Part shown: positions 1 to 64,000 of the stretch, piece by piece
Position numbering within the stretch: position 1 is the stretch's first letter
Layout: every line of letters begins with the position of its first letter
Source of the DNA: Luteitalea pratensis
Lineage (GTDB): Bacteria; Acidobacteriota; Vicinamibacteria; Vicinamibacterales; Vicinamibacteraceae
NCBI RefSeq assembly: GCF_001618865.1
Contig: NZ_CP015136.1
Coordinates: 4,995,001 to 5,059,000 of the forward strand
Reading direction: 5' to 3'
DNA length: 64,000 nt
Position numbers and translations under genes: made by a program
The notes under the pieces: model-generated
The model's input: the letters and a program-made list of their open reading frames with translations, nothing else
What the model was told of the DNA's origin: nothing
Databases searched by the model: none

Positions 1-756
<756 letters not shown>

Positions 757-778
757 ACCCGGAGCAGGACACACGACG

Positions 779-1348
779 ATGGACGTCACGGATCTGAAGT
801 CGCTGTTCGACGAGTCGCGCAAGCGCATGGGCGGGGTGCTCGATCACCTCAAGCGCGAGATGGCCGGCGTGCGCACCGGCCGCGCCTCCACGGCGCTGCT
901 CGACAACGTGCACGTGGAGGCGTACGGCTCGTCGATGCCGCTCAACCAGGTGGCGCAGCTCTCCGTGCCCGAATCGACGCTGATCGTGGCGCAGCCGTTC
1001 GACCCGCAGTTGATGGGCGCCATCGAGAAGGCGATCCGTTCGGCCAACCTCGGGCTGAACCCGGCCAACGACGGCAAGGTCGTGCGCATCCCGCTGCCGG
1101 CGCTGACCGAGGAACGCCGCAAGGAACTCACCAAGGTGATCCACAAGCTCGCCGAGGAGGCACGCAACGGCGTCCGCCAGGTCCGCCGCGATGCCAACGA
1201 CCGGCTGAAGAAGCTGCTCAAGGATCACGACATCTCGGAAGACGACGAGCGTCGCGGCCTCGACGAGGTGCAGAAGCTCACCGACCAGCATGTCGGGTTG
1301 ATCGACGACTTCCAGAAGAAGAAGGATCAGGAACTCCTCACGGTGTGA
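779..1348 (+). CDS. frr: Ribosome recycling factor
   Basis: RRF dissociates the post-termination ribosome together with EF-G. The 189-residue product has the family length (about 185) and characteristic stretches: KRMGGVLDHLKREMAGVRTG near the N-terminus, the ASTALLD segment, the IPLPALTEERRKELTK hinge region in the middle and a C-terminal helix rich in Lys and Asp. It lies 22 bases after pyrH. Its TGA stop overlaps the GTG start of the asparaginase gene (GTGA), which indicates translational coupling. Assignment is secure. Confidence 0.97.
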   Translation: MDVTDLKSLFDESRKRMGGVLDHLKREMAGVRTGRASTALLDNVHVEAYGSSMPLNQVAQLSVPESTLIVAQPFDPQLMGAIEKAIRSANLGLNPANDGKVVRIPLPALTEERRKELTKVIHKLAEEARNGVRQVRRDANDRLKKLLKDHDISEDDERRGLDEVQKLTDQHVGLIDDFQKKKDQELLTV

Positions 1349-2358
1349 CCCCCACCGTCGCCATCCTCTTCACCGGCGGCACGATCTCGATGCGCATCGA
1401 CACGCGCTCGGGATCGGCCGTCCCGGCCATGCGCGGCGACGACATCCTCGTGCACGTTCCGCAACTGGCCGACGTGGCCGACATCGAGCTCGAGGATGTC
1501 GCGCAGTTGCCCGGTCCGCACGTCACACCGGAACACATGTGGCGCCTGGCCCGTCGCGTCGCGGCATGGCTGGAGCGGCCGGACGTCGACGGCGTGGTCG
1601 TCACGCACGGCACCGACACGCTGGAGGAGACCGCCTACTTCCTGGACATCGCGCTGCGTACCGACAAGCCGGTGGTGCTGGTCGGCGCCATCCGCACGAT
1701 GTCCGAGCCGAGCTGGGACGGTCCCGCGAACCTGGTGCACGCCGTGCAGGTCGCCGGCTCCCCCGCCTCCCGGGCACGCGGCGTCATGGTCGCGATGAAC
1801 GAGCAGATCCTCTCGGCCCGGGAAGTCGAGAAGGTGCATACGGAAGCCGCCGCGTCGTTTCAGTCGCGCGAGTTCGGGCCGGTGGGCGTCGTCGATGCCG
1901 GAGTGGTGCGGTACCTGCGATCGAGTCCGCGCGAGGCCGGCTGGTTCGACGCCGAGGCCGATGGACTGCTGCGGGTGCGCCGCGTCGAGCCTGAGGTCGA
2001 CCTGATCAAGGTCGCCGCGGGAGCGGACGGCCGGTACGTGCGGTGCTCGATGGCCAGCGGCACCAGGGGACTGGTGATCGAGGCACTCGGCCGCGGCAAC
2101 GTGCCGCCAGCGATGCTCGACGACCTGGGCGCAGCCGTCCACAGTGGCCTGCCCGTGGTCCTCACCTCACGCTGCGGCGCCGGCAGCGTTCGCGAACGCT
2201 ACGGCTACGAAGGTGGCGGACGCGGGCTGCGCGATCTCGGCCTGATCTTCGCGGGGCGCCTCAGCGGCGTGAAGGCGCGCATCAAGCTGATGCTCGCCCT
2301 CGGCCACACCCACGACCACGACCGCCTGCGCGAGATCTTCGACGATCCCATGGGCTAG
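1345..2358 (+). CDS. Asparaginase-family amidohydrolase, probably cytosolic
   Basis: Probable L-asparaginase (asparagine to aspartate plus ammonia) of the bacterial type I/II fold. The first catalytic motif TGGTIS is at residues 10-15 with Thr13 as likely nucleophile, and the second, HGTDT, at 88-92 carries the Thr-Asp pair. GAGSV near residue 275 belongs to the C-terminal domain. No signal peptide is present, which fits a cytosolic enzyme. The GTG start overlaps the frr stop by four bases, so the gene is co-transcribed with pyrH-frr. Other amide substrates are possible because members of this fold differ in specificity. Confidence 0.88.
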   Translation: MTPTVAILFTGGTISMRIDTRSGSAVPAMRGDDILVHVPQLADVADIELEDVAQLPGPHVTPEHMWRLARRVAAWLERPDVDGVVVTHGTDTLEETAYFLDIALRTDKPVVLVGAIRTMSEPSWDGPANLVHAVQVAGSPASRARGVMVAMNEQILSAREVEKVHTEAAASFQSREFGPVGVVDAGVVRYLRSSPREAGWFDAEADGLLRVRRVEPEVDLIKVAAGADGRYVRCSMASGTRGLVIEALGRGNVPPAMLDDLGAAVHSGLPVVLTSRCGAGSVRERYGYEGGGRGLRDLGLIFAGRLSGVKARIKLMLALGHTHDHDRLREIFDDPMG

Positions 2359-2365
2359 GACTCAA

Positions 2366-2428
2366 GTCTCAAGTCTCACGTCTCACGTCTCAGGCAAGGC
2401 CTGCTTGAGACCTGAGACCTGAGACCTG
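2366..2428. repeat. Short tandem words in inverted arrangement between convergent genes
   Basis: Five near-copies of GTCTCA on the plus strand are followed, after a GGCAAGGCCTGC centre, by three copies of TGAGACC, the reverse complement. The two halves can fold into an imperfect long hairpin. It lies between the convergent asparaginase and pfkA genes, where it could serve as a bidirectional terminator. No U-tract is present, so that role is only a guess. Confidence 0.7.
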
Positions 2429-2431
2429 CAC

Positions 2432-3517
2432 CTATTCGTCCCCGAAACTGATTCCGAGCGACTTCGCGGTCCGGACGACGTCCCCGTCGGCCGGGACGAG
2501 GCGCATCTTGCCGCCGACGTCGGCCAGGGGGATCGATCCGATCTCCGGCGGGTGGAAGGCAACCATCCGATCGCTCTCGCCCTTGACCAGGAGTTCCACG
2601 GCCATCGCACCGAACCGGGTGGCGAGCATGCGGTCGAAGCTGGTCGGCGAGCCGCCGCGCTGGAGGTGACCGAGCACCACGGTGCGCGTCTCCTTGCCGG
2701 TCAGTTTCTCGAGTTCGGCGGCGACACGGTGGCCGACGCCGCCAAGCCGCTCGACGTATCCGCCGTCTGCCGCCTTGACGAGCGACACCTTGCCGCCCCG
2801 CGGCACGGCGCCCTCGGCGACCACGACGATACTGAACTTGGCCCCGAAGGAGTCACGCTCCTTGATCCTCTGGGCGACGATGTCGATGTCGTACGGGATC
2901 TCCGGGACCATGATGACGTCGGCGCCGCCGGCGACGCCCGAGTACAGGGCAATCCAGCCCGCGTAGCGCCCCATGACCTCGACCACCATGACGCGCTGAT
3001 GCGCCTGGGCGGTCGTGTGCAACCGGTCGATGGCGTCGGTGGCAAACGCTACGGCCGTGTCGAACCCGAAGCAGTTGGTGGTGCCGACGATGTCATTGTC
3101 GATCGTCTTGGGCACGCCGATGATCGGCATCCCCTTCTTGTTGAACTCGTGCGCGATGGAGAGCGTCCCGTCGCCGCCGATGACGACGATGCCGTCGATC
3201 TGCAGCTTGTGGAACATCTCCATGCATCGCTCGGCGTAGTCCTTCGGGCCGTCGCTGGTGTCGATCGGCTTGAGGAAGGGATTGCCGCGGTTGACGGTCC
3301 CGAGGATCGTGCCGCCGACTCGAAGGATCCCGGTGACGTTCCGCGGCGTGAGCACGGTGTGGCGGTTGGTCTCGAGCAGCCCGTCGAAGCTGTTCTCGAG
3401 GCCGAGACACTCGATCCCGTAGTTGTAGGACGACTTGACCACGGCGCGGATGACCGCGTTCAGGCCGGGGGCGTCACCACCTCCGGTGAGTACACCAATC
3501 CGACGGACCTTGCTCAT
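2432..3517 (-). CDS. pfkA: 6-phosphofructokinase (ATP/PPi specificity ambiguous)
   Basis: Glycolytic enzyme that phosphorylates fructose 6-phosphate. The N-terminal TGGGDAPGLN (residues 11-20) is the family signature. The site that separates ATP from PPi enzymes reads GGDGT (114-118), with Gly as in ATP enzymes. The sugar-binding loop reads PKTIDND (136-142), with Lys as in PPi enzymes rather than PGTIDND. This Gly/Lys mix is known in group III PFKs, many of which use ATP. The C-terminal part has VVLGHLQRGGSPTSFDR. Length 361 residues. The gene stands alone, with a leader of roughly 60-70 bases containing a small hairpin (3557-3573) and a TATACT -10 candidate near 3582-3590 on the minus strand. 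Confidence 0.95.
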   Translation of the reverse strand: MSKVRRIGVLTGGGDAPGLNAVIRAVVKSSYNYGIECLGLENSFDGLLETNRHTVLTPRNVTGILRVGGTILGTVNRGNPFLKPIDTSDGPKDYAERCMEMFHKLQIDGIVVIGGDGTLSIAHEFNKKGMPIIGVPKTIDNDIVGTTNCFGFDTAVAFATDAIDRLHTTAQAHQRVMVVEVMGRYAGWIALYSGVAGGADVIMVPEIPYDIDIVAQRIKERDSFGAKFSIVVVAEGAVPRGGKVSLVKAADGGYVERLGGVGHRVAAELEKLTGKETRTVVLGHLQRGGSPTSFDRMLATRFGAMAVELLVKGESDRMVAFHPPEIGSIPLADVGGKMRLVPADGDVVRTAKSLGISFGDE

Positions 3518-3556
3518 ACGAAGACGTCAATCCTGAGAAGAAAAAAACGGGGAATC

Positions 3557-3573
3557 CAGCGTGGATCACGCTG
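3557..3573 (-). other. Hairpin in the pfkA leader
   Basis: A perfect 7-bp inverted repeat, CAGCGTG / CACGCTG with a 3-base loop, lies about 40 bases upstream of the pfkA ATG, in the presumed 5' untranslated region. It could affect message stability or mark a protein-binding site. No known RNA motif is recognised. Confidence 0.4.
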
Positions 3574-3599
3574 TGGACTGCTGAAGTATAAACGCAAAC

Positions 3600-3627
3600 G
3601 GGAGCGTTCCCGCGCTGGGAACGCCCC
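3600..3627 (-). terminator. Probable rho-independent terminator of the lipoprotein gene
   Basis: On the minus strand a strong stem (GGGNGCGTTCCC paired with GGGAACGCNCCC, 5-base loop) lies 20 bases beyond the stop of the 3648-4274 gene and is followed by a T-containing stretch (GTTTGCGTTTATACTT). The tail is not a pure T run, so termination may be partial, and the same stretch may hold the pfkA -10. Confidence 0.55.
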
Positions 3628-3647
3628 TGCCGAGTGAGCCGGACGGG

Positions 3648-4274
3648 TTACCGCGGCTGGCGCCGAGTGACCTGATCCCATACGGTGGCCGCGCCACCGC
3701 CGATCGCCGCACCGATGAGTGCGCCCTTCTTGCCGCCGGTGGCCGCCCCGACGCCTGCCCCAGCGCCAGCGGCCGACCCGATGATCAACGCGCTCTTCTG
3801 CCAACTTCGCGTCGCCGGCCGACGGTACTCGACGATGTCGTTGTCATAGGCGACGCGCCTGGCCTGTGGGCTCGAGGCAACTCTGCGCACCGGCGCCGCG
3901 GCGACCGGCTGGTATCCGCCCACGGGCGCGGATACGTATGTCGGGGTCATCGGACTCACAGGGACCACCGGGGCGGCAGCGACAAGCGGCGTCCCCAGGA
4001 CCGGGGTCGCCATGGGCGCCGCGGACACGCATTCGACCTGCGGCACGACCGCGCCGGAGACAACGACCTGGCGCATCAGCGCCTGCTGCCCGGCCGGGCA
4101 CGAGAGCAACACCGGCGCCGACACTGCAGACTGCACGCTCGCAGGCGTCCCCGAAGCAAGGCCGGCAGTGCCGGGCACCTGGGATGGCCCCGAGGCACAG
4201 GCGCTGGCGCCCGCGAGGATCGTGACCAGGGCGATGTGGGGGCGGATCGTGGCGAGCGTGGGAAGGGACATCAT
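3648..4274 (-). CDS. Glycine-zipper putative lipoprotein of unknown function
   Basis: The start was set at the ATG preceded by an AAGGAGG box (spacing about 6); a longer reading frame begins upstream without such a site. The 208-residue product has a hydrophobic export signal near residues 10-25 ending in GASAC, a weak lipobox. A low-complexity Ala/Pro/Val middle follows. A C-terminal glycine-zipper segment (about residues 160-200: ALIIGSAAGAGAGVGAATGG, then ALIGAAIGGGAATVW) is typical of outer-membrane-associated proteins such as YMGG/Rick_17kDa types. A role in the cell envelope is plausible but unproven. Confidence 0.75.
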   Translation of the reverse strand: MMSLPTLATIRPHIALVTILAGASACASGPSQVPGTAGLASGTPASVQSAVSAPVLLSCPAGQQALMRQVVVSGAVVPQVECVSAAPMATPVLGTPLVAAAPVVPVSPMTPTYVSAPVGGYQPVAAAPVRRVASSPQARRVAYDNDIVEYRRPATRSWQKSALIIGSAAGAGAGVGAATGGKKGALIGAAIGGGAATVWDQVTRRQPR

Positions 4275-4493
4275 CGTTGACCTCCTTGGCCTGTTGCCTC
4301 TCTCCACACCAAGGGTCGTGCCACTCCGATTGCCCTCCCCAAGTGCCAGCAACGAGCGGATGCGGCGGTCCCGCCATCGTCTCGCTCTGGTCGGGGTGTG
4401 CCCTTGTGAGGACGGTCATCCCGGTACACGCACGAGGGGCCCGTACGTCGTCGACGCACAGGCCCGTCCATTCAACCTTATCAAGAGACCGGC

Positions 4494-4733
4494 TCAGCGG
4501 AGTTGGCGCGACACGGCGCCCACGCTCAGCAAGGCGCCGCCCACCAGCACCAGCAATGTGGGCTCCGGAACGTCGGTGGGAGTGGGATTCCCCATTTCGT
4601 CCTCGACGGCGCTGACGTTCAGGGTCTCGAACCCGCCTGCGGCGCCCCAAACGAAGAACTGCGCCCCGATGATGACTCCCGGATGTTGCCGGTACATGCT
4701 GGCGCGGGCGCGAAGGCACCGTGAAAGAGGCAC
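4494..4733 (-). CDS. Short ORF ending in a PEP-CTERM sorting signal, likely gene remnant
   Basis: The 79-residue frame ends in VPEP (about residues 54-57), a hydrophobic segment LLVLVGGALLSVGA and a basic end (RQLR). This is the PEP-CTERM layout recognised by exosortase in exopolysaccharide-linked surface sorting. A normal PEP-CTERM protein also has an N-terminal signal peptide and a secreted domain. Here the frame begins at a weak GTG with no signal peptide, so the upstream part seems lost or frameshifted. No exosortase gene is present in the window. It could be an expressed short protein, but a decayed gene is more likely. Confidence 0.5.
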   Translation of the reverse strand: MPLSRCLRARASMYRQHPGVIIGAQFFVWGAAGGFETLNVSAVEDEMGNPTPTDVPEPTLLVLVGGALLSVGAVSRQLR

Positions 4734-4805
4734 TGAATGCGTACGAGATCAAACTCGGCAGCACGGGCTTCACCCATGACCTTCGTTCGCCATTCTTCTC
4801 CGCGC

Positions 4806-5207
4806 TTACGTGTCTATCGCCAACCCCGCGGCGAGCCACGCCTGACGTACGTCGAGCTCACGCGCCGCTGGCACGAGCACGAAGTCGGTGTCGAATGTCG
4901 CGGTCACGAAGACGGGGATGTCCACGCCGGCGAGCGGCGAGCTCAGCCGGGAAACGATGCCGGTGAGCGAGAAGTCAAGGGGACCGGCGACCACGAAGGC
5001 CGTAAACGGTCCTTCGTGACGCACGCCCGCCGGCACGCGGTCGATCGGACAGACGATGGACAACTCGTCCGGCGTTCGCGTGATCGACCAGACGGGTCCT
5101 TGCTGCATCCACGGCTCGACTGCGGCTGAGGGGTCGCACCGGCACACCGCGAGTGTGACCTCGAGCTTACGCAACCGGATGGGAAACGCGTCGCGCGTGA
5201 GGCTCAT
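4806..5207 (-). CDS. ACT-domain protein
   Basis: A 133-residue protein of the stand-alone double-ACT type. Recognisable stretches are LAVCRCDPSAAVEPWM near residue 20, SITRTPDELSIVCPIDRVPAGV (about 40-60) and GPLDFSLTGIVSRLSSPLAGVDIPVFVTATFDTDFVLV (about 75-112). ACT domains usually bind amino acids and act as allosteric regulators, but this family has no fixed physiological role. The ATG at 5207 was chosen because the homologous region begins just after it and the frame upstream runs through the tRNA gene. It lies downstream of tRNA-Ala on the same strand. Confidence 0.82.
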   Translation of the reverse strand: MSLTRDAFPIRLRKLEVTLAVCRCDPSAAVEPWMQQGPVWSITRTPDELSIVCPIDRVPAGVRHEGPFTAFVVAGPLDFSLTGIVSRLSSPLAGVDIPVFVTATFDTDFVLVPAARELDVRQAWLAAGLAIDT

Positions 5208-5283
5208 CGGCAACAGGGGCTGAAAGCGGAGGTCGGAAACGACAAACGCCGCAGCAGCCAGGGGCTCGTGCGGCGTTGATGTG

Positions 5284-5359
<76 letters not shown>

Positions 5360-5471
5360 CACTTCTGCTTCCGACCGTCTCGGGGGAGACGGCCGCGCGG
5401 CTGGCTCGCGGCCGGGCCAGACCTGCGTCGCTCGGCCTCAGGCGACCCTTCCGCCCGTTGACCGAACGCAA

Positions 5472-5477
5472 ATTGTA
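5472..5477 (-). promoter_or_regulatory. Candidate -10 box upstream of tRNA-Ala
   Basis: TACAAT on the minus strand, about 113 bases before the mature tRNA 5' end. No good -35 hexamer is seen at the usual distance. The AT-rich island is isolated in GC-rich surroundings, which makes it a reasonable but weak call. Confidence 0.35.
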
Positions 5478-5529
5478 GCACACCCGCCTTCGCCCTTGGC
5501 TTCGGCGAGGCCGGCGCGCGGCAGACCCC

Positions 5530-5575
5530 ATTGGGCATTAGGCATCGGACATTAGGCATCAGGCATTGGGCATTT
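5530..5575. repeat. Tandem GGCATT-type words upstream of fmdB
   Basis: About seven degenerate copies of a short word (TTGGGCATTA, GGCATCGGAC, ATTAGGCATC, AGGCATTGGGCATT) run directly into the TATAAT box of the next gene. The unit is about 7-8 bp and imperfect. Confidence 0.75.
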
Positions 5576-5576
5576 C

Positions 5577-5582
5577 TATAAT
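5577..5582 (+). promoter_or_regulatory. -10 box of the fmdB/PolX-like/lolA/secretin run
   Basis: A perfect TATAAT ends 9 bases before the GTG start of the zinc-ribbon gene, with no Shine-Dalgarno in between, so a leaderless or near-leaderless message is likely. The position where a -35 box would be falls in the tandem repeat and does not match the consensus. Confidence 0.55.
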
Positions 5583-5591
5583 GGTCCCATC

Positions 5592-5819
5592 GTGCCCATC
5601 TTCGAATACCGCTGCGACCACTGTGGCCACCGCTTCGAAGCCATCGTCCTGAATGGTCGGCAACCGGACCAGTGCCCGCAATGCGACCAACCGGACCTTC
5701 GCAAGCAGGTCTCGACGTTTGCCGCGCACGTCTCCGGTAGCACCAGTTTCCCCTCCGCACCCGCTGCCTGCGGCTCCTGCGGCGATCCACGCGGCCCCGG
5801 CAGTTGTCGGATGCACTGA
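5592..5819 (+). CDS. FmdB-type zinc-ribbon protein
   Basis: A 75-residue protein starting MPIFEYRC, the hallmark of the FmdB family of small putative regulatory proteins. Four cysteines at residues 8, 11, 28 and 31 (CDHC and CPQC) form a zinc ribbon. The tail is low complexity, rich in Ser, Pro, Gly and Cys. The start is GTG. Biochemical role is unknown in general; the name comes from a regulator of formamidase and amidase genes in a methylotroph. Its stop overlaps the possible start of the PolX-like gene by 16 bases. Confidence 0.85.
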   Translation: MPIFEYRCDHCGHRFEAIVLNGRQPDQCPQCDQPDLRKQVSTFAAHVSGSTSFPSAPAACGSCGDPRGPGSCRMH

Positions 5820-7540
5820 CCGGAGCCAGCGCCCTGTTCCATCTCCGCCGTCGCTCCCCCGTCGTCGTGGCCGATACGCTGGACCACATGGCCGGCCTGT
5901 GTCGGGCCCTGGGGCGTGCGCCCGAAGCCGCGCACTGGGCACATCTGTCCACCTCGATCCGCCGGGTGCTCGATCACCAGCCGCGCACGCCATGGAGCCT
6001 GCTGCGCCGATCGCTCGACGCGCAGGGATTGCTCGCCCTGCGTGACTCCGAACTCCTCGAAAGAGTTCGACGCGCCGATCATGACGAGATCGCCCACATG
6101 CAGCGGCGACTGCCGGCAGGCGCTCGCGCGCTGATCCGTCACGGGCAGCACCCGCTGCGGCACCGGGTCGCCGACGAGGACGTGCTGCTCGAGGCCGATC
6201 TCGAACGGCATCTGCCGGCCGATCTCGTCGACCTGCTGGCGCCCGAGGGCCCGGAGGACGCGCTGGTCCCGCTCGGCCGCGCGTGGATGCAGGCCAAACA
6301 GGTACGCAGGGAACTGGCGACCGCGGCCGGCACGCCGGATGCCTGGCACATGGTGGGCGGCCTGCGCCGCACCGATCCCGTCAGCCCTGATGTCGCGCTG
6401 CTCGCCGTCACCGAAGAGCCCGCCGCGTGGAGCCGGAGGGCGGCCGACGCCTTGCCCCGTGACGTACTCGTGGTGGCTGGCGCTCACGCCGTCGCGGTGG
6501 CCGCCGAGCCGGAGCCGATCGTCGTGCATGCCGTCACGCCGGAGTCCGTGGCGACCAGCCTGGCGTGGTACACCGGTCCGCGCGGGCACGTCCGCGCACT
6601 CAAGGCGCGCGCGGCCGCGGCGGGGCTGGCGCTGACGCGAGAGGCCTTGCTGGACGGCAGCACGGCGGTCCCACTGGCCGACGAAGGCGCGCTCTACACG
6701 CGCCTCGACCTGCCCTTCATTGCCGTGGAACTCCGGTCGCGTCCAAACGTGATCGAGGCGGCATTGGCAGGCACGCTGCCGACGTTGCTGGAGGTCGAGG
6801 ACATCCGCGGCGATCTGCACATGCACACGGTGTACAGCGATGGTCGGGACAGCGTTGCCGGCATGGTGCACGCCGCCCGCGCGCTCGGCTACGGGTACAT
6901 GGCGATCACCGATCATTCGCCGACGGCGAAGGCGTCGCGCGTCCTCACGCTCGAGCGCATCGCCGAGCAGGCCGGCGAGATCGCCGCGGTCCGCGCGCTG
7001 GTGCCCGGCATCACAATCCTGCACGGCATCGAATGCGACATCCAGGAAGACGGCAGCCTCGACGTGCCCGACGCAGTGCTGGAGCGGCTGGATATCGTGC
7101 TGGCCTCCCTGCACGAGAGCCATGGCCACTCGCCCGCGCGCCTCCTGCAACGCTACGAGCGCGTGATGCGGCATCCATTGGTCAACGTGATCACCCATCC
7201 GGCCAACCGCTCACCCGGCCGTCAGCCCGGTTACTCGCTCGCGTTCGAGCGTTTGTTCGAGCACGCTGCGCGCACGGGCACGGCGGTCGAGATCGACGGC
7301 GCACCGGGCCACCTCGACCTCGATTCCCCGCTCGCCGAAACAGCCGCGGCCATCGGCGCACCCATGCTGGTCGACAGCGACTGCCACATGGCCGACCGGT
7401 TGGGCCGGCAGATGCGGTTCGGCGTCGGGTTGGCGCGACGGGCGGGGATTACGAAAGCCCAGGTCCTCAACACCCGCGATGTCTCGGCCATCCGCGATTT
7501 CGTGGCCGCCAAGCGCCAAGGGCGGCCGTGGCAGGCGTAA
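5804..7540 (+). CDS. PolX-like protein: degenerate polymerase domain plus PHP phosphoesterase
   Basis: The layout matches the canonical PolX at 17622-19346: an N-terminal helical region, a nucleotidyltransferase-like middle and a C-terminal PHP domain. The PHP metal motifs look intact: DLHMHT (337-342), AITDHS (367-372), GIECDI (about 408) and DSDCH (about 524). The polymerase motif, which in the paralog reads GSLRRG...GDLD, is here GGLRRTDPVSPDVAL (about 185-199). The metal-binding Asp pair is missing and the helix-hairpin-helix loops are not recognisable. It may therefore be a phosphoesterase or exonuclease without polymerase activity. The TTG start overlaps fmdB; in-frame GTG at 5867 or ATG at 5888 are alternatives. 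lolA follows. Confidence 0.8.
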   Translation: MSDALTGASALFHLRRRSPVVVADTLDHMAGLCRALGRAPEAAHWAHLSTSIRRVLDHQPRTPWSLLRRSLDAQGLLALRDSELLERVRRADHDEIAHMQRRLPAGARALIRHGQHPLRHRVADEDVLLEADLERHLPADLVDLLAPEGPEDALVPLGRAWMQAKQVRRELATAAGTPDAWHMVGGLRRTDPVSPDVALLAVTEEPAAWSRRAADALPRDVLVVAGAHAVAVAAEPEPIVVHAVTPESVATSLAWYTGPRGHVRALKARAAAAGLALTREALLDGSTAVPLADEGALYTRLDLPFIAVELRSRPNVIEAALAGTLPTLLEVEDIRGDLHMHTVYSDGRDSVAGMVHAARALGYGYMAITDHSPTAKASRVLTLERIAEQAGEIAAVRALVPGITILHGIECDIQEDGSLDVPDAVLERLDIVLASLHESHGHSPARLLQRYERVMRHPLVNVITHPANRSPGRQPGYSLAFERLFEHAARTGTAVEIDGAPGHLDLDSPLAETAAAIGAPMLVDSDCHMADRLGRQMRFGVGLARRAGITKAQVLNTRDVSAIRDFVAAKRQGRPWQA

Positions 7541-7587
7541 GCGCGACATCCGACGAGACGGGGCCTGCGCACGTCAAAGGATTACCC

Positions 7588-8253
7588 ATGCCCACCCGAC
7601 GCTCGATCCTCCTCGCGTGCCTCGCCATGACGGCCATTACCGCGCCGTCGGCCCCAGCCCAGCCCGCCCCTTCCGACGCCCTGGCCAAGGCCGTCCAGGG
7701 GCACTATCAGCAAGTACGCGACTTCACCGCCAGCTTCGAACAGGCGTACGTCGGCGGCGCCCTCAAGCGGAAGACAGTCGAGCGTGGCACCGTCGCCATC
7801 CGCAAGCCGGGACGGATGCGCTGGGATTACGAGTCGCCCGAGAAGAAACTGTTCATCGCCGACGGCACACGCATGTACTTCTACGTTCCGGCCGATAAGC
7901 AGGTACGAGTCAGCGCCATGCCGGAATCGGGACGAGTACCGACGCCGATCCTCTTCCTCGCGGGCCGCGGGGACCTGCTCCGCGATTTCCGGGCCGAGGA
8001 GGTTCCGGTGCCGGCGGGCGCGACGGGCAGTCGAGCCCTGCGCCTCCGGCCGATTCGCCCCGAACCCGAGTACGACACGCTGACGCTGGTCGTGGACGGG
8101 ACGTCGTTTGCCATGCGGCAACTGATCGTCGTCGACGGCCAGGGCGGCACCTCCACGTTCAGCTTCGGCAATTTGCGCGAGAATGTCGGCGTGGCCGACA
8201 GCCGGTTCGTGTTCACCATGCCCAAGGGTGTCGATGTCGTCACGCAGGAGTGA
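7588..8253 (+). CDS. lolA: Outer-membrane lipoprotein carrier protein LolA
   Basis: Periplasmic chaperone that carries lipoproteins from LolCDE to the outer membrane. The 221-residue product begins with a signal peptide (MPTRRSILLACLAMTAITAPSA) and then has the LolA fold pattern: YQQVRDFTASFEQAYVG, GTVAIRKPGRMRWDYESPEKKLFIADG and YFYVPADKQV. The start was placed at the ATG before the signal peptide, although the frame is open far upstream across the PolX-like gene. The secretin gene begins inside its last 20 bases. Having lolA next to a lipoprotein secretin suggests shared envelope biogenesis. Confidence 0.92.
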   Translation: MPTRRSILLACLAMTAITAPSAPAQPAPSDALAKAVQGHYQQVRDFTASFEQAYVGGALKRKTVERGTVAIRKPGRMRWDYESPEKKLFIADGTRMYFYVPADKQVRVSAMPESGRVPTPILFLAGRGDLLRDFRAEEVPVPAGATGSRALRLRPIRPEPEYDTLTLVVDGTSFAMRQLIVVDGQGGTSTFSFGNLRENVGVADSRFVFTMPKGVDVVTQE

Positions 8254-10114
8254 TCGCGGCGGGCCCCGCGCCGCCGCACGACTGGCCATCGGGTTGGTGC
8301 TGGCCAGCACACTGGCCTCGTGCGCCACGACGCCAGACGCCTACAAGGTTGGTCAACTCGCCGAGCAACGCGAAGACTTCGACCACGCCATCGTCGCGTA
8401 CACGCAGGCGCAGGTGGCCGACCCCGACGACAAGGAGATCGCGGTCGTCCTCAAACGCGCGAAGCTGCGCGCCTCGGCGCAGCACCTGGCGAAGGGGCGT
8501 CGCCTCGCCGGCGGCGGCACCTACGAGGAGGCGCTGCTCGAGTTCGAGCTGGCCCTCGAACTGAACCCTGCCAATGCCGATGCCGAGACGGCGGTGCGCG
8601 AGACCAGGACCGCCTTGCGCACGAAGATGGCCATACGCAAGGACGGTGGCACCCAACTCGAGTCGTTGATCAGCCGCGCGCGCGCCCTGCCGATGCAGGG
8701 CCGCGAGTTGCCCGACGTCACGCTCCCCGACTCCGTGGTGTTCCGCGAGGCCGGGAGCCGGGACGTGCTCACCTCGCTGGCCAGGTTTGCCGGCATCAGC
8801 ATCGTCTTCGACCCACAATTCCGCAGCGTACCGATGTCGATCGACCTACGCGGCTCCACGCTCCCGTCGGCGCTGGACGCGATCGCGCGCGCTACCGGCA
8901 CCTTCTGGCGTGTCACCGCGCCGAGCACAGTCACGGTGGTGCCCGACACGGCCGCCAAGCGCCGCGAGTACGAAGAGGAAGTGATCCGCACGTTCTACCT
9001 GAGCAACGCGGACCTGAAGGAGACCCTCGATCTGCTGCGCATCGTCGTCGACGCGCGGCGCCTGTCGCCGATCACGGCGACCAACGCGATCTCGATCAAG
9101 GACACACCCGAGCGCATCGAGGCCGCATCTCGGCTGATCGCGGCAATCGACAAGGCACGCGCCGAGGTCGTCATCGACGTCGAGCTGCTCGAGGTCGATC
9201 GCACGCGGTTCAAGCAGTACGGCATCCAGATTCTCTCGCCGGGCAACGACGTCGGGATCGCGGGCCAGATAGACATCAACCAGCCAGGCGGGCTGACACT
9301 CGAACAACTCACCAACCTGGGCAAGGGTGACGTGTTCTTCACGAACCTGCCCGGACTGTACTATCGGCTGCTCAAGCAGGACACGGACACGCGCGTGCTC
9401 GCGAACCCGCAGTTGCGAACCTCCGATGGACTGCCGGCCCAGGCGAGGTTCGGTGAGGAAGTCCCGGTGCCGCAAGTCACGTTCGCCCCCATCGCAACCG
9501 GGGGCGTCAACCAGCAGCCAATCACGTCGTTCACGTACCGCAACGTCGGCGTCAACATCGACATCACGCCGCGGGCGCACCACGACGACGACGTGAGCCT
9601 GGCGGTGAAGATCGAGGTGAGCAGCGTCGCGGGCACGGGGTACTCGGGGCTGCCGACCTTCAACACGCGGGCGATCACGACGACCATTCGTCTGCACGAC
9701 GGCGAGACGAATCTCCTCGCCGGCCTGATCCGCGACAACGAGCGGACGATCCTCAAGGGGATTCCCGGGCTCAGCGACATCCCGGTCGTCGGCAAGATTT
9801 TCGCGAGCAACGAACGCGAGACACAGCAGACCGACGTGGTGCTGATGCTCACGCCGCGCATCATCCGGGTGCTCGACCTCGACGAAGAGGACCTGCGTCC
9901 GTTCCTCGCGGGCCGGGGAGGCGGGCCGGCCGGGGGCCCATTCGAAGGCACCGTCACGCCGCTGCCGATTCGCCCGGCGCAGCCACCGCAGCCAGACGCC
10001 GACAACCCTCCGGGGGCGCAGCCGTTCCCGCAGTTGCCGAGCATCCCCGAGCAGCGGACCGTGCCGCCTCGCACGCTGCCGCCGGCGCCCAACCCGCCGA
10101 CACCGCCACGGTAG
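8234..10114 (+). CDS. Lipoprotein secretin (GspD/PilQ-like) with N-terminal TPR-like region
   Basis: Outer-membrane channel subunit of a type II secretion or type IV pilus-like system. MSSRRSD start, hydrophobic segment and a perfect lipobox LASC with Cys30. Residues 40-145 resemble TPR repeats (HAIVAYTQAQVADPDDKE, EALLEFELALELNPANADA). A short STN-like domain (about 170-230) is followed by an N1/N3-type domain (IDVELLEVDRTRFKQYGIQI) and the secretin core, GVNIDITPRAH to IPGLSDIPVVGKIF and VVLMLTPRIIR. The tail (about 560-626) is Pro-rich. The other secretion genes are not in the window. Its TAG stop lies within a GTAG REP head. Confidence 0.92.
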   Translation: MSSRRSDRGGPRAAARLAIGLVLASTLASCATTPDAYKVGQLAEQREDFDHAIVAYTQAQVADPDDKEIAVVLKRAKLRASAQHLAKGRRLAGGGTYEEALLEFELALELNPANADAETAVRETRTALRTKMAIRKDGGTQLESLISRARALPMQGRELPDVTLPDSVVFREAGSRDVLTSLARFAGISIVFDPQFRSVPMSIDLRGSTLPSALDAIARATGTFWRVTAPSTVTVVPDTAAKRREYEEEVIRTFYLSNADLKETLDLLRIVVDARRLSPITATNAISIKDTPERIEAASRLIAAIDKARAEVVIDVELLEVDRTRFKQYGIQILSPGNDVGIAGQIDINQPGGLTLEQLTNLGKGDVFFTNLPGLYYRLLKQDTDTRVLANPQLRTSDGLPAQARFGEEVPVPQVTFAPIATGGVNQQPITSFTYRNVGVNIDITPRAHHDDDVSLAVKIEVSSVAGTGYSGLPTFNTRAITTTIRLHDGETNLLAGLIRDNERTILKGIPGLSDIPVVGKIFASNERETQQTDVVLMLTPRIIRVLDLDEEDLRPFLAGRGGGPAGGPFEGTVTPLPIRPAQPPQPDADNPPGAQPFPQLPSIPEQRTVPPRTLPPAPNPPTPPR

Positions 10115-10139
10115 GTAGGGACGGCTCTCTGAGCCGTCC
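10115..10139 (+). repeat. GTAG-headed REP-like palindrome
   Basis: GTAG is followed directly by GGACGGCTC, loop TCT and GAGCCGTCC, a perfect 9-bp stem. The stop codon of the secretin gene lies in an adjoining GTAG (10111-10114). Immediately downstream, CTCTGAGCC-GTCC-TTCATACCG is partly duplicated. It may also act as a weak terminator, but it has no T tract. Confidence 0.65.
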
Positions 10140-10219
10140 CTGTTCATACCGTCTCTGAGCCATCCATCTTCATACCGCAGTTGGTCCCTCGGCCCATTCG
10201 GGAAGCGGGTCGAGGCCTC

Positions 10220-10244
10220 GGACCGCTCGGAGAGCGGTCCCTGC
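10220..10244 (-). repeat. REP-like palindrome with GCAG head (minus strand)
   Basis: GGACCGCTC, loop GGA, GAGCGGTCC form a perfect 9-bp stem. On the minus strand it is headed by GCAG instead of GTAG. It ends directly next to the murA stop codon and may serve as its terminator hairpin. The same core (CGCTC-GGA-GAGCG) recurs at 28472-28497. Confidence 0.55.
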
Positions 10245-11501
10245 CTAATCCTCTCGCGCGACGACAGCGCCCAGGGCCGTCAGTCGCTCGACCACCTGGG
10301 CGTAGCCGCGCTCGACCGTCTCGAGCGGTCCGACCACGCTTTCGCCGTCGGCGGCGAGGGCCGCCGCGATCAACGCCATGCCCGATCGGAGGTCGCGCGT
10401 GTCGAGGTGACGCCCACGCAACGGCGTCGGCCCCGTCACCACCATGCGATGCGAGTCGCACAGGAAGATGTCGGCGCGCATCCCGCTGAGTTGCTCGAGC
10501 GCGAACAGCCGCAGCTCGTACATCCAGTCGTGGATCAGCGTCCGGCCCTGGGCCTGTGTCGCCAGCACGGTGAACAGGCTGACCATGTCGCTCGGAAACC
10601 CCGGCCACAGCCCTGTCACCAGCCGGCCAGTGGCCACACATCGACCAGCACGCACGTGCACCGCACCATCGCTCATGTCGCAGGGCACCTGCATCCGCTG
10701 CAGGACGCTGACGATCGGCTCGAGATCCTCGGGCTCGGCGCCGCGCACCTCGATCGCACCGCGTGTCACCGCCGCGATCACCGCCCAGGTCCCGGCTTCG
10801 ATGTAGTCGCCGCGCAGCGTGTGGGTTGCCCCACCAAGCTTCGAGACTCCGTGGACACGCAGCCTCGAGGACCCGGCGCCCTCGATGCGTGCGCCCATCG
10901 CCGAGAGCAGCGCACACAGTTCGATGACGTGCGGCTCGGTGGCCGCGTGGCGGATCTCGGTCTCGCCGTGCGCAGTCACCGCTGCGAGCACTGCGAGTTC
11001 GGTCGCGGTGACCGAGGCCTCGTCGAGATAGAAGGAGGCGCCTCGCAGCCCGTCGGGCGCCTCGAACGCGTGGCCGGCGCCCTCGACAGGCCGGGCGCCG
11101 AGCGCCGTCAGCGCCTGGACGTGCGTGGACAGCGTCCGCCGTGACGGGAAGTCTCCGCCAGGCGGGGCGAGGTGCACCTGCCCGCATCGCGCCAGCAGCG
11201 GACCCATCAGCAACAGCGATGCGCGCACGCGTCCGACGAGCTGCCCGTCCGGCGTCGCGCCTGGTCGTTCCGCGCCGCGAAGAACCAGCGTGCTCGTGCC
11301 GTGCCCCTCGACCGTCGATCCGAGTCCCTGCAGCAGTTCGAGCAACACGTCGACGTCGCGAATCCGCGGGACGTTGTGCAGCGTCACCGGCTCGGTCGTC
11401 AGCAAGCTCGCGACGATCAGCGGCAGGGCCGCGTTCTTGTTCCCGCCGACGGTCACGACGCCCTCGAGGCGACGGCCCCCCTGCACGCACAACACGGACA
11501 T
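10245..11501 (-). CDS. murA: UDP-GlcNAc 1-carboxyvinyltransferase, Asp in place of the fosfomycin-target Cys
   Basis: First committed step of peptidoglycan synthesis: transfer of enolpyruvate from PEP to UDP-GlcNAc. The product has 418 residues. Lys22-Asn23 (in GGNKNAALP), the VRAS segment at 92-95 and Asp305 (PSDM, 303-306) are conserved. The active-site loop, usually PGGCxIGxRPxDxH, reads PPGGDFPSRRTLSTH (113-127), so the catalytic Cys115 equivalent is Asp117. Cys-to-Asp enzymes are known in mycobacteria and chlamydiae and are intrinsically fosfomycin-insensitive. Start chosen at ATG 11501 with AGGGAG upstream. Last gene of a seven-gene operon, one base after murB. Whether a second murA exists elsewhere is unknown. 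Confidence 0.93.
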   Translation of the reverse strand: MSVLCVQGGRRLEGVVTVGGNKNAALPLIVASLLTTEPVTLHNVPRIRDVDVLLELLQGLGSTVEGHGTSTLVLRGAERPGATPDGQLVGRVRASLLLMGPLLARCGQVHLAPPGGDFPSRRTLSTHVQALTALGARPVEGAGHAFEAPDGLRGASFYLDEASVTATELAVLAAVTAHGETEIRHAATEPHVIELCALLSAMGARIEGAGSSRLRVHGVSKLGGATHTLRGDYIEAGTWAVIAAVTRGAIEVRGAEPEDLEPIVSVLQRMQVPCDMSDGAVHVRAGRCVATGRLVTGLWPGFPSDMVSLFTVLATQAQGRTLIHDWMYELRLFALEQLSGMRADIFLCDSHRMVVTGPTPLRGRHLDTRDLRSGMALIAAALAADGESVVGPLETVERGYAQVVERLTALGAVVARED

Positions 11502-11502
11502 G

Positions 11503-12483
11503 TCAGCGCTCCCTTTCCCGTGAATGGTCCCACTGACCGAGGTACACGATCTCTTCGTGCAGGTGCACGCCGCTGGCGTGGGCGACGGCCGTACGGCACC
11601 TGTCGACGAGCGCCCGCACGTCCGCGGCTCGACTTCCCGGCGCCACGACAATGAAGTTGGCGTGGAGTGCGGAGACAGCGGCCCCGCCTTCCTGTGCGCC
11701 CTTGAGCCCGGCGCGATCGATCAGCGCACCCGCGGATCGCGGCACGCCCTCGGGGACCGGGTCTTCGGGGCCGGGGTTCTGGAAGATGCAGCCGGCACTG
11801 GACTGATGCAAGGGCTGCGTCCGCTTGCGGAACGCGAGCGACGTCCTCGCCTCGGCACGGAGCGCCTCGGGCGAGCCGCCAGGCGTGACCGCAAACAGCA
11901 CCGACAGCACCACCTCACCCGAGTGCTGGATGCGGCTGCGGTCGTAGCCGAACGCCATCGCCTCCACGGGTAGGTCGATGACCTCGCCGGAGGGCTGCAG
12001 CACACGGACACTGCGCACGTGCTCGCCGATCAAGCGACCCTGGAAGTGGGCGTTGCCGCAGATGGCCCCGCCCACGGTACCGGGCGTCCCTGCCCATGCC
12101 TCGAGGCCGGCCAGGCCGCGCCCGGCGAGCCAACGCACCAGCCCGTTGATGGTCACGCCGGCGTCGGCGCGCGCACTCTCCGGGCCGTCCAGTCGCACTT
12201 CCCCGCCATGGACGCGCACGGTCAGCCCACGGATGCCGGCGTCGGCGACGACGACATTGGATCCGCCGCCCAGGACCGTCACCGGCACGCCGTTGGCCCT
12301 CGCCAGGCGAACCACGGTCACGGTGTCGGTCGCCGATGTCACCGAAGCCAGCAGGTCGGCGGTACCGCCGACGCGAAGGGTTGTCAACCGCGCCAGCGCC
12401 GCGTCGCGCTCGACGGTGGCGGCTGGAGCCGCGGTCCTCAGCGCCTCGACAAAGGTGCGCGACAGCTCGAACGGTCGACTCAT
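11503..12483 (-). CDS. murB: UDP-N-acetylenolpyruvoylglucosamine reductase
   Basis: FAD-dependent enzyme that reduces the MurA product to UDP-MurNAc with NADPH. Visible are the FAD loop GGGSNVVV (72-79), GTPGTVGGAICGNAHFQG (about 132-149), FGYDRS (178-183) and the C-terminal HANFIV (about 283). The proton-donor motif, commonly GSxFxNP, reads AGCIFQNP with Cys232 where many enzymes have Ser. Length 326 residues. Its ATG overlaps the pxpC stop by four bases, and murA starts one base after its own stop, so murB and murA are coupled to the upstream recycling genes. Confidence 0.95.
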   Translation of the reverse strand: MSRPFELSRTFVEALRTAAPAATVERDAALARLTTLRVGGTADLLASVTSATDTVTVVRLARANGVPVTVLGGGSNVVVADAGIRGLTVRVHGGEVRLDGPESARADAGVTINGLVRWLAGRGLAGLEAWAGTPGTVGGAICGNAHFQGRLIGEHVRSVRVLQPSGEVIDLPVEAMAFGYDRSRIQHSGEVVLSVLFAVTPGGSPEALRAEARTSLAFRKRTQPLHQSSAGCIFQNPGPEDPVPEGVPRSAGALIDRAGLKGAQEGGAAVSALHANFIVVAPGSRAADVRALVDRCRTAVAHASGVHLHEEIVYLGQWDHSRERER

Positions 12484-13385
12484 GCGATCTCTCTCGCCCT
12501 GGCATCCTGCTCGAACAGCGCCCGAACAGCGTCGGCATGGCTCACCAACTCGAAGCGGACATCGTCGGCCGGAGCGAGTTGGGCGGCCTGGCCGACATCG
12601 GCAGTGATGACGATGGCGACGACCGGATAGCCGCCGGTCGTCTGCCGTTCGGCCATCAGCAGCATCGGCAGTCCCGACGGCAGGACCTGGATCGCACCAG
12701 TGACTGTGCCGCTCGACGGGCGATCGGGCATCAGCAGGTGCATCGGCGCACCGTCGAGCGGATATGCCATCCGGCTCGCTCCTGCGGTGATCATGTAAGT
12801 GTTAGTGCACATGATAACGAGCGCGTCTGCCGCGACTGGCGCGTCAGGGCCGGCGACCACCCTGAGCACGTTCGTCCGCGGCGAACCCGGCAATCGCCCG
12901 GGCCGCACTGGCCCGGCAACGCGCGAACCGATCGCAAGGCGCGAGCCGTCGGTCAACGCACCCCGCCGCGTGTCCAGCGGCCAGGCGCTTCGACTCCCGA
13001 GCACGAGTGGCGTGTCGATGCCGCCGCGGACGGCCACGCACGCGCGCGCTCCGCCGCGCCGCTCACCCAGTGTCAGGAGATCGCCGGCAGCCAGGGCGAT
13101 CGCGGAGTCGGCCGCCATCGGCCGGCCATGCACATCCAGGTCGAACGTCGCGCCCGTGACCGCCGCGTGCATCGGCACTTCGGCGCGCAGGGCGCAGCCG
13201 ACGAGCGTGACCTCGAGGGCGGCCTCACCCGGGGCGTTGCCGACCAGGGTGTTGGCGCGACGCAGTGCGTCAAGGTCGAGAGCGCCACCGACCGGCACCC
13301 CCAGGTGCTGATGGCCCCAGCGTCCCGCGTCCTGGACGGTGGTGTGCAGTCCGGCGCGAACCAGGGTCAGCCCGGGCGCACTCAT
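12480..13385 (-). CDS. pxpC: 5-oxoprolinase subunit C-like carboxyltransferase-family protein
   Basis: 301-residue member of the biotin-dependent carboxyltransferase/KipA-PxpC family. The N-terminal signature VQDAGRWGHQHLGVPVGGALD is present (about residues 14-34). Later landmarks are VRGGIDTP and GDxLTLG, and IMCTNTYMITAGASRMAYPLDG near 215. With PxpA and PxpB such proteins convert 5-oxoproline to glutamate. No pxpA gene is in the window. The gene is joined by ATGA overlaps to pxpB upstream and murB downstream, so it is embedded in a peptidoglycan recycling operon. Its substrate here is unknown. Confidence 0.88.
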   Translation of the reverse strand: MSAPGLTLVRAGLHTTVQDAGRWGHQHLGVPVGGALDLDALRRANTLVGNAPGEAALEVTLVGCALRAEVPMHAAVTGATFDLDVHGRPMAADSAIALAAGDLLTLGERRGGARACVAVRGGIDTPLVLGSRSAWPLDTRRGALTDGSRLAIGSRVAGPVRPGRLPGSPRTNVLRVVAGPDAPVAADALVIMCTNTYMITAGASRMAYPLDGAPMHLLMPDRPSSGTVTGAIQVLPSGLPMLLMAERQTTGGYPVVAIVITADVGQAAQLAPADDVRFELVSHADAVRALFEQDARAREIA

Positions 13386-14044
13386 CGCGAGGCGGCCTCG
13401 CGTCTGACGAACCGCACTCGCGTTCCCGGCGCCAGGCGGGCCGGCGGTGTGGCGCCCAGATCGAACAGGGACATGTCGGTGCGGCCGATGATGTGCCACC
13501 CGCCTGGGCTCGCCGACGGATAGATGCCCGAATAGGCACCGGCAATCGCCACCGACCCAGGTGGAACCTTCGGCCGCGGCGTGGCTCGTCGGGGCAGGTG
13601 CAGCCGCGAGTCGAGCGGACCGAGGTAGGGAAATCCCGGGACAAACCCCACGAAGCAGACGACGTAGTCGACGGCCGCGTGGCGCCGGCACACTTCCTCC
13701 GGCGCGAGACCGCACGCCAGCGCGACGTCCTCCAGGTCTGGACCAACCTCGCCTCCATAGACGACAGGCACCTCCACCGCGAATCCGACAGTGGCTGCCT
13801 CCCCGTCCGCCTCGGTGGCCCGCAGCGCCAGCGCCACCTGCCGCACGTCACAACGCAACGGGTCGACATGCACGACCAGTTCGCGCATCCCCGGCACGAC
13901 GTCGCGCACACCCGCGACCTGTGCCATCCGCAGGCGCTGCGCCAGGCGGTGGATGAACGCATTGGCGGCGAGCGGCGAGCCGTCGATGGCGTGCACCGAC
14001 AGCGCCGCGTCACCGAGCCACTCGAGACGCCAGCCGTCGCTCAT
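13382..14044 (-). CDS. pxpB: 5-oxoprolinase subunit B-like (KipI/PxpB family)
   Basis: 220-residue protein of the KipI/allophanate-hydrolase-subunit-1 family, partner of PxpC. The family signature GFVPGFPYLG is at residues 133-142, preceded by VVYGGEVGPDLEDVA and followed by RATPRPKVPPGSVAIAG and GGWHIIGRT. In Bacillus, relatives inhibit KinA, while in E. coli PxpB is part of ATP-dependent 5-oxoprolinase. Four-base ATGA overlaps tie it to mpl upstream and pxpC downstream. The family is clear; the specific reaction in this operon is inference. Confidence 0.88.
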   Translation of the reverse strand: MSDGWRLEWLGDAALSVHAIDGSPLAANAFIHRLAQRLRMAQVAGVRDVVPGMRELVVHVDPLRCDVRQVALALRATEADGEAATVGFAVEVPVVYGGEVGPDLEDVALACGLAPEEVCRRHAAVDYVVCFVGFVPGFPYLGPLDSRLHLPRRATPRPKVPPGSVAIAGAYSGIYPSASPGGWHIIGRTDMSLFDLGATPPARLAPGTRVRFVRREAASR

Positions 14045-15441
14045 CCGGCAGTTCCCGCGCGCAACGCATCGAGCAGCCGGTTGTGGATGTCGTCGAAACC
14101 GCCGTTGGACATCACGATCACGAGATCGCCGGGGCGCGCCTCGCGTGCGACGGCCTCCACGATCGCGGCGGTGCCGTCGATGTGGCGTGCGTGCTGACCG
14201 CGGGCCGACAGATCGTGCACGAGGTCCGGTACGGAGAGGCGCCGATCGTCGGCAAGGTTGGTGCGGAACACGGACGCGAGGATCACCTCGTCGGCGTCAC
14301 CAAACGCATCGGTGAACGCCGCCTGGAACACGCGCAGGCAGCTCGACGCAGACCGGGGCTCGAAGATCGCCCACACGCGCGCGTCGGGGTGAGCCCGTCG
14401 CACGCCCCGCAGCGTCTCCGTGATCGCCGTCGGATGGTGCGCGAAGTCGTCGTAGATCGAGACGCCGCCAGCGACGCCTCGCAGTTCCATGCGCCGCTTG
14501 ACGCCAGCAAACCCGGCGAGCGCCGCCGCGATGACGTCAAACGGTACGCCTCGCGAGGCGGCCACCGCAATGGCCGCCAGGGCGTTGCGTACGTTGTGGA
14601 GCCCGGTCATCGGCACCCGCGCGTGTCCCAACACCTCGCTGGCCCGCGTCACCGTGAACGACGTCCCGTCCGGTCCGGCGGCGAGCTCACGCGCCTGCCA
14701 ATGCGCACCATCCGACAAGCCGAATGTCTCGACGACGCCGAAGGCCGCACCGACCAATGAGGCCGCCCCCGCGTCGTCGATGCCGATGAAGACGCGGCCG
14801 GTGGAGGGTACGAGCCTCAGAAGGCGCGTGAACGCGGTCAGGATCGCTGTGACATCGGGGTAGATGTCGGCGTGATCGAACTCGACATTGTTGACGATGA
14901 CGGTGTGAGGCACGTACTTCAGGAACTTCGCCGTCTTGTCGAAGAACGCGCTGTCGTACTCGTCACCCTCGATCACGAAGTCGCGCCCCGCGCCGAGGCG
15001 ATAGCTCGCGTCGAAGTTGCCGGCGATGCCGCCAACCAGGAGTGACGGGTCGAGATCGGCGTACGTGAGCACCCACGCCACCATGCTCGTGGTCGTGGTC
15101 TTGCCGTGCGTGCCCGAGACGACGATCGGGTCGCGATCCCACAGGAATTCGTCGCGAATCCGTTCCGGCAGCGAGCAGTAGCGCTGGCGTCGTTCCAATA
15201 CGGTCTCGAGCTCGACGTTGCCTCGCGAGATGGCATTGCCCACTACCACCATGTCGGCTCCGGCATCCACGTGCGCTGCGTCGTAGCCTTCGAACACCTC
15301 GATGCGCTCGGCCCGCAGGAAGTCGCTCATCGGCGGATACACGCCGGCATCCGAACCGGTGACGTGGTGGCCCCGCCGTTGCAACATGGCGGCAAGGGTG
15401 GCCATCGCCGTGCCGGCGACGCCAATCAGGTGAATGTGCAC
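14041..15441 (-). CDS. mpl: Murein tripeptide ligase Mpl
   Basis: Cytosolic Mur-ligase that attaches recycled L-Ala-gamma-D-Glu-mesoDAP to UDP-MurNAc, bypassing MurC, MurD and MurE. The N-terminus MHIHLIGVAGTAM binds the UDP-sugar, the ATP loop GTHGKTTT is at residues 110-117, and GDEYDSAFFDK (159-169) is specific to Mpl rather than MurC. FAHHPTAI and EPRS(A)S motifs follow near 338 and 366. Length 466 residues. Its presence implies a meso-DAP peptidoglycan and tripeptide recycling. pxpB starts inside its stop codon. Confidence 0.96.
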   Translation of the reverse strand: MHIHLIGVAGTAMATLAAMLQRRGHHVTGSDAGVYPPMSDFLRAERIEVFEGYDAAHVDAGADMVVVGNAISRGNVELETVLERRQRYCSLPERIRDEFLWDRDPIVVSGTHGKTTTTSMVAWVLTYADLDPSLLVGGIAGNFDASYRLGAGRDFVIEGDEYDSAFFDKTAKFLKYVPHTVIVNNVEFDHADIYPDVTAILTAFTRLLRLVPSTGRVFIGIDDAGAASLVGAAFGVVETFGLSDGAHWQARELAAGPDGTSFTVTRASEVLGHARVPMTGLHNVRNALAAIAVAASRGVPFDVIAAALAGFAGVKRRMELRGVAGGVSIYDDFAHHPTAITETLRGVRRAHPDARVWAIFEPRSASSCLRVFQAAFTDAFGDADEVILASVFRTNLADDRRLSVPDLVHDLSARGQHARHIDGTAAIVEAVAREARPGDLVIVMSNGGFDDIHNRLLDALRAGTAG

Positions 15442-15454
15442 GTTGCAGTCCTCG

Positions 15455-16402
15455 TCAGGCCACGGCCGGCTCGTCTATCGAGAGCGAGACATCGGTTCCG
15501 GCATGCAGCGTGACCTGCACGCCGATCGGCAGCGTGATCATCACGCCGGCGGTGTGCCCACTCGGCACGCCTGCCACAATCGGTCCATCGAAACCGGCCA
15601 GCGCATGACGCACCGCGTCGAGGGCCGTGACGCTCCCGTCCGGTTCGTCGCAGCCAGGCAACTCGTTCAGCACCACGCCGGAGACGCCGTCGAACACGCC
15701 GGCGGCGCGCAACTGCCACAGCAGTCGATCAAGACGGTAGGGACGCTCGTTCACCTCGTCGACGAACAGGATCGTCGGCTCGGCGGCCACGAACGCCCAC
15801 GGTGTGCCCAACAGGGCCGCGATCTGCGTCAACGTGCCCCCTCGCAAGACACCACGCGCCGCGCCCGGTTGCAGGGTGCGCGCTCGTGGCGCCGCGATCT
15901 TCCCGAACGGTACGGGCTCGCCGACGATGCGCAGGAATGAGTCGGGATCGAAGGCACTGGCGCCGCGCGCGAGGCGTCCCTCCGCCATCGGGCCGTGCAC
16001 GCTGACCAGGCCCGCCCGTCCCGCGAATGCGTCGAGCAGTGCAGTGATGTCGCTGTACCCGATCAGCAGCGTGCGGGCGGCACGGACCTCGGCCCAGTCG
16101 AGAAATGGCAGCAGCTGTGCCGACCCGTAGCCGCCACGCGTAGCGATCACGGCGGCAATGCCGGGATCGACAAGGGCATCACGCAGTTGCGCCGCTCGTG
16201 ACATCGGCGCCCCGGCCACGTACGCGGGGCCGGGGCCGGCATTGACCTGGGCGATGACGACAGGCTCGAATCCAAGAGTCCGCAATTGGTCGGCACCGGC
16301 CGCGACGTCCTCGGAACGACATGGGCTCGCGAGTGTCATGAGGGCGACGCGGTCTCCTGGGCGTAACGCACGCGGCCGGACGAACGGGCGGACCGCCGTC
16401 AC
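15455..16402 (-). CDS. ldcA: LD-carboxypeptidase (S66 family)
   Basis: Serine peptidase that removes the terminal D-Ala from murein tetrapeptides, yielding the tripeptide used by Mpl. RGGYGS lies at residues 89-94, the nucleophile motif GYSD at 115-118 (Ser117), then GGTLTQIAALLGTP (about 189-202), the catalytic Glu in FVDEVNE (about 216-222) and the His in SGHT (about 286-289). Length 315 residues. The MccF branch of S66 shares this core, but the position beside mpl and nagZ favours LdcA. GTG start overlapping the nagZ stop (GTGA). Confidence 0.92.
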   Translation of the reverse strand: MTAVRPFVRPRALRPGDRVALMTLASPCRSEDVAAGADQLRTLGFEPVVIAQVNAGPGPAYVAGAPMSRAAQLRDALVDPGIAAVIATRGGYGSAQLLPFLDWAEVRAARTLLIGYSDITALLDAFAGRAGLVSVHGPMAEGRLARGASAFDPDSFLRIVGEPVPFGKIAAPRARTLQPGAARGVLRGGTLTQIAALLGTPWAFVAAEPTILFVDEVNERPYRLDRLLWQLRAAGVFDGVSGVVLNELPGCDEPDGSVTALDAVRHALAGFDGPIVAGVPSGHTAGVMITLPIGVQVTLHAGTDVSLSIDEPAVA

Positions 16403-17496
16403 GCGAATTGCCGCATCTGCTCGGCGACGAGCGCATGCTCGGCCGAGCCGATGACGTCCCTGAGCGTGGGCGCCGCGGGCGCGCGGCGTCGCGCGTCCTC
16501 CGAGAGGTAGCGAGCCTTCAGCTCGGCATGGCGCGCCAACGCTTCGTCGACCCTCGTGGCCGGCAGCGTCTCGTCCTCGATGGCGCGGACGAGGCCTTCG
16601 AGCGCGGCATGGACGCGATCGAGATCACCGCCGCATTGAAGCACGCCGTCACAGCCCGCCGCGATGGCCCGAGCCGCAGCCGCGCCGGGCTCGAAGCGGA
16701 GCGAGATCGCCTTCATGTCCATGTCGTCGGTCAGGACCAGCCCGCCGAACCCGAGTTGTCCGCGCAGGCGGCCCGTGATCACCTCCGGGGAGAGCGTCGC
16801 CGCCGAGTGCTCGTCGAGGCTGGGCACCAGCAGGTGGCCGGACATCACGGCATCGATGCCGGCGTCGATGGCGGCACGGAACGGGACCCATTCCACGTGC
16901 TCCAGTCGATCGGGCGAGAGGTCAACCACCGGGAGGTCCTCGTGTGAATCGACCGATGCGTCACCGTGCCCCGGGAAATGCTTGGCGCATGCCGGCAGCC
17001 CTTCCTGCTGCAGGGCCCGCACCAGCGCCACGCCGTGGCGCGCGACGACGGCCGGATCGCTCGACAGCGACCGATCACCGATGGCCGGGTTGTCCTTGCG
17101 CGTCAACACGTCGAGGACCGGCGCGAAGTCGAACGTGATGCCCATCGCGCGCAGCTCTCGTGCCAGCGCACGAGCAAAGCGCCGTGTGAGATCGAGGTCA
17201 TCGGCGCGACCGAGCACGGCGGCGGCCGGCCAGATCGTCAGCGGCGCCTTGACCCGCTGGACGCGGCCACCCTCTTGGTCGATGGCGACCCACACGGGGG
17301 CCGATCGCGAGAGTTCCGCCGCCTCGCGCGCGAGTTCGGCCACCTGCGCCGGTTCGGCCACGTTGCGGGCAAACAGCACGACGCCGCCGAGGTCGAAGTC
17401 GCGGGCAAGCGAACGGAGCTCCACCGGGATCGAGTGCCCGCGGAATCCGGCCAGCATCAGTTGCCCCACGTGTCGTCGTCTGTCGCGCTGCATCAT
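16399..17496 (-). CDS. nagZ: Beta-N-acetylhexosaminidase NagZ (GH3)
   Basis: Cytosolic glycosidase that removes GlcNAc from anhydro-muropeptides. IDQEGGRVQR (72-81), the KHFPGHGD...DSH loop with the acid/base Asp-His dyad (172-185) and the nucleophile loop LTDDMDMK (Asp257) are all present. The start is taken at an ATG-ATG pair around 17496; an upstream ATG in the same frame exists but would extend past the expected fold. First gene of the recycling operon. A TATAAT on the minus strand within a 16-bp palindrome lies about 70 bases upstream. Confidence 0.94.
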   Translation of the reverse strand: MMQRDRRRHVGQLMLAGFRGHSIPVELRSLARDFDLGGVVLFARNVAEPAQVAELAREAAELSRSAPVWVAIDQEGGRVQRVKAPLTIWPAAAVLGRADDLDLTRRFARALARELRAMGITFDFAPVLDVLTRKDNPAIGDRSLSSDPAVVARHGVALVRALQQEGLPACAKHFPGHGDASVDSHEDLPVVDLSPDRLEHVEWVPFRAAIDAGIDAVMSGHLLVPSLDEHSAATLSPEVITGRLRGQLGFGGLVLTDDMDMKAISLRFEPGAAAARAIAAGCDGVLQCGGDLDRVHAALEGLVRAIEDETLPATRVDEALARHAELKARYLSEDARRRAPAAPTLRDVIGSAEHALVAEQMRQFA

Positions 17497-17562
17497 CGAT
17501 GGGGCCTCGGGGCGGCGGAAGCTCGACGACCGTGCCGCCGGACCGCCCCGCGCTGGGCCGAG

Positions 17563-17578
17563 GGTCATTATAATGACC
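17563..17578. promoter_or_regulatory. 16-bp palindrome holding back-to-back TATAAT boxes between nagZ and polX
   Basis: GGTCATTATAATGACC is a perfect palindrome in the divergent gap. TATAAT occurs on the plus strand at 17569-17574 and on the minus strand at 17572-17567, so the element can supply -10 boxes to both the nagZ operon and polX. The symmetric GGTCA/TGACC arms also look like a dimer-binding operator. No -35 box is evident on either side. Confidence 0.6.
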
Positions 17579-17621
17579 ACGATCCTGCGTGCCTCCGGGC
17601 GCGAGCCTACCCGGACCTCCC

Positions 17622-19346
17622 GTGGAAAACGTCGCCATCGCCCGCGTCCTCGCCGAGATCGGCGACCTGCTCGAGATTCGCGGGGACAACCCGTTCAAGG
17701 TCCGCGCATACCGCAATGCCTCGCAGGTCGTCCGCGACTGTGGCGAGCGGGTCGCGTCGCTCTCCGCTGCCGACCTGCGCGGCCTGCCCGGAATCGGCAA
17801 GGACATCGCGACGCGCGTGACCGAGCTGATCGAGACGGGGGGATCCACGTTCCATCGCGAGCTGGCCGCCGAGTTCCCGGCCGGGCTGCTCGACGTCCTG
17901 CGCCTGCAGGGCGTGGGGCCGAAGACGACGGCGCTCCTCTACAAGGAGCTCCGGATCGGCTCGGTGGACGAGCTCAAACTGGCGTTGGACTCCGGGAGCG
18001 TTCGCGGCGTCAAGGGGATGGGGCCGGGCAAGGAAGCGGCGCTGCGCAAGGCGATCGAGGATCACCAGGCGTTTGCCGGACGGTATCTCGCGTCCGAGGT
18101 GTGGCAGCAGGCGCACGCGTTGATCACGCATCTGAGGACCGTCTGTCCGGACGCCACCTTCGATCTCGTCGGCAGCCTCCGGCGCGGCGCCGAGACGTGC
18201 GGTGATCTCGACGTGCTGGCAACTGGTGCCGGTCCCGAGGTGATGGAACACTTCGTGGCGTTCGGGCGCGTAGAGCGTGTCCTCGGGCAGGGGCCGACCA
18301 AGAGCAGCGTCCGCCTCGGCAAGGGCTTGCAAGCCGATCTGCGGCTCGTGCCGCCAGCCTCGCGCGGCGCCGCGCTGCAATACTTCACCGGCAGCAAGGC
18401 TCACAACATCGAGCTTCGTGATCGCGCGGTACGACTGGGACTGAAGCTGAACGAGTACGGCCTGTTCCGCCTCGAGGACGACATCCGGATCGCCGGCGAC
18501 AGCGAGGCGAACATCTACGAGGCGCTCGGCTTGCCGTGGATTGCACCGGAACTGCGCGAGCAGCGGGGCGAGTTCGAGGCCGCGCGGGATGGACGCCTGC
18601 CCGCTCTGGTCGAGCGCGACGACCTGCGTGGCGATCTGCATTGCCACACCACCGCCACCGATGGCAAGGATACGATCCGCGCCATGGCGCTCGCCGCGCG
18701 AGACGCCGGCTTGTCGTATCTCGCGATCACCGATCACAGCCAGGCACTGGCGATGGCCAACGGCCTCGACGAAGATCGGGCGCTCGCCCACGCGGCGCGG
18801 GTGCGCGCGATTGGCGACGAGATCGACGGCATCACGCTGCTGGCGGGCATCGAGTGCGACATCCGTGCCGACGGCACCATGGACCTGGCCGACGACTGTC
18901 TCGCGCAACTCGACGTGGTGATCGCCTCGGTGCACTCGGCCTTGTCGCAGGAACCCGAGCGCATGACCGAGCGGGTGTTGCGGGCACTGGAATGCCCGTA
19001 CGTGGACGTCCTGGGGCACCCCACGGGACGCATGCTGCTGCGCCGCGAGGCATCCGGCCTCGACGTCGAAGCCGTGATTGCGCAGGCGGCACGCCTCGGC
19101 GTCGCCCTCGAGATCAACGGCCAGCCGCATCGGCGCGACCTGCACGACGGACACGCACGGCTCGCCCGCGATCGTGGCGTGAAGATCGTCCTTTCGAGCG
19201 ACGCGCATGCGGTGGCCGGCTTCGAGCACCTGCACTGGGCCACGTTCACCGCCCGGCGCGCCTGGCTCACGCCGCAGGACGTGCTGACCTGCCTGCCACT
19301 CGTGGCGCTGCGCTCCGCGCTGCGCCGCCACCGGAGCCACGCATGA
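17622..19346 (+). CDS. polX: DNA polymerase/3'-5' exonuclease PolX
   Basis: Family-X repair polymerase fused to a PHP exonuclease. N-terminal 8-kDa-like domain (GDNPFKVRAYRNAS, residues 21-34), two helix-hairpin-helix loops (GIGKDIA at 57-63 and GVGPKT at 97-102), polymerase motif GSLRRG...GDLD (184-197) and third Asp in ADLRLV (239). The PHP domain has DLHCHT (338-343), AITDHS (about 372) and SSDAH (about 527). The GTG at 17622 fits the family N-terminus; an earlier in-frame GTG at 17589 is 14 bases after the TATAAT. Likely acts in base-excision or gap repair. Overlaps the next gene by ATGA. Confidence 0.94.
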   Translation: MENVAIARVLAEIGDLLEIRGDNPFKVRAYRNASQVVRDCGERVASLSAADLRGLPGIGKDIATRVTELIETGGSTFHRELAAEFPAGLLDVLRLQGVGPKTTALLYKELRIGSVDELKLALDSGSVRGVKGMGPGKEAALRKAIEDHQAFAGRYLASEVWQQAHALITHLRTVCPDATFDLVGSLRRGAETCGDLDVLATGAGPEVMEHFVAFGRVERVLGQGPTKSSVRLGKGLQADLRLVPPASRGAALQYFTGSKAHNIELRDRAVRLGLKLNEYGLFRLEDDIRIAGDSEANIYEALGLPWIAPELREQRGEFEAARDGRLPALVERDDLRGDLHCHTTATDGKDTIRAMALAARDAGLSYLAITDHSQALAMANGLDEDRALAHAARVRAIGDEIDGITLLAGIECDIRADGTMDLADDCLAQLDVVIASVHSALSQEPERMTERVLRALECPYVDVLGHPTGRMLLRREASGLDVEAVIAQAARLGVALEINGQPHRRDLHDGHARLARDRGVKIVLSSDAHAVAGFEHLHWATFTARRAWLTPQDVLTCLPLVALRSALRRHRSHA

Positions 19347-19594
19347 CCGTGCTCGAGCAACTGCGGACCCTCTACTTCAACGCGACACGCTCGACCATCG
19401 GCGACGACTTCGGCAACGCCATCGATCTGTTCAAGCAACTCACGAGCGAAGAGGATCGCGAGAAGGCCGCGGTGTTCATGGAAGGCATCGCCGAGATGCG
19501 GCGGGAGTGGGGCGCTGGCTCGCTGGAGCGCGGCAAGAGCGCACGCAAGCCACCGGCCGGAGCAACGCGCGGCGCACGATCGAAGCAGCGCTGA
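19343..19594 (+). CDS. Small conserved-looking protein downstream of polX
   Basis: 83-residue protein, translationally coupled to polX (ATGA overlap). It begins MTVLEQLRTLYFNATRSTIGDDF, has an acidic helical middle (SEEDREKAAVFMEGIAEMRREW) and a very basic tail (KSARKPPAGATRGARSKQR) that could contact nucleic acid. No known domain is recognised. Its position suggests an accessory to the polymerase, but that is inference. Confidence 0.7.
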   Translation: MTVLEQLRTLYFNATRSTIGDDFGNAIDLFKQLTSEEDREKAAVFMEGIAEMRREWGAGSLERGKSARKPPAGATRGARSKQR

Positions 19595-19598
19595 CGGC

Positions 19599-20444
19599 TC
19601 AGGACTTGCGCGACTGCAGCACGTTCAACTGCTTGCGTGCCGCCAGCCGCACGCTCTCGGGCACGTTGCGATCGACCGACAGTCCCTTCACGTCGCGTTC
19701 GACGAGGCGCATCATCAGCGGCAGCGACACCGCGGGAGGCGTCCTCGGGTTCTTCACGAGCGCCGCAATCACGCCGTACTTCTTCGTCCAGGCACGGCTC
19801 GTACCGATGATGCGCAGCACTTCCTCGGACACGTTCTGCATCCGCGCGAAGTTCTCGACTTCCGTGTCCGTGAGCTTGGGGCTCGCGAGGACCGCGGTGG
19901 ACACGATGCGATTCGGGTCGCGCACGAGGATCGACCGTTGCTCGCGGCGTCCGAGCGTCGCAATCTTGATCTTGTCGGGCACGGGCAGCGCTGTGAGCAG
20001 CTGATGCACCGCCTCGTCCTCGTCGGCCGCCACCGCGGCGATCGCCTCGATCACCGCCGGGTCGGCGTCGAGCGGCGCATCGGGATCGTCGGAGGCAAGT
20101 GGACCATCGCGAGGTGCAAGGCGTCGCTCGGCAGGCGCGTCCGGGTCGTCGACCGCAATCTCCTCGACCGTGGCCACGTAGGGCGCGTACCACGAACGGA
20201 GTTCCCCGGGGACGTCGTCACGCTCGATGAACCGTCGCAACGCGCTGGTGGGGATGGCTGCAATCGTCGCGTTGGCGCACGAGGCCACTTCGACGTCGGC
20301 ATCGGTCGTCAACAGCGCCAGCAGCGCGAGGCGGTCTTGCCCTTCCGCCATCACGAGACCGCGCGCCGCGAGGAGGCGAACGTCGCGAGGAACGTCGGAC
20401 GACAGGAACAGCCCGACGACAGGAGAGCCGACGCCCAGGTACAC
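19599..20444 (-). CDS. Conserved protein of unknown function, HEAT-like helical repeats
   Basis: 281-residue, mostly helical protein with no signal peptide. The N-terminal part (residues 1-75) has repeat-like helices (VRLLAARGLVMAEGQDRLALLALLTTD, SALRRFIERDDVP). An acidic linker rich in DPDAP follows at about 95-130. The C-terminal domain contains KIKIATLGRREQRSILVRDPNRIVSTAVL and a NPRTPPAVSLPLMMRL segment. I recall similar unnamed proteins in Acidobacteria and delta-proteobacteria. GTG start two bases after the rodZ stop, so co-transcribed with thiE and rodZ. Function unknown. Confidence 0.75.
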   Translation of the reverse strand: MYLGVGSPVVGLFLSSDVPRDVRLLAARGLVMAEGQDRLALLALLTTDADVEVASCANATIAAIPTSALRRFIERDDVPGELRSWYAPYVATVEEIAVDDPDAPAERRLAPRDGPLASDDPDAPLDADPAVIEAIAAVAADEDEAVHQLLTALPVPDKIKIATLGRREQRSILVRDPNRIVSTAVLASPKLTDTEVENFARMQNVSEEVLRIIGTSRAWTKKYGVIAALVKNPRTPPAVSLPLMMRLVERDVKGLSVDRNVPESVRLAARKQLNVLQSRKS

Positions 20445-20447
20445 GGG

Positions 20448-21299
20448 TCAGGGAGCCTGGAACTGCGGGACCGTCGCCGGCTGGATGGTCGCGCGGGCGA
20501 CCTGCCCCGCGCGGCCGAGCGACTTGCCTGGACGACCGTTCAACTCGTAGGCGAAGTTGCCCGCATCGCCGACCACGACCTGCAACCGCTCTGCGGCGTC
20601 CACGGTGATGCGCTCACCGGCCGAGACCTCGCGCGCGACGCGCATCTGGCCGTCGGCAGTGACCTGTACCCAGCAGCGCCCCGACGGGGCTACGACGAGG
20701 CGCAGCGGTGACCTGGGAGATTCGGGAACCGATTCCTGCGTCGATGCCGCGGCAGGGGCCGGTGGGCTGGTGTTCTCAGTCGGGGTACGGGCGCCGGTGG
20801 TGGTGGCGGTGGAAGCGCCGGGCGAGGCCGAGGCGGCAGGAGCGGTTGAATCAGTTGCGGCGGGTGCGGGTGCACTCGTGGCATCCGGCGCCGAGGCCTG
20901 CTGCGACGGTGCGGACACCCTGTCCAGTCCAAGCCACCCAGGCTTGAGCAGATAGACGAACATGAGCGCCACGATCATGACGACGAGTCCGGCGAGGACG
21001 AACGTGGCGAGGGTCGGGCCGTCCCCCTGCGTTCGCGCCGGTGCCTGGTCGATGTCGTCGTCGCGCTGCGTCGGTTCGTCGGAGAGGAATTGCTCCACGG
21101 CGGCGTCCGGGTCGAGGCCCACCTGCGACGCGTACGACCGGATGAAGCCGCGGGTGAAGATGCCCCCGGGCAACTTGTCGAACTGATTCTTCTCGATCGC
21201 GTCGAGGAAGCGCACCGAGATGTTGGTCTTCTCTGCAATCGCATGCAGCGAGACCTTCTGGCGCTCCCGTGCTTCGCGCAAACGTTCGCCAACGGTCAC
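20448..21299 (-). CDS. rodZ: RodZ-like HTH membrane protein
   Basis: Bitopic protein likely linking MreB to the envelope for rod shape. A Cro/CI-type HTH domain (GERLREARERQKVSLHAIAEKTNISVRFLDAIE) fills residues 4-37 and continues to about 72 with GGIFTRGFIRSYA. One transmembrane helix lies at about 97-117. A Ser/Ala/Pro/Thr-rich periplasmic linker (125-200) precedes a C-terminal DUF4115-type beta domain (PSGRCWVQVTADGQ...AGERITVDAAERLQVVVGDAGN). Length 283. ATG overlaps the thiE stop. Confidence 0.87.
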   Translation of the reverse strand: MTVGERLREARERQKVSLHAIAEKTNISVRFLDAIEKNQFDKLPGGIFTRGFIRSYASQVGLDPDAAVEQFLSDEPTQRDDDIDQAPARTQGDGPTLATFVLAGLVVMIVALMFVYLLKPGWLGLDRVSAPSQQASAPDATSAPAPAATDSTAPAASASPGASTATTTGARTPTENTSPPAPAAASTQESVPESPRSPLRLVVAPSGRCWVQVTADGQMRVAREVSAGERITVDAAERLQVVVGDAGNFAYELNGRPGKSLGRAGQVARATIQPATVPQFQAP

Positions 21300-21964
21300 T
21301 CTGCCCGCTCCCGATCTCGAAACACCGCGTGAACTTCGCGGACGACGGCGGCCAGCGCCGACGGCCCCTGCTGCCAGGCCTGTACGAACAAGCCTATGCC
21401 CGCGATGCCGCAGGCGCCGGCGTCACGCACCGCGGCGCAACGATCGACGCCGATGCCGCCGATGGCGACGACCGGTGCCATGCCTGGCCGGTCGGCCCAG
21501 GCGGTCAGCGCCGGCAACCCGGCGACCTGGGTATCGGCCGCTTTGGAGCCTGACGCAAAGACCGTCCCGAACATCACCATGTCCGCACCTGCCGCGTCCG
21601 CGTCGTCGTCACCGGGATGCACCGACCGGCCGATCAGCAGGCGCTCCGGCCAGGCCGAGCGTACCCGCCGTACCGGCATCCCCGTGCCCCGCAGGTGAAC
21701 GCCGTGCGCAGCCGCCGCCACCGCGACATGTGCGCGTTCGTTGACCAACACCCGACACGCACTGCCTCGCACGGCGCTGACTGCCGCCCGCGTCACGCGC
21801 AGCACTCGGGCATCGGGCCAGTCCCGCTCACGTACCTGCACGGCATCCACTCCCGCCGTGGCCATGGCCGCCACGAAAGCGACCAGCGCGTCATCCTCGC
21901 CGCCGTCACCGCGCGCCGCCAGATGCCGACGATCGGTGATGGCGACGCTACGCGGCGGCCACAT
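21296..21964 (-). CDS. Thiamine-phosphate synthase family protein (ThiE/TenI)
   Basis: TIM-barrel protein of 222 residues. VAITDRR near the N-terminus, DAVQVRERDW (about 43-52), LVNERAHVAVAAAAHGVHL and MFGTVFASGSKA (about 143-154) followed by VVAIGGIGVDR match ThiE/TenI proteins. ThiE couples HMP-PP and HET-P to thiamine phosphate, while TenI-like relatives are isomerases in the thiazole branch, and the motifs alone do not separate them. The start was placed at the ATG beginning MWPPRSVAITD. No other thiamine gene and no TPP riboswitch is seen nearby. Confidence 0.8.
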   Translation of the reverse strand: MWPPRSVAITDRRHLAARGDGGEDDALVAFVAAMATAGVDAVQVRERDWPDARVLRVTRAAVSAVRGSACRVLVNERAHVAVAAAAHGVHLRGTGMPVRRVRSAWPERLLIGRSVHPGDDDADAAGADMVMFGTVFASGSKAADTQVAGLPALTAWADRPGMAPVVAIGGIGVDRCAAVRDAGACGIAGIGLFVQAWQQGPSALAAVVREVHAVFRDRERAE

Positions 21965-21965
21965 G

Positions 21966-22205
21966 CTACGCGCCCGGCGCCTGTGGTGCCACCGCGCGCC
22001 GCGACAGCATGTTGCCAATCTCCATCACCGCCGCGACGACGCTGACGATGCCGACGCCAGAGACCGCGCCACGCACGAACGGGTGCGTCAACCACGTCGC
22101 GAGCAGCGGTTGGAGCGCCGCGAAGTAGTTGCGATCCCAGAACTGCGTCCAGGGCGCCAGGATCAGCAGCAGCCCCGCCTCGAGCAGGTAAAGGGCGAGC
22201 AACAC
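21966..22205 (-). CDS. Small two-helix membrane protein
   Basis: 79 residues with two hydrophobic helices, at about 1-19 (MLLALYLLEAGLLLILAPW) and about 47-66 (GVGIVSVVAAVMEIGNML), separated by an aromatic segment WTQFWDRNYFAALQPLLATW. Clearly membrane-embedded; no named family recognised. It sits between the TPR protein gene and thiE in the same orientation with very short gaps, so it is probably co-transcribed. Confidence 0.7.
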   Translation of the reverse strand: MLLALYLLEAGLLLILAPWTQFWDRNYFAALQPLLATWLTHPFVRGAVSGVGIVSVVAAVMEIGNMLSRRAVAPQAPGA

Positions 22206-22225
22206 GCGACTGAACAGGGAAACGA

Positions 22226-25200
22226 CTAGCCTCCGGCATCGACGCGCAGCAGCCGATCGAGCCGTGCGCGCGCATCACGATAGTCCTCGACCTGCGACAG
22301 CAGGTCCAGCAGCACGCCCAGGGCGCGATCGGACTCGCCGAGCGCCTCGAGCGACTCAGCCAGATCGTACAGCACCGCGCGCTTGACCGCAGCATCGGGG
22401 ACGGGCGCCATCGCCGCCTGCTCGTACCACCCGACCGCATCGAGCATCTGGCTGCGAGACTTGTGCAGCTCGGCCAGGGCCAGCGTCGCGGCGAACCGCG
22501 ACCGCGGCTCCAGCGACGCGCGCTCGAAGGCACGAGCCGCTTCGGAGACGAGTCCGGCCGCCAGGAACACGCGGCCAGCCGCAAGTTGCTGCTCGGCGAC
22601 CATGCGATCGTCGGTGTGGCGCTGCATGTCGGCGAAGACGGCCTCGAGCTCCGCGGTTCCCGAGGCAGGATCATCGTCCGGAGACGATGCCGGCGGGTAC
22701 TGGTTCAGCGTCGGGCCCTCGGCTTGTGGGGCGGGCGCGGCCGCCTGGGCAACTTCGACACGGTCAATGACCGCCGCATCCTCGGCGGTGTCGACAGGCA
22801 TCACATCCGCAGAGGGCTCTTCCCGCTGGCGGACACGCGGCTCGGGCAGCACCGGGTCCCACTGCTTCAGCTCTTCGAGCAACTGGGTGAGGTCGACTTC
22901 TTCCTCGACCGGCAGCATCTCGGTGAGATCGTGCCGCCACTCGCCCGGCTCGGGGCGGCCATCCCCTGGGGGTGGCATGTCCGGCTCCTCGACATTGGCT
23001 GGCGACGTCGGCCCTGCGTCCGCGTCGACAGCCGGGTCCTCTGCGTGAGGCTCCGCAGCGGACGGGAGGACCGCGGGTTCCTCCGGCAGGTCCAGCGATG
23101 GCTCGGCGTCGCGAGAACGGTCACTCGCGCCTTGCACTGCCGGCGACGCCGCGAACAACCCGGTGCGCGCCGATGAATGGGCCCACCGGGCTGGCGTCGC
23201 GTCATCGTCGAAGAAGAAGTCGTCTGCCGGCGCGCGGCGCCGTGGCGCGTCGGCAGACGCGGGCACCGGCGATTCGCTGAGCCACGCCGCCGGCATCGAG
23301 AAAGACGGCTGCAGTGGAGCGTCATCGGCGTACAGCGGCTGCGCGCGCAGGTCACCGATGCGCAGCGGGGATGCGTCGGCAACCAGTGACGTGTCCGGTG
23401 CGGCGGCAACTGGAAGCTCCCGCAACGGCTCGGGCGTAGAGGTGCGCTCGACGACTTCGGGCACATCAGAGACTGTCGCCTGGACTGGAGCCGGTTCCGG
23501 CCCAGGTTCCGGCTCGCCCTCAGGCTCGGACTCGGGCTCGGGCTCGGACTCGCGCTCGGACTCGGGCTCGGACTCAGGCTCGGACTCAGGCTCGGACTCG
23601 GACTCGGACTCGGGCCCGGGCTCGGACTCGCGCTCAGCCTCCGGCTCGGGCTCGGGCTCAGCCTCCCGCTCGGACTCGGGCTCAGGCTCGGACTCGGACT
23701 CGGGCTCAGGCTCGGACTCGGACTCGGCGGCTGCGGACTCCACGGGCGCCGGGACTACGAGCGGCGCATCGACCGGCACGGCGCTGACGTCGGGATCCGG
23801 CACGGTGCTCGCGACATCAGCAACCGACGCATCCATGGGCGAGGAGGCGGTGATCGGCGCCGGGAACTGCTCCAGGTCGCGGCCGAGCAGATCGGACCAG
23901 TCAAACAGTGCCTCTGTATCGGACGTGGCAGGCCACGCTGCCGCGGCGGCCACGACCGGTTGCGGCACGTACGGTGCCGCCGTCGACGCGCCCAGGAGGT
24001 GATGGACGGCGTCGATGTCCGGCGCCTCGAACGGCTCGTCCGCCGCGGGCGGCGCGTCGGCGACGACGGGCCACGCAATCGCCGGCGCCGCGACCTCCGG
24101 AAGACTCTTGTCGTCGCCCTGCTCCGCTCTGTCACTCGGTGGCGTCAGCAGGTCCACGAGCACTCGGTGCGGATCGTCGACACCCTCGCGATCAAGGATG
24201 TCGAGCAGCAGTGCGCGCGAGGGCTCTGCCCCGGCATCGCGCACAAACACGTCCTCGGCCACCGCACGCGCTTCGGCCAGCCGATGCTCGGACCGATATG
24301 CGCCCGCGAGCGCTCGCTGGGCACGCGACAGCCCGGGCAGGCCGGCATCGACGCAGATCTCCACCCACTGCAGGTACAGCGCGGTCGTGAGCAGGCCGCG
24401 TGCCTCCGCCTGTTCGAGCGCGGCAACGGCGTACCCGGGCTGCCCCGCGACCACCCAGGCGCCGACCGCCGCGGCGAGTGCCGCACGGGCGGCGCCGGGC
24501 CGCCGGGCCGACAGCGCGTCGACCGGTCCGAACACGTGTGCCGGCAGTCCCCCGGCATGGACGCGATCCGCGATCAGGCGCTCGACATCGGCAGACCGGC
24601 CGCGCTGGTGTGCGAGATCCACGAGCGCGACCAACGCCGGATCCTCGGACGCGTCGAGCGTGACCGCGAGGCGCGAGGCCACGTCGAGGTCACCGCGATT
24701 GGTCGCGGCGTGCACGAGCCTGAGGCGCACCGCCACGTCGGCGGGGTCGGCCGCCAGCACCGCCTGCCAGGCCGCGTCAGCGTCACGATCGCCGCGGGCG
24801 TCGGCGTCTTCGGCCTCGCGGCGCAAGCGCGCCAGGCGTTCCGCGACGGACTCGGGAGCAGGGGCCACGGGTGCGTGAACCGTCACGCCTTCGGTCGCCG
24901 ACGCTCCGGTGAGACGCGGCGGAAGTGACGGCAAGGGTGGCGGAACGATGGGCGGCACGATGGGCGCAGCAGCAGGCGCCTGCACCGGCGCATACGCCCG
25001 AGGGGTGGCAAGCGCCGCCGTCGGCACGACGGGCATGCCGTCGAGGCTCGCCAGTCGCTCACGGGCAGCAGCCGCGCCCGCGGCATCGCCTCGGCGCTGG
25101 CGAATCTCCGCCACGCGCTGGAACGCGAGGCGCGCGTCGGCCCGGAGCTTCAGTTGGAGCGAAACCTCACCGAGTTGCCACAGCGCGTGCTCGTCGGCCG

Positions 25201-25465
25201 ACTCGAGCTTGAGCACCTTCTTGTACAGGGCGGCGGCTTTCGAGTGAAAGCCCTCGACGAAGAGGTGATCGGCCCAGCGCGCAAACTGCCGCGCGGCGCT
25301 CTCGCGCTGGCCGGCGCGCTCGAGCAGGTCGGCAAACTGCTTGACCAGTCCCCAGTCGACGGGCGCAAGGTGCGCGAGCTCCTGGTACTGCGCAATTGCC
25401 TCGTCCACCCGTCCCAGGCGGAGAGATCGTTCGGCCTGGCGGGTCAGTTCCTCGCGAATGCTCAT
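22226..25465 (-). CDS. Large TPR protein with Glu/Pro/Ser repeat linker
   Basis: 1079 residues without signal peptide. Residues 1-170 form TPR-like repeats ([31 protein letters not shown], then [27 protein letters not shown]). Helical repeats continue to about 440. A highly acidic Glu/Pro/Ser stretch (about 575-655) consists of short ESEPEPES-type repeats. A disordered acidic region follows, and C-terminal TPR-like helices occupy about 960-1079. It is probably a scaffold, with no enzyme motif seen. The ATG at 25465 touches the rnhB stop; the frame is open upstream but antiparallel to no other gene, and the TPR begins at this Met. Confidence 0.8.
23494..23737. repeat. Coding tandem repeat: GACTCGGGCTCG-type hexamers
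   Basis: About 240 bases of degenerate hexanucleotide units (GGCTCG, GACTCG, GGCTCA, GACTCA) inside the TPR protein gene. On the minus strand they encode alternating Glu with Ser, Pro, Ala or Arg. The unit is a multiple of three, so copy-number change would alter length but not frame. Confidence 0.85.
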
Positions 25466-26127
25466 CAGCAACCGATATCGTCGTCGTCGATCAGGAGGTC
25501 GAACAGGGTCGCGCGGCGGAAGCTGCGCCGGTGCGCGTCGCTCAACCCATGCTGCCGGATGGCGGCCAGGTGCTCGGCGGTGGCGTAGCCCTTGTGCCGG
25601 GCATAGCCGTACCGCGGATCCTCCTGGTCCATCGCCACCATCAGCCGATCCCGGGTCACCTTGGCGATGATCGAGGCGGCCGCGATGCAGGCGCACCGCT
25701 GGTCGCCTTTCACGAGGCCCTGGTGGGGCAACGAGAGGCCGGGGATGGCAAAACCGTCCGCAAGGACGTAATCGGCGGCAGGGACCAATCCCAACACCGC
25801 ATCCAGCATGGCGGCCAGGGAGGCCCTGTGGATGTTGAGGGTGTCGATGTCGGCAACCGATCGCGAGACGACGCGCCAGGCGACCGCGCGGCGCACGATG
25901 CGGTCGTGCAGGCGGACGCGGGCGTCGGGCGTGAGGAGCTTGGAGTCACGCAGGCCGGCAATTGGCCTGTTTGGGTCGAGCACGACGGCGGCGGCCGTCA
26001 CGGGACCGGCAAGACAGCCCCGCCCGACTTCATCGACGCCGGCCACGCACAGGTGACCGGCACGCCGGAGCGCGTTCTCGAGGTTGCGACGCGCAATGAG
26101 CCGCGACCGAGCGGGACCGGGTGCCAT
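25465..26127 (-). CDS. rnhB: Ribonuclease HII
   Basis: Removes RNA from RNA-DNA hybrids, including misincorporated ribonucleotides. [12 protein letters not shown] begins at residue 32 with the Asp-Glu metal pair, GLRDSKLL is at 58-65, LADGF at 122-126 supplies Asp124, and IIAKVTRD ends at Asp161. Length 220 residues; the first ~22 residues (basic) could be trimmed if a later start is used. It follows rplS in the rpsP operon, after a gap filled by a REP pair. Confidence 0.94.
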
Positions 26128-26177
26128 CGACGTGGCGCGTGGGATGCGCTGGCTCGGGCGAGGAGGGTCGGCGCCAA

Positions 26178-26203
26178 CCGTCGACCTGAAGGTCGACGGC
26201 TAC
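26178..26203 (-). repeat. GTAG-headed REP-like palindrome, left member of a head-to-head pair
   Basis: CCGTCGACCT, loop GA, AGGTCGACGG: perfect 10-bp stem. On the minus strand it is headed by GTAG (CTAC at 26200-26203 on plus). Paired with the element at 26219-26244. Confidence 0.7.
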
Positions 26204-26218
26204 GACCCTGATGGGTAC

Positions 26219-26244
26219 GTAGGCGCGGACCTTCAGGTCCGCGC
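26219..26244 (+). repeat. GTAG-headed REP-like palindrome, right member of a head-to-head pair
   Basis: GTAG followed directly by GCGCGGACCT, loop TC, AGGTCCGCGC: perfect 10-bp stem. The 15-base linker to the left member contains a further short inverted repeat (ACCC-TGAT-GGGT). Located between rplS and rnhB. Confidence 0.7.
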
Positions 26245-26274
26245 ACTGGCGGCGAGCCGCTAGCCCAGCGCCGC

Positions 26275-26634
26275 CTAGGCCTGCGGGGTGACCTTGCGGG
26301 TCGCTTCCTTCATGCGAGCCGCCTTGCCGCGGAGGGCGCGCAGGAAGTAGAGCTTGGCGCGGCGAACCTTCGCCGTGCGGATGACCTCGATCTTGTCGAT
26401 GACCGGCGAGTGCAGCGGGAAGATGCGCTCCACGCCCTGGCCGAACGAGACCTTGCGAACGGTGATGGACGCGCGCGTGCTGCCGCGGTGCATGCCGATG
26501 ATGAGGCCCTCGAACACCTGGATGCGCTCCTTGTCGCCCTCACGCACCTTGACGTGAACGCGGACGGTGTCGCCGGACTTGACGGCGGGGCGCTGGGTGA
26601 GCTGCGCGGCTTCGATGGTCTCGATCGGGGTCAT
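26275..26634 (-). CDS. rplS: 50S ribosomal protein L19
   Basis: 119 residues. [24 protein letters not shown] (about 20-43), [33 protein letters not shown] (about 45-77) and a basic C-terminus ([22 protein letters not shown]) are characteristic of L19. The ATG at 26634 overlaps the trmD stop (ATGA); the upstream in-frame ATG lies within trmD and is not used here. Confidence 0.97.
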
Positions 26635-27383
26635 GACTGTGCTCCGTTCCTCTCGCCAGCCGTCCACGCGGCCAGCCATTGTCGCTCTTCGTCGGTCAGC
26701 GCCTCGTCTGCCAGCAGGTCCGGTCGCCGTTCGTACGTGCGCCGCAGGGCCTGCTGGCGTCGCCAGCGGTCGATCTCGCCGTGGTGCCCCGACAACAGCA
26801 CCGCAGGTACGTCCAGGCCGCGAAGACTCGCCGGCCGCGTGTAATGCGGGTGATCCAGCAACCCGCGCGTGAAGGAGTCACGAACCACCGACTCCGCATC
26901 TCCAACGACGCCGGGCACCAGACGGGCCACGGCATCCACGATCACGAGCGCGGGGAGTTCCCCACCCGAGAGCACGAAGTCACCGATGGACACCTCCTCG
27001 GTGACCAGGGCCGTGCTCACCCGCTCGTCCACCCCCTCGTACCGCCCACACAGCAGCACCAGGTGCGCGCGGCGGCTGTATTCCCCCGCCACCGCCTGCG
27101 TGAAGCGCCGCCCCTGGGGCGACGGCAACAACACCGCATCCGGCGTCCCCCGCGTGTCCCGGACATGCTCCACCGCCCGGAACATCGGCTCGGCCTTCAG
27201 CACCATGCCGGGCCCGCCGCCAAACGGCGTGTCGTCCACGACCTTGTGCCGGTCGGTCGTGAAGTCCCGCAGGTCGTGTACCTGCAGGTCAATCAGTCCG
27301 TTGCCCACCGCCCGCCCCAGGATCCCCTCCTGGAGGCCGGCCCGCACCATGGCGGGGAAGATGGTCACGATGTCGATGCGCAC
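26631..27383 (-). CDS. trmD: tRNA (guanine37-N1)-methyltransferase TrmD
   Basis: SPOUT methyltransferase that makes m1G37 with S-adenosylmethionine. [12 protein letters not shown] start, [14 protein letters not shown] (about 50-63), the trefoil-knot stretches [12 protein letters not shown] (about 108-119) and [13 protein letters not shown] (about 132-144), and the flexible [12 protein letters not shown] segment (about 169-180) are diagnostic. 250 residues. GTG start. The rimM frame extends 95 bases into it. Confidence 0.97.
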
Positions 27384-27915
27384 GCCGCTTCGGCCCCCTG
27401 GTGTTCAGGTCCAGCAGTCCCTCGGGCGGCCGCACCACGATCAGATCCGGGCGCAGCACCGGGCACATCGACGGCGTGAGCGGGATCTGGACTTCGTCGG
27501 TCCCGCGCTGCACCACCAGCATGCCCGACCCGCCCGTGGGCTCGACCCGCACCACGGTCCCCACCGATTCGCCCGCCTCGGTCTGCACCGGCGCGCCGAC
27601 GTACTGGTACCAGTAGTACTCGCCCTCGGGCAGCGGCACGAGCGCCGACTCCGGGATCCGCAGTTCGCGCCCGAGTCCCTCGACGTCCTCGATGCGCTCG
27701 AGTCCCCGAAAGCCGACGAGCAATTTGCCGGCATGCACCCTCGATCGATCGATCTCGAGCGCGACCAGCGTCTCGTCGCGTCGCGCGAACAGCGCCGCGC
27801 CCTCGGCGAACCGCACTTCCGGGAAGTCGGTCTCGGGCGCGATCAGGACGTCGCCGCGCAACCCGTGCGGACGGGCGATGCGGCCCACCAGCACCATGTC
27901 TTCCCAGCGCTCCAC
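27289..27915 (-). CDS. rimM: Ribosome maturation factor RimM with 3' overlap into trmD
   Basis: Assists 30S maturation by binding S19. [17 protein letters not shown] near the N-terminus and the PRC-barrel part ([28 protein letters not shown]) are clear. The GTG at 27915 has GAGG upstream and gives [11 protein letters not shown]; the ATG at 27897 is an alternative. The family sequence ends at [10 protein letters not shown], but the frame continues for 33 Arg/Gly-rich residues that overlap trmD out of frame. A G5 run at the expected end could mark an indel or a real extension. Confidence 0.9.
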
Positions 27916-27925
27916 GGTCGCCTCG

Positions 27926-28180
27926 TCAGCGACGCGGGCTGCCGTCGCGGAACTCGACCTGCACCTTGCGGCCGTCGCGTTCGGCGGTGGTCTGCGCCAG
28001 CGTGCGCAGCGCCTGCGCCGTGCGGCCCTGCCGCCCGATGAGTCGTCCCAGCTCACCCGGTGCCATGAAGACCTCGACCACGGAAATGCCGCGGTGTTCG
28101 CCTTCGGTCACCGTCACCTGCGAGGGGTCGTCAGCCAACGCGCGGGCCACGACCTGCACGAGTGCGCGGACGTCGCCCAT
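27926..28180 (-). CDS. khpA: KH-domain RNA-binding protein KhpA
   Basis: 84 residues forming one type II KH domain with the GxxG loop as IGRQGRT (about 48-54), preceded by VTVTEGEHRGISVVEVFMAPGELGRLIG. In Gram-positive bacteria KhpA partners with KhpB in small-RNA binding and cell-size control; role here inferred. Directly abuts rpsP and precedes rimM in the conserved ribosome/tRNA operon. Confidence 0.93.
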   Translation of the reverse strand: MGDVRALVQVVARALADDPSQVTVTEGEHRGISVVEVFMAPGELGRLIGRQGRTAQALRTLAQTTAERDGRKVQVEFRDGSPRR

Positions 28181-28456
28181 CTACGCCGTCGCCGCAGGGG
28201 CGGCGGCCGCGACGACCGGCGGCACCGGGGCGCGCTTGACCAGCGTACGGACCGAGTCGGACGCCTTCGCGCCCACGCTCAGCCAGTACTGCAGGCGTTC
28301 ACGGTCGACCACGAGGGTCTCGGGCGACTTGCGCGGGTTGTAGTGGCCGAGGATTTCCACGAACGCACCTTCACGCGCGTTGGCGGAATCAATCACCACG
28401 ATGCGATAGAACGGGGACTTCTTGGCGCCCTGGCGGCGCAGCCGAATGGTAACCAT
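28181..28456 (-). CDS. rpsP: 30S ribosomal protein S16
   Basis: 91 residues, starting MVTIRLRRQGAKKSPFYRIVVIDSA and continuing GHYNPRKSPETLVVDRERLQYWLSVGAKASDSVRTL, all typical of S16. The tail is Ala/Pro-rich. The ATG at 28456 follows an AGAGAG box; an ATG five codons upstream is less likely. First gene of the rpsP-khpA-rimM-trmD-rplS-rnhB operon. Confidence 0.97.
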   Translation of the reverse strand: MVTIRLRRQGAKKSPFYRIVVIDSANAREGAFVEILGHYNPRKSPETLVVDRERLQYWLSVGAKASDSVRTLVKRAPVPPVVAAAAPAATA

Positions 28457-28471
28457 CTGCTCTCTCTTCAT

Positions 28472-28497
28472 GGCCGCGCTCGGAGAGCGGGCCCTAC
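28472..28497 (-). repeat. GTAG-headed REP-like palindrome between ffh and rpsP
   Basis: GGCCGCGCTC, loop GGA, GAGCGGGCC (one bulge) is headed by GTAG on the minus strand (CTAC at 28494-28497 on plus). The core CGCTC-GGA-GAGCG equals that at 10220-10240. Confidence 0.6.
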
Positions 28498-28533
28498 CTG
28501 CCGCAGCGCGTCCCGAGAACGCGCCCGAACGAC

Positions 28534-29910
28534 CTACCGCAGCGTCCGCTGCGCCTGCATGGCGGCTTTCATCATGCCGAACTGCTTGCGCAGCTTGCCG
28601 CCTCCCTTGCCGCCCGCCAGCCCGCCCATCATCTTCATCATCTTCTTCATGTCGAGAAACTGCTTGATGAGACGATTGACTTCCTCCACCGACCGGCCGC
28701 TGCCGCGCGCGATGCGACGACGACGGCTGCCGTTGAGGAGCTGATGGTTGCGGCGTTCCCGGGGCGTCATCGACAGGATGATGGCCTCGACGTGGGCCAT
28801 CTGCTTGTCGTCGATCTTCCCCTGCATCTGCTGCTTGATCTGCCCCATGCCGGGCAGCATCCCGAGGATGTTCTCGAGCGGCCCCATCCGCTTGATGGTC
28901 TGGAGCTGCTCACGGAAGTCCTCGAGCGTGAAATCGTTCTCGAGAATCTTCTTTTCCAGCTTCGCGGCGTCTTCCTGCGTGACGACCGACTCGGCCTTCT
29001 CGATGAGCGACAACACGTCGCCCATGCCCAGCACGCGCGACACGACGCGATCGGGGTGGAACGCCTCGAGATCCTCGAGTCGCTCGCCACTGCCCGTGAA
29101 CGCGATCGGCACGCCGACCACCGACACCACCGACAGCGCCGCGCCACCGCGCGCATCGCCGTCCATCTTCGAGAGCACGACGCCGGTCACGCCGACGCGG
29201 CGGTTGAACTCGCCCGCGCTCTTGATCGCGTCCTGCCCGGTCATCGCGTCGGCGACGTACAGCTGATCGGTCGGCTGCACCGCCGCCTTGATCGCTTCGA
29301 GCTCCACCATCAGCTCGTCGTCGATGTGCAGACGGCCCGCGGTGTCGACGATGATCGTGTCGTACCCGAGCGTCCTTGCCTCCTGCATCGCGCCAGACGC
29401 GCGCGACACCGGATCGAGGTTACCCGCCGGGTCGTGCGCCCGCACGCCCGCCTGCTTCGCCACCAGGTTCAGCTGCTCGATCGCGGCCGGACGACGGACG
29501 TCCGTGGAGACCACGATCGGGTGCTTGCCCTGCTTCACCAACCACTTCGCCAGCTTGCCCGTGGTGGTCGTCTTGCCCGAGCCCTGCAGGCCGAGCATGA
29601 GGATCACGCGCGGTGTCGCCGACACCGGCGGCAGCCCGCCCTGCGTATCGCCGAACAGCGCCAGCATCTCGTCGCGGACGATGCGGACCACCTGCTGACC
29701 GGGGCTCAGGCTCTTGAGCACCTCAGCATCGACGGCGCGATCCCGCACCTTGTCGACAAACGCCTTGACGACCTTGAAATTGACGTCGGCCTCGAGCAGC
29801 GCCATGCGGATTTCCCGCAAGGCGATTTCGACCGTCTCCGGCGTCAGGCGCACCTCTCTCCCGAGGTTGGCAAAGACGTCCTGGAGGCGGTTGCTGAGCG
29901 AGTCGAACAT
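28534..29910 (-). CDS. ffh: Signal recognition particle protein Ffh
   Basis: SRP54 GTPase that binds signal sequences and SRP RNA. NG domain: GLQGSGKTT (107-115), STDVRRPAAIEQL, DTAGRLHID (about 188) and TKMDG-equivalent SKMDGDARGG. M domain (about 320-440): MGPLENILGMLPGMG and RERRNHQLLNGSRRRRIARGSG, ending in a methionine-rich helix. 458 residues; the ATG at 29910 begins MFDSLSNRLQ. Upstream lies a G-rich tract (29977-30009). FtsY, its receptor, is at 35832-36764. Confidence 0.97.
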   Translation of the reverse strand: MFDSLSNRLQDVFANLGREVRLTPETVEIALREIRMALLEADVNFKVVKAFVDKVRDRAVDAEVLKSLSPGQQVVRIVRDEMLALFGDTQGGLPPVSATPRVILMLGLQGSGKTTTTGKLAKWLVKQGKHPIVVSTDVRRPAAIEQLNLVAKQAGVRAHDPAGNLDPVSRASGAMQEARTLGYDTIIVDTAGRLHIDDELMVELEAIKAAVQPTDQLYVADAMTGQDAIKSAGEFNRRVGVTGVVLSKMDGDARGGAALSVVSVVGVPIAFTGSGERLEDLEAFHPDRVVSRVLGMGDVLSLIEKAESVVTQEDAAKLEKKILENDFTLEDFREQLQTIKRMGPLENILGMLPGMGQIKQQMQGKIDDKQMAHVEAIILSMTPRERRNHQLLNGSRRRRIARGSGRSVEEVNRLIKQFLDMKKMMKMMGGLAGGKGGGKLRKQFGMMKAAMQAQRTLR

Positions 29911-29976
29911 CACACACGTCCACCCGGACCGCCCAGCGGCCCCGTGGCAAACCACGAGTCTAACACGGCTTACGGT

Positions 29977-30009
29977 TGGGGGAACGGGGAACGGGGAACG
30001 GGGAACGGG
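29977..30009 (+). repeat. GGGGAAC tandem tract with G-quadruplex potential
   Basis: Four runs of four or more G separated by AAC, unit GGGGAAC. The pattern meets the four-G-run rule for an intramolecular quadruplex with 3-base loops. It lies about 70-100 bases upstream of the ffh ATG on the opposite strand. Confidence 0.75.
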
Positions 30010-30040
30010 TGCCTGGTGCCGGGTGCGGCGCCAGCTCGAC

Positions 30041-30090
30041 ATTCCCGGCTTCCGGCATTCATGGCATTCCGGCATTCCGGCATTAATGCC
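30041..30090. repeat. Tandem CCGGCATT words
   Basis: Degenerate copies of CCGGCATT/GGCATTCC (about five) just beyond the stop of the large secreted-protein gene, next to the GGGGAAC tract. No gene is present between 29911 and 30097 other than these repeats. Confidence 0.7.
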
Positions 30091-30097
30091 TTGGTCC

Positions 30098-32605
30098 CTA
30101 CGGCACAGGCGTGCCCAGGTACACGGTGCCGGTGCCGAGGCCCGACGAGTACGCCGCGCGCTCCACCACCACGGGCACCGCCGGCTTGCTACCCATCGGC
30201 AGGCTCTCGACAACGGCGCGGTAACGCGCGGCCGGCAGCAACGGGTTGTCCTGCGCCGGCCATGCCGTAACGCGACCGCTGGCTGGCAGGGCGTAGGTGC
30301 GGCTCCCCGCTCCCCCACCCGCTTCGCTGTAGTAGGTCACCAGTACCTGGCCGGGCTGGGAGGAAGCGTTGGCGATCAGCAGGAACGCGCTCTCGGGCAT
30401 CTCGGCCACGGCCCATTGCGTGGCACCTGCCGTCGCGCCAATCTCCGTGTGCCCCTCGACCCAACCGGCCGAGGAGGGAGTCCGCCACCACATGGCGCGC
30501 TCGGCGACGATGGGAACGTCTGAGTTGACCACCGTCGAAAACGCCGTGTCGGCGAGCAGACGGTCTTCCTGATCGACCCACACGGTCACGCGCGACTCGG
30601 GCGGAATGGTCGCGACCCGCGTCACCGACTGGCCCTCTGGCAAACGGAACGTGATCTCGGCTTGCGCCTGGCCCTGCGAGGGATTGGCAAGCAGCAGGAA
30701 GGCGTCAAACAGCGGCCCGGTTGCGCCCTCGGCAAACAGCCAGCGGGTGGCTGGGGCCGGCGCACCCATGCTGGCGGTTCCACCCGCAAAGCCTCCCGGC
30801 CCCGCGAGGTACATCGCGCGTTCGGCCACGATGGGCCGCGACGACCGAATCCGTGCCGCCACCTCCGCGCTGCCAAGACCGTCGCCCTCTTGGTTGACCC
30901 AGACGGTACGACGCCCGCCGGCAACCACGTCGTATCGACGGGTCACCAGGCCGCCGGCCGCCTTCAGATAGTCCACCTCGACCGTGGCACGCGTCTCACC
31001 CGGATTGGCGAGCAGATAGAACAACTGGAACCCACCGATGGTCGCGCCTTCGGCGAAGTACCAGGTGGTGGATGGCGTCGCGCCGGATGTGCCATGCGCA
31101 CCCGTTGCCACGGGGCTTCCCCACCGCGTGATCCGCTCGACGGCAACCGGCCAGGGGCTTTCGACGATCACCGAATACTGCCCCGTCCCCAGCTCCGCCG
31201 GGGGCCGTATCTCGAAGGGACCCGATTCGGGCCAGAACGGCGGCTGGTAGGGTCGCGACAGGCGCCGCCCGTTGTCGCCCAGGTAGGTGATGACCGGCGG
31301 TGCGGCGATGCCCTGCCCATTCAATCGTGGCCGGAACAGGTGCAGGACCGTGTCGAAGTAGGTGCTCGTCACGCCCTCGGCAAAGGTGCGCTGGTAACGG
31401 CCGAATGGATGCGAGCGCAGCCGGAACTCGTCGGCGTTGATGACGCCATCGCCATCGTCGTCGGCAGCGACGTCGTCAGGGTCGCTCGAATCGAGGCCGA
31501 ATGCCTCCTCCCACGGGTCGTACAGGCCGTCCGCATCGCCGTCGAGATCGACGAGCGCGGTTTCGCCGTGCTGCAGGTTGCCAAGGCCGATCCGGCCGGT
31601 GGCTGACAGGCCGACGAGGCAACAGACACGAGGGTTGGCCGGCATCGGAAACCGGGGCGTCGAGAACAGCGGCGACTGCAAACGCACATCGAAGACATCA
31701 GCGGCAGCACCCGGCGGCAAGAAGCCGCCCTTGATGTACGCGCCGTCGTCGGTGATGACCGGCCTCGTGCTTACGGCGAGGAATCCTGACGCCAGGACAC
31801 GTTCCGCAGCCACATCGAACACCACGCTCTTGACTCCAATCGACGCGATCTGGCTTCCGGATCCGGTCATCGCGAGCGTGTTCGACGCTGACGTGCGTAT
31901 CTGCGTGTACTGCCGTCGCACCAGCGTCGCCCTGTCGAATGTTTCGACCGTGGACTCACCGCCGCTCACGACGGCATATGCGATGCGGTCGCCAGGTGCG
32001 GTCAGCGCCACCGACGCCGGACAGATCCGATCCGTCGTCGGGCATGCCTGGCCGATTGCCACGGGCGGCTGTCCCACGGTGCCAACGAGCACGGCGTTGT
32101 TGGCGCCAATCCAGCCAAACGTCGATCCATCTCGACTCATGACCGGCTGCGCGAAAGGGTCGAACGCGTTGTCGCGGATCACGTGCCGCGTGCCGGTCTG
32201 CAGATCGTATCGAGCCAGGAAATCCTGGTGTTCCCCGTTGACTCCCGGCAGCCAGCGTACACCGACGTAGGCGATGTAGCGGCCGTCCTCGGAGAGCGAC
32301 AGCAGCGTGATGATGCCCTGGCCATACGTCTCTGGCGCGCCCAGGAGCACAAGCCGAGGGACGCGCTTCCAGCTGTTGGTGTCGAGGCTGTACACGTACA
32401 GGTCGGGCGCCTGATCGACGTCTTCGGGTACGAACCGATTGTCGACCACAGCGGCGATGATGCGGCCCGAGGGACTGAGGATCGGATCGCGGAGGGGCGG
32501 GTGGGTGACGAGGATTCGTTCGGCCGTCGCCTGCCCGGGGAACAGCCCGATCACCACGACGACACGCGCGAGGACACCCGCAAGCATATGCGCACGCTTT
32601 TGCAT
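30098..32605 (-). CDS. Secreted protein: beta-propeller-like region, EF-hand-like insert and FAEG repeats
   Basis: 835 residues with an N-terminal signal peptide (VVVVIGLFPGQATA). Residues about 30-330 show beta-propeller-like repeats (LSPSGRIIAAVV, LSEDGRYIAYVGVRW, MSRDGSTFGWIG). A calcium-site-like Asp-rich stretch (DLDGDADGLYDPWE...DDDGDGVINADEF) is at about 350-395. The C-terminal half has four repeats beginning WYFAEGAT, WLFAEGAT and variants, each with LLANPG/S, YY and RVTVWVDQE-like blocks and IVAERAM. This repeat is known from secreted proteins of several phyla; I infer an extracellular or surface role. No enzyme motif is seen. Not obviously in an operon. Confidence 0.8.
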   Translation of the reverse strand: MQKRAHMLAGVLARVVVVIGLFPGQATAERILVTHPPLRDPILSPSGRIIAAVVDNRFVPEDVDQAPDLYVYSLDTNSWKRVPRLVLLGAPETYGQGIITLLSLSEDGRYIAYVGVRWLPGVNGEHQDFLARYDLQTGTRHVIRDNAFDPFAQPVMSRDGSTFGWIGANNAVLVGTVGQPPVAIGQACPTTDRICPASVALTAPGDRIAYAVVSGGESTVETFDRATLVRRQYTQIRTSASNTLAMTGSGSQIASIGVKSVVFDVAAERVLASGFLAVSTRPVITDDGAYIKGGFLPPGAAADVFDVRLQSPLFSTPRFPMPANPRVCCLVGLSATGRIGLGNLQHGETALVDLDGDADGLYDPWEEAFGLDSSDPDDVAADDDGDGVINADEFRLRSHPFGRYQRTFAEGVTSTYFDTVLHLFRPRLNGQGIAAPPVITYLGDNGRRLSRPYQPPFWPESGPFEIRPPAELGTGQYSVIVESPWPVAVERITRWGSPVATGAHGTSGATPSTTWYFAEGATIGGFQLFYLLANPGETRATVEVDYLKAAGGLVTRRYDVVAGGRRTVWVNQEGDGLGSAEVAARIRSSRPIVAERAMYLAGPGGFAGGTASMGAPAPATRWLFAEGATGPLFDAFLLLANPSQGQAQAEITFRLPEGQSVTRVATIPPESRVTVWVDQEDRLLADTAFSTVVNSDVPIVAERAMWWRTPSSAGWVEGHTEIGATAGATQWAVAEMPESAFLLIANASSQPGQVLVTYYSEAGGGAGSRTYALPASGRVTAWPAQDNPLLPAARYRAVVESLPMGSKPAVPVVVERAAYSSGLGTGTVYLGTPVP

Positions 32606-32733
32606 GCGCGAAAGTCTACCCGAAGGAGTGCGCAGCCTGTAGCCTGGGCCTGCAGGACGAGGGGACGCCGGGCTGGGACAGCCCAAGCGCGAGATGTCGC
32701 TGCGCGTTTCCATCGGCGCCAGTCGCGGCCGGG

Positions 32734-32877
32734 ATCCCGCAGGTGATCACGCCGCTCGATGCCTTGAGCCTCGCCGTGCCGCTCGGCACGTTGCCAATGG
32801 CCGCGGCACTCGCTGCCGTCGTCCCCGCCTGGCGCGCGGCGCGCGTCGATCCCGTAATCGCCCTGCGTCACGAGTGA
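32734..32877 (+). pseudogene. C-terminal remnant of an FtsX-type (ADOP) permease
   Basis: The plus-strand frame encodes ITPLDALSLAVPLGTLPMAAALAAVVPAWRAAR in part, ending VDPVIALRHE before a TGA. This matches the last helix and conserved end (PAWRAARVDPxxALRxE) of MacB/FtsX-like permeases, particularly the acidobacterial duplicated orphan permease type. No start or N-terminal part lies upstream, so this is a decayed fragment. It lies between the secreted-protein gene and ribBA. Confidence 0.75.
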
Positions 32878-32881
32878 TCGA

Positions 32882-32910
32882 CGTTCGGCGTTCGGCGTTC
32901 AGCGTTCGCC
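32882..32910. repeat. Tandem GTTCGGC words
   Basis: Four near-copies of (C)GTTCGGC/CGTTCAG directly before the ribBA stop on its 3' side. Unit about 8 bp. Confidence 0.65.
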
Positions 32911-34158
32911 CTAGACGCCCTTGAGGGTGTGACCCAGCTTGTTCTTTTTCGTCTTGAGGTACTTCAACGTGTGCTCGCCCGCGGGGATCTCGAGTGGAAC
33001 ACTGGTCGTCACGGAGAGCCCGTACCCATCGAGGCCGACGAACTTGCGTGGGTTGTTGGTGAGCAGCCGCATCGAGCGCACCCCGATGTCGCGCAGGATC
33101 TGCGCGCCGATGCCGTAGTCGCGCTGATCGGCCTTGAAACCGAGCTGCTCGTTGGCCTCGACCGTGTCGAGCCCCTGGTCCTGGAGCGCGTACGCACGAA
33201 TCTTGTTCGCGAGACCGATGCCCCGGCCTTCCTGATTCAGATAGAGGAGCACGCCGCGTCCCTCGGCGGCGATGCGCCGCATGGCGGTCTGGAGTTGCGG
33301 GCCGCAATCGCAGCGTGCCGAGTGGAACACGTCGCCCGTGAGGCACTTGGAGTGCACGCGCACCATGACGTCGGTGCCATCGCCGATCTCGCCACGGACC
33401 AGTGCGACGTGTGTCTCGCCGTCCACCGGACTGTCGAAGGCGTGTACGGTGAAGTCACCGAACTCGGTCGGCAGCCTGGCCGTCGCCACCTCGTGCACCA
33501 GCCGCTCGTTGCGCATGCGATACCGCACCAGGTCCGCGATGGTGATCATCAGCAGTCCGTGCTTGCGTGCGAACTTGCCGAGATCGGGCACGCGCGCCAT
33601 GGTGCCGTCGGGGCGCATGATCTCGCAGATGGCGCCGGCCGGCGCCAGGCCCGCGGCGCGCGCCAGGTCGACAGCGGCTTCGGTGTGGCCGGTCCGCACC
33701 AGGACGCCGCCGGACCGCGCCCGCAGCGGGAACACGTGCCCCGGACGGGCAAGGTCGTCGGGCCGCGTGACAGGATCGATGGCGGCGCGGATGGTGGCCG
33801 CACGATCGGGCGCCGAGATGCCCGTGGACGTCGACTTCTTGGCCTCGATGCCCACGCACATGGCGGTGCCGGTCCGGGAGGAGTTCAGTTGGACCTGCAG
33901 CGGAATCTCGAGGGCGTCGAGCCGTTCGGGTGTCATCGCCAGGCAGATCAACCCGCGACCGTGCGTGGCCATGAAGTTGATGCTCGCGGGCGTCACCAGT
34001 TCGGCCGCCATCGTGAGATCGCCCTCGTTCTCGCGATCCTCGTCGTCGACGACGATGAGCATCTTGCCGGCCTTGAATGCCTGGATGGCGTCCTCGACGG
34101 TCGCGAACGGCCCACGTCTGGCCGACGAGCCCTTGGCGATGCGGATGGTGGTGGTCAT
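32911..34158 (-). CDS. ribBA: RibBA: DHBP synthase / GTP cyclohydrolase II fusion
   Basis: Makes the two starting intermediates of riboflavin. N-terminal RibB domain: DDEDRENEGD (38-47), SINFMATHGRG and RTGHTEAAVDLARAAGL. C-terminal RibA domain: VRVHSKCLTGDVFHSARCDCG with the zinc cysteines, LLYLNQEGRGIGL and a DYGIGAQILRDIG block. 415 residues. Its ATG overlaps the ribE stop (ATGA). A short Lys-rich tail ends TKKNKLGHTL. Confidence 0.96.
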   Translation of the reverse strand: MTTTIRIAKGSSARRGPFATVEDAIQAFKAGKMLIVVDDEDRENEGDLTMAAELVTPASINFMATHGRGLICLAMTPERLDALEIPLQVQLNSSRTGTAMCVGIEAKKSTSTGISAPDRAATIRAAIDPVTRPDDLARPGHVFPLRARSGGVLVRTGHTEAAVDLARAAGLAPAGAICEIMRPDGTMARVPDLGKFARKHGLLMITIADLVRYRMRNERLVHEVATARLPTEFGDFTVHAFDSPVDGETHVALVRGEIGDGTDVMVRVHSKCLTGDVFHSARCDCGPQLQTAMRRIAAEGRGVLLYLNQEGRGIGLANKIRAYALQDQGLDTVEANEQLGFKADQRDYGIGAQILRDIGVRSMRLLTNNPRKFVGLDGYGLSVTTSVPLEIPAGEHTLKYLKTKKNKLGHTLKGV

Positions 34159-34754
34159 GCGCGCACGGTACCCAGCGACAGGCCGCGCAAGATGTACTTG
34201 CCGACCATGTCGCATTCGAGGTTCACGATGGCCCCTGGCTGCGCGTGACACAGCGTCGTGGCCGTCCAGGTATGCGGAACGATCTGGACGTCGAAGGTCG
34301 AACTCGAGAGCGAGGCCACGGTCAGGCTGATGCCGTCGACCGCCACCGAGCCCTTCTCGATGAAGTATGCGGCCAGCCCCGGTGGGAAGGAAATCCGCAT
34401 CCGGTAGAACTCGCCCTCCGGGATCACGGCTTCGATGCGCCCGGTGCCGTCCACGTGCCCCTGCACGAAGTGGCCGCCGAGTCGACTGCCGACGGCCAGC
34501 GGCCGCTCGAGGTTCACGGACGCGCCCTCGACCAGGGTGCCGAGCGCGGTCACGCGGAGCGTCTCGGGCGAGACGTCGGCGCTCCAGGCGCCGTCGCCGA
34601 TCGCCACGACGGTGAGGCACACGCCACTCGTGGCCACGCTGTCGCCAAGGGCCAGCTCGGCCGCGAGCGCGGTCCCGATGGTGAGGCGCTGGCCGCCGGC
34701 CACGGGGGCCAGCGCGAGCACGGTGCCGGTGGCTTCAATCAGTCCCGTAAACAT
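34155..34754 (-). CDS. ribE: Riboflavin synthase alpha chain
   Basis: Dismutates two lumazines to riboflavin. Starts MFTGLIEATG, with duplicated lumazine-binding halves: SGVCLTVV and VNLERPLAVGSRLGGHFVQGHVDGTG in the first, VDGISLTVAS and NLECDMVGKY in the second. 199 residues. Overlaps ribD by 20 bases upstream and ribBA by four downstream. No lumazine synthase (ribH) is in the window; it should lie elsewhere. Confidence 0.96.
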   Translation of the reverse strand: MFTGLIEATGTVLALAPVAGGQRLTIGTALAAELALGDSVATSGVCLTVVAIGDGAWSADVSPETLRVTALGTLVEGASVNLERPLAVGSRLGGHFVQGHVDGTGRIEAVIPEGEFYRMRISFPPGLAAYFIEKGSVAVDGISLTVASLSSSTFDVQIVPHTWTATTLCHAQPGAIVNLECDMVGKYILRGLSLGTVRA

Positions 34755-35838
34755 CTGCTTCCATGAGGATATCGCGCCCGAGCGGCACCGTTCGCGGGGT
34801 CCACCCGTTCAGCCAGGCCGGTACGTCCCAGCGTACGGCACCGGGCCCGAACGCGCAGTCGCTCACGAGCTCGCTGACACGATCGACCACGCCGGCCGCC
34901 CAGCACGCGGCCTGCAACGTCGGCCCGCCCTCGATCAGGAGCGAGTGCACACCACGCGCCACCAGGGCCCCAAGCGCACCGGAGATGGTGCCATCGGTCG
35001 CCTGCACGACGACCCCGCGGCCGCGCAGGCCTGCCGCCGCGGCGCCGTCTGCGTGCAAACCATCGGCGATCACGATGACCGGTCCCGCATCCAGGCTCCC
35101 GACGAGCCGGGACGAGGGCGACAGCGACACCTGCCGATCGAACACCACGCGCAGCAACGGGCGATGACGGTACACGTCACGGGCCGTGAGGAGTGGGTCG
35201 TCGATGCGCGCCGTTGCCGCCCCGATGGCAATCGCGTCCACCCGTCCACGCACTCGTTGCGTCCACCGGGCCGCTTCGGGGCCGCTGATCGTCGTGCGCT
35301 CCCCGCGTCGCGCCGCCACCGCGCCATCGAGGCTCATTGCGACCTTCAGGTGCACCCACGGGCGTCCGAGTTCCACGGCGCGAAAGAACGGCGCGTTCTG
35401 CCGGCGCGCGTCGCGGCGGCCGACGCCGGTGGCCACCTCGATGCCACGCTCGCGGAGGTAGGCGAAGCCGCGGCCGGACACCTCGGGAAACGGGTCACCC
35501 GTGGCCACGACCACACGGCGAACGCCTGCTTCCGCCACGGCGACGCAACACGGGCCCGTTCGCCCGGTGTGGCCACAGGGCTCGAGCGTGCAGTACAGCG
35601 TCGCACCCGCCGCAAGCGCCCCGGCGGCCTGCAAGGCCACGACCTCCGCATGTGGTCCGCCGGCCACCTGGTGATGCCCCGCGCCGACGACGACACCTTC
35701 GTCGCTCACGATGACCGCCCCGACCACCGGGTTCGGGGTTGTCGCGGCGCGGCCGCGCTCGGCATGCCAGAGCGCGCGGGCCATGAATCGGGCGTCCTGA
35801 GGTTCGAGAACGCCGTCGACGTGACGCAGGTCTACCAC
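34735..35838 (-). CDS. ribD: Bifunctional deaminase/reductase RibD
   Basis: Deaminates and reduces the pyrimidine intermediate of riboflavin synthesis. Deaminase zinc site: PHAEVVAL (His63, Glu65) and LEPCGHTGRTGPC (Cys88, Cys97). Reductase domain from about 150: HLKVAMSLDGAVA and LLIEGGPTLQAA (about 307-318). 367 residues. GTG start overlapping the ftsY 3' end by seven bases. Confidence 0.95.
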   Translation of the reverse strand: MVDLRHVDGVLEPQDARFMARALWHAERGRAATTPNPVVGAVIVSDEGVVVGAGHHQVAGGPHAEVVALQAAGALAAGATLYCTLEPCGHTGRTGPCCVAVAEAGVRRVVVATGDPFPEVSGRGFAYLRERGIEVATGVGRRDARRQNAPFFRAVELGRPWVHLKVAMSLDGAVAARRGERTTISGPEAARWTQRVRGRVDAIAIGAATARIDDPLLTARDVYRHRPLLRVVFDRQVSLSPSSRLVGSLDAGPVIVIADGLHADGAAAAGLRGRGVVVQATDGTISGALGALVARGVHSLLIEGGPTLQAACWAAGVVDRVSELVSDCAFGPGAVRWDVPAWLNGWTPRTVPLGRDILMEADVYGTD

Positions 35839-36764
35839 GCGTCTTCGAAGAGCGCGTCGACGTACTCACGAGGATTGAACGGGACGAGATCGTCGATCTG
35901 CTCGCCGGTGCCCACGTACCGGATCGGCAACCGCAGGTCCTGGGCAATCGCGACCGCGACGCCTCCCTTGGCGGTGCCATCGAGTTTCGTGAGGATGATG
36001 CCGTTGACACCCGACACCTTCATGAACTCGCGGGCCTGCGCCACGCCGTTCTGCCCCACCGTGGCGTCCAGGACGAGCAGCACCTCGTGTGGCGCGCCCT
36101 CGACCTCGCGTGCCGCGACACGCTTGATTTTGTCGAGTTCCTTCATGAGGTTCACACGCGTGTGCAGGCGCCCTGCCGTGTCCACCAGCACAGGATCGAG
36201 CTGACGCGCCTTCGCGGACTGGATGGCGTCGAAGACGACGGCAGCCGGATCCGAATTGGGCTGCGCGCGCACGAAGCCGACGTCGGCCCGGCGGGTCCAG
36301 ATCTCGAGCTGCTCCACGGCCGCGGCCCGGAACGTGTCGGCTGCACACACCAACGGCTTCTGGCCTTCCTGCTTCAGCAGGTTCGCCAGCTTGCCAATCG
36401 ACGTTGTCTTGCCGGTGCCGTTGACCCCGACGATCAACACGACCCGCGGGTGAGCCCCGGTGACCGGCGGCGGCGCTGCCCCCTGGAGGATCGACAGGAT
36501 CTCCTCGCGTACGAGCGGCAGCAGGTCATCACCTCGACGCGCCTTGCGGCGTACCGACTCGACGATGCGGTCGGTCGCGGCGACGCCAACGTCGCAGGTA
36601 ATCAGCGCCTCCTCGAGTGCGTCGGCCGATTCGATGCGCCGCGTCCGGGTGCCGACAGTCGCGGTGCCGCCACTGGCTGCAGGCGCAGCGCTCTCCTCGA
36701 ACGCCCCGAAGAGCTGGTCCTTCGTCTTCTGCAGGCTGGACTTCAGGCGGTCGAAGAAGCTCAC
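35832..36764 (-). CDS. ftsY: SRP receptor FtsY
   Basis: Membrane-associated GTPase receptor for Ffh. SRP-type GTPase with GVNGTGKTTSIGKLA (113-127), DTFRAAAVEQLEIW (about 143-156), DTAGRLHT (195-202), TKLDGTAKGG (about 262) and the C-terminal YVGTGEQIDDLVPFNP. 310 residues with only a short N-terminal A-like region of about 25 residues, so a minimal form. GTG start. First gene of ftsY-ribD-ribE-ribBA. Confidence 0.96.
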   Translation of the reverse strand: MSFFDRLKSSLQKTKDQLFGAFEESAAPAASGGTATVGTRTRRIESADALEEALITCDVGVAATDRIVESVRRKARRGDDLLPLVREEILSILQGAAPPPVTGAHPRVVLIVGVNGTGKTTSIGKLANLLKQEGQKPLVCAADTFRAAAVEQLEIWTRRADVGFVRAQPNSDPAAVVFDAIQSAKARQLDPVLVDTAGRLHTRVNLMKELDKIKRVAAREVEGAPHEVLLVLDATVGQNGVAQAREFMKVSGVNGIILTKLDGTAKGGVAVAIAQDLRLPIRYVGTGEQIDDLVPFNPREYVDALFEDAW

Positions 36765-36779
36765 TCAGCGAGTGTAGCA

Positions 36780-36896
36780 ATTTCAAAATTGCACGATTTC
36801 ACAATTTCATCAGCCACCGCCGCGCTCCGCTGTGCCGGCCAAGCCGCTGCAATTCTGAACTTCTGAACTTCTGCAATTCTGCAATGCTGCAATTCC
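36780..36896. repeat. AT-rich word repeats between gpsA and ftsY
   Basis: Two clusters of short words: TTTCAAAATTGCACGATTTCACAATTTC-like units near 36780-36810 and TCTGAACT/TGCAATTC copies at 36850-36895. They are strikingly AT-rich for this genome. No gene is present, and a promoter for ftsY may lie within. Confidence 0.65.
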
Positions 36897-37892
36897 CTAA
36901 TGCCGCTCATGCTTCTGGGGGCGCAGCATGAGGGCCTCGGTGGCGGCCATCGGGTGAGTGCGGCCCGTGAGGACGCTGGCCATCTGCTCCGCGATGGGTA
37001 ATTCCACGCCCGCGGCCGCGCCAAGCGCGAGGATGCCCTCGGCGGTGTTGACGCCTTCGGCCACCATGCGCATGCCGGCGAGAATCTCCGCGAGGGCTCG
37101 TCCTTGGCCCAACTCGACGCCGAGGTGGTGGTTACGGCTGGCGGCGCCCGTGCACGTCAGCACCAGGTCGCCCAGGCCACTCAGGCCGGCCAGCGTCTCG
37201 TGCCGGCCGCCCATCGCCACGGCGAGGCGCGTCATCTCCGCGAGCCCTCGCGTGACCAGGCCAGCCAGCGCATTGTGCCCCAGGCCCAACCCTTCGACTA
37301 CGCCGGCGGCGATCGCGATGACGTTCTTGTACGCGCCCCCGATCTCGACGCCGACCACGTCGTCGGTCGCGTAGAGCCGGAAGCGCTTGCCGCGCAAGTC
37401 CTTCAGGACGCGGGCGCTCGCCGCCGCGTCGGTGGCTGCCGCAACCATCGCGGTGGGCAGTTCTCGCGCCACTTCGTGAGCGAAGCTCGGCCCGGAGAGA
37501 ACGACGATCGGACAGCCCGCCGGAAGTTCTTCGCCCAGCACCTGCGACATGCGCGTCCACGTGACCCGCTCGAGCCCCTTGGTCGCGCTCACGATCACGG
37601 TGCCGGTCCGCACGGCATGGGCGCTCGGGCGCAACATGTCGCGCGTGCCATGCGAGGGCACCGCCCACACGATCATCGACGCCGACGCAACGGCGGCCGC
37701 GATGTCATCGGTCGGATGCACGTTGTCCGGCAACCGAAGTTCGGGCAGGTAATCGGCGTTCTCGCGTGCCTGGCACATGCGTGCGGCGAGAGCCGGGTCG
37801 CGCGCACACAGGTGCACGTCATGGCCGACGCGCGCGAGATGCATCGCCAGCGCCGTGCCCCACGAACCCGCACCGACGACCGTCGTGATCAC
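36897..37892 (-). CDS. gpsA: Glycerol-3-phosphate dehydrogenase [NAD(P)+]
   Basis: Reduces DHAP to sn-glycerol 3-phosphate for phospholipids. Rossmann loop GAGSWGTALA (7-16), VSATKGLE (about 101-108), VVLSGPSFAHEVAR (about 130-143), the catalytic Lys in GGAYKNVIAIAAGVVEGL (about 184-201) and GLGDLVLTCTGAASRNHHLG (about 245-264). 331 residues. GTG start; GTGA overlap with plsY, the next enzyme user of G3P. Confidence 0.97.
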   Translation of the reverse strand: MITTVVGAGSWGTALAMHLARVGHDVHLCARDPALAARMCQARENADYLPELRLPDNVHPTDDIAAAVASASMIVWAVPSHGTRDMLRPSAHAVRTGTVIVSATKGLERVTWTRMSQVLGEELPAGCPIVVLSGPSFAHEVARELPTAMVAAATDAAASARVLKDLRGKRFRLYATDDVVGVEIGGAYKNVIAIAAGVVEGLGLGHNALAGLVTRGLAEMTRLAVAMGGRHETLAGLSGLGDLVLTCTGAASRNHHLGVELGQGRALAEILAGMRMVAEGVNTAEGILALGAAAGVELPIAEQMASVLTGRTHPMAATEALMLRPQKHERH

Positions 37893-38485
37893 AAGCGTTG
37901 CCCCAGGCGCAGCTCGACCCCGAGCCAGAGGCGCCGCATGTTGGTGCGGTGGCGGAACGCCACGAACGCCGACGCGACACTGGCGCCGACGACAACGGCC
38001 GGCGAGCCGGCAAACCAGGCGGTCAGCGGCGGCAACGCCACCATCGCCCCGATCGATCCCACCGAGACGACACGCGATACCGCGATCAGCACCACGAACA
38101 CTGCTGCAGACACGGCGGTCGCGGCAGGTGCAAGCAGCGCGAACACGCCAGCCGTGGTCGCCATGCCCTTACCGCCGCGGAAGCCGAGCCACGGCGGATA
38201 GGCATGGCCAGCGATGGCAGCCAGTCCCGCACAAATGGCGACCGTCGACTGCCGGGTGATCGCCTCGGCGAGCCAGACGGCCAGGCTGCCCTTGGTCGCG
38301 TCGAGCGCAAGGACGGTGACGGCCGTCGCCGGTGACGAGACGCGCAACACATTGGCGGCGCCGACATTGCCGGAGCCGACCCTGCGCAGATCGATGCCGC
38401 TACGTCGCGTCAGCAGGTAGGGAAACGGGATGGATCCGAGAACGAACCCCGCTGCCACGACAAGGACCGACGCCCCGCCGATCAT
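37889..38485 (-). CDS. plsY: Glycerol-3-phosphate acyltransferase PlsY
   Basis: Integral membrane enzyme that acylates G3P with acyl-phosphate. FVLGSIPFPYLL (about 13-24), GSGNVGAANVLRV (about 37-49) and GFRGGKGMATT (about 100-110) are the three family motifs, between about five hydrophobic helices. 198 residues. It lies between cinA and gpsA with overlaps on both sides, giving a G3P-making and G3P-acylating pair. Confidence 0.95.
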   Translation of the reverse strand: MIGGASVLVVAAGFVLGSIPFPYLLTRRSGIDLRRVGSGNVGAANVLRVSSPATAVTVLALDATKGSLAVWLAEAITRQSTVAICAGLAAIAGHAYPPWLGFRGGKGMATTAGVFALLAPAATAVSAAVFVVLIAVSRVVSVGSIGAMVALPPLTAWFAGSPAVVVGASVASAFVAFRHRTNMRRLWLGVELRLGQRL

Positions 38486-39777
38486 CGAGCCAGCCCCACC
38501 GGGTCGTGGCCCGTGAGCGCGAGTCGCAGCATGTCGAGCGCCGCGGAGACCGACTGGTGGCGCACGACGACACGATCGCCAACGAAGTGAGCGTGCCGGC
38601 AGGCGACGATCGACGGCGTGTGCAGGGCGATGAACACCGTCCCGACCGGCTTGGCGTCTGTGCCGCCGTCCGGCCCCGCGATGCCGGTGATGCCAACGCC
38701 CACTTGCGTGCCGCATCGGTCACGAACGCCGGCAGCCAGCGCCAAGGCCACTGGCTCGCTCACGGCTCCGTGCTCGGCGATGAGGGCTGCAGGCACGTCA
38801 GCCAGGACCGTCTTCAAAGCGTTGCTGTAGGTGATCACACCGCCGTCGACCCATGCCGAACTGCCAGGCACGTCGGTCAGTCGCGCACTCAGCAGGCCGC
38901 CCGTGCAGGACTCGGCGACCGAGACGCGCCACCCCGCGGCGCGGAGCAAGTGACCCGCGAGGTCCTCCAGGGATTCGTCGGTGGTCGTGTAGACCGACGG
39001 CCCAAGCGCCGTTGCTGCCTCGGCAATCGCCCGCGACAAGGCCGCCGCCGCCGCCGCGGGGTCCGCGGTTCGTACGAACAGGTGCAGTTCGATGCGCCCG
39101 AGCAGCGCGAGTATCGTCGCCTCGACCGGCAGCGCGGCGGCCCGCCACGTCGCATACAGCGGCTGCAGCGTCGCTTCCACCGACGACTCGCTCCGGCCCG
39201 CCACCTTGAGGCCACGGCTGTAAGTGCGCTGCTCCCCGGCCCGGGCCCCGAGCACACCCGCGACGAGGCGATCAAGCATCGGCGTCATCTCGCGCGGCGG
39301 CCCTGGCAGCAGCGCGATCGCTTGCGGCCCCAGATCGATCCACTGGCCGGGCGCGGTTCCGTTGGGATTGTCGAGGCGGACCGCGCCATCGATCACCATG
39401 GCCTGCCGCCTGTTGATCTCCGGCATTGCGAGCGCCCGCTTCGCGAACCGCTCCGTGATGCGCGCCATCTGCTCGGCATCCTCGTGCATCTCGCGCCCGA
39501 TCGCCGCCGCCACGGCCTGCCGTGTGAGGTCGTCGTCGGTGGGCCCCAACCCGCCGGTGATGAGGACCACGTCGGCGCGTTGCAGGGCCGTGCGCACGGC
39601 GATCTCGACGTGCCCGAGATGGTCGCTGACGACGCTGCGCGCGATCACGTCGATACCGAGCGTGGCAAGGCGGTCGGCGATCACGCCGGAGTTCGTGTCG
39701 ACGCGGCCCAGCGCGAGCATCTCGCTCCCGACGGCGATCGTCTCGGCGCGGGCAAACGGCCTCACGCGAGCATCCAT
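38482..39777 (-). CDS. cinA: CinA family protein (MoCF domain plus NMN deamidase domain)
   Basis: 431 residues. The N-terminal molybdopterin-binding-like domain has AVGSEMLALGRVDTNSGVIADRL, LITGGLGPTDDDLT and LLPGPPREM. The C-terminal PncC-type domain (about 270-420) has VSVAESCTGGLLSARLTDVPGSS, YSNALK and GITGIAGPDGGT and converts NMN to nicotinate mononucleotide in the pyridine nucleotide cycle. In some bacteria CinA is competence-linked, with no sign of that here. ATG at 39777 overlaps pgpA by 16 bases. Confidence 0.94.
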   Translation of the reverse strand: MDARVRPFARAETIAVGSEMLALGRVDTNSGVIADRLATLGIDVIARSVVSDHLGHVEIAVRTALQRADVVLITGGLGPTDDDLTRQAVAAAIGREMHEDAEQMARITERFAKRALAMPEINRRQAMVIDGAVRLDNPNGTAPGQWIDLGPQAIALLPGPPREMTPMLDRLVAGVLGARAGEQRTYSRGLKVAGRSESSVEATLQPLYATWRAAALPVEATILALLGRIELHLFVRTADPAAAAAALSRAIAEAATALGPSVYTTTDESLEDLAGHLLRAAGWRVSVAESCTGGLLSARLTDVPGSSAWVDGGVITYSNALKTVLADVPAALIAEHGAVSEPVALALAAGVRDRCGTQVGVGITGIAGPDGGTDAKPVGTVFIALHTPSIVACRHAHFVGDRVVVRHQSVSAALDMLRLALTGHDPVGLAR

Positions 39778-40232
39778 GCCGGCGCCACCCACGCCAGCAA
39801 CCGCACGCAGGCGTACGCGTACAGGGCGGCCATGAGGTCGTCGCACATCACGCCCCATCCACCCGGTAATGCCTCGAGACGATTGCAGGGAGGTGGCTTG
39901 ATCACGTCGAAGATGCGGAACAGCACGAACCCGACGAAGGCCCCGGTGACCGACACCGGCAGCAATGCCAGCGTCACCAGCATGCCGAGCACCTCGTCGA
40001 TCACGACGGGACCGGGATCGATGTGGCCGAAGTGCGCCTCCGCAGCCGTCGCCGCCCACACGCCCGCGAAGAAGACAGCGACGATGGCGGCGACCTCCAC
40101 AGCCGGCTGCCCGGTCGCGCGAACGGCGGCAAACACCACCAGGCCCGCGAGCGAGCCGAACGTGCCGGGGGCGAACGGCACGTAGCCGACACCGAGGGCC
40201 GTGGCCACGGCCACCGACAGACGAGCATTCAC
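39762..40232 (-). CDS. pgpA: Phosphatidylglycerophosphatase A
   Basis: Membrane phosphatase that makes phosphatidylglycerol. VGYVPFAPGTFGSLAGLVVF (about 15-34), DPGPVVIDEVLGML (about 73-86) and FRIFDVIKPPPCNRLEALPGGWGVMCDDLMAA (about 105-136) are characteristic. 156 residues with several hydrophobic helices. GTG start with GAGGAG six bases upstream. Confidence 0.95.
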   Translation of the reverse strand: MNARLSVAVATALGVGYVPFAPGTFGSLAGLVVFAAVRATGQPAVEVAAIVAVFFAGVWAATAAEAHFGHIDPGPVVIDEVLGMLVTLALLPVSVTGAFVGFVLFRIFDVIKPPPCNRLEALPGGWGVMCDDLMAALYAYACVRLLAWVAPAWMLA

Positions 40233-40242
40233 GAGTGACTCC

Positions 40243-41106
40243 TCAGGCAGCGGGCACGACTCGGGTGCCTGCCAGGCGGTCGTGCGCGCCACGGCGCTCG
40301 GGGTCCATGAACACGGGCAGCAACCCGAGTCCGGCGGGAATGGCGCAAAGCAGGAGCGCGACGCTCCGTAACACCGCGTGTCCGAACGGCACGCGGCCGT
40401 GATCGCCGTAGACGACGCGGACCCCGCTCAACATCTTGCCGATCGTCTGCCCGGATGCGGCGGTGAAGGTCACCAGGTACGCCGTGTCGAGCAGGAACAC
40501 GAAGCCGGCCAGCGGTACCACCGGCAACAGCCGCCACTCGTCCAGCGAGACACCAGCGACACGCAGCGTGAGCCAGAACACCAGCAGATTGATGCTGCCG
40601 AGGACGAACGCGTCGATGATGCCCGCCTTCAGCCGCGGGCCGATCGGATCGGAGACCTCGGCGACCGGGGGCGCGGGCTCGGGCACGATCGCTGCCATGT
40701 CCGGCGTGGTCGGCTCCTCGGACCATTCGAAGGCCGCTGACGTCGCTCGAGAGTCCGTGACGTCGGCAGGCACGTCGACACGGGCCGGCGGCCGCGTGAT
40801 GTCGACCTTGCGACGCACCGACAGCGGCGGTCCCGCGGGCGGAATCATCACCGGCGGAGGCTCGGGCGCCGGTGAGTCCTCGAAGAGAGGCAGGTCGAGC
40901 GGGCCGCCCTCGGCGGGCGGCATCGCGTCCATCACCCCCGGTCGACGCCGGCGTGAGGGTTCCCACGCGCGCGGCTCGTGCGTCGGGTCGATCGCGACAG
41001 TGGGTTCCACTTCGCGCGGCGCGGTGGCAAGCGAGAAGTCGTAGCCGCAATTGCGACAGCGCTGCACGTCGTCATAACTGAGGTAACTGCACTTGGGACA
41101 CCGCAT
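40243..41106 (-). CDS. RDD-family membrane protein with N-terminal zinc ribbon
   Basis: 287 residues. A zinc ribbon at the N-terminus (CPKC at 3-6, CRNC at 17-20) is followed by a Pro-rich linker to about 155. A C-terminal RDD domain with about three membrane helices starts at RLKAGIIDAFVLGSINLLVF, includes GQTIGKMLSGVRVV and ends with DRLAGTRVV. RDD proteins are of uncertain role, sometimes ion exchange. Precedes pgpA with a short gap. Confidence 0.82.
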   Translation of the reverse strand: MRCPKCSYLSYDDVQRCRNCGYDFSLATAPREVEPTVAIDPTHEPRAWEPSRRRRPGVMDAMPPAEGGPLDLPLFEDSPAPEPPPVMIPPAGPPLSVRRKVDITRPPARVDVPADVTDSRATSAAFEWSEEPTTPDMAAIVPEPAPPVAEVSDPIGPRLKAGIIDAFVLGSINLLVFWLTLRVAGVSLDEWRLLPVVPLAGFVFLLDTAYLVTFTAASGQTIGKMLSGVRVVYGDHGRVPFGHAVLRSVALLLCAIPAGLGLLPVFMDPERRGAHDRLAGTRVVPAA

Positions 41107-41129
41107 CGGTCAATCCGCCAGGGAGGTGG

Positions 41130-42542
41130 TCATGGGCCGGTCGGCACTTCCACCGCCACCGGGCCCTCGCGCGGCTCGCGGCGCGCCGGCACGATGCCGA
41201 AGGCCTTCATCTTGCGATAGAGATTGCTGCGCTCGACGCCGAGCACTTCGGCGGTGCGCGAAATGTTGCCCTGCTGGGTCGCCAGCGTGCGCACGATGTA
41301 GTCACGCTCGAAGCGTTCGCGCGCCTCGTGGAGCGGCAGCGACGGGCCATTGGCCGGTTCGGCCAGGCCCTCGACGACGTGTCCGCCCTGCAGGAACGAG
41401 AGATGGGGCGGCTCGACGACCTCGCCGGGCACCATGATCAGCAGCCGTTCGACAACGTTGCGGAGTTCACGCACGTTGCCCGGCCACGGGTACCGGCGCA
41501 TCACGTCCATCGCGTCGGGATCGATCTGCCGGGGCCGTCGGCCGTGTTCGCGCGACGTCTCCTGCATGAAGTGGGCAATCAGCCTCGGGATGTCTTCTTC
41601 GCGCTCGCGCAGCGGCGGCACGAAGATGGGAATCACGTTGAGGCGAAAGAACAGGTCCTCGCGAAAACGTCCGGCGCGGATCTCCGCGGTCAGGTCCTTG
41701 TTGGTCGCCGCGAGCACGCGGACGTCGACGCGCACGCTGTCGTGTCCGCCGACCGGATCGACCACCTGCTCCTGCAGCACGCGCAGCACCTTGGCCTGCG
41801 TCTTCAGGCTCATGTCGGCGACCTCGTCGAGGAAGATCGTGCCCTCGTCGGCGAGTTCGAAGCGCCCGCGCCGGTCCGAGACGGCGCCGGTGAACGCCCC
41901 ACGCACGTGCCCGAACAACTCGCTCTCGATCAGCTCCTCGGGGATCGCCGCGCAGTTCACTTCCACGAAGGGCCCGCTGCGTCGCCGGCTCAAGGCGTGG
42001 ATGCTGCGGGCGACCAGTTCCTTGCCGGTGCCGTTCTCGCCGAAGATCAGCACGCGGCCGTTGGTCGGCGCCGCCATCGCGATCTGCTCGCGCAGCGATC
42101 GCATGACGTAGCTCTCCCCCACCATCACGAAGCGGCGGTCGACATGCTCGCGCAGGGCGCGGTTCTCCGCCTCGAGCTGCCGCTGCCGCAACGCATTGCG
42201 CACGACGTGCAGGGTCTTGTCGATCGAGAGCGGCTTCTCGACGAAATCGAACGCGCCCATCTTCACCGCGCGCACCGCCGACTCGATGTTGCCGTGCCCC
42301 GAGATGACCACCACCGCCGCGTCGACATGGCGGTCGCGCAGCCGCGACAGCGTCAACAGCCCGTCGATGCCCGGCAGCCAGACGTCGAGCAGGATCACGT
42401 CGAAGTGCCGTCCGGGAGCGATCTGAAGGCAGGCCTCGCCCGACGGCACGGTCTCCACCTCGAACCCTTCGTCGCGCAGCACGCCCGAGAGGGCCGATCG
42501 CACACCGGGTTCATCGTCGACGATGAGGATGCTCGGTCGCAT
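41130..42542 (-). CDS. Sigma-54-dependent response regulator (NtrX-like)
   Basis: 470 residues. Receiver domain with DDE near 9-11, phospho-Asp in LLDVWLPGIDG (Asp53) and Lys in VEKPLS. AAA+ domain with GENGTGKE (about 170-177), the sigma-54 contact loop GAFTGA (about 217-222), DEVADM and PWPGNVREL. Fis-type HTH at the end (GNISRTAEVLGVERSNLYRKMKAFGI). Transcribed right after the NtrY-like kinase, its obvious partner. The regulon is not inferable from the window. Confidence 0.93.
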   Translation of the reverse strand: MRPSILIVDDEPGVRSALSGVLRDEGFEVETVPSGEACLQIAPGRHFDVILLDVWLPGIDGLLTLSRLRDRHVDAAVVVISGHGNIESAVRAVKMGAFDFVEKPLSIDKTLHVVRNALRQRQLEAENRALREHVDRRFVMVGESYVMRSLREQIAMAAPTNGRVLIFGENGTGKELVARSIHALSRRRSGPFVEVNCAAIPEELIESELFGHVRGAFTGAVSDRRGRFELADEGTIFLDEVADMSLKTQAKVLRVLQEQVVDPVGGHDSVRVDVRVLAATNKDLTAEIRAGRFREDLFFRLNVIPIFVPPLREREEDIPRLIAHFMQETSREHGRRPRQIDPDAMDVMRRYPWPGNVRELRNVVERLLIMVPGEVVEPPHLSFLQGGHVVEGLAEPANGPSLPLHEARERFERDYIVRTLATQQGNISRTAEVLGVERSNLYRKMKAFGIVPARREPREGPVAVEVPTGP

Positions 42543-42545
42543 GGG

Positions 42546-44855
42546 CTAGGCCGGGAGCTCCATCGTGAACGCCGCCCCGTGCGGGACGCGATCGGAGGCC
42601 TCGATCGTGCCTCCGTGCTCGACGACGATCCGGCGCACGATCGCCAGGCCCAGCCCGCTGTCGCGACCCTTCGTGGAGTAGTACGGCAGGAACAGCTTGC
42701 TGCGATCGGCATCGCCGAGCCCGGGGCCGTCGTCGGCGACGGCGAGACGCGCGACCCGATGCGCCTCGTCCCACGTCGTCTGGACGCTGATCGTGCCGGC
42801 CGCACTCGCGGGCACGCCGCCATGTGCGGACGCCAGTGCTTCGACCGCGTTGTCCACGAGGTTGATGACGACGCGCTTGAACTGCTCCGGGTCGACGCGG
42901 ACGACCGGCATGGCGGGATCGTACTCCCTCGCCACGGTCAGGCGTGGCAGGCCGGTGTAGAGCGCCAGTGCTTCGTCGAGCAGGCCGTGCAGATCCGAGG
43001 GCACGGCCTTGGGCGCCGGCATCCGCGCGAACTGCGAGAACTCGTCGACCAGCCCCTTGAGCGACTCCACGGCCCCGATGATGTTCGTCGAACATTCGTC
43101 GACGAGTTCGCGCGTGGTCGGCGTGGCGGCCATGAAATGCCGCCGGATGCGTTCGGCACTCAGCTGGATCGGGGTCAGCGGGTTCTTGATTTCGTGTGCG
43201 AGGCGCCGGGCCACGTCGCGCCACGCCGAGACGCGCTGGGCGCGGATGAGGGGCGTGACGTCATCGAACACCAGGACCGTCCCCTCGGAACTGCCCTCGT
43301 CGCGCAGCGGCGTCGCCGCCACGGCCAGGTGCAGGTCGCGGCCGTCCCGGACGAGCGCGATCTCGTGTCCCGCCGTACCGCCGCGGGTGCGCGCCGCGGC
43401 CTGGGGAATCGTCAGCAGCGGCCGGAGATCAGCACGTGAGAAGACCTCCTCGAACGACTGCCCCAGCGACGTCTGGTCGAGGCCGAGCAACCGCGCCGCG
43501 GCGCTGTTCATGGTGTTGATCCGGCCGCGCGCGTCGAGCGAGATGACACCTGTCGCGATGCGTTTCAGGATGGTCTCGATGTACCGGCTGCGACCTTCGA
43601 CCTCGCGGCTCTTGCGCTGCACCTCGGCGCGCGACTGCTCCAGTTCGCCGGCCATGGCGTTGAACGCCTCCACGAGCTGCCCGAACTCGTCGGCCGTTTC
43701 CGGTTCGATCCGGTAGTCGAAGTTGCCCTGCCCGATTTCACGCGCGCCCGCGGCGAGCAGCCCGATCGGCCTCGTGATCCGCTTGGCGGTATAGAGCCCG
43801 AGCCAGGTCGCGCTCACCAGGATGAACAGCGTCATCATCAGGAAGAACGACAGGTAGACGCCCTCGATCGGCCGGCGCAGCACGCGCAGTTGCTGGTAGC
43901 CCTCGTACGCTTCGACGATACGGCGACTGTGCTGCGCCAGGCTGCCCGACAGGTGCTCACTGACAATGACCACGCCGACCGGCTCCATCGCGTCGGGCTG
44001 CCGCACGAGTGACGCCGTGCGAATCAGTTCGCCGCCGCTACCGAGGGGCTCGATCACCCGCGTATCGGCACTGCCGGCCGCCACACGCGCGGCGAGCCGA
44101 TCGGCCGAGGCGCGTGGCACGTCGCGCGGCACAGTGGGCGAGGCGACGTCGAACAACGGCATCACTTCGAGCGGATTGGTGCCCTGGAGGATGCGATACA
44201 CCTCGACGAGCGTGGACCGTCCCGAGGCGACTTCGGGAGAGACGCGCGCCCGGATGGTTTCGACATCGCCGCGCTCGATACCTGCGGTAGAGAGCAGGCG
44301 GGCCAGGCGCACCGACTGGCGACTGGTCTGCACCTGGGTGTCCTGGTAGTAGTCGCTGGCGATCTCGCGGGCGGCGGCGAGCACGTCGTCGATCGGTGGC
44401 GCGAACCAGCGGCTCGCGCTGTTGCGAATCAGTTCGCTGCCGACAATCAACACGAGCACGGCGGGGACGAGCGCGAGGCCGAGCATCGCCGCCACGAGCT
44501 TGGCGCGGAACCGTGCGAACGGCAGCGCCCGACGACGCTCGACCAGCAACTTGATGACGTTGCGTGCGAGCACGAAGCCGAGCGCCCCCAGCATCGTGAG
44601 GTCCACGGCAACCAGCGCGTAGAGGACGACCTCGCTGAGCAGGGCCGGCGACAGCCCCGTCGAACGATCGGCGAGCGTGACGAGCGCGACGAGCGCGCCG
44701 ACCAGCAGGCCGATGGCCAGCAGCACGAAGATCGGATTGTCGCGAAGGGGCCGCTGTGGCGGTTGCGGCGGAGCGGGCACGCGCGTAACGGGCGCCCCAG
44801 GCGCCGGCGGCGCCGCGGCCGCGACGGACGTCTCGGTCAGGTTGAGGATGGCCAC
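42546..44855 (-). CDS. NtrY-like membrane histidine kinase
   Basis: 769 residues. Several membrane helices at about 40-65, 75-100 and 118-142, a periplasmic/loop region to about 320, another helix near 335-355, then HAMP (about 360-410), PAS (about 425-530), the phospho-acceptor His in RRLAHEIKNPLTPIQLSAERI (about 553) and HATPase_c with NLVDNAVEAL, DDGPGLG and KGRDSGLGLAI. Partner of the downstream regulator. GTG start one base after the DUF4390 stop. Confidence 0.92.
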   Translation of the reverse strand: MAILNLTETSVAAAAPPAPGAPVTRVPAPPQPPQRPLRDNPIFVLLAIGLLVGALVALVTLADRSTGLSPALLSEVVLYALVAVDLTMLGALGFVLARNVIKLLVERRRALPFARFRAKLVAAMLGLALVPAVLVLIVGSELIRNSASRWFAPPIDDVLAAAREIASDYYQDTQVQTSRQSVRLARLLSTAGIERGDVETIRARVSPEVASGRSTLVEVYRILQGTNPLEVMPLFDVASPTVPRDVPRASADRLAARVAAGSADTRVIEPLGSGGELIRTASLVRQPDAMEPVGVVIVSEHLSGSLAQHSRRIVEAYEGYQQLRVLRRPIEGVYLSFFLMMTLFILVSATWLGLYTAKRITRPIGLLAAGAREIGQGNFDYRIEPETADEFGQLVEAFNAMAGELEQSRAEVQRKSREVEGRSRYIETILKRIATGVISLDARGRINTMNSAAARLLGLDQTSLGQSFEEVFSRADLRPLLTIPQAAARTRGGTAGHEIALVRDGRDLHLAVAATPLRDEGSSEGTVLVFDDVTPLIRAQRVSAWRDVARRLAHEIKNPLTPIQLSAERIRRHFMAATPTTRELVDECSTNIIGAVESLKGLVDEFSQFARMPAPKAVPSDLHGLLDEALALYTGLPRLTVAREYDPAMPVVRVDPEQFKRVVINLVDNAVEALASAHGGVPASAAGTISVQTTWDEAHRVARLAVADDGPGLGDADRSKLFLPYYSTKGRDSGLGLAIVRRIVVEHGGTIEASDRVPHGAAFTMELPA

Positions 44856-44856
44856 G

Positions 44857-45390
44857 TCACGGTCGGAAGCGGAAACTCACGCTGCCGAGCACCGAGCCCG
44901 GGGTCCACGGCCACGCCCAGCCGAGCATGCGTGGGCGGGTCTGCGCCTTGACGTTGACGTGGTACTCGCCGTCCTCCACGAGCCGATGCGCTGACAGCCG
45001 CCGCCCGTGGAACTCGGTGAGCCATTGCAACGCCTTGGCTTCGTCGTCGGTCGTCCGCACTTCCTCGACGCGGCCGTCCTCGATGAAGGTGATCTGGTAG
45101 CGGCGCGTGAGGTTGTCGAAGCGGACGACGGCGGACACGCGCATGTACGCGATGGTCCGGTCGAACCACCAGCGCGACGACTGCTGGAGCGTCACGTCGT
45201 AAGCAAATGTCGTCGGCAGGCCGCTCTGGATGGCGGCGCGGACGGCTTCGGACACCGCGTCGGTGACCTGGAAGCTCACACGCACTTCGCCATCGTGGAG
45301 GGTCGTTTCGACGCGCACGGAGGCGTCGGCCCACGCGGAAGTGGCAAGGCCCAGCACACAGGCCAGCAGCAGCATCGCTCGCAGCCGCAT
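44857..45390 (-). CDS. DUF4390-type secreted protein
   Basis: 177 residues with an N-terminal signal peptide (MLLLACVLGLATSAWA). The rest is beta-rich: VSFQVTDAVSEAVRAAIQSGLPTTFAYDVTL, a Trp-rich block SRWWFDRTI and VRFDNLTRRYQITFIEDGRVEEVRTTDDEAKALQWLTEF. I recognise this pattern as DUF4390, found beside NtrY/NtrX pairs in several bacteria. Periplasmic sensor or accessory role is a guess from context. Confidence 0.8.
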   Translation of the reverse strand: MRLRAMLLLACVLGLATSAWADASVRVETTLHDGEVRVSFQVTDAVSEAVRAAIQSGLPTTFAYDVTLQQSSRWWFDRTIAYMRVSAVVRFDNLTRRYQITFIEDGRVEEVRTTDDEAKALQWLTEFHGRRLSAHRLVEDGEYHVNVKAQTRPRMLGWAWPWTPGSVLGSVSFRFRP

Positions 45391-45392
45391 CG

Positions 45393-45851
45393 TCAGTCCT
45401 TCGATTTGATCAGATCCTCGAGCTCGGTCAGGAACTCGCCGATGTCGCGAAAGTGCCGGTAGACGGACGCGAACCGCACGTAGGCGACCTTGTCCAGCTG
45501 GCGGAGTTCCGACATGACGTGCTGACCGATCTCGGTGGTGCTGATCTCCTTGTCCGGGCGCTCCTGCAACGCCGCCTCCACGCGGTCGGCGACGGCCTCG
45601 AGCGCATTTACGCGGACCGGCCGCTTCTCGCAGGCCTTGAGCAGGCCGGCGATCAGCTTCTGCCGATCGAATCGTTCCCGCCGGCCGTCCTTCTTGACGA
45701 CCATGTACGGGATTTCGTCCACTCGTTCGTACGACGTGAATCGACGGCCGCACTCCAGGCACTCACGACGCCGGCGGATGACCTCGCCCTCGCGGCTCTC
45801 GCGGGAATCTACCACCTTGTCCTGCAGGTGGCCGCAATACGGGCACTTCAT
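45393..45851 (-). CDS. nrdR: Transcriptional repressor NrdR
   Basis: ATP-cone regulator of ribonucleotide reductase genes. MKCPYCG...CLECGRRF zinc ribbon at residues 1-42, then the ATP-cone ([30 protein letters not shown]). The end [25 protein letters not shown] is characteristic. 152 residues. Start overlaps the following membrane protein gene's end (ATGA). Confidence 0.97.
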
Positions 45852-46900
45852 CCGGTTTCGCTCCCCTCGAGGGACGCGGTGCCGGGGGGCCCCCCCGTCC
45901 TCGTGATGTCCTCGATGCGCCGCAGCGTCAGGCCCTCCCGCGCCACCAGCACCAGCGTCGCGAGCGACACCGGGATGAACGACAAGGCGTGCAGGGCCAC
46001 GGCGTAGGCGACGGCCCGGTCGTTGTCGGCCGCATACAGCGAGGTCAGGGCCAGGCGCACCGACTCGTGGAAGGCGCCGACCGCGCCCGGCGTGGGCACC
46101 GACACCCCCACGGCCATGAACATCATCACCGTAAACGTGCCGGGAAACGGCAGCGACAGCTCGAATGCGCGCGCCATCGCCCACGTGGTCAGCGCGATGG
46201 AGAGCCACACCGCCACCGACCAGGCAAAGGCCAACCCGAGCGCGGCGGGCGACCGCAGCACCGCAAAGCCGCGGCCGAAGGCCGCCACGACCTTGATCGC
46301 GAGTCGCCCGAATCGCTGCGGCAGGCGCCGGGTGAGGCGCTCGGTCAGTGCGGTCACGCGCTCGGCGTGGCCGGCGAAGACAAACGCCACGGCCAGGCCC
46401 GTCAAGGCCGCGCCAGCCGCGACAAGCCCGCCAAACTGAACTGCCCGGAGCATTTGTCCGTCACTGACAGCGAACCGCGTGTCGAGCAATGCCACGCTGA
46501 GCGCAAACAGGAGCAGCAGCGTGATGATGTCGAGCGCGCGCTCGAGCACGATCGTCGCAAACGTCGCGGTGGGGTCCAGACCGGTGTTGCGCGCGAGCAT
46601 GTACGGCCGCACCACCTCGCCGACGCGGCCGGGCAGCATGGCATTGGCGCCAAACCCGATGATCGTGGCACGAAAGGCGGGCCAGAACGGGACGCGACCA
46701 GCCGGCAACAACAGGTACTGCCAGCGAAAGGTACGGCTGATGAACGTGGCCGCCGAGGCGAGCAGCGCGATGAGCACGCCCCCTGGGTGCGCATGCGCCA
46801 ACTCCCTCCCGACGGCCGACAGGTCGGCCTGCCGCAGGAAGAGCGCGATGAGCGCCACGGTGACGAGCAGGATGCTGAGGTGCTTGAGGTAGCCCGTCAT
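45848..46900 (-). CDS. LPG-synthase-TM/UPF0104 family integral membrane protein
   Basis: 350 residues with about 7-8 hydrophobic helices. [11 protein letters not shown] (about 57-67), [23 protein letters not shown] (about 82-104) and [15 protein letters not shown] (about 280-294) are the signature blocks of the lysylphosphatidylglycerol synthetase TM family (flippase-like). It lacks the C-terminal aminoacyl-transferase domain, so lipid or polyprenyl-linked transport is more likely than LPG synthesis. First gene in the run to nrdR. Confidence 0.85.
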
Positions 46901-46928
46901 TCGCAGGTGGGCTGTACGGCCGGGACTG

Positions 46929-46935
46929 TACTATA
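46929..46935 (+). promoter_or_regulatory. Candidate -10 of the DUF4097-like gene
   Basis: TACTATA in the 53-base divergent gap, about 19 bases before the ATG. GAGG at 46948-46951 region serves as ribosome site. No strong -35 seen. Confidence 0.35.
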
Positions 46936-46953
46936 GGTTGGGTTTCCGAGGCT

Positions 46954-48096
46954 ATGGGAAAGCGCGAACTGCTACTGCTGGTGGTCTTCGTGGTTCTGGG
47001 CGTGGGCGTCTACCAGGTGTCGGCGCCGGCCGCTCCTGCCGACACTCCGGGTTTCTCGCTGTCGCGGCTGGTGCAGATGGCCAAGGCGCACTTCCACGGC
47101 CCGCAGGTCCGGCGGACGGTGACCCGAACCGCGACACTCACCGTGCCCGAGGACACCGACACGCTCGACCTCGGCGAGATCCGCGGCACCGTCGTCGTCG
47201 AAGGCACGGACCAGGCCGAGGTCTCGGTACGGCTCGAAGCGATGCTCGGGGGCATGGACGACGCCGACGTCGCACGGCAGGAGAAGGCCGTGCAGCTCGA
47301 AATGAAGAGCGACGGCACCACTGCGTCCCTGAGCCTGCAGAGCAGCAATGAGGGGCCCGGCCCCCGCTACGAGATGCGCGGCGGACCTCGTCCCCACTAC
47401 GAGGTGCGCGTCGAGATGCCGAAGCGGCTCAAGCTCCGCCTGGCCGGTCGTGGCACCGCGGAAGTGAGCGGCATCGCAGGGCTGGAACTGGACGAGTATC
47501 GCGGCGAACTCACGACCGAAGCCGTATCCGGACCGATCACCGGCGACATCCGTGACGCGCGAGCCGAATTCGGCGCCGGCGCGATTCTCGACCTGGACAC
47601 CAAGAACGGACGAATCCGCGCCGAGGGCCCGGCGTCGGTCAACCTGCGCAGCGAGCGCGGGTCGGTCGACATCGTGGATCCGAAGGGCGCCGTCGCCATC
47701 AAGACCGATTTCGCGCGGATGGACATCCGGGGCACGGGCGGGCCGGTGACGATCACCGGCGAGGGTGGGGTCATCGATCTGCGAGACGTGGCCCACCCAC
47801 TCACAATCGAGGCCGACCGCCTGACGGTGTCGGCTGAACTCGCCACACCAGTGGCGACGACGATCACGGTGAGCGATGACACGGTGGACGTCACGCTGCC
47901 GCGTCAGGGTGGCGTGCAACTCGAAGCGAGCATCGAGGACGGCGCGCTGCGCCTGCCAGGCGATCTCACGTCCACGAAGAACGACCAGACCGAATCGGTC
48001 AGCGCCGCTATCGCCGGCGGCGGCCCGATCGTGAAGATCGTCGTCAAGGGCGGAGAAGTCCGCATCCGGTCGCGCGCGCCGCAGCCGGGCACGTAA
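46954..48096 (+). CDS. DUF4097-like beta-strand-repeat protein
   Basis: 380 residues with one N-terminal membrane helix or signal (LLLLVVFVVLGVGVYQV). The remainder is beta-repeat: TLTVPEDTDTLDLGEIRGTVVVEGT, RLAGRGTAEVSGIAG, LTTEAVSGPITGDIRD, LDLDTKNGRIRAEG, VNLRSERGSVDIVDPKG and VTITGEGGVIDLRD. Such short strand-turn repeats resemble DUF4097/adhesin-type parallel beta solenoids. Probably exported and envelope-associated; function unknown. Diverges from the LPG-TM gene. Confidence 0.75.
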   Translation: MGKRELLLLVVFVVLGVGVYQVSAPAAPADTPGFSLSRLVQMAKAHFHGPQVRRTVTRTATLTVPEDTDTLDLGEIRGTVVVEGTDQAEVSVRLEAMLGGMDDADVARQEKAVQLEMKSDGTTASLSLQSSNEGPGPRYEMRGGPRPHYEVRVEMPKRLKLRLAGRGTAEVSGIAGLELDEYRGELTTEAVSGPITGDIRDARAEFGAGAILDLDTKNGRIRAEGPASVNLRSERGSVDIVDPKGAVAIKTDFARMDIRGTGGPVTITGEGGVIDLRDVAHPLTIEADRLTVSAELATPVATTITVSDDTVDVTLPRQGGVQLEASIEDGALRLPGDLTSTKNDQTESVSAAIAGGGPIVKIVVKGGEVRIRSRAPQPGT

Positions 48097-48098
48097 GG

Positions 48099-48170
48099 AC
48101 AGGAACACAGGACAACAGGAACTCAGGAACTCAGGAGGATAAGTTCCTGCGTTCCTGTGTTGCTTTGCTC
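48099..48170. repeat. CAGGAACAC/CAGGAACTC tandem words with inverted copies
   Basis: Several near-copies of AGGAACACA and AGGAACTC on plus are followed by GTTCCTGCGTTCCTGTGTT, their reverse complement (9-bp AACACAGGA/TCCTGTGTT). The whole stretch separates convergent genes and could form a terminator-like hairpin. The same 8-mer CAGGAACA occurs inside a gene at 62656-62691. Confidence 0.7.
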
Positions 48171-48173
48171 CTC

Positions 48174-51100
48174 CTAGAAGGAGTATCGCGCACTCAGCAA
48201 CACGGTTCGCTTGCCCCAGTCGTTCGTGTTGGTGCCGAACGCCGTGTTATTCATGCTGTTCACCGGCACGCCGTAGTTGTCCTGGTTGAAGGCGTTGAAC
48301 AGATCGACCCGGACGAACACGCTGTCGTTCTCGAACGGCAGCGAGAAGCGGCGCCCGAAGCTCAGGTCCCAGTTGTACCAGGCGGGCGCTCGCAGCGTGT
48401 TGCGACCGAGGTTGCCGTTGCCGAGGCTGTTGAGCAGCGGCAGGCCGTTGGTCCCGACCGGCACGAGGAACATCCCCGACGTCGTGAACGTGCGCAGGTT
48501 CCCGGTATCGGGGTCCGGCGTCAGCGTACCCGCCGGATCGAAGTTGGGTCGATCGCCGCCGGCGCCGTTGCCGTTGGTATCCACGCTCGTGACGATCGTG
48601 AAGGGCTGGCCGGACTGGCCGACGTAGGCGCCGGCAACTTGCCAGCCACCCGTCAGCTGCCGGAAGAAGGCGTTGCCTACGCCCGTCGTTTCGTACAGCC
48701 AGGTGGCGACAACGCGGTGCGTCCTGTCGAATGCCGACAGGCTCCACTCCGCGTCGATGTTGTTGAAGTCCTGCGGGATCTGCGGCGACCCGCCGGTGAT
48801 GGTCGCCACGCCGAGCGACTCGTCGTTGTTGGACTCGTTTCGGCTGAACGTGTAGTTGGCGCGGAACTGCAGGCCTTTCGATAGGCGGCGGGTGAAGCTC
48901 ACGTACGCCGAGTGGTAGTTGCCCTCGGCGGTGGTCGCGATGAGCACCCGTGGGCCGAACTCCGGGAAGACGCGGCGCGCCTGGGCGGTGGGGATCGAGG
49001 TTCCGCTGAGCGTCTGGCGGACGGTCGCCGCCTGTGCCTCGGTGAGCACCGCCGGATTGGCCTGCAGCTGGTTGACGCCATTGCGGCTCTGGCTCCCGTT
49101 GTAGCCGAACTCGATGCTTGTCGTGCCCGAGAGCTCGCGCGCGAATGACAGCGACCAGTAGTTGCTGCGCGGGTACTGCGCGTCCACCGGGGTGTTGACG
49201 TACTGCGCTACCGGGTTGAACACGGCGCTGCCGCCCACGGGCAGTAGGTTCGGGTAGGTGTCAAACACGTTGTCCACGCGCGGGACGACGACACGCGGGT
49301 AGTTCGAGGCGTTCACGGTGAGGATGTTGTAGAAGAGGACGTCATACCCGACGCCATAGCCGCCACGAAGGACGCTCTGCCCCTCACTGCCGAACAGGCC
49401 GCCGAGAACCCCGCCGTCCGGCCGCGGCGTCCAGGCGAAGCCCACGCGGGGGGCCCAGTTGTTGTTGTCGCGCTGCACCGGTCCGGGCACCAGCGCGCCG
49501 AGCGACTCCTGGTCTTCGGCGCCGAAGAAGCCGAGCGGCACCGAGCTGTTCTCGTACCGCAGGCCGAGGTTGAGCGTGAAGTCGGGCGTGAGCTTGAAGT
49601 CGTCCTGTGCGAAGAAGTACAGCTGCGTCTGTCGCGCGTCGAAGCTGGCGGTCTGCTGCGCCTGGACGAACGAGATCGCGAAGTTGTTCACGTAGTCCTG
49701 CAGGTTGTTGAACGTGTAGGTGCCCTTCGAGTCGAAGGCCGCCTGGTTGTCCAGCTGCAGGTAGCGCAGGTCGCCGCCGAACTTGAGCGAGTGACGGCCC
49801 GTCTGCCAGGAGAACACGTCCTGGAACTGGAACGAGTTCTGGATGCGCCCCTGCGGGAAGTTGCTCAACCCGCCGATCGTGAACAGGCTCGTGAGCGTGG
49901 TGCTGGGCGTGACCGGGTCGGCCTCCGGGAACGAAAGGTCGCGGCGGATGTACGAGAAGCGGAACTCGTTGAGCTGCCGCGCGCTGAGCACGCGTGTGTG
50001 GCTCAACGCGAGGTTGGTGTCCTTGGTGGCCGACTCGGCGGCGAACAGGCTGCCGAACTGCAGGTTGCTCGCGGCGTTCTGCGTGGTCGGACGATCGGAG
50101 ATGAACCGGCCCGTGATCGTGTCGTTGGACGTCATCGCCCAGTCCACGCGACCGATGGTGTTGTACGCGTCGCGGTCCTGCTGGATCGGCAGGTTCACCT
50201 GGCCGATCTCGACGGGTACGCCGTTGACCGGCGTGGTGCGGACGTTGGTAAACGCCGGGTTGCTTGAATACACCTGCTGCAGGAAGCCGATCGAGTTGAG
50301 CACCGCCGCGCGGCTGGCTGCGGTCTGGCCCGAACGCAGCGGCACGTTCTGCAGCGTCGCGTAGCCGGACTGCGTGGGAATGTTGGCCGTCGAGCCCGGA
50401 CCGCCGTCCTCGCGCCGGATGTCGGCCTGGAACAGCCCGAAGAAGAACAGCTTGTTGCGCGCGATTGGACCGCCGATGCCGCCGCCGACCTGGTGGCGCG
50501 TGTAGCCGGCCGGATCGTCGAAGCCGGTCCGCTTCTCCACGTTGGTACGCGCGTTGTATTTGCTGTTGGCGTAGTAGTCGAAGACGTCGCCGCGGAACGC
50601 GTTGGTGCCCGAACGCGTGATGACGTTGAACTGCGCGCCGGAGCTGCGGCCGTATTCCACGTTGTACGGGTTGGTCTGGACGGCGATCTCCTGCACGGCC
50701 TCGGGGACGACGGGCGTCGTCGAGATCGTGACGCTCACGTCGTTGTTGTCCGACCCGTCGATCATGAAGTTGTTGTTGCGGGTGCGCTGGCCGTTGGCCG
50801 AGATGCCCTCGGCGCCGGGACCGGACACGACGTTGGGCGAGAGCAGCGCCACGCGGGTGACGTCACGCGTCGGCGAGATCGGGAGCTCCACGACCTGTCG
50901 CGCGTTCATGACCACCCCGACCGTCGCATTGGTGCGGTTGATCGCGACACCGGTGGCCTCGGCGACCACCTGCACCGTCTCCTCCAGGCCGCCGACCGTC
51001 AGCGCCGGGTTCAGCGTCGCCTCCTGACCGGAGGCGACGCGGATGTCCTTGGTCTCGAAGGTCTTGAACCCCTGGAGTTCGACGCGCACAGTGTAGGGCC

Positions 51101-51338
51101 CGGGTTCCAGCGCTGGAGCGCGATAGACGCCCGCCTCGTTGGACGTGGTTGTGCGGGCCACGCCGGTTTCTTGATTGGTGAGGGTCACCGTCACGCCCGG
51201 CAGCACACCGCCGCCCGCATCGGTGACGGTCCCGGAGATGATCCCGCGAGTCAGCTGCGCAGCGGCCGGCAGGGCCGTGGCGCACAGGGCAAGGCATGCC
51301 GCCGCAATGCGGAGGCCCACACGTCGTCTCGACATCAT
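48174..51338 (-). CDS. TonB-dependent receptor, Oar-like, with carboxypeptidase-regulatory domain
   Basis: 1054 residues. Signal peptide ending PAAAQ (about 28). CarboxypepD_reg-like domain (about 30-115: GIISGTVTDAGGGVLPGVTVTLTN...YTVRVELQGFKTF). Plug domain (about 120-260, with LSPNVVSGPG and NNFMIDGSDNND...VEYGRSSGAQFNVITRSGTN). A large beta-barrel follows, ending in aromatic Phe (ARYSF). No TonB-box substrate hint is visible; such receptors are very numerous in this group and the ligand, possibly glycans, is unknown. The TonB-like protein at 55241-56185 may energise it. RBS GAGGAG before ATGATG. Confidence 0.93.
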   Translation of the reverse strand: MMSRRRVGLRIAAACLALCATALPAAAQLTRGIISGTVTDAGGGVLPGVTVTLTNQETGVARTTTSNEAGVYRAPALEPGPYTVRVELQGFKTFETKDIRVASGQEATLNPALTVGGLEETVQVVAEATGVAINRTNATVGVVMNARQVVELPISPTRDVTRVALLSPNVVSGPGAEGISANGQRTRNNNFMIDGSDNNDVSVTISTTPVVPEAVQEIAVQTNPYNVEYGRSSGAQFNVITRSGTNAFRGDVFDYYANSKYNARTNVEKRTGFDDPAGYTRHQVGGGIGGPIARNKLFFFGLFQADIRREDGGPGSTANIPTQSGYATLQNVPLRSGQTAASRAAVLNSIGFLQQVYSSNPAFTNVRTTPVNGVPVEIGQVNLPIQQDRDAYNTIGRVDWAMTSNDTITGRFISDRPTTQNAASNLQFGSLFAAESATKDTNLALSHTRVLSARQLNEFRFSYIRRDLSFPEADPVTPSTTLTSLFTIGGLSNFPQGRIQNSFQFQDVFSWQTGRHSLKFGGDLRYLQLDNQAAFDSKGTYTFNNLQDYVNNFAISFVQAQQTASFDARQTQLYFFAQDDFKLTPDFTLNLGLRYENSSVPLGFFGAEDQESLGALVPGPVQRDNNNWAPRVGFAWTPRPDGGVLGGLFGSEGQSVLRGGYGVGYDVLFYNILTVNASNYPRVVVPRVDNVFDTYPNLLPVGGSAVFNPVAQYVNTPVDAQYPRSNYWSLSFARELSGTTSIEFGYNGSQSRNGVNQLQANPAVLTEAQAATVRQTLSGTSIPTAQARRVFPEFGPRVLIATTAEGNYHSAYVSFTRRLSKGLQFRANYTFSRNESNNDESLGVATITGGSPQIPQDFNNIDAEWSLSAFDRTHRVVATWLYETTGVGNAFFRQLTGGWQVAGAYVGQSGQPFTIVTSVDTNGNGAGGDRPNFDPAGTLTPDPDTGNLRTFTTSGMFLVPVGTNGLPLLNSLGNGNLGRNTLRAPAWYNWDLSFGRRFSLPFENDSVFVRVDLFNAFNQDNYGVPVNSMNNTAFGTNTNDWGKRTVLLSARYSF

Positions 51339-51502
51339 CGCTCCTCACTCCAAGGTAAACACGGGGTATCCCGAGTTTGACGCGCCCAGGTGGAGTTTGG
51401 TGATTATGAACGCGCAGTGAGCTGGGACGAATCGGCAACGCCCCGGTGCGCCGGGGTACGAGCCGCTGGCGCGACCGGGGGTGTCGGGCCACAGGGAATC
51501 GC

Positions 51503-51508
51503 GCTATC
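51503..51508 (+). promoter_or_regulatory. Candidate -10 of purC
   Basis: TATCCT in the divergent gap, 34 bases before the GTG start of purC. A -35 match is not evident. The 200-base gap holds no other gene. Confidence 0.3.
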
Positions 51509-51542
51509 CTGTCGAGCCGTCCGTTCGGGAAGGTACCATCCA

Positions 51543-52451
51543 GTGTCCGCGTCCCCACTCCTCTCCACTCCGGCCATCGGCCTGCCGCTCCTCAGGCGCG
51601 GCAAGGTTCGCGACGTCTTCGAGGCCGGGGACGACCAGCTGCTGATCGTCGCCACGGACCGCATTTCCGCGTTCGATCACGTACTGGGATCGGGCATCCC
51701 GGACAAGGGCCGGATCCTCACGCAGCTGTCGGCATTCTGGTTCGGGCGTCTCGGTGAGGTGACGCCCCACCACGTGCTGTCGACCGATGTCGCCGACTTC
51801 CCCGCCGCCACGCGCTCGGCCGCGGCGGATTTGGCCGGCCGCTCGATGCTGGTGCGCCGGACCCGGCCGCTGCCGGTGGAATGCGTTGCGCGCGGCTATC
51901 TCGAGGGCTCGGGCTGGAAGGACTACCAGGCGACGGGCACGCTGTGCGGACACCACCTGCCGGCAGGCCTGCGGCAGTGCGATCAGCTACCGGCCCCGCT
52001 GTTCACGCCAGCCACGAAGGCAGAGTCCGGGCATGACGAGAACATCACCGAAGCGCAGGCCGCGGCCGTCCTCGGCCCGGACGTTTTCAGCCAGGTGAAG
52101 GCGCTCACGCTGGCGCTCTACACGGCAGGCGCGGCGCATGCCGCCGCACGCGGCATCCTGGTGGCCGACACGAAGTTCGAGTTCGGGCTCGTCGACCAGA
52201 ATGGCACGGCACGGGTGATTCTCATCGACGAGGTCCTGACGCCGGACTCGTCTCGCTTCTGGCCAGCGGACCAGTACGCGCCGGGCGGCCCCCAGCCCAG
52301 CTTCGACAAGCAGTTCGTCCGCGAGTACCTCGAGCGGATCGCGTGGAACAAGCAGCCGCCGGTCCCGTCGCTGCCAGACGATGTAGTCGCGCGTACGCGC
52401 GACAAGTACCTGGACGCCTTTCGTCGCCTGACCGGCGCCGATCTCGCCTGA
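51543..52451 (+). CDS. purC: SAICAR synthetase PurC
   Basis: Purine synthesis enzyme joining CAIR and aspartate. LRRGKVRDVFEAG (about 16-28), ATDRISAFDHVLGSGIPDKG (about 37-56), LVRRTRPLPVECVARGYLEGSGWKDY (about 103-128), KAESGHDENIT, and TKFEFGL near 211 with IDEVLTPDSSRFWP. 302 residues, the longer yeast-like type. The GTG start fits the first family residues; the frame is open upstream into non-homologous sequence. Confidence 0.94.
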   Translation: MSASPLLSTPAIGLPLLRRGKVRDVFEAGDDQLLIVATDRISAFDHVLGSGIPDKGRILTQLSAFWFGRLGEVTPHHVLSTDVADFPAATRSAAADLAGRSMLVRRTRPLPVECVARGYLEGSGWKDYQATGTLCGHHLPAGLRQCDQLPAPLFTPATKAESGHDENITEAQAAAVLGPDVFSQVKALTLALYTAGAAHAAARGILVADTKFEFGLVDQNGTARVILIDEVLTPDSSRFWPADQYAPGGPQPSFDKQFVREYLERIAWNKQPPVPSLPDDVVARTRDKYLDAFRRLTGADLA

Positions 52452-52463
52452 TCGAGCCTGCCC

Positions 52464-52673
52464 GTGGCCATGCATCGCGACCTCGAGCGGCTCGTTGCCG
52501 AAATGGTGGAGAACGGCATCCACTACGGCGACGCCGTGCGCGAATTCGAGCGCCGTTTCCTCGAGGTGGCGCTGCGGCGGACCGACGGCAGCATCACCCG
52601 CTGCGCCGCCCTGACCGGCCTGCACCGCAACACCCTGACGCGCAAGATCGCCGAACACGGGCTCAAGGGGTAA
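52464..52673 (+). CDS. Small Fis-type HTH protein
   Basis: 69 residues, almost entirely a Fis/HTH_8 domain. DAVREFERRFLEVALRRTDGSITRCAALTGLHRNTLTRKIAEHGL resembles the C-terminal DNA-binding domain of NtrC-family regulators and Fis. No receiver or AAA+ domain is attached. It follows purC by 12 bases and precedes the groESL promoter region. Could be a nucleoid-type regulator. Start is GTG at 52464 or ATG at 52470. Confidence 0.8.
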   Translation: MAMHRDLERLVAEMVENGIHYGDAVREFERRFLEVALRRTDGSITRCAALTGLHRNTLTRKIAEHGLKG

Positions 52674-52681
52674 CTGGCGAT

Positions 52682-52706
52682 GCGTCGGCCTGAGGTCGAC
52701 GCCTAC
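52682..52706 (-). repeat. GTAG-headed REP-like palindrome after the Fis-type gene
   Basis: GCGTCGGCC, loop TGA, GGTCGACGC (one G.T pair), headed by GTAG on the minus strand (CTAC at 52703-52706). The following 150 bases contain further CGGCCTTCGG-type words and no gene. Confidence 0.6.
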
Positions 52707-52858
52707 GGCCGGCCATCGGCAGTGTCTCCGGACGGCCTTCGGCCTTCGGAAACGCGCCCCGCCAGGCCATCCGGCAGGTCAGCCAGCGGGCGTCGTCACA
52801 CGGCAAGAGGGTGGCTGTTGACGAAGGCCCAGGGCCGAATGCCGAAGGCCGAGGTGGT

Positions 52859-52885
52859 TTGGCACTCTCCCCCCTTGACTGCCAA
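52859..52885. promoter_or_regulatory. CIRCE-like operator 1 upstream of groES
   Basis: TTGGCACTC, 9-base spacer, GACTGCCAA. This has the arm and spacer length of CIRCE (TTAGCACTC-N9-GAGTGCTAA), the HrcA operator. The left arm matches the canonical sequence at 8 of 9 positions, the right at 7 of 9. It overlaps the -35 box. The two arms differ from perfect symmetry by one base. Confidence 0.75.
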
Positions 52886-52902
52886 CACGGACGGTCTATA
52901 CT
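52875..52902 (+). promoter_or_regulatory. groESL promoter
   Basis: TTGACT at 52875-52880 and TATACT at 52897-52902, spaced by 16 bases, form the best sigma-70-type promoter in the window. Transcription would start near 52909, giving a leader of about 100 bases before groES. Confidence 0.75.
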
Positions 52903-52928
52903 TGGCAGTCGTCCACACCGACTGCCAA
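52902..52928. promoter_or_regulatory. CIRCE-like operator 2 over the groESL start site
   Basis: TTGGCAGTC, spacer of 9 bases, GACTGCCAA: perfectly symmetric arms (10 bp when the flanking C and G are counted). It begins at the last base of the -10 and covers the expected start site. Centre-to-centre distance to operator 1 is 43 bp, about four helical turns. Confidence 0.78.
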
Positions 52929-53008
52929 GTCGCTGTGGGCATCCGGAACTCTTTCGGGGCGGGCGCCGCGTGCGCCCGACGTCACGTCTCATCAGGAGTG
53001 GACCAACC

Positions 53009-54938
<1,930 letters not shown>

Positions 54939-54951
54939 ACACCGAACACCG

Positions 54952-54977
54952 GTAGGGCCGGGCTGTCCCAGCCGGCC
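54952..54977 (+). repeat. GTAG-headed REP-like palindrome after groEL
   Basis: GTAG followed by GGCCGGGCT, loop GTCCC, AGCCGGCC (one bulge). The core GGGCTGTCCCAGCC also occurs inverted at 32664-32685. It lies 14 bases beyond the groEL stop. Confidence 0.6.
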
Positions 54978-55014
54978 GTCGCCGGGTACCGGGCACCGGG
55001 CCGGGTACACACAG

Positions 55015-55055
55015 AAAGGGCCCCGTGAGAGCAATCTCGCGGGGCCCTTTTCTTT
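55015..55055 (+). terminator. Rho-independent terminator of groESL
   Basis: AAAGGGCCCCGTGAGA, 4-base loop, TCTCGCGGGGCCCTTT, then TCTTT. The stem is 16 bp with a single wobble pair and is followed by a T-rich tail. This is the clearest intrinsic terminator in the window. Confidence 0.9.
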
Positions 55056-55240
55056 CGTGACGAGGACGGAGGAGAGAGGAGTGAGGACGGAGGTCAGGTG
55101 CGAGGGACCAGGTGCGAGGTGCGAAGGGCGCGGTCCGAAGTGCGACGACGGCCCTCGTACCTCTGGCCTCCGTCCTACCTCGATCCTCCGTCCTCTTTCC
55201 TCCGTCCTCCGTCCTCCGTCCTCTTTCCTCCGTCCTCTTC
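55056..55240. repeat. GAGGACGGAG / TCCGTCCTC word repeats, inverted halves
   Basis: A purine-rich left half (GAGGACGGAGGA, GAGTGAGGACGGAGG, then GCGAGG words) faces a pyrimidine-rich right half with about seven copies of TCCGTCCT(C). The halves are complementary and could form a long imperfect hairpin between groEL and the convergent TonB gene. Together with the REP and the terminator it fills the 300-base gap 54939-55240; no gene is seen there. Confidence 0.75.
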
Positions 55241-56185
55241 CTATCTGAGGCTGAACTCCATCTCCACCACGATGATGGTGGGGACGGCAGCGCCCTGGCG
55301 CATGCCTGGCCGGAAGCGCCACAGGCGCATGGCCTTCATCGCTTCCTCGTCGAGGCCGAACGTGCGGTCGAGGGAACGGGCGACCTTGATGTCGCCGGGA
55401 CGCCCGTCGGGCATCACCACGACCTCGAGCCACACCTTGCCCTGGATCTTGGCGCGCATCGCCTCGGTCGTGTACTGCGGCTTCACCTGGGACACGAGTG
55501 TCGGTGACGAGACCCCGGAGCCCGGACGATAGGCGCCACCGCCTGTGCCGCCGCCGGAGCCCGGGCCGAGGCCGCTGCCCTGCCCCGGGCCGACACCCGT
55601 GCCCGTGCCCGTGCCTGCGCCGCCACCACTGCCACTGCCCTGCGAGGTCCCGCTCGGCACGGCCGTCCGGTCGATGACGCCGGCCACCGCCACCTCGCCA
55701 GACGCCAGGCTCTGCACCGGGATGTTCATCTGCGGCACCGGTGGCGGCTCGACGTCCTTGGGCGGTTCCTTCGGCGGCGTGACGTTCACCTTCGGCGCCA
55801 CCGGCACCGTCATGCGGTCCTTGCCCGGAAGTTCGGCCTGCCGAGGCGGATCGGGGCTCCTGTTGCCGCCGCCACCGCCGCCACCGCCGGGGCCCGGTTC
55901 GGCCAGGAATACGAGTTCGTAATTGGGCGGGGGCGGCTTGACCTCGTCGGTCTGGCCAGCGGGGACCGCCCGGATGCCAAGCAGGAGCAGCAGGCCGAAT
56001 GCGACGTGCGACAGCAGCGACACGACCGCCGCGCCCCCCGATCTCTGCCCGCCCTGGCCAAATTCGAGATTGATCGTCGGATGTTCGCCAAGAGGCAGGA
56101 TGACGGACCCGTGTGAGTTCGGCTCCTGTGAGGTGGCGGCAGTTGCTTCAGACATATCCGGACGATTGCGTGAGAACGCGTTCAT
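55241..56185 (-). CDS. TonB-like energy transducer
   Basis: 314 residues. One membrane helix at about 55-75 (VVSLLSHVAFGLLLLLGI) is followed by a long Pro/Gly periplasmic linker with Gly runs (GPGGGGGGGG, about 98-107; GSGSGGGAGTGTGTG, about 180-200). A C-terminal TonB domain from about 225 contains VKPQYTTEAMRAKIQGKVWLEVVVMPDGRPGDIKVARSLDR and AMKAMRLWRFRPG. Links inner-membrane ExbBD energy to TonB-dependent receptors. ExbBD not in the window. An internal Met11 is an alternative start. Confidence 0.9.
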   Translation of the reverse strand: MNAFSRNRPDMSEATAATSQEPNSHGSVILPLGEHPTINLEFGQGGQRSGGAAVVSLLSHVAFGLLLLLGIRAVPAGQTDEVKPPPPNYELVFLAEPGPGGGGGGGGNRSPDPPRQAELPGKDRMTVPVAPKVNVTPPKEPPKDVEPPPVPQMNIPVQSLASGEVAVAGVIDRTAVPSGTSQGSGSGGGAGTGTGTGVGPGQGSGLGPGSGGGTGGGAYRPGSGVSSPTLVSQVKPQYTTEAMRAKIQGKVWLEVVVMPDGRPGDIKVARSLDRTFGLDEEAMKAMRLWRFRPGMRQGAAVPTIIVVEMEFSLR

Positions 56186-56330
56186 TCTGTCAGTACTCTT
56201 GCGCTACCCGCAACTCGAGCGTGGCCCGGCTGACCCGGAAGGCCCGCCGCGCAGCCAACTGGAAGGCTGCTCCGCGGCGGGAACGAGGGCACTCGAGGGT
56301 TAGACGCCACGAGGCCGGTATCTGGCCGAC

Positions 56331-57221
56331 TCAACGAGCCAAATACCCCGCCCGGGCGCGCACATGATGCTTCTGCCGCGCGACCCGGACCTCGATGCGG
56401 CGGTATTGGCCGCTCACGACCGGGCGCAACGGCTGGTACCCGAGCAGGTACTGATGCCGCAATTCGACGGCAATGCGGCGCAGGACACCCGGCAGGTCCG
56501 CCAGTCGTTTCACCCGATACGCCTGGCCGCCGGTGGTCACCGCGAGTTGCGCGAGCACCTCGGGCACCTTGCCCTGCAGGACCACCGGGTAGGCGAGCAC
56601 GTCGCTCGCCCGCACCCGCGCCAGCACGTCGCTGGCGCTGCGCCGGCTGCCCCGTTCGAGGCCATCCGACACGATCACGAGCGCCCGGCGCCCCGGGGCC
56701 GGCTCGATGGCGTCGAAGGCCGTGACCACCGCGTCGTGCAACGCGGTGGATCCCCACGGATCAAGGGCCTGCAGCGCAATATCGACGGCCCGTCGGTCGT
56801 TGGTGAGCGGCACCGGGACGTCCACCTCGGACCCAATCGCCACAAGCATCGCCCGATCCTGGTCGCCGAGTTCGAGCAGGAGTTCCCGCCCACCACGTTT
56901 GGCGGCCTCGAGCTGGCCCGTGGCCATGCTGAAGCTGCGGTCCACGGCGAGCGCGATCGACACGGGCTGTTCGCCGTCGGCGAAGGTGGTGACCTGCTGC
57001 GCCACCCCGTCCTCGAGGACGGTGAACTCCCCTCTTGCGACGTCGGTCACGAACCGGCCCTCGCCGTCGGTGACCGTGGCGTAGACCTCGACCAGTTCGG
57101 CACGGGCGGTGAACTGCTGCGCGGCCACCGACGGGATGCCGTGACGGGCATTGACGCTCGTGAACGCCAGCAGCGCCAGTCCAGCCAGGACCCCGGCGCG
57201 TTGGGCGAATGGTAGAATCAC
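56331..57221 (-). CDS. VWFA-related protein (acidobacterial type)
   Basis: 296 residues with an export signal (AGVLAGLALLAFTSVNA). TVTDGEGRFVTDVARGEFTVLEDGVAQQVTTF (about 50-80) precedes the VWA domain with a MIDAS motif DRSFS (94-98), a WGSTALHDAV block and VIVSDGLERGS (about 182-192). The sequence ends in a beta-rich tail, QYRRIEVRVARQKHHVRARAGYLAR. This architecture is typical of the VWFA-related domain family expanded in Acidobacteria. Secreted or periplasmic; ligand unknown. GTG start in the divergent gap with tatA. Confidence 0.88.
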   Translation of the reverse strand: MILPFAQRAGVLAGLALLAFTSVNARHGIPSVAAQQFTARAELVEVYATVTDGEGRFVTDVARGEFTVLEDGVAQQVTTFADGEQPVSIALAVDRSFSMATGQLEAAKRGGRELLLELGDQDRAMLVAIGSEVDVPVPLTNDRRAVDIALQALDPWGSTALHDAVVTAFDAIEPAPGRRALVIVSDGLERGSRRSASDVLARVRASDVLAYPVVLQGKVPEVLAQLAVTTGGQAYRVKRLADLPGVLRRIAVELRHQYLLGYQPLRPVVSGQYRRIEVRVARQKHHVRARAGYLAR

Positions 57222-57251
57222 GCGGAGTAGGTGTTTGCCAAGGAGTTCTTC

Positions 57252-57425
57252 ATGATCGCGCTGGGCCTCGGGCCACTCGGTATCCCCGAACTGATCATCA
57301 TCCTGTTCATCATCGTGCTGATCTTCGGGGCCACGCGCCTGCCGGAAATCGGGCGCGGTATCGGCAAGGGCATCCGCAATTTCAAGGAAGCCACGAAGGA
57401 AGGCGCGTCCGGCAAGGACGAGTAG
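57252..57425 (+). CDS. tatA: Twin-arginine translocase subunit TatA/E
   Basis: 57 residues: a short N-terminus, one hydrophobic helix ([37 protein letters not shown]), the [15 protein letters not shown] hinge and an amphipathic helix, ending with Lys-rich residues. ATG at 57252 with AAGGAG 7 bases upstream; a GTG further upstream is less likely. tatB and tatC are not adjacent. A TAGAAT -10 candidate is at 57213-57218. Confidence 0.93.
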
Positions 57426-57428
57426 CCG

Positions 57429-59318
57429 TCAGGTCCCCGTCAGCACGCGCGCCTCTCCCTCCCGACGGGTCACGCGCGTGCGGTCGAGCCATTCGAGCAG
57501 CGGGATCGCGGCGCGCCGCGTCAACCCGTATCGCTCTTTGAACCACCCCACCTCGATGCGCGCGGGCACCTCACCGGTGCCGGCCAGCCGCCGTAGCTCA
57601 TCCGTCAGCCCCTTCAGCCGTGACGCCGACACACAGAGGTCCCCGAGACGCTCCACCTCGCGGGTCTTCACCAGGCGCGCAAGCATCGTCGCGGTCCCCT
57701 TGCGATCGATGCCAGGCAGGGCGGCCTCGAGTTCCGGCAACGACAAACCTTGCAGCGCTGCGGCCTCGATCAACGCGAGCACGCGTGTCTCGAGGGGGTC
57801 TCGACCGGCCGGAGCCGCCGCGACCCGGGCGATCCGATCGTCGCCCGCGACGACGCCCTCGCGCACCAGTCGCGACAACACCAGATCGACGAGTTCCGGT
57901 CTCCAGCGCCGCCCCGCCGCCACGCGCAGTGAGGCTCGCGGAATCCCGGCCTGGAGAGGATCGGACGCATGCGCCGTGTCGATAATCTTCAGCAGGGTGG
58001 CGCGCATCTCCGGCATCACGTCGGCATCGACCCAGTAGCTGCCGAGCGACACCAACTGGCCGCGAGCCTCGAGCTCCCGTATCACCTGGTGCGTCGTCGC
58101 CGGAGGCAGGCCGCATCGCGCCGGTAACTCGGCCTCTGGACACCCGAACGTGCCGCGTTCACGCACGCGCGAGAGGACGAGCGCGGCCGAATCCTCGTGC
58201 GGAGTGCCGGCCCGGTGCAGCATCCGCGGCGGCGGTAACGGATCGGTCACGCATGCGCCACCGATCGTCGTCACTGGTGAGTAGGAACGGAGCACGAGGC
58301 GATCGCCACGCCGTGGGGGCAGGGGCGCCTCCAGGCGGAGCAGCGCGGCGCCGCCCTCACCCGGCGCCAGGACGCGGACCTCGCCCGTGGCCTCCCGACC
58401 AGGAAGGATCAGCCGGCCCAGCACGACGGAGGTGCCGAGGTGGACGTGCACGCGGGTGCCGTGCTTCTGGGCCGGTGCGTCCGGCAGGATCTCGACGTCC
58501 ACGGCCATCCGCCGTGTCGACAACGCGACGCCGTCCCCGAGCAGCACATGTCCGCGCTCGACCTGCTCGAGCGCGACGCTCGCGAGGTTCACCGCGACGC
58601 GCTGCCCGGCGTCGGCGCGCGCCGCGGGCGCGCCGTGCACCTGAAGGCCGCGCACCCGCACCGCCTGCCCCGCGGGCCAGAGGGTGAGCTCCGTCTCGAG
58701 CTCGATCGATCCGCTCCACAGCGTGCCGGTGACGACGGTGCCGAACCCCTTGACGGTGAACGCCCGGTCGATTGGCAGTCGCGCGGGCACGTCGGACCGG
58801 CGAAGCCGCCGCGAGTCGCCGCATCGCACCAGTGCCCGCCGCAGGGCCTCGAGGCCCTCCCCGGTCCGCGCCGACACGCGAACGATGGGAGCCGAGGCGA
58901 GCGGCGTGCCGGCGACGAGTTCCTGCACGTCAGACTCCGCCACCGCCTGCATCATCTCGTCGGCCAGATCACAGCGCGTCAGTGCGATCACGCCGCTGCG
59001 GACGTCCAGCAGCCGACAGATGTCGAAATGTTCGCGCGTCTGCGGCATCACCGACTCGTCGGCCGCGACGACCAGCAGGACGGCATCGATGCCGCCAACT
59101 CCCGCGAGCATTGTCCGGACGAAGCGCTCGTGCCCCGGCACGTCCACGAACGACAGCGTGACGTCGCCCACGGTGACGTGCGCGAAGCCGAGCTCGATGC
59201 TGATGCCACGTGCCTGCTCCTCTGGCAGGCGATCGGGATTGGTGCCCGTCAGCGCCTGGACCAGCGCGCTCTTGCCGTGATCGATGTGCCCGGCCGTGGC
59301 GATGGTCAGGTGCGTCAT
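57429..59318 (-). CDS. selB: Selenocysteine-specific elongation factor SelB
   Basis: Delivers Sec-tRNA to the ribosome at UGA codons with a SECIS element. GTPase domain: GHIDHGKS (10-17), SIELGFAHV (about 39-47), [13 protein letters not shown] (about 59-71) and the specificity motif ALTRCDL (about 114-120). Domains 2 and 3 follow with [12 protein letters not shown] (about 195). The C-terminal winged-helix repeats (about 380-629) distinguish SelB from EF-Tu. 629 residues. Overlaps the rnr stop by ATGA. No selA, selD, tRNA-Sec or selenoprotein gene is in the window. Confidence 0.92.
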
Positions 59319-61579
59319 TTGCGGCTGTTGGTCGCCTTCTTGATCGCCCGTTCGCGCTTGCCCGGCCGGCCCTTGCCCGCCGCGGCCTTGCCGCGCGAAC
59401 CGGCCTTGCTGGTGCGCGGCCCGCGATTGCGTTCCGACTCGCGGATGCGATCGAGGACCTCGACCACGCCCAGGTCGACCTGCCGGCGGTCCTGATCGAC
59501 GCGGATCACCTGCACGCGGATGGGATCGCCGAGCCGGAAGACGCGATGCGTGTTCTCGCCGCGCAGTTGATGCACGCGTTCGAGGTACCGGTAGTAGTCG
59601 TCGGCGAGGCTCGAGATGTGGACGAGCCCCTCCACGTAGTGCTCCACCAACTGCACGAACAAGCCAAAGGGCGCGACGCCGGTGATGAAGCCTCCGTACT
59701 CCTCGCCGACCTTGTCGGCCATGAATCGGACCTTCTTCCACGCGACGAGCTCGTTCTCGGCCTCGTCCGCGCGCCGCTCCATCTCCGACGTGTGTCGCCC
59801 GAGCTCCGGCAACTCCTCGACCCGCTCCTCGTACAACGCGTCGGTGAGCTTGCCGTGGCGGAACTCACGGAGGGTCCGATGGACGATCAGGTCCGGGTAG
59901 CGGCGGATCGGTGAGGTGAAGTGTGCGTAGGCGTCGGCGGCCAGGCCGAAGTGGCCGAGGCACGACGTGTCGTAGCGCGCCTTCTGCATCGTCCGCAGCA
60001 TCAGCGTCGCAATCGGCCGTTCCTCCGGCTTGCCGCGCAACTTCTCCACCAGCTTCTGGAAATGGCGCGGCTTCACCGCGCTCATGGGGGCCGCCAGCGT
60101 GTACCCGAGCGTGCTGATGAACTCCTCGAACTGCTCCACCTTGAGCAGGTCGGGAGCCTCGTGGATGCGATACAACGTCGGCACGCCATTGGCCTCGAGA
60201 AAGGCCGCGACGGTCTCGTTGGCGACGAGCATGAACTCCTCGATCAACCGGTGCGCGATGTTGCGCTCGGCCATCAGGATGTTCTCGATCTGGCCTTCAG
60301 CGTCGAGCACGATCTTGGCTTCCGGGAGGTCGAAGTCGATCGATCCACGCCGGTGCCGCCGCTGGTTCAGGATCTCGAACAGCTCGCCCATGCGCTCGAA
60401 GTGCGGCACGAGTTCGCGGTAGGTCTCGCGCAGCGCGGCATCGCCGGCCAGGATCGCGTGAACCTCGGTGTAGGTCATGCGCGAACGACTGACGATCACG
60501 CCGTCGTGCATCGTGGCGTCGACGACGCGTCCCTTGCCGTCGATCTCCATGACGCACGACTGCACCAGGCGATCGACGTGCGGCCGCAGCGAGCACAGGC
60601 CGGTGGCGAGTTCCTCCGGGAACATGTGCACGGCGCGCTCGGGGAAATAGACCGACGTGCTGCGCTCGGCCGCCTCCCGGTCCAGCGCGCTGCCCTCGTG
60701 GACGTAGTGCGCCACGTCCGCGATGTGCACCTTCAGCAGGTAGTGGCCATGCTCCAGCCGCTCCACCGACACCGCGTCGTCGAAGTCGCGGGCCGTCTCG
60801 CCGTCGATGGTGACGACGACGTCGTTGCGGAAGTCGGTGCGGCCCTCGATGTCCTTCGGGTCGATCTCGACACCCAGCCGCCGGGCTTCGGCGATGCTCT
60901 CGTCGGAATGGCGGTCCGGAATACCGTGCTTGCGGATGATGATCCGGGTGTCGACGCCTGGCGCCTCGAGGTCGCCGATGATCTCGATCACGCGCCCGAG
61001 CGCTCCACGTCCGTGCACGGGCCACCGGGTGATCTCGATCACCACCATCTGGCCTGGTGTCGCTCCTACATCGTCACCAGCGGGGATCTGCACGTCGATC
61101 AGCAGCCGCTTGTCGAACGGCGTGACGTAGAGCAGCCCGTGGTCTTCCTTGTCGAACCGGCCGACGGTGGTCGCGGCCCCGCGCTCGAGGATGCGGACGA
61201 TGCGGCCTTCGGAGCGCCCGTCACGGCCATGCCGCTCCACGCGCACGAGGACACGGTCGCCGTGCATCGCGTCGTGCAGGTTGTGCCCTGCGACGTAGAT
61301 GTCCGCGGTGACCTCGTCGATCGGGTGATCGAGCTTCACGAAACCGAAGCCGTTGGGGTGCACCGTGATGCGCCCCGGCGCCAGGTCCATCAGCTCGGGA
61401 ACGCCGAAATGCCGGCCGCGTGTTTCAATCAGCGCACCGCGGTCGACCAACGCTTTGAGCGCGCGCCGGACGCCGGGAGCCTCCGACTTCTGGAGCTTCA
61501 GCGCCCGCATCAACTCCTTCACGGTCGAAGGGTGGGTCACGCGCTCGCGGATGCGGTGCAACAGGTCGTCTGGTGTCAT
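59315..61579 (-). CDS. rnr: Ribonuclease R
   Basis: 754-residue 3'-5' exoribonuclease. N-terminal winged-helix (STVKELMRALKLQKSEAPGVRRALKALVDRG), cold-shock domains, catalytic RNB domain with TARDFDDAVSVERLEHGHYLLKVHIADVAHYV (about 259-290) and DLPEAKIV, and a C-terminal S1 domain (EYGGFITGVAPFGLFVQL, about 640-657) with a basic tail. RNase R degrades structured RNA and helps in rRNA quality control. Diverges from the sigma factor gene with a 52-base gap. Confidence 0.96.
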   Translation of the reverse strand: MTPDDLLHRIRERVTHPSTVKELMRALKLQKSEAPGVRRALKALVDRGALIETRGRHFGVPELMDLAPGRITVHPNGFGFVKLDHPIDEVTADIYVAGHNLHDAMHGDRVLVRVERHGRDGRSEGRIVRILERGAATTVGRFDKEDHGLLYVTPFDKRLLIDVQIPAGDDVGATPGQMVVIEITRWPVHGRGALGRVIEIIGDLEAPGVDTRIIIRKHGIPDRHSDESIAEARRLGVEIDPKDIEGRTDFRNDVVVTIDGETARDFDDAVSVERLEHGHYLLKVHIADVAHYVHEGSALDREAAERSTSVYFPERAVHMFPEELATGLCSLRPHVDRLVQSCVMEIDGKGRVVDATMHDGVIVSRSRMTYTEVHAILAGDAALRETYRELVPHFERMGELFEILNQRRHRRGSIDFDLPEAKIVLDAEGQIENILMAERNIAHRLIEEFMLVANETVAAFLEANGVPTLYRIHEAPDLLKVEQFEEFISTLGYTLAAPMSAVKPRHFQKLVEKLRGKPEERPIATLMLRTMQKARYDTSCLGHFGLAADAYAHFTSPIRRYPDLIVHRTLREFRHGKLTDALYEERVEELPELGRHTSEMERRADEAENELVAWKKVRFMADKVGEEYGGFITGVAPFGLFVQLVEHYVEGLVHISSLADDYYRYLERVHQLRGENTHRVFRLGDPIRVQVIRVDQDRRQVDLGVVEVLDRIRESERNRGPRTSKAGSRGKAAAGKGRPGKRERAIKKATNSRK

Positions 61580-61631
61580 GGCCTCGTCAACTTTCCCAAC
61601 CCCGGACCCACGCGGTCAGTCTACAGGCTTG

Positions 61632-62234
61632 GTGACCGACGAGGAGCTCGTGGCCCGCGCACAAGGGGGCATGCCCGACGCATGGGCCGAGCTCGTCCAT
61701 CGGCACCATGGGGCCGTGTTCCGGACGGCGCACGCAGCCCTCGTGTCGAGCGCCGACGCCGACGACGCAGCGCAGGAGGCGTGGATTGCGGCCTGGAAGG
61801 CACTCGGCGAGTTTCGCGGCCGCTCCTCGTTCCGGACGTGGCTCCTGGCCATTGCCTGGCGCAAGGCGCTCGATCGCCGCAGGGGCGTCGCCGGCTGGAT
61901 GCGGATGCTGCGGATCGAGCGGGGCGAGGACGACGATGGCCGGTCCGTGGAGCTGACCGCGACGGGCATCGACGCGGAGACCACAGCGCTTGACCGCACC
62001 GCGCGTGCGCGCCTGAAGACGCTGGTGAAGGGGCTGCCGCGTGCTCACCGCGACGCGCTCCTGCTGGTAGCCACGCAGGAACTGACCTACGCCGAGGCCG
62101 CGGCGCTGCTGGACGCGCCCGTCGGTACGGTGAAGTGGCGCGTGAGCGACGCACGGCGGTTGTTGCGGGAGCGGATGCAGCGGCAGGACGCCGGCCTTCG
62201 CAAGTCGGCCATCGGCCTTCGCAGGGACACGTAG
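61632..62234 (+). CDS. ECF-type RNA polymerase sigma factor
   Basis: 200 residues. Region 2 contains WAELVHRHHGAVFRTAHAALVSSADADDAAQEAWIAAWKALGEFRGRSSFRTWLLAIAWRKALD (about 17-81). Region 4 has GLPRAHRDALLLVATQELTYAEAAALLDAPVGTVKWRVSDARRLLRERM (about 136-184). Start taken at GTG 61632 (TTG at 61629 possible), seven bases or less from likely promoter. The C-terminal GLRRDT tail is encoded next to the REP GTAG that also gives the stop codon. Probably controlled by the membrane protein encoded downstream. Confidence 0.9.
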   Translation: MTDEELVARAQGGMPDAWAELVHRHHGAVFRTAHAALVSSADADDAAQEAWIAAWKALGEFRGRSSFRTWLLAIAWRKALDRRRGVAGWMRMLRIERGEDDDGRSVELTATGIDAETTALDRTARARLKTLVKGLPRAHRDALLLVATQELTYAEAAALLDAPVGTVKWRVSDARRLLRERMQRQDAGLRKSAIGLRRDT

Positions 62235-62255
62235 CCGCCGGACTTTGTCCGGCGG
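62231..62255 (+). repeat. GTAG-headed REP-like palindrome between sigma factor and membrane-protein gene
   Basis: GTAG, then CCGCCGGAC, loop TTT, GTCCGGCGG: perfect 9-bp stem. The sigma factor's TAG stop (62232-62234) lies within the GTAG. The downstream gene starts 12 bases after the element, so the hairpin could modulate its expression. A half copy is at 63675-63688. Confidence 0.7.
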
Positions 62256-62267
62256 TCTGAAAACAAC

Positions 62268-62897
62268 ATGACCGATCACGACGACACGCAACTCGATGCC
62301 GCCCTCGAGGCGCTGGCTCGCCAGGACATACCGCCTGACCATGTGGCGCGCGTCCTCGCCCGGACCAGCGCGGAGCAGGCCAATGCGCCTGTCGATGCGC
62401 GTGGCGGGCAGGTTCTGGTCTACCTCCGGCCGCGGTGGCTGTTCCCCATCGCCGCAACGGTGCTCGCGGTCCTGGGCGCCACGTGGCAGTTGAATCGGCA
62501 GGTGGAGACCTGGCTCCCTGCGGAGACGGCCGGCTCGGAGAGCCGGCCCTACCAGCTCCATGTGTGGGGTGCGCCGGAGGAGATCGTGCAGCCCGTACTG
62601 CCGCCGCAAGCGTACTGGGGCATGGATCCCTTCCGCGAGTTCGCGACGCTGCGGTCAGGAACACAGGAACACAGGAACACAGGAACACAGGGGGGGCGTC
62701 AGGCAAGCGCGGGCACAGCGCGCAACGGGGCGGCGTGGGTGCCGCCGCCGTCGGACCTGCCACCGATCGATCTTGAATCCATTGTCGCGGCCTCGCTCGA
62801 CGTCGCGCCTGCCGAACCACTCGAAGTCATTACGCTCGCGGACATCCCGCTGGCGACCATCGTGATCGGCCCGATCACCGAAGAGGAAGATCCGTGA
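62268..62897 (+). CDS. Single-helix membrane protein, candidate anti-sigma factor, with in-frame 8-bp repeat
   Basis: 209 residues. The cytosolic N-terminus (TDHDDTQLDAALEALARQDIPPDHVARVLART) is acidic and helical, one membrane helix spans about 60-76 (FPIAATVLAVLGATW) and the rest is Pro-rich and probably periplasmic. No zinc-binding HxxxCxxC motif is present, so anti-sigma function rests on position. Codons 130-141 are built from the CAGGAACA repeat, followed by a G7 run. GTGA overlap couples it to the next gene. Confidence 0.65.
   Translation: MTDHDDTQLDAALEALARQDIPPDHVARVLARTSAEQANAPVDARGGQVLVYLRPRWLFPIAATVLAVLGATWQLNRQVETWLPAETAGSESRPYQLHVWGAPEEIVQPVLPPQAYWGMDPFREFATLRSGTQEHRNTGTQGGRQASAGTARNGAAWVPPPSDLPPIDLESIVAASLDVAPAEPLEVITLADIPLATIVIGPITEEEDP
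62656..62696. repeat. Coding 8-bp tandem repeat CAGGAACA x4.5 plus G7 run
   Basis: CAGGAACA repeats perfectly four times (62656-62687) and ends in CAGG, followed at once by a run of seven G. The 8-bp unit is not a multiple of three, so gain or loss of one unit shifts the reading frame of the enclosing gene. Confidence 0.85.
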
Positions 62898-63577
62898 ACC
62901 CGATTGTCATCGCGCTCTTTGCCACCGCCCTGCTCGCTCCGGACTTCACGCAGGATCAGCCGAACGCGCCGCAGGCGCCACAGGCCGCGCAGCCAGCGCA
63001 GCCACGCACACCGCAGCCGGCCCAGGCCCCTCAGGGCGAGGAGCGCGAACGAATGATGCCGCCGCCCCCGCCAGCCGCACCGCCGCCGCCGGGTGAGCGG
63101 CGCCCCGCGCCGACACGCAACGTCAAGATCGACGTGACGATTACGGACCAGACCGGATCGGCAGCGCCGATGAAGAAGGTCGTCTCGATCATCCTCGCTG
63201 ATGGGCGTCCAGGGGGCGTGCGCAGCATGACCAGCGTACCGCTCGTGTGGGGCGGGCCCAATCGCGAACTGCCGCTCAACGTCGACGCCACGGCGATGGT
63301 GACGCCCGAACAGAAGGTGCTGCTCGATCTGCGCTTCAACTACGCCAGCGTCAGCGTCATGCCACCCGTGGGCGCTGGCGCCGGCCCGGCGCCAGTGACC
63401 GAGGAGGAGAAGGCTCGCGATCGCGACATGACCGCGCCGCGGCCGGCATTTGGCAACATCACCGAGAACCTCGCGGTGCTGCTCTCGCAGAACGTGCCCA
63501 TCGTCGTCGCACGGTCGGCCGATGCCGCCACCGACCGCACCGTGACCGTCGAGGTGAAGGCGGAGATTCTGAAGTAG
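62894..63577 (+). CDS. Putative secreted protein with Pro/Gln-rich N-terminal region
   Basis: 227 residues. Short signal peptide (VIALFATALLAPDF), then a Pro/Gln/Ala-rich stretch (about 22-75) and a beta-rich domain (NVKIDVTITDQTGSAAPMKKVVSIILADGRPGGVRSM...LPLNVDATAMVTPEQKVLLDLRFNYA). No known family recognised. GTG start overlapping the membrane protein gene stop (GTGA). Forms a three-gene unit with the ECF sigma factor and may be a target or sensor partner. Confidence 0.7.
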   Translation: MNPIVIALFATALLAPDFTQDQPNAPQAPQAAQPAQPRTPQPAQAPQGEERERMMPPPPPAAPPPPGERRPAPTRNVKIDVTITDQTGSAAPMKKVVSIILADGRPGGVRSMTSVPLVWGGPNRELPLNVDATAMVTPEQKVLLDLRFNYASVSVMPPVGAGAGPAPVTEEEKARDRDMTAPRPAFGNITENLAVLLSQNVPIVVARSADAATDRTVTVEVKAEILK

Positions 63578-63580
63578 GCG

Positions 63581-63640
63581 GGAATCGGGAATCGGGAATC
63601 GGGAATCGGGCACCGGGCACCGGGCGCCGGGAACCGGGAA
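63581..63640 (+). repeat. GGGAATC tandem tract with G-quadruplex potential
   Basis: GGGAATC repeats at least four times and continues as GGGCACC and GGGCGCC, GGGAACC and GGGAATC. Four GGG runs spaced by 4 bases meet the quadruplex rule. It starts just after the stop of the secreted-protein gene. 63641-63848 holds one REP half-site and no gene. Confidence 0.75.
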
Positions 63641-63674
63641 TCGCGGATCGCGACGGTAGGACCTGAGCGGGGAT

Positions 63675-63688
63675 GTAGCCGCCGGACT
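63675..63688 (+). repeat. Half-copy of a GTAG REP
   Basis: GTAGCCGCCGGACT matches the 5' half of the element at 62231 exactly, but the palindrome is incomplete. Inverted GTAG-containing words follow at about 63706-63730. Confidence 0.5.
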
Positions 63689-63836
63689 CCAACGATATTC
63701 ACCGCCTACGGCCTGCGGGCTGCAGCCTACCCGGACCGCATATCGTGACTACCGGTGGCGCTGGCGTCATAGATACTTGTCAGGCGGTCACCCCCTGGCC
63801 TGGCCCGGCGTTCGGAGGCGTCCCGGAAGCAATCAG

Positions 63837-63842
63837 TAGAAT
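63837..63842 (+). promoter_or_regulatory. Candidate -10 for the last gene
   Basis: TAGAAT ends six bases before the ATG at 63849, which would place the start site at or next to the start codon (leaderless). No -35 match at 17 bases. Confidence 0.45.
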
Positions 63843-63848
63843 GTCGAG

Positions 63849-64000
63849 ATGAAGGCCGCGGCCGCATCTCGACAACACCAGTCGCACTCCCTCCGCTTGA
63901 TGCTGGAGCGATTTTCCACGGCGGTGACGCGATGGACGGGAGGGACATCCGCCTTCATGGTTGCCCTGGGCGTCATCGTCGTCTGGGCGGTGACGGGTCC
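63849..64000 (+). CDS. Low-affinity iron permease-like protein, 5' part only
   Basis: The first 50 residues run off the window edge. LERFSTAVTRWTGGTSAFMVALGVIVVWAVTG resembles the N-terminus and first membrane helix of the low-affinity iron permease family (PF04120). The function is tentative because only one helix is visible. The frame is open to the end. Confidence 0.6.
   Translation, partial: MKAAAASRQHQSHSLRLMLERFSTAVTRWTGGTSAFMVALGVIVVWAVTG

Follow-up and report, generated by a model that had tools for sequence, protein, structure and literature searches.

The promoter of groESL, the main chaperone operon of Luteitalea pratensis (Acidobacteriota, Vicinamibacteria), carries two inverted repeats built like CIRCE, the operator of HrcA in class I heat-shock control, but spelled differently. 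This raises the question of whether they are read by an HrcA of altered specificity, perhaps through looping or cooperative binding, or represent the familiar system with a relaxed operator. The window analysed here is the whole stretch of 64,000 nucleotides that spans positions 4995001-5059000 of a single contig of 7,480,314 bases. Its open reading frames and their profile matches place groES and groEL in a single operon (Table 1). A short ORF between groES and a SAICAR-synthetase-like ORF (51390-52451) resembles by eye the C-terminal helix-turn-helix of a Fis-type protein (52467-52674), and 3' of groEL a GC-rich inverted repeat followed by TTTT (55016-55053) has, again by eye, the look of a terminator.

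Table 1. Features of the groESL locus, in coordinates of the window.
Feature	Position	Strand	Basis and remarks
Element 1 (upstream), TTGGCACTC-N9-GACTGCCAA, overlapping the -35	52859..52885	+	0 mismatches; position at the -35 conserved in families f1, f2, f3, f8 and f16
-35 hexamer TTGACT, sigma-70 type, within element 1	52875..52880	+	sequence; relatives
-10 hexamer TATACT, whose last base is the first T of element 2	52897..52902	+	sequence; same layout in relatives
Element 2 (downstream, primary), TTGGCAGTC-N9-GACTGCCAA, covering the probable start site	52902..52928	+	0 mismatches; an element here is shared by almost every groES promoter of the class
groES, 95 aa	53009..53296	+	PF00166, 1.2e-33; NCBIfam GroES profile over its cut-off
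groEL, 541 aa	53313..54938	+	TIGR02348, 870.9 bits (cut-off 582)

The original prediction had described two 9-N9-9 elements of CIRCE type around this promoter, with arms of the form TTGGCA[C/G]TC, and both match that form exactly. Element 2 is a perfect palindrome, while element 1 is imperfect, arm position 7 being C in its left half-site and G in its right one. The promoter itself reads TTGACT-N16-TATACT, its 16-bp spacer following a -35 hexamer that begins two bases before the end of the spacer of element 1 and takes its other four bases from the start of that element's right arm. As had been claimed, one element thus lies over the -35 and the other over the start of transcription, which, judging from the position of the -10, probably falls within element 2. 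The predicted distance of 43 bp likewise stood: the centres, at 52872 and 52915, are 4.1 helical turns apart, and 17 bp separate the two elements. The outward-facing repeat GACTGCCAA-N16-TTGGCAGTC, also pointed out in the prediction, is present in the sequence but arises automatically wherever two such palindromes stand in tandem, and was therefore dropped as a feature in its own right.

Both elements have the architecture by which CIRCE is recognized, a 9-bp inverted repeat with a 9-bp spacer and a TTRGCA core, and they occupy one of its expected locations, the promoters of the groESL and/or hrcA operons. They deviate at positions 3 and 7 from the strict consensus TTAGCACTC / GAGTGCTAA. Shuffled versions of the window contained a mean of 0.07 matches to the motif even when three mismatches were allowed. 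In the whole 7.48-Mb genome, the only matches at up to three mismatches were the two groESL elements and a third at hrcA, TTGGCACTC-N9-GACTGCTAA, which is one base off the TTGGCA[C/G]TC motif. A reversed control pattern gave six matches in the same genome at the same threshold, and the genuine sites thus stand out by their 0, 0 and 1 mismatches together with their positions at groESL and hrcA.

The genome encodes a single HrcA (one PF01628 match), which passes the TIGR00331 profile with 261.9 bits against a curated cut-off of 197.2 over residues 18-352. The sole solved HrcA found, 1stz, a homologue from T. maritima, was the single sequence match in the PDB. The hrcA operon (L005:2367-5123) consists of hrcA, grpE and dnaJ, without dnaK, which is located about 80 kb away (L343). 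Since a search for CIRCE at dnaK yielded none, the best candidate having six mismatches, dnaK seems not to be part of the HrcA regulon. At hrcA itself (L005:2328-2369), the terminal A of the element is the A of the ATG start codon. The same coincidence occurs at 26 of 49 hrcA loci of Vicinamibacterales, and at most of the others the ATG lies within 7 bases of the CIRCE; a TATAAT-like -10 is found a few bases upstream of the overlapping element. With a -10 so near, the whole leader would be operator, leaving no space for a Shine-Dalgarno site, which raises the question of whether hrcA mRNA might be translated from a near-leaderless start in this order.

Close relatives retain the motif at both loci, as the original prediction needed them to do: five genomes of the genus, this one among them, were examined, and each has the twin elements at groESL as well as the motif at hrcA. 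Across the class, HrcA was detected in 166 of 193 genomes and the motif, at up to two mismatches, in 124 of 193. Families f17 and f18 (13 genomes) lack the motif at this threshold, and those of their genomes that appear among the HrcA results listed are all without HrcA. From across the class, regions upstream of groES and hrcA loci were sampled, 80 of each, and those of L. pratensis were added (81 each). When any base was accepted at arm position 7 and up to two mismatches were allowed, an element was present in 77 of the groES regions, where it occupies the same promoter position, and at 50 of the hrcA loci. Families f10, f14, f15, f16 and f19 have HrcA but no clear element at hrcA, and in f6 (G079, G080) and G066 an HrcA is accompanied by a groES promoter without recognizable CIRCE.

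These 127 elements show what is tolerated at arm position 7. C or G occupies 248 of the 254 half-sites, A six and T none, and the two half-sites of an element are mixed in 75 cases, both G in 34 and both C in 12. The order has thus not exchanged C for G: either base is accepted at position 7, and A and T are not, as might be the case if a G-C pair is contacted there through the minor groove. The mixed elements also bear on the idea that the repeats serve as hairpins or thermometers of the mRNA, which could be entertained given that the hrcA element overlaps a start codon. In an RNA stem, they would bring two Cs or two Gs face to face at position 7 (75 of 127 elements) and thereby break a base pair, which indicates that what is conserved is recognition of DNA by a protein and not an RNA structure; moreover, with the probable groES start site inside element 2, neither hairpin at groESL would be fully transcribed. 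A function in RNA is therefore extremely improbable, and was ruled out on the mispairing of position 7 in most elements.

Whether the spelling betrays a lineage-specific HrcA that reads TTGGCA[C/G]TC in place of TTAGCACTC, as the original prediction proposed, can be judged from the distribution of the variants. In a sample of the phylum, 70 of 180 genomes from other classes had exact C/C sites against one of 19 Vicinamibacteria, and exact G/G sites were found in 12 of 46 Vicinamibacteria against 12 of 350 others. The class thus differs in operator spelling, but it shares the G/G form with other groups. At least 117 stretches of named genomes carry this form, with Clostridia, Chloroflexi, Lysobacteraceae and Patescibacteria among the groups represented in those listed. 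Most of the 80 G-form stretches listed sit just upstream of groES or hrcA; when 20 neighbours of the remaining sites were searched against Pfam, many proved to be heat-shock genes, coding for RpoH-size sigma factors (in Lysobacteraceae and Competibacteraceae), HSP90, HSP20, ClpB and FtsH. Among the listed sites, the form precedes groESL, hrcA, rpoH, htpG, hsp20 or clpB, and this recurrence before heat-shock genes of other phyla means that the strict spelling does not define CIRCE. A literature search on the G-form spelling returned only primers and unrelated sequences, and no paper linking CIRCE and HrcA to Acidobacteria was found in a search that covered few subscription journals.

On the side of the protein, residue 11 of the recognition-helix stretch is D or E in 26 of 30 HrcA proteins, drawn from 29 genomes of other classes and one of Vicinamibacteria (G005), while R, Q or another residue stands there in most Vicinamibacterales. 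A change from D/E to R/Q was promising as the determinant of spelling within the Acidobacteriota but failed in outgroups. Thus, G286 (L321) combines R at residue 11 with canonical C/C sites, and several G/G genomes of other phyla (L202, L249, L272) have E; the eight scorable genomes of the class with an acidic residue are split, five having G and three C only. The comparison of recognition residues called for by the prediction has thus brought to light no residue of HrcA that tracks the G spelling. While the scarcity of C/C sites, the frequency of G/G sites and the non-acidic residue 11 favor a repressor of altered specificity, C and G are mixed within operators and throughout the order, so that the code is not shifted, and the G form is used in several other phyla. 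This proposal is therefore weakened and, in the form put forward, unsupported and very unlikely; the spelling is a mild, recurrent variation and not a new code.

The twin arrangement was examined in 76 groES promoters, the element beside the -10 being taken as primary and a second one sought 30-60 bp upstream. A second element with at most three mismatches was present in 38 of them; no promoter had four to six mismatches, and the other 38 all had seven or more. Shuffled sequences reach three mismatches or fewer with a probability of 0.0002 each, which, together with the near absence of matches from shuffled windows, rules out a chance origin of the elements. The 38 twins fall in five families, with spacings mostly of 41-43 or about 52 bp: 43 bp in f1 (5 of 6 promoters) and f8 (3 of 3), 41 or 42 bp in f3 (14 of 17), 51-54 bp with one of 34 bp in f2 (10 of 10) and 39-45 bp in f16 (6 of 8). 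Families f4 and f9-f15 are without the upstream element. The twin layout is thus conserved in part of the class, and outside it, among 80 G-form loci listed, only one weak case was seen (4 mismatches, -23 bp). Another kind of doubling occurs in f12 (L084-L088) and in part of f4 (L071), where a second CIRCE lies 23 bp downstream of the first and shares an arm with it; in the resulting TTAGCAGTC-N9-GAGTGCTAACAGTC-N9-GACTGCCAG, the right arm of the first element of the groESL operator is reused.

In all 38 twins, a TTGAC overlaps or abuts the upstream element and lies 27-33 bp (mostly 27) before the primary one, in four registers relative to the upstream element. In f1 and f8, the GAC of that element's right arm forms part of it; in f3, it costs the right arm its first G; in f16, it lies within the spacer; and in f2, it takes the place of the end of the right arm. 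One might read the degraded right arms of f3 and f2, and the lack of an upstream element in f4 and f9-f15, as signs that this element is idle or vestigial and that the downstream one alone is functional. There is a precedent, in that the groESL1 operon of Myxococcus xanthus has a CIRCE1 and a CIRCE2 of which HrcA binds only the former (PMC9040617), and the upstream site could thus be weak or idle here as well. On the other hand, the element has 0-1 mismatches in all five f1 twins and at most three in all 38 promoters, with nothing between three and seven, as is expected under selection. A vestigial upstream element is thus decidedly unlikely.

The spacings also bear on the prediction that the two sites act together. 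Most are near four or five helical turns, and if one spacing is taken per family, random spacings of 27-54 bp would be equally in phase with a probability of 0.004-0.04. The near-whole-turn spacing in most families suggests looped or cooperative repression of groESL, in which two HrcA dimers on the same helical face would bind with cooperativity or form a loop of the 17 bp that separate their sites. The sacrifice of at least one arm base to the -35 in f3 and f2, instead of a register without cost, points in the same direction. Against this, two spacings are exceptions to the phasing (34 bp in G039 and 45 bp in G010) and the independent families are few, the overlap with the -35 alone already limits the spacing, a second element is missing from half of the promoters, and cooperativity between HrcA dimers was not found in the literature searched. 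Interaction between the dimers is therefore a tentative possibility. A logic specific to the class, in which position 7 would be read as a 'G-C pair, either way round' and phased, cooperative twins would bracket the groESL promoter, keeping their register through several shifts of the -35, is unlikely.

The reading that we favor, with a probability of about 0.87, is ordinary repression by HrcA through two CIRCE operators, relaxed at position 7, of which the upstream one is auxiliary. HrcA control is favored by the exact sites at groESL and the site with one mismatch at hrcA, with none elsewhere in the genome at up to three mismatches. From the parts that are observed, namely the sites, the promoter layout, their conservation, the HrcA gene and its co-occurrence with the motif, we infer binding, the start site, repression, its release by heat and an additive role of the second site. 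The single HrcA of the genome would act on both groESL elements. In unstressed cells, one dimer on the downstream element would cover the start site and the last part of the -10, while another, bound to the upstream element, would cover the -35, so that RNA polymerase would be kept off this sigma-70-type promoter; the upstream element would reinforce repression as an auxiliary operator. Upon heat shock, HrcA activity would be lost and the promoter released. The same HrcA would repress its own operon through the third element, and the HrcA proteins of Vicinamibacterales would tolerate either C or G at position 7 of the arm.

The G-form sites of other phyla include some that may extend the HrcA regulon. 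In relatives of Lysobacteraceae and in Competibacteraceae, such a site lies directly upstream of the gene of an RpoH-size sigma factor (L213, L233, L237, L244, L245), which suggests that HrcA controls the heat-shock sigma factor in these bacteria; a CIRCE at rpoH has been reported for Geobacter sulfurreducens (PMC545781). Metagenome-assembled genomes of a member of the Holophagales (L268) and of an actinomycete (L262) have one 36-39 bp upstream of the gene of a zinc-ribbon protein (PF09723), a possible new HrcA target, and the sequence of this site recurs in family f58 of the phylum. Regulon predictions based on the TTAGCACTC consensus miss the sites of the Vicinamibacteria and many G-form sites elsewhere, whereas a TTRGCASTC model would recover both. 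Related promoters, with their succession of -35 registers, constitute a natural set for asking whether HrcA dimers interact across a promoter.

The system described here shares with HrcA/CIRCE control of groESL and hrcA (TTAGCACTC-N9-GAGTGCTAA) the 9-N9-9 architecture, the targets, the position at the promoter and start site, and an equivalog of HrcA. It differs at arm position 7, which is C in the canonical CIRCE and C or G here. Arm position 3 is A or G, and the G was already known, e.g., in Desulfovibrio, for which TTGGCACTC arms have been listed as an ordinary CIRCE spelling (PMC545781). The HrcA motif obtained by ChIP-seq in Waddlia chondrophila, TAGCA-N15-TGCTAA, is less constrained, with positions 7-9 free (PMC4989314), whereas position 7 is limited to C or G here. 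Twin elements on one chaperone promoter also have precedents. In the dnaK operon of Lactococcus lactis, two CIRCE overlap the promoter (PMC1676014), as they do here at groESL, and M. xanthus groESL1 likewise has two, although a sigma-32 promoter is involved in that case. The HrcA/CIRCE system and twin CIRCE are thus known from elsewhere, and the best reading is that the Vicinamibacteria add to them a motif of relaxed spelling and, in some families, a conserved operator of auxiliary role.
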